DNA of 13,233 bases, from positions 1 to 13,233 of the forward strand of contig WJIO01000317.1 in NCBI GenBank assembly GCA_014730235.1, read 5' to 3'. The position numbers and the translations under genes are program-made. Below the pieces are notes generated by a model that was given only the letters and a program-made list of their open reading frames with translations, did no database searches and had not been told where the DNA came from. The DNA is from Candidatus Poribacteria bacterium. GTDB lineage: Bacteria > Poribacteria > DTPJ01 > WJIO01. Shown piece after piece: positions 1-13,233 of this stretch; within the stretch, counting starts at the first letter, position 1; each line of letters opens with the position of its first letter.

Positions 1-1273
1 CCTCTGTCATCTCCCGTATTTCGGCAGGAGAAGCAACAGCCGATGAGAGGGGATCAAGAATCATAGCATGTATTACAGCTTCCCGGTCTTTGCCCAATAT
101 TCCCTGCACGCATAATTCAAAAACAGTCATATTAGAACGGCAGAGAGCTGATACCTGTTCCGGCAGGTTGCCGAAGTATGTTGGCGTGTATCCCTGCTTG
201 TCTACAAGGGTAGCAACCTCCACAACTCCTGTCTGAGGTAAATTTGGAATAAGCCCTGTGTTTGGAACAGACGCATAGATAATTGTCTGTCGGTTAAATT
301 GGTGGGCTTCAATTATAAATGAAGCGTATTCATGTCCTCTACCTAATCGAATATCCTGCTTACCTTCGGCCATTTCCCTGCGTGTTTTATCGGTATTTTC
401 CCGCCATGAGGGCCAGTTATCGGCATAGAAGCTGGAACCGCCAAGATAACCGGGACGGCAGTATTTTTCCAGCAAATCTTTACGCTTGCGGAAATATGGC
501 ACATACTCGGAGAAATGTCCGCTGGATTCAGTAACAAAATATCCAAATTGTTTCATCATCTCCAGACGCACAGGATCTTTTTCGATAAAATCTTTATCCT
601 CCATCTTTTCCAGCAGGACAGGATATAAGTCTTTACCCTTATGTTCAAGAACGGTAAACCAGGCCATGTGGTTTATTCCACCACATTCCCATATCATTTC
701 TTCATAAGGAACACCGGCCATATTTGCCAGGTGATGGGAAGTTCCCTGAACCGAATGACAAAGACCAACATAAGGTTGATTTGTGCTTCGGGTTGCCCCT
801 AGACTCATTATTGACATAGGGTTTGTGTAATTCATAATAAGGGCATCAGGACAGTATCTATCCGCATCTTCCAGAATTTCCAGGAACGGCGGCAGTGTTC
901 TCAAAGCCTTCATTATTCCACCCGGACCTATGGTATCACCAATACACTGGTCAATTCCGTATTTAGCCGGTATATCGTTATCAAATCTGACACAGGCTGT
1001 GCCTGATACTTCGATAGTGCTGATAAGATAATCTGTTCCCGGTAGAATTTCTTTACGGTCAGTGGAGGCCACAATGTTCCAGTGTTCCTTATTCAAGAGA
1101 TTAAGAATACGTCTCATAAGCTTAACGTTAATATCCAGACGTTCTTCATCAATATCTATAAGTCCTATTATACCTGTGTCCAGACCCTCGATATGCAGTA
1201 TATCTGTAAATAGCGGCTGAGTGAAACCACTTCCTGCACCTAATAAAGTTATTTTTGGTCTTTCTTTTAACAT
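1..1273 (-). CDS. GH4 family alpha-galactosidase/alpha-glucosidase (MelA-like), 3' end cut by window
   Basis: NAD+- and divalent-metal-dependent glycosidase of family GH4, which cleaves alpha-glycosides through an oxidation/elimination route in the cytosol. The translation starts MLKERPKITLLGAGSG, a Rossmann fold with a GAGSG dinucleotide loop (about residues 12-16). GDTIGPGGIMKALRT lies at 112-126, NYTNPM at 148-153, CHSVQGT at 172-178 (metal-binding Cys172) and GGINHMAWF at 198-206 (metal-binding His202). QFGYFVTESSGHFSEY follows. The CHSVQGT, GINHMA and YFVTESS blocks fit E. coli MelA-type enzymes better than the LplD galacturonidase type, so alpha-galactosidase is the best guess; alpha-glucosidase or glucuronidase remains possible. 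There are 424 complete codons before the edge, so probably only the last 20-30 residues are missing. No signal peptide. Start ATG at 1273 has AAAGGAA about 11 bases upstream. It is third in the lyase operon, 109 bp after the GH127 gene. Confidence 0.88.
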   Translation of the reverse strand, partial: MLKERPKITLLGAGSGFTQPLFTDILHIEGLDTGIIGLIDIDEERLDINVKLMRRILNLLNKEHWNIVASTDRKEILPGTDYLISTIEVSGTACVRFDNDIPAKYGIDQCIGDTIGPGGIMKALRTLPPFLEILEDADRYCPDALIMNYTNPMSIMSLGATRSTNQPYVGLCHSVQGTSHHLANMAGVPYEEMIWECGGINHMAWFTVLEHKGKDLYPVLLEKMEDKDFIEKDPVRLEMMKQFGYFVTESSGHFSEYVPYFRKRKDLLEKYCRPGYLGGSSFYADNWPSWRENTDKTRREMAEGKQDIRLGRGHEYASFIIEAHQFNRQTIIYASVPNTGLIPNLPQTGVVEVATLVDKQGYTPTYFGNLPEQVSALCRSNMTVFELCVQGILGKDREAVIHAMILDPLSSAVASPAEIREMTE

Positions 1274-1382
1274 GTTTAAGTGTGTTCCTTTCTATAAAAT
1301 ATCCGGGGAAAAATTACCACAGATAAGAAAGTCTTAAATACTGTAGGTCAGTTTGAGAAGACTCATTCCAACCTACTGATAA

Positions 1383-3266
1383 TTATTTGAGTTTGGGAAA
1401 TTCCGTCACCCTCAAATTCGTGGCTCCATAGGGTATCAATTCAAGCTCTTCCTCAGATTCAGAAGAACTTATGGAACTTTCAGGTGGTGGAGCAGCAGCA
1501 TTATGCTCAATACCCCATTCAGGAATTTTCTTACCCTTTACTTTCATGGTCAAAGGCGCGCCATCAGGTGAAAAAGGCATATCGCCAACCTTTTTTAACT
1601 TTATTTTAACACATTTTTCGGGATTTTCCATATCTATTTTTAAAGCATAATTCCAGTCTGTCTTTGGGTATATTTCCCAATCAGCATGTGGTTTTTCCCC
1701 GCCGATCTGCTTCCATTCCTCTTCCATCTTCAGGGAATACACCAAAGGCCCTCGTTCCAGAGCTACTGAATCGTTATATCTTTTCTGAGCTTTGACTTTC
1801 ATGGGAGTGTTGAGGTCTACTAATCTAATCTTATCCCATTTTTTCTTTATTGGAAAATATTCTCCTGCTCTTGTTTCCACGATCTCGCCATTGACCTTTA
1901 CCATCGCATTTTCTGACCATTCTGGAATTCGCAGATAAAGGGGGAATTCTACAGGTTTGTCGGTTTTAATTGTAAATTTCAAATCTTCACCAAAAGGATA
2001 ATCGGTTTCCAGCGAAACAGTCACCTGTGTTCCTGAAATTTCAGTTGTCACTTCCGACGGTGCATAAGCTGAAGCTACCAAACCATCATCAGGAGTTTTC
2101 ATCCAAAGATGCGAGGCAAACTTGGGCCAGCCCTGGTGCATGTTTGCCGTACAGCAGCCATAATTAGGCTCCAGACCAAATACATTGGCATAAGGCCCAT
2201 TGTTGGTATAAACCCTGTCTTCTGATACTTTACAGACTACCTGATTGGCCTGCTGATCATATTGATGGGACCACATATCCGGACTGAATGTAGCTGGTAG
2301 AGCGTTAAATGTAATCTTCTCCAACCTGTCGGCCAATCGCGTATCTCCCAGTATGCTGATTAGATTTTCCAGGGAAAACATATACTCCACCACTGCGCAA
2401 AGTTCTGTTCCCTGGGATGGACTTTTACCCGCGTAGTGTTCATCGCCGGTGAATAGACCTGTGACCTGACCGTGATATTTATCCAGAGTTTCTATTATCT
2501 GGAATACCGATTCCCTGTCACCCTGGTCCTTTGATTGGCGATACCATACCCCCGGTTGCTTTACTGCCATACCGTTATTAACCACATGGGTAGTCTGGTT
2601 ACATTCATCGGCTTTCATCTTTTGCTTCCACTGGAAATCAGCAAAGTGTCCTCGCCAGTCATATCCCTGTTCATGGGCTTTGGCGGATAAATCCAGCAAC
2701 CATTCCTGTCCGGTTCGATCATAAAGCCAGTGTATGCTTAAAACCAGGTCCGCCCATCGGGATTTCCCCCATGAAAATAACGGCTTTTCGTCCAGAAGCT
2801 TATCAAGACGCTGGAAAAACTTTTCCATTGCCGGAATGATACGTGTATCTCCGGTAGCTTCCTGGTACTGAGTCATAGCCTTCAGGGTTACAAAAACAGG
2901 CCAGGGGTCATAAGCTTCGTACCTGTCATAACGCTCATCCCGGACAGGTCCAAGCCAGCCATCGGAGTGTTGATGTGTGACAATATAATCTATCCAGTCA
3001 CGGGCTTTCTCCTTCAACTTTTCATCATCCAGCAGAAATGCCAAAGGAATTATTCCATCAAGCCAGTATGGGCCTCTCTCCCAACCTTCGGCTTTTCCTC
3101 CGATCCATCCACTGTCAGCCACATCGGGCCAGAATTCGTCCAGATGTCCGCTCAGACCATCGGCCTGGATGCGAAGCTGGTTTTTCAGCCATCCTTTGGG
3201 CTTGACGCTGCCTAATGACAGAGGAACAAAAGTAAGGGGTGCAAGTCCGTTTTTCTTGTCGCTCAT
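1383..3266 (-). CDS. GH127/DUF1680 family glycoside hydrolase (beta-L-arabinofuranosidase-like)
   Basis: 627-residue cytosolic protein of the DUF1680/GH127 family, whose founder, bifidobacterial HypBA1, is a retaining beta-L-arabinofuranosidase using a zinc-bound cysteine nucleophile. Residues about 30-380 form the (alpha/alpha)6 barrel and the rest beta-sandwich domains. The four zinc ligands I know from HypBA1 (E-x-C and C-C) are present: E288-x-C290 in GTELCAVVEYM and C371-C372 in NYGCCTANMHQGW; C371 would be the nucleophile. GDEHYAG contains E276, a candidate acid/base, 12 residues before E288 rather than about 16, suggesting a different subfamily. Near the C-terminus a Pro/Ser/Glu-rich stretch (about 592-608) precedes the usual LIPYGATNLRVTEFP ending. 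No signal peptide. The start is set by AGGAGGA about 8 bases upstream of the ATG; the gene lies 32 bp after the lyase gene, so they are surely co-transcribed. The family also contains enzymes for other sugars, so the substrate is uncertain. Confidence 0.9.
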   Translation of the reverse strand: MSDKKNGLAPLTFVPLSLGSVKPKGWLKNQLRIQADGLSGHLDEFWPDVADSGWIGGKAEGWERGPYWLDGIIPLAFLLDDEKLKEKARDWIDYIVTHQHSDGWLGPVRDERYDRYEAYDPWPVFVTLKAMTQYQEATGDTRIIPAMEKFFQRLDKLLDEKPLFSWGKSRWADLVLSIHWLYDRTGQEWLLDLSAKAHEQGYDWRGHFADFQWKQKMKADECNQTTHVVNNGMAVKQPGVWYRQSKDQGDRESVFQIIETLDKYHGQVTGLFTGDEHYAGKSPSQGTELCAVVEYMFSLENLISILGDTRLADRLEKITFNALPATFSPDMWSHQYDQQANQVVCKVSEDRVYTNNGPYANVFGLEPNYGCCTANMHQGWPKFASHLWMKTPDDGLVASAYAPSEVTTEISGTQVTVSLETDYPFGEDLKFTIKTDKPVEFPLYLRIPEWSENAMVKVNGEIVETRAGEYFPIKKKWDKIRLVDLNTPMKVKAQKRYNDSVALERGPLVYSLKMEEEWKQIGGEKPHADWEIYPKTDWNYALKIDMENPEKCVKIKLKKVGDMPFSPDGAPLTMKVKGKKIPEWGIEHNAAAPPPESSISSSESEEELELIPYGATNLRVTEFPKLK

Positions 3267-3298
3267 TTATATAATCCTCCTGTGTTAATTATTAACAT

Positions 3299-5878
3299 CT
3301 AATTTATCTGTAACTTCTTATCAAGGCTACCATCAGTCTTGATCTTAATCAACATAGCTTCTGAATCTGTGGAATATCCGGAAAATTCCAGCTTTTCACC
3401 CGGTTCATCCGACTGAATGAATATGTGTTCCCGATTATCTGTAAAGGTTATTTTAATACAACGGGCTTCAGCATTACCCTTTATATCCTGTAATTCTACA
3501 GACTTAACTGGACACTCAACACTTTCCGCAGTTGGGTAAAACAAATAAATATACCAGACCACACCTTCCCCGGATTTGGTGAAGATGGGGGTAGGTACAG
3601 GTCTTACTTTATAGCCACCAGCAGGTAACCATCCCTGGACAACAGGTTCCTCCTGCCCTGATACTATTTCTACTGATATATTATCATCCTCTGGCGGGAT
3701 AATGGATAAATTGCTGGTATCAGGATTTTGAGTGTCAACCCGATTTGTATCTGTTTCTATAACAGCATCAGCAGCTTCCAGATGGAACATGGATTCGTAT
3801 TTATGTTTAGTATCATCTGAAGGTTTGAGAATATCGATTATTATCCAGTAATCGGGTTTAGCAAAGAATATACAGCGTTTATGTATTACCTGGACATTTC
3901 CATCTTTGCCATATCCATCCTCATAAACTCCTGAAAAATAGTCATAATCGTCATTGGTAATCCATTTATTGGGCAAAGGTTCTTTGACCACAAAAGTTTC
4001 TCTAGGTAGTCTCCTGCGGTTTTGCGGCTGTCCATCCACCATAATTGTATTGTGTGCATAAGTGGAAATTACATATCTACGCCATTGGGATGAATCGTAG
4101 GGATAATTTCCCGGATCGGTTATATGCACCTTGCCATGAGCATAGAGTACGATACTCAGTTTATCCTCATGCTGATGACCATAACCAAAAGGCCCGCCGT
4201 CAATCAGCATATACCTGTCATCTTCTTCCCAGCCTGAACGCATTATAAATTGACCTGCGTAGGGAAAAGTGTATGAAATTTCAGTGGGTTTTTCACCTTC
4301 TTTGCCATTGGTCGCCGACCATTGAAAATCCTTACGATGTGAAAAATACCTGAATCCCTCCCGCATACTGCGGCGTATGGATAATTCGCTTCCGTCATTC
4401 AACCCCGGAAGTCGTCCATTGGGCATTGAAGCGTATAGGTTATAATGATACATGTGTTCCAGCTTATCCAGATAGTCATCCGGCATGTCTATCTCATTGA
4501 GCTTTGCCAGTTCCATCAGACCTACAAAATTCCTCAGACTTACCTGGTGATAGCCTGTAGTTAATTCAATCTGGGCCCCATCAGGATAAACCTGTTTGTC
4601 AAGTTCGGCATACATGCGCTCTATTGCCGATTCTCGCCATTCTTCCGCTTCTTTGAATTCCGGAAACATGGTTCCGATGTGAAATAAACCGTTGGATTCC
4701 ATAGTCAGCCAGTTTCCACCCGTTGGCCATCTCATCAGGTGTCGGGCATGTTCCACAAAAGATTTTACCATGGTGATAACAGCTTCATGGGTAAATGAGG
4801 GTGAAGAAAGAAAATAATGAAACGCGTGCATCCAGCTTCCACTGGTTCTTATCCCTGCTTCAATGGTTCGCCATGTGGCCGATGAGTTGCCGGAATTCAT
4901 AGTAGGAACAGGGCAGTTTTCCACCCAGTGAGTCATCTGGTATACAAATTCTTTGGCGTATTTTTCGTCGCCGGTTTTCCAGTATGTTCTGCCTAATGTC
5001 ACCCAGAATGGATGGCGATTTAACTGCCAGGGCCATTCCCGGTAGTTAATAGGATTAAGAGTCCAGTCTATTTCTCCCTCAAATTTATGAGGAACACCGA
5101 CGCTGGAAAGCTCATGTTCCAGTATCCTATCAGCTGCCTCAGTATCTGCGTTTTCACTGGCATCAGGTCTTTCCTGCCAGTCAAAGTGCCAGCGGGGCTT
5201 TTCCCTAGTTCGCAGATGATTCACAAACTCATGCTTTGCCGATTCCAGGTCATTTTTCGATACAGCTTCTTTAACTTTCTCCATTCCCGGATAATCGAGA
5301 TTCAGGGAATCGAAGAATTCCTGGTCTGTCATGCGCGGGCCTTTCATTGGCTCCTCCTTAGATATTTCTATATGATCAATAATAACCACTGCATCAGGAT
5401 GCGGCTGATTACCCCATCCGGAAGCAGTAAAAGTAAGTCTTTGTATTTGATCCCAGCCCAACGGACTACGGGCTACTCCCATTTCCTGAAAGGGTATCTT
5501 AAACTCTCGCCATCCGGTAAAATCCAGCCTTATGCGCATGGAGTAATAATCTATACCCTCTGTTTTTTCATTCTCAGACCATAATATAAGCATAAACCGG
5601 GAATCCGTCTTCACTTTTGAGTAAAGCCAGAATGCCAGATGATTATATCCCGACCAGTCATGGGGTATTTGAGAAATAGATACAGAATCAGATTGGGAAT
5701 GAATCCATTTAACAGATCCCTCACCCTCTTTAACACGCTCAGACTCAGACACAGCACCATCCCACAAGCTGACATCCTCACAATCGCTTATTTTCATTTT
5801 TGATACAGCTTGAATAGGTATTGAAAATAAAAAAGATATAGACATAATAATTAAAAACATCATTAATCGAAAGACCAT
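3299..5878 (-). CDS. Secreted heparinase II/III-family polysaccharide lyase with N-terminal carbohydrate-binding-like domain
   Basis: 859-residue exported protein. Residues 1-24 are a Sec signal peptide (Arg4, hydrophobic core, probable cleavage after IQA). Residues about 27-175 resemble a beta-sandwich carbohydrate-binding module. About 185-500 is an alpha/alpha toroid of heparinase II/III N-terminal type, with GGNWLTMESNGLFHIG (387-402) and TTGYHQVSLRNF (440-451; Tyr443 is a candidate catalytic Tyr). About 535-859 is the heparinase II/III C-terminal beta-sheet domain, with FPYAGQFIMRSGW (538-550), GPFGYGHQHEDKL (562-574), DPGNYPYD (588-595) and STYAHNTIMVDG (605-616). Relatives cleave uronic-acid-containing polysaccharides (heparin/heparan, alginate, others) by beta-elimination. 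I cannot assign the PL family or substrate. First gene of the minus-strand operon. Its ribosome site is weak (GGGG about 8 bases before the ATG), and the leader carries two hairpins that may affect expression. Confidence 0.88.
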   Translation of the reverse strand: MVFRLMMFLIIMSISFLFSIPIQAVSKMKISDCEDVSLWDGAVSESERVKEGEGSVKWIHSQSDSVSISQIPHDWSGYNHLAFWLYSKVKTDSRFMLILWSENEKTEGIDYYSMRIRLDFTGWREFKIPFQEMGVARSPLGWDQIQRLTFTASGWGNQPHPDAVVIIDHIEISKEEPMKGPRMTDQEFFDSLNLDYPGMEKVKEAVSKNDLESAKHEFVNHLRTREKPRWHFDWQERPDASENADTEAADRILEHELSSVGVPHKFEGEIDWTLNPINYREWPWQLNRHPFWVTLGRTYWKTGDEKYAKEFVYQMTHWVENCPVPTMNSGNSSATWRTIEAGIRTSGSWMHAFHYFLSSPSFTHEAVITMVKSFVEHARHLMRWPTGGNWLTMESNGLFHIGTMFPEFKEAEEWRESAIERMYAELDKQVYPDGAQIELTTGYHQVSLRNFVGLMELAKLNEIDMPDDYLDKLEHMYHYNLYASMPNGRLPGLNDGSELSIRRSMREGFRYFSHRKDFQWSATNGKEGEKPTEISYTFPYAGQFIMRSGWEEDDRYMLIDGGPFGYGHQHEDKLSIVLYAHGKVHITDPGNYPYDSSQWRRYVISTYAHNTIMVDGQPQNRRRLPRETFVVKEPLPNKWITNDDYDYFSGVYEDGYGKDGNVQVIHKRCIFFAKPDYWIIIDILKPSDDTKHKYESMFHLEAADAVIETDTNRVDTQNPDTSNLSIIPPEDDNISVEIVSGQEEPVVQGWLPAGGYKVRPVPTPIFTKSGEGVVWYIYLFYPTAESVECPVKSVELQDIKGNAEARCIKITFTDNREHIFIQSDEPGEKLEFSGYSTDSEAMLIKIKTDGSLDKKLQIN

Positions 5879-5924
5879 TTTTATTACCCCATTATTGCAA
5901 TTGTTAAATAATGAATATCACTTA

Positions 5925-6012
5925 CTGTCATTCCTGCGAAAGCAGAAATCCAGCAGATCCAAATAAAGCTGTCATTCCTGCGGAAGCAGGAATCCAGTAG
6001 ATCCGCATAAAG
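5925..6012. repeat. Two tandem 44-bp repeats, each with a dRS3-like hairpin
   Basis: Two head-to-tail units, 5925-5968 and 5969-6012, each exactly 44 bp and identical at 39 positions. Each begins CTGTCATTCCTGCG and ends CATAAAG or AATAAAG. Each contains a 20-nt palindrome with an 8-bp stem and 4-nt loop: ATTCCTGCGGAAGCAGGAAT at 5974-5993 is perfect, and the one at 5930-5949 has a single change that becomes a U-G wobble in the minus-strand transcript, so both hairpins can form in the lyase mRNA leader. The motif resembles the widespread ATTCCN8GGAAT repeats (for example neisserial dRS3), here with T in place of the last C of the arm. Confidence 0.85.
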
Positions 6013-6016
6013 AACT

Positions 6017-6183
6017 TTCTTATCTTTACCACACTAAACCTGGAAAAACCAGAAATTATAAAGAGAACATATTATTATACTATACGGATCAGACGTTCAT
6101 GTCAATGCAGATTCTGACAAACTAAAAACTTTATTTGTTATCCCTTATTCGCAATAACATCGGGATGTAAAATTTATGCTTGG
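6017..6183 (+). repeat. Degenerate/partial copy of the dispersed MITE-like element (copy 1)
   Basis: Two blocks match the arms of the intact element at 8286-8519. The inner block at 6017-6047 (TTCTTATCTTTACCACACT and onwards) matches the reverse complement of 8331-8361 with few differences, and less closely 8459-8491. The outer block at about 6126-6183 shares AAACTTTAT, CGCAATAACA and the terminal ATTTATGCTTGG with the reverse complement of the left arm. Roughly 75 bp carrying the lyase promoter separate the blocks and have no match in the intact copy. There is no matching left terminus near 5880-5925; the tandem 44-bp repeat stands where the element centre would be. So this is a decayed, rearranged or composite copy. 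Confidence 0.6.
6077..6105 (-). promoter_or_regulatory. Sigma70-like promoter of the lyase operon
   Basis: Read on the minus strand: TTGACA (6105-6100), a 17-bp spacer, then TAGTAT (6082-6077). The -35 is perfect and the -10 matches four of six positions. Transcription would start near 6070, giving a leader of about 190 nt that includes both 44-bp repeat units. Sequence-based prediction only. Confidence 0.6.
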
Positions 6184-6199
6184 GTTGTAAAATAGATAA

Positions 6200-6228
6200 T
6201 TGACATAGATTCGACATTATCGTAATAT
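6200..6228 (+). promoter_or_regulatory. Near-consensus sigma70 promoter of the sulfatase gene
   Basis: TTGACA at 6200-6205, a spacer of exactly 17 bp, then TAATAT at 6223-6228 (five of six). Predicted start near 6235 gives a leader of about 38 nt with AAGGAG at 6261-6266 before the TTG start. The -35 lies 16 bp outside the end of the degenerate dispersed-repeat copy. Confidence 0.75.
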
Positions 6229-6272
6229 ATGGAACAATCGCTTGATAATTACTGAAAATAAAGGAGATAAAA

Positions 6273-7811
6273 TTGAAAGATCAACGTCCTAATATATTAT
6301 TCGCATTCGCCGATGACTGGGGTAGATACGCCAGTGCATATCGGCAAATTGAGGGAAATAACACACCAAACGCCCTTATTGAAACACCAAATTTCGATCG
6401 AGTGGCCAGAGAGGGAGTATTGTTTGCAAATGCTTTTGTACCTGCACCATCCTGCACCCCCTGCCGCAGTTCCATATTGTCCGGTCGCTATTTCTGGCAA
6501 ACGGATAGAGGAGCTATTTTGCAAGGTGCAATATGGGATTCCTCCATACCCACATATCCCCTGATCCTGGAAGAAGCCGGTTATCATATCGGATATACAT
6601 ATAAAGTCTGGTCGCCGGGAACACCCAGGGATGAACCATACGGCGGAGATCGCACCAGATATGCACCAGCCGGGGCAAAATTCGGTCAATTTTCCATAGT
6701 CGCCACTCAGAATGTACCAGAACATGGCGTAGAAGGCGCTAAAGAAATACTCTATGACGAAGTTCGGCAGAATTTTGATGCCTTCCTGGAAGCAAGACCG
6801 GAAGGCGCGCCTTTCTGCTACTGGTGGGGACCTACCAACACCCATCGCAAATGGGAACGTGGTTCTGGAAAGAAATTATGGGGATTGGATCCTGATGATC
6901 TGAAGGGAAAGCTTCCTGATTTCCTGCCCGACGTTCATGAAGTCCGGGAGGATGTCTGCGATTATCTCGGTGAATGTCTGGCTGTAGATGCTGGTCTGGG
7001 ACTTCTCATGAAACGCATAGAGGATATGGGCGAGTTAGATAATACTTTAATAGTCGTCAGCGGCGATCACGGTATTCCGGGATTTCCAAGGGGAAAATGT
7101 AATCTATATAATCTGGGTTGTGAAGTCGCCTTAGCCGTCCGTTGGCCAGGGCATATACCCGAAAACCGCATAGTTGATGACTTTGTAAATCTCATGGATC
7201 TGGCCCCTACGTTTCTTGATGCAGCCAATCTTGAACCACCGGAATGTATGAGTGCTAGAAGCCTGCTGGATGTCCCTACATCTTCAGAATCTGGACAGGT
7301 AGATCCACAGCGGACATTTGTCGTTACCGGCAGGGAAAGACATGTGGCCAGAGCCAGGGCCAACAACTTACCTTATCCCCAACGGGCAATCCGTACCAGA
7401 GATTTTCTATACATCCATAACTTTGCCCCTGAACGCTGGCCCATGGGCGATCCGGGGGGATTGGATGATCCAAATGCACAGCCGCCATCATACGATGAAT
7501 TATGCAATAACACAATGGTTGTATATGCAGACATGGACGCCAGCCCAACAAAAGCATGGATGATCCATCATCGCTCAGAAAAACAGGTACACAGTCTATT
7601 TCAGATGGGATTTGGTAAATTTCCGAAGGAGGAATTATATGATCTGCGCAAAGACCCATATTATATGAACAATGTAGTGGATGATCCAGCATACAAAGAA
7701 ATACACACAAAATTAAAGGATCAACTGATGTCTGTCCTAAAAGAGCAAAATGACCCCAGGGTTGTAGAATCTGACTGCCGGTTTGAAAGATCACCATTCA
7801 CGGATGGATAA
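6273..7811 (+). CDS. Type I (formylglycine) sulfatase, cytosolic, TTG start
   Basis: 512-residue sulfatase of the alkaline-phosphatase superfamily that hydrolyses sulfate esters of carbohydrates. NILFAFADDWG gives metal ligands Asp14-Asp15; the signature is C61-T-P-C-R65 in APSCTPCRSSILSGRY, where Cys61 must be oxidised to formylglycine by a sulfatase-modifying enzyme; VVSGDHGIPGFPRGKCN supplies Asp265-His266 and Lys275; His191 (NTHRKW) is a likely active-site residue. The third residue after Cys61 is Cys rather than the commoner Ser, and the usual TG after the signature is SG (70-71). There is no signal peptide, so it should act in the cytosol on imported oligosaccharides. The start is a TTG with AAGGAG 6-7 bases upstream; no in-frame ATG nearby has such a site. 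It is a single-gene unit divergent from the lyase operon. No maturase lies in the window. Substrate subfamily not assigned. Confidence 0.92.
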   Translation: MKDQRPNILFAFADDWGRYASAYRQIEGNNTPNALIETPNFDRVAREGVLFANAFVPAPSCTPCRSSILSGRYFWQTDRGAILQGAIWDSSIPTYPLILEEAGYHIGYTYKVWSPGTPRDEPYGGDRTRYAPAGAKFGQFSIVATQNVPEHGVEGAKEILYDEVRQNFDAFLEARPEGAPFCYWWGPTNTHRKWERGSGKKLWGLDPDDLKGKLPDFLPDVHEVREDVCDYLGECLAVDAGLGLLMKRIEDMGELDNTLIVVSGDHGIPGFPRGKCNLYNLGCEVALAVRWPGHIPENRIVDDFVNLMDLAPTFLDAANLEPPECMSARSLLDVPTSSESGQVDPQRTFVVTGRERHVARARANNLPYPQRAIRTRDFLYIHNFAPERWPMGDPGGLDDPNAQPPSYDELCNNTMVVYADMDASPTKAWMIHHRSEKQVHSLFQMGFGKFPKEELYDLRKDPYYMNNVVDDPAYKEIHTKLKDQLMSVLKEQNDPRVVESDCRFERSPFTDG

Positions 7812-7922
7812 ATATAATGGTTGGAATTGAAATATAAGGTGAGTTTGGTATCAATCTGTCTGGAAAAAGGATGGGTGGGGAGATCTAAAACGATGGATGG
7901 TTTATCTTATTGTAAGAATTAA

Positions 7923-8144
7923 TCAACCAGTTGGATGGTTTATTAAATAACCTTTAGCCTCAAGCATTTTCTTTATCTCATTAACGTCCTCCTGAGTGTA
8001 GTATCTCCATCCTCTGCTATCTCTTTTTGCTTCAGGTATAATACCTTTCGATTCCCATTTTTTAATAGTAAGAGTACTCCTGTCAAGTTCCTTGGCTAAT
8101 TCACCAATTTTATAAGTCTTGCCCGTATCTTCAAAGCTGAGCAT
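7923..8144 (-). CDS. Small MerR-type winged-helix DNA-binding protein
   Basis: 73 residues from the ATG at 8144, chosen because AAGGAG stands 10 bases upstream; the longer reading from an ATG at 8192 adds 16 unconserved residues and has no ribosome site. Residues 10-32 (TYKIGELAKELDRSTLTIKKWE) form a MerR-type helix-turn-helix and 43-54 (SRGWRYYTQEDV) the wing with its typical R-x-Y-T-x-x-D signature; a short helix then ends the protein. It lacks the long coiled-coil dimerisation helix and ligand domain of normal MerR proteins, so it is a DNA-binding domain alone, like BldC or excisionase-type proteins. It is divergent from the MFS-DegT unit and could control it and itself; that is inference. 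It converges on the sulfatase gene with about 110 bp between stop codons. Confidence 0.8.
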   Translation of the reverse strand: MLSFEDTGKTYKIGELAKELDRSTLTIKKWESKGIIPEAKRDSRGWRYYTQEDVNEIKKMLEAKGYLINHPTG

Positions 8145-8240
8145 TTTTATATGTCTCCTTTGATTATTGCCGCCGGTTATTATTTTACCCATAAATGGGT
8201 TTGTATAAAGTATATATTATATAGGTTTTATATATAACAT

Positions 8241-8269
8241 ATAATATCATATAAATCCGGTATTTGCAA
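8241..8269 (-). promoter_or_regulatory. Candidate promoter of the merR-like gene
   Basis: On the minus strand: TTGCAA (8269-8264; four of six), a 17-bp spacer, TATTAT (8246-8241; five of six). Predicted start near 8234, giving a leader of about 90 nt. A second TATAAT at 8221-8216 lacks a good -35. A+T-rich surroundings make chance matches likely, so confidence is modest. Confidence 0.4.
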
Positions 8270-8276
8270 GCTAAAA

Positions 8277-8285
8277 TTAAAATAT
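8277..8285 (+). repeat. Left target-site duplication of the MITE-like element
   Basis: TTAAAATAT directly abuts the left terminus and recurs in the same orientation at 8520-8528 directly after the right terminus. The next base, C, also matches (8286 and 8529), so the duplication is 9 or 10 bp depending on where the element is taken to begin. Confidence 0.75.
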
Positions 8286-8519
8286 CCAAGCATAAAATTT
8301 ATCATGTGTTATTGCGATAAAGTTTGTTTCTTCCTGGTTCAGTGTGTTAAAGATAAGAAACTTCTATATGCTGTCATTCATGCGAAACTCTTATTCCTTT
8401 TTGCTCAAGCTTTTTCAAAAAGCTTGAAGCAGGAATGACAGGCTGAGAAAATTTTCAAATTATTACCATACTCAAACCGGAAGAGCCAAAGTTTTCACGG
8501 ACATAAATTTTATGCTTCG
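8286..8519. mobile_element. Intact 234-bp MITE-like palindromic element (copy 2)
   Basis: Non-coding element with terminal inverted repeats: CCAAGCATAAAATTTAT at 8286-8302 and its inverse at 8503-8519 (16 of 17 identical, the inner 15 perfectly). It is flanked by a 9-10 bp direct repeat, the mark of transposition. The arms are imperfect inverted copies of each other: 8331-8361 read in reverse resembles 8459-8491. The centre is bounded by CTGTCATTC (8371-8379) and GAATGACAG, and contains a perfect 10-bp stem with a 1-nt loop, CAAGCTTTTT/AAAAAGCTTG, at 8406-8426. It has no ORF, so it would need a transposase in trans. A 9-bp duplication fits IS1- or IS4-like enzymes, but the family is not shown. 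A copy at 13193 matches its right end at 40 of 41 bases. Confidence 0.8.
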
Positions 8520-8528
8520 TTAAAATAT
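8520..8528 (+). repeat. Right target-site duplication of the MITE-like element
   Basis: TTAAAATAT, identical to 8277-8285 and in direct orientation. It ends two bases before the -35 box of the MFS promoter, so the insertion fixed the sequence immediately upstream of that promoter. Confidence 0.75.
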
Positions 8529-8529
8529 C

Positions 8530-8558
8530 TTGACTTATTATTTGGTTAAGATTAAGAT
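8530..8558 (+). promoter_or_regulatory. Sigma70-like promoter of the MFS-DegT unit
   Basis: TTGACT at 8530-8535 (five of six), a 17-bp spacer, TAAGAT at 8553-8558 (five of six). Predicted start near 8565, so the leader begins almost exactly with the AGCTATA arm of an inverted repeat (8564-8570, partner 8601-8607). The promoter lies just outside the right end of the mobile element. Confidence 0.6.
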
Positions 8559-8632
8559 ATTGGAGCTATATGCAACTCTCGGGAAAAATACAGAACTTAT
8601 TATAGCTAACCAGTTCATTAATGGAGGTAAAC

Positions 8633-9847
8633 ATGCGTCACTTAGAGGTTCAGTATCGATCTCTATATGTGGGAATGTTGATTAACTTTATCATCTTTGG
8701 TATCACCCTTACTATCATCGGTGCTACGCTTCCAAAGATCATAAGGGATTTTGAATGGAGTTACACAGCAACAGGCGCGGTAATCGCCGCTGGTTCTATA
8801 GGATATTTTGTTTCAACTTTTGTGTCCGGTATTCTGCTTCACACACTAAATCCCAAGCAGGTTATGTTTGGCGGGTTACTGGTTCAATCTCTGGGTCTGT
8901 TATTCTTTGCTTCCAAACCTGTAATCCTGCTTAATTTCTTTCTCAATATGCTTATAGGTCTTGGTCAGGGGTGTACTGAAGTAGTTGTAAACTACAGTGT
9001 GGTTCGCATAGAGAGAGAGGGTGAAAGCCGCTTGATGAGCCTGATGCATGCAGCCTTTGCTGTTGGTGCTGTAATAGGCCCTTTTGCTGTAGGTCGGATA
9101 ATAGAATCAGGTTTAAGCTGGCAGATGATATACAGGTTTATGTCAGCCATATCTCTGATTATGGCTGTTGTTTTCTTAACACTTCCATTTTCGCGAATTA
9201 AAAAAGAAGAAGAGGATAAAGACAATAGTGATCCAGAAAAACCAGGAATAATACAACTGCTTAAACACCCCCTGCTGATATTTTCTTTCCTGATATTATT
9301 CATTTACGTGGGAACAGAAATGGGAACATCGGCCTGGGTGGCGGAATACTATGTGAAAATCCTGGGTGAATCAGCTTCCCTGGGCGCGTATATGGTTTCA
9401 GTATTCTGGATTGGTTTATTGATAGGCAGACTGGCTTTTTCAGGTTATAACGGAACGCGTCAGGCTGAAATGATGCTGCTCTTGTCAATAATCTGCACAG
9501 TCTCTTTAGCTATTGCTATAATGCTTAAAAATTCATGGATTGCCGGTCTTGGTTTTGGTTTTGCGGGTCTTGGTTTTTCCGCTATATATCCTTTGGTAAT
9601 ATCAGTAGTAGGAAAATATTTCAAAAAAGTTCAGGGCCCGGCCATCGGATTTACGGCAACAGGTGGTGGAGTTGGCAGCTTTGCATTTCCGTTTATAATG
9701 GCAACAATTTCAGACCATTTTGGTCTAAGACATGGTTTTGTTTTCTATATTGCTCTTGACGTAGTTATGGCAATTCTGGCAGGTGCTGTGATATGGCAGG
9801 TTCATAAACTTGAAAAGACAAGTAAAGCAAAATTGAATGGAGGATGA
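8633..9847 (+). CDS. MFS transporter, sugar permease-like (FucP/FHS-type)
   Basis: 404-residue inner-membrane carrier with about 12 transmembrane helices in two halves, split by a charged cytoplasmic loop at about 187-205 (SRIKKEEEDKDNSDPEKPG). The first half has IGATLPKIIRDFEWSYTATGAV and a conserved NMLIGLGQGCTEVVVNY block; the second starts with FIYVGTEMGTSAWVAEYYVK, a pattern seen in fucose-permease-like carriers, and carries GFTATGGGVGSFAFPFI near the end. This points to proton-coupled sugar uptake, but the substrate is unknown. The start at 8633 is chosen because GGAGG at 8623-8627 is 5 bases before it; the in-frame ATG at 8621 overlaps that site and has none of its own. It ends at a TGA (9845-9847) two bases before the preferred start of the DegT gene, so the pair is translationally coupled. 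Confidence 0.88.
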   Translation: MRHLEVQYRSLYVGMLINFIIFGITLTIIGATLPKIIRDFEWSYTATGAVIAAGSIGYFVSTFVSGILLHTLNPKQVMFGGLLVQSLGLLFFASKPVILLNFFLNMLIGLGQGCTEVVVNYSVVRIEREGESRLMSLMHAAFAVGAVIGPFAVGRIIESGLSWQMIYRFMSAISLIMAVVFLTLPFSRIKKEEEDKDNSDPEKPGIIQLLKHPLLIFSFLILFIYVGTEMGTSAWVAEYYVKILGESASLGAYMVSVFWIGLLIGRLAFSGYNGTRQAEMMLLLSIICTVSLAIAIMLKNSWIAGLGFGFAGLGFSAIYPLVISVVGKYFKKVQGPAIGFTATGGGVGSFAFPFIMATISDHFGLRHGFVFYIALDVVMAILAGAVIWQVHKLEKTSKAKLNGG

Positions 9848-9849
9848 TG

Positions 9850-11121
9850 ATGGCAGAAAAATTAGCATTAAAGGGTGGAAAAAAAACAGTTCCGGCGGAT
9901 ATGATACATCCCTGGCCTGAGGTTACTGATGAAGACAGAAAGGCAGTGGCGGAAGTATTGACTGTCGCGGATATACAGGAACAGCAAAAAATCCAGTCTG
10001 AAAGTCTGGCTAAAGAATGGGCTGATTATATGGGTATGAAATACTGCATACCCGTCAACAGTGGAACAGCCGCCTTACACATGTGTGTGGCAGGACTTGG
10101 TTTAGAGCCGGGGGATGAGGTAATAGTGCCAGCCTTTACCTTCTGGGCATCGGCGGCGGCTGTGCTGCATCACAACGTTATCCCTGTATTTGTTGATATT
10201 GATCCAAAGACATTCTGCATTGATCCGGCCCTGATTGAACCGGCTATAACTGAGCGCACAAAGGCCGTAATGCCAGTGCATATACATGGCATGCCAGCGG
10301 ATATGGATCCTATACTGGAAATTGCTAAAAAACACAACCTTAAGGTTATTGAGGATGTAGCTCAGGCCCATGGGGCCAGATATAAAGGTAAGCTTTGCGG
10401 GGCAATGGGAGACGCTGCCGGGGCCAGTACGCAGCGTTCAAAAGTGTTAAGTTCAGGTAGTCAGGGTGGTCTGTTTATGACAGACGATGAAGACATATAT
10501 AAACGGGCTGCGTTGTTGGAATATTTTGGCGAGTTGGTAACACCAGGCCGGGAGCGGGAAGAACAGGAATACAACGCCTACGGTCTTGGCTGGATGTATA
10601 GAGATAACCCATTCAGTCAGGCTTTTGTCCGCAGTCAGCTTAAGCGACTGGATAAAAACAACGCTTTAAGGGTAGTAAACTGCAATTACCTTACTGAAAA
10701 TCTCAGCAAAATTAAGGGCCTTGAAACACCTTATGTGCCGGAGGAATGTGAACCGGTTTATTATAATTACGTGGTAGGTTTTAATCCTGATGAATTAGAT
10801 ATGGATATATCACCAAAACAACTGCGGGAAAAGGTTCAGGAAGCCTTAGGTGCAGAGGGTGTATCAACCGGACAATGGCAGCGTTTACCTGTTCCAGAGC
10901 AGGAAATTTTCCAGGCCAGGGTTGGATATGGCAAAGGATGTCCCTGGAAATGCACAGATTCAAAGGTGACATATGAAAAAGGTGCATATCCAAGATCTTC
11001 AGAATTCATTGCATCCCATTGCTATGTTTTTGGTATTAATCCTCCCAATAATCTGGAGTTGATGAAAATTTATGCAGAGGCTTTTGAAAAGGTTATGGAT
11101 AATATTGATCAGATATTGTAA
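9850..11121 (+). CDS. DegT/DnrJ/EryC1/StrS-family PLP-dependent aminotransferase
   Basis: 423-residue fold-type I PLP enzyme. PVNSGTAALHM (68-78) binds the cofactor phosphate; FTFWAS (96-101) stacks on the ring; VIEDVAQAHGA (166-176) has the conserved Asp169; GDAAGASTQRSKVLSSGSQGG (188-207) carries the PLP lysine Lys198, so it should be catalytically active. The family transaminates keto-sugars in amino-sugar or antibiotic-sugar synthesis, and related members act on inositols or as dehydratases. Next to a sugar carrier it may act on an imported keto- or amino-sugar in either direction; that is inference. Three ATGs occur in a row (9844, 9847, 9850); GGAGG at 9839-9843 gives proper spacing only to 9850. 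It converges on the kinase gene with 13 bp between stop codons. Confidence 0.9.
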   Translation: MAEKLALKGGKKTVPADMIHPWPEVTDEDRKAVAEVLTVADIQEQQKIQSESLAKEWADYMGMKYCIPVNSGTAALHMCVAGLGLEPGDEVIVPAFTFWASAAAVLHHNVIPVFVDIDPKTFCIDPALIEPAITERTKAVMPVHIHGMPADMDPILEIAKKHNLKVIEDVAQAHGARYKGKLCGAMGDAAGASTQRSKVLSSGSQGGLFMTDDEDIYKRAALLEYFGELVTPGREREEQEYNAYGLGWMYRDNPFSQAFVRSQLKRLDKNNALRVVNCNYLTENLSKIKGLETPYVPEECEPVYYNYVVGFNPDELDMDISPKQLREKVQEALGAEGVSTGQWQRLPVPEQEIFQARVGYGKGCPWKCTDSKVTYEKGAYPRSSEFIASHCYVFGINPPNNLELMKIYAEAFEKVMDNIDQIL

Positions 11122-11134
11122 TCTTAAAAAAGAG

Positions 11135-13093
11135 CTATTTTTCTATTACCCTATGCACAACCTGACTTAGTTCTGTTGGATGATATGGCTTTGGGATTAC
11201 ATCAACAAAGCCATATCTTTTATAATCGGACATAATAGGATTGTTGGAATAACCGCTTGAAACAATAGCCTTGATTTCAGGGTCATATTCCAGTAAACGT
11301 TTAATAGCCTCTTTTCCGCCCATACCGCCGGGTATAGTTAAATCCATAATAACAACGTCAAAAGGTTTTTCTGATTCTTTTGCTTTTCTGTAAAGCTCTA
11401 TAGCCTCTACACCATCAAAAGCAGTAGTCACAGAATAACCAAAAGAAGAAAGCATCTCTTCAAGCAGTTCACGTATTCGCATTTCATCATCCATAACCAG
11501 GATTTTACCTTGACCTTTTATAGGTCTCTTTACAGGTTTCGGATCTGCTTTTTCGATGGTTATATTTGCATCAGAAGCGGGAAGGTATATATGAAAAGTA
11601 GAACCGACGTTAATTTTTGATTCAACTTTAATCGTTCCGCCATGGCTTTTTACAATAGAATAAGCCGTTGCTAAACCCAGACCGCTGCCTTTTTGCTTTG
11701 TTGAGAAGTAAGGATCAAATATTCTCTTCAGATGTTCATCCGATATACCAATACCATTATCCGTAATGGATATTTTAATATATCTTCTGGGTTCTAATTG
11801 TAAAAAATTACAATCTTCTTTAGAGATGTTGTTTAAATTTATAACAATCTTACCACCATTTGACATTGCCTGATCCGCATTAATTATAATATTACTTATA
11901 ACCCGCTGAATTTGCTCTACGTCAATATCCGCGAACCACAGTCCATCAGGCATGGACAGATGATACTTAACATTAGAACCACTCAGGGTAAGATTTATTG
12001 AATCTCTTACCAGTTCAACTATATTAGTAATTTTCTTTTCAGGTTTCGAGTTTTTGGATAAGGTAAGTAACTGCTTTGTAAGTTTTGCTGCCTGTATGGC
12101 TGCGTTTTCTGCATCTATAATTCTTTCCTGTAAATCATCACCGTCTTTATATAATTTTACAAGGGAAAGATTGTTTATAATAACAGTAAGGAAGTTGTTA
12201 AAGTCATGGGCAATGCCGCTGGCCATGAGATTAATTGATTCAAGCTTCTGGACTTTTAAAATTTCCTCTTCATTTTTCTTACGTTCGGTAATGTCTATGA
12301 GTATACCCCTTGTTCCTACAGATTTTCCGGAACGGACAACAGGATTTAGATATATAATAGCCGGAAATATACTCCCACCTTTTCGCAAAATATTATACTC
12401 GCCGCTCACATCTTCTTTTTCATCCAAAACTTTATTAAAAAGTTTTAAAATACTTTCTTGATCCTCCGGTAGAAATAATTTCATTGCATCAAAACCTGTG
12501 TCAATATCTTTCTGGGAATAGCCGGTGGACTTAAAGGCTTGAACGTTAGCAAATGTCACATTTCCATGGATATCAGTTTCAAAAACTGTTTGAGGGAGAA
12601 GATCAGCAAGTTCTCTGTATCGGTTTTCACTTTCTCGCAGGGCCTGTTCAGATTTTACTCGTTCTGTAATATCACTCATAAAATTCAGTGTCGCCTTTTT
12701 TCCCTGCCAGTCAATTACTACAGCATTCACTTCTACCCAACGGATTAAACCATTTTTGGCAACAATCCTGAATGGATATACATGAGGAAGATTTTCACCT
12801 TTAAGTCGTTTAAGATGCCGCTGCAATACCATTTGCCGGTCTTCTTTGTGTATAAATTCAGTAAACACCTTAGTCAACAGTTCTTCTTCAGAATATCCAG
12901 TAATCTCTATTGCCTTGGGATTTACAAATTTAAGCATACCATCCTGAACTACAACTATTGCTTCATTGGCATTTTCAACCAGTATACGATATTGTTTTTC
13001 ACTTTCCAAAACTGCAGCTTTCGCCTTTTTTAGTTTTCCTTCAATAATCATTCTTTTTTTGTTTTCATTGGATTTAACACTGTCTATCGTCAT
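11135..13093 (-). CDS. Soluble hybrid histidine kinase (PAS-PAS-HisKA-HATPase-REC)
   Basis: 652-residue two-component sensor with no signal peptide or membrane helix, so cytosolic. A short N-terminal coiled coil (about 10-35) is followed by PAS1 (about 35-148, ending FMSDITERVKSEQAL), PAS2 (about 155-273, ending ILIDITERKKNEEEI), the HisKA dimerisation helix with His296 in HDFNNFLTV, and the ATPase domain with N-box Asn405 (NIIINADQAM), DNGIG from Asp445 and GSGLGLA at 469-475. A C-terminal receiver has acidic Asp535-Asp536, phospho-acceptor Asp584 (IMDLTIPGG), Ser613 and Lys635. It has no output domain, so a partner must carry the signal, and none is in the window. ATG at 13093 is chosen with GGAGG 8 bases upstream; the preceding TTG would add one residue. 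The PAS ligand is unknown. Probably monocistronic in this window. Confidence 0.93.
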   Translation of the reverse strand: MTIDSVKSNENKKRMIIEGKLKKAKAAVLESEKQYRILVENANEAIVVVQDGMLKFVNPKAIEITGYSEEELLTKVFTEFIHKEDRQMVLQRHLKRLKGENLPHVYPFRIVAKNGLIRWVEVNAVVIDWQGKKATLNFMSDITERVKSEQALRESENRYRELADLLPQTVFETDIHGNVTFANVQAFKSTGYSQKDIDTGFDAMKLFLPEDQESILKLFNKVLDEKEDVSGEYNILRKGGSIFPAIIYLNPVVRSGKSVGTRGILIDITERKKNEEEILKVQKLESINLMASGIAHDFNNFLTVIINNLSLVKLYKDGDDLQERIIDAENAAIQAAKLTKQLLTLSKNSKPEKKITNIVELVRDSINLTLSGSNVKYHLSMPDGLWFADIDVEQIQRVISNIIINADQAMSNGGKIVINLNNISKEDCNFLQLEPRRYIKISITDNGIGISDEHLKRIFDPYFSTKQKGSGLGLATAYSIVKSHGGTIKVESKINVGSTFHIYLPASDANITIEKADPKPVKRPIKGQGKILVMDDEMRIRELLEEMLSSFGYSVTTAFDGVEAIELYRKAKESEKPFDVVIMDLTIPGGMGGKEAIKRLLEYDPEIKAIVSSGYSNNPIMSDYKRYGFVDVIPKPYHPTELSQVVHRVIEK

Positions 13094-13146
13094 CAATATA
13101 TCCTCCGAATTGATCTGGAGTGTTCATCAGATATTATCGGCAGATT

Positions 13147-13176
13147 ATTGTATATACTTAAATAATATTGACTCAA
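13147..13176 (-). promoter_or_regulatory. Candidate promoter of the histidine kinase gene
   Basis: On the minus strand: TTGAGT (13176-13171; four of six), an 18-bp spacer, TACAAT (13152-13147; five of six). An 11-bp palindrome ATTGACTCAAT (13167-13177) overlaps the -35 and could be an operator or chance. The -35 begins 16 bp from the end of the repeat copy at 13193. Confidence 0.4.
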
Positions 13177-13192
13177 TAATTTTACTCGTTAA

Positions 13193-13233
13193 CCAAGCAT
13201 AAAATTTATGTCCGTGAAAACTTTGGCTCTTCC
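13193..13233. mobile_element. Start of a third copy of the MITE-like element, cut by window edge
   Basis: The last 41 bases begin with the terminus CCAAGCATAAAATTTAT and match the reverse complement of 8479-8519 at 40 of 41 positions; the one difference is the second terminal base. The rest of the element lies beyond the window. The 9 bp outside the terminus (13184-13192, ACTCGTTAA) are the predicted target duplication. Confidence 0.8.

Follow-up and report, generated by a model that had tools for sequence, protein, structure and literature searches.

A high-copy MITE family anchored to predicted promoters, likely of ISKra4 type and carrying a second, ISL3-like MITE, in a Candidatus Poribacteria genome

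Between a merR-like gene and an MFS transporter gene in the window (the whole stretch of DNA that was analysed, 13,233 nucleotides long) lies a short palindromic sequence, and the question it raises is what it is, what moves it and how its position came about. We read it as an ISKra4-type MITE (the outer MITE) that is mobilised in trans, is placed at promoters and carries an ISL3-like MITE (the inner MITE), and we give this joint reading a probability of about 0.87. The analysis was computational and was carried out on one fragmented genome assembly, with promoters predicted from sequence. The features of the window to which the text refers are the following.

7923-8192, minus strand: MerR-family regulator gene (Pfam and sequence), downstream of TTGCAA-N17-TATTAT
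8241-8269, minus strand: predicted sigma70-type merR promoter, TTGCAA (8269-8264) N17 TATTAT (8246-8241)
8277-8285, no strand: left copy of the target duplication TTAAAATAT, 9 bp, length from family statistics
8286-8519: outer MITE copy as a whole, 234 bp, ends set by family statistics
8286-8302, plus strand: left TIR CCAAGCATAAAATTTAT of the outer, likely ISKra4-type MITE
8286-8325, plus strand: left part of the outer MITE, ending in AAAGTTT, the left border of the nested insertion (32-copy alignment)
8326-8487, plus strand: nested inner ISL3-like MITE (32-copy alignment; found alone elsewhere with 8-bp duplications)
8370-8441, plus strand: innermost palindrome CTGTCATTC...GAATGACAG, of a length that varies among copies
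8488-8519, plus strand: right part of the outer MITE, beginning with AAAGTTTT, the right border of the nested insertion
8503-8519, minus strand: right TIR, 16/17 identical to the left TIR
8520-8528, no strand: right copy of the target duplication TTAAAATAT, 9 bp, length from family statistics
8530-8558, plus strand: predicted promoter of the MFS gene, TTGACT N17 TAAGAT
8621-9847, plus strand: MFS transporter gene (ORF and Pfam)
13147-13176, minus strand: predicted promoter before the kinase gene at 11135-13096, TTGAGT N18 TACAAT
13193-13233, plus strand: second outer-MITE copy of the right-end type, of which only the start is present because the contig end cuts it

The sequence at 8286-8519 is a real MITE: it is short and non-coding, has TIRs and a target duplication and exists in many copies. 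The first-pass annotation, which had described a non-autonomous transposable element of 234 bp with TIRs of 16/17 and no ORF, was right on each of these points, and no ORF of 80 aa or more was found inside 8286-8519. It had also noted a direct duplication of 9-10 bp, the longer form of which covers 8277-8286 and 8520-8529 (10 bp). Nine of these bases form the target duplication and the tenth, a C, is incidental, because the duplications in the family occur 22 times at 9 bp and never at 10. These counts derive from 45 family TIR pairs, 22 of which are flanked by exact 9-bp duplications, with at most one pair at any other length; when the flanks of the 45 pairs were shifted by 15 bases as a control, no exact duplication was detected. 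One strand of the element can fold end to end, as had been suggested, with a folding energy of -70.3 kcal/mol for RNA (z = -6.2) and -40.2 for DNA (z = -5.4), and in both cases none of 200 shuffles folded as well. No match to a known RNA in Rfam was found in the window.

The further TIR-paired copies that the first-pass annotation had proposed to look for are numerous, so that a lack of other copies cannot be held against the element. The 17-bp TIR has 238 matches (109 + 129) with at most 2 mismatches in its own genome (5.53 Mb, 451 contigs), compared to 3 (1 + 2) for the reversed sequence, and this recurrence is therefore not due to chance. A DNA search with the element gave at least 79 matches in the same genome, with 40 of 766 candidate places scored. 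The outer family is high-copy, with more than 100 copies in its own genome, an estimate based on pattern counts and on some 160 flanks that were sampled. No copies of the element were found in 83 other genomes of the phylum Poribacteria. Two single TIR-like matches among 38 relatives are probably chance matches, and in wider genome and viral contig collections the TIR pattern matched other organisms only singly, never as a pair. As far as examined, the outer family is confined to its source lineage. For the copy at L085 a paralogous empty site with about 75% identity and a single target was found; it is a diverged paralogue, not an orthologous spacer, and supports insertion at this locus.

The palindromic body described in the first-pass annotation is only partly what it seemed: the mirror arms and the central hairpin are present, but they do not form one element. 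An alignment of 32 full copies has a common outer shell and a common interior, and the interior (8326-8487 in the window) also stands alone elsewhere in the genome, between 8-bp duplications. The appearance of mirror arms plus a central hairpin arises because one MITE is nested within another, with a further palindrome at the centre. The TIR of the inner MITE, GGYTCTTCCGGGTTCAGTGTGG, has 761 matches in its own genome (control 0), and 27 of 83 inner-MITE pairs are flanked by duplications that are exact at 8 bp (control 0). A further 21 of the 83 pairs are exact at 7 bp, including nested copies with one common junction. AAAGTTT and AAAGTTTT border the interior in the nested copies, and this shared junction suggests that nesting happened once and that the composite was amplified afterwards. 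The inner MITE would thus have been inserted into one ancestral outer element at AAAGTTTT, after which the composite of outer and inner MITE would have been copied to many promoters. A search of the genome for an un-nested outer element that has the immediate target sequence gave none, and the only un-nested form is a diverged one of 165 bp (L116).

The ends of the inner MITE, GGYTCTTCCGG, resemble GGTTCATCCGG, the end of an ISL3 transposase relic on C342. Together with the 8-bp duplications they suggest that the inner MITE is ISL3-like. This assignment is the weaker for the outcome of a search for an intact ISL3 element, which yielded only three ISL3 transposase fragments, at or near contig ends. 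The inner MITE is commoner than the outer one, measures about 120 bp and has a variable central hairpin (examples are C15:1694-1813, C29:5523-5643 and C71:19089-19209). Two outer copies (L013:1478-1759 and L033:1476-1712) carry an extra 25-bp end, CAAAGCATAAATTTCTTGTCYGGAT, before the usual TIR, and in both the 9-bp duplication encloses this longer form.

The main new result is that the outer MITE family is anchored to predicted promoters. These were sought in 159 distinct outer-family flanks as TTGACA/TATAAT pairs carrying no more than 3 mismatches over the two boxes together. In 45 of these flanks a sigma70-type promoter has the start of its -35 box at base 17, counted from the TIR, compared to a mean of 1.16 and a maximum of 7 in dinucleotide shuffles. 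At base 16 it starts in 11 flanks, at base 18 in 2 and at other positions in 0-6. For bases 16-18 the count is 56 of 159 flanks, above the criterion for promoter-targeting p-MULT elements, which is a -35 box 13-17 bp from the IR-genome junction at over 20% of insertion sites. Both ends of the outer MITE face base-17 promoters about equally often, and 23 of the 45 promoters have a TG at the extended -10 place. Of the 35 elements whose duplication matches at 7/9 or better, 23 have a promoter predicted at the fixed distance on exactly one side, the window copy at 8286-8519 among them, and none has one on both sides; control distances gave a mean of 2.1. For the other 12, the stricter threshold left no promoter at this distance. 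A base-17 promoter peak is absent from the inner-MITE flanks. In word searches of the open-access literature, no report was found of a MITE with promoter targeting or of an ISKra4 MITE.

In the window, TTGCAA-N17-TATTAT is likely the promoter of the merR-like gene: 16 bp separate the left TIR from its -35 box (base 17), and a TG precedes its -10 box. The likelier start of this gene is not at 8192 but at 8144, where AGGAG precedes it. The predicted promoter of the kinase gene has its -35 box at base 17 from the TIR of the second copy, as at merR. The -35 box of the predicted MFS promoter is at base 11 from the right TIR and is off the canonical distance. Genes for carbohydrate degradation are located near the locus, at 1383-7811 of the window, and encode a GH127-type glycosidase, a heparinase II/III-type lyase and a sulfatase.

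Two candidates were found for the insertion sequence with matching ends that the first-pass annotation had proposed to look for. On C45, the MITE's own TIR (CCAAGCATAAAATTTACATCC, one mismatch) follows closely behind the stop codon of an ISKra4-like C-terminus, which is identical at 55/74 positions to the transposase of an IS on C354. The latter is an intact IS of 1509 bp with an ISKra4-type (Mutator-like) transposase, identified by a search with an ISKra4 model; it has the TIR CCAAGCATAAAAATAATGTTCCCTT, beginning with CCAAGCATAAAA, at both ends and a 9-bp duplication, CCGATTTGT. Its TIR is identical to the MITE TIR in the first 12 bases and matches only partly thereafter. The element with the exact TIR is a truncated relic, and the C354 element is the only intact candidate IS. 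We call it ISKra4-type, not a certified family member, because its transposase scores 152.5 bits (E 2.3e-44) and the cut-off of the NCBI curated ISKra4 model NF033572 is 205. The C354 IS itself has no clear promoter at base 17. The MITE TIR starts with CC, and has the terminal C of ISKra4-type IRs. The outer MITE family is likely assignable to the ISKra4 type (p-MULT 4, Mutator-like), and its transposase is assigned by this likeness.

Other transposases of the genome were considered as well. Among the PF01609 transposases, none has the MITE TIR at both ends. Another ISKra4 transposase, on C264, passes the NF033572 cut-off with 218 bits and has ends that differ from those of the MITE. An ISKra4 fragment on C260 adjoins a MITE end; it was rejected as a partner, since C299 and C301 carry its own end, GAGTGCGATTT, next to other flanks. 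The GAGTGCGATTT ends belong to a second ISKra4-type element that is present in several copies (L136 at C264:899-2062, C260:1-150 and the contig ends of C299 and C301), and on C260 this element sits inside an outer MITE.

In the mechanism that we propose, an ISKra4-type transposase acting in trans would recognise the CCAAGCATAAAA... ends and insert the element with a 9-bp duplication, such that a TIR end comes to lie 16 bp upstream of a sigma70-type -35 box. The 16-bp spacing would consist of the 9-bp duplication plus 7 bp, and the site may be selected through recognition of promoter DNA or of RNA polymerase.

The elements may also be lost again. Near-perfect 23-bp palindromes, CCAAGCATAAAATTTATGCTTGG, were found between 9-bp duplications on C93 (9/9) and C337 (8/9), each with a predicted promoter at base 17, and on C106 a 30-bp variant lies between two copies of TGTCAGAAC; few 23-bp scars have clear duplications. 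Longer scars of 30-31 bp (L106/L062, at C353:2739-2769 and C106:7562-7591) repeat part of the TIR tip (CCAAGCA or ATGCTTGG), as though an end had been duplicated in the course of the deletion. The sequence ATAAAATTTAT in each TIR is almost self-palindromic, and the two TIRs are therefore also near-direct repeats. Slippage between these repeats, across the hairpin, could remove the body so that the 23-bp palindromic scars remain, and the scars likely stem from a deletion running from ATAAAATTTAT of one TIR to ATAAATTTTAT of the other. In the nearly precise excision of Tn10 and Tn5, a hairpin aids deletion between short repeats near the ends, and a small remnant and the target duplication are left. 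The MITE scars are similar in that they too are small remnants with a target duplication; they differ in that the repeats are the ATAAAATTTAT sequences inside the TIRs themselves, and the process is deduced from the remnants only.

The fixed distance could in principle result from selection or from host use instead of targeting. If insertion were random and survivors remained only at harmless sites just upstream of promoters, a bias to intergenic DNA would be expected in any case because intragenic insertions would be lost, and many flanks do have an ORF start within 300 bp, with or without a base-17 promoter. Survival should allow a range of distances, however, whereas the -35 box falls at exactly base 17 in 45 flanks, compared with 11 and 2 flanks for bases 16 and 18. 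In addition, the inner MITE, which is likewise intergenic and commoner, has no promoter peak, and related transposases target promoters at an equal distance (PMC3942029), so that we regard survival as a very unlikely explanation. The TIR region might also be an operator or UP-like binding site that the host keeps at promoters, with the transposon features being secondary. A lone, near-perfect 23-bp palindrome at a fixed promoter distance at several loci does resemble a regulator site. Against this, both the elements and the scars have 9-bp target duplications, the genes in question seem to have nothing in common, and either end faces promoters about as often as the other, which is what insertion by nearly symmetrical ends should produce; the chance that this explanation holds seems slim.

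The proposal that an IS1182-family transposase mobilises the element draws on two places where an IS1182-like 5' end directly abuts CCAAGCATAAAATTTAT, with different flanks. The IS1182 relatives in the phylum have TIRs of their own, though (GATATTGGTGGCGAATC and GATGTTGTTGGCGAATTC), and the relics begin with GATACTGTTGGCGAATTC just after the MITE TIR, which indicates that IS1182 was inserted into the MITE end. Since IS1182 ends do not equal MITE ends, a role of IS1182 as mobiliser is contradicted, and its probability is close to negligible. The relics concerned, at L111:2203-3139 (C451:2203) and L112 (C18:1123-1139), both lie directly behind the 17-bp TIR of an outer MITE, as if the palindromic end were a preferred IS1182 target.

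ISKra4-type mobilisation in trans, with placement at promoters, would be of interest in several respects. For a bacterial DDE transposase it is unusual to insert at a fixed distance upstream of promoters, and a family of more than 100 copies provides a footprint of this specificity at base resolution in one genome (-35 box at base 17, often with an extended -10). It suggests that MITE ends alone can carry promoter specificity, without internal genes, and that one MITE can carry another to dozens of promoters. The copies would also mark likely promoters in an uncultured lineage. By placing one potential regulator-binding palindrome at an identical position, 16 bp upstream, in dozens of promoters, the elements and their scars may have given the host a shared control site at some of them, which we consider very unlikely; if true, the spread of a MITE would have made a palindrome common to promoters, some of which are now used by the host for control.

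Comparison with known systems places the two MITEs differently. ISL3-family IS and the inner MITE are alike in their 8-bp duplications and ends, and in the genome of the inner MITE an intact ISL3 partner was not found. Placement at promoters has been described for TnGBS, ISLre2 and part of the ISKra4 group, which insert on the upstream side of sigmaA promoters at a constant distance of 13-17 bp (PMC3942029). Where the IRs of an element are nearly identical, the promoter may lie on either side of it, and contact of the transposase with RNA polymerase has been proposed as a model (PMC3942029). The TnGBS conjugative elements and ISLre2 (p-MULT 3) resemble the outer MITE in inserting 15-17 bp upstream of the -35 box (PMC3942029), but are autonomous, mostly have one orientation to the promoter and belong to another transposase family. 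Members of the ISKra4 group (p-MULT 4, Mutator-like) include ISKra2/4/5/6, ISLfe1 and ISHhy1, and elements of this group have IRs with a terminal C, 8-9 bp duplications and promoter specificity (PMC3942029). The outer MITE shares with them the terminal-C IRs, the 9-bp duplications, the fixed distance to sigma70/sigmaA promoters and the occurrence of promoters on either side, and the TIR of the ISKra4-type IS in its own genome matches its TIR partly only. It differs from the group in being without a transposase, about 200-300 bp long, high-copy and nested with another MITE.
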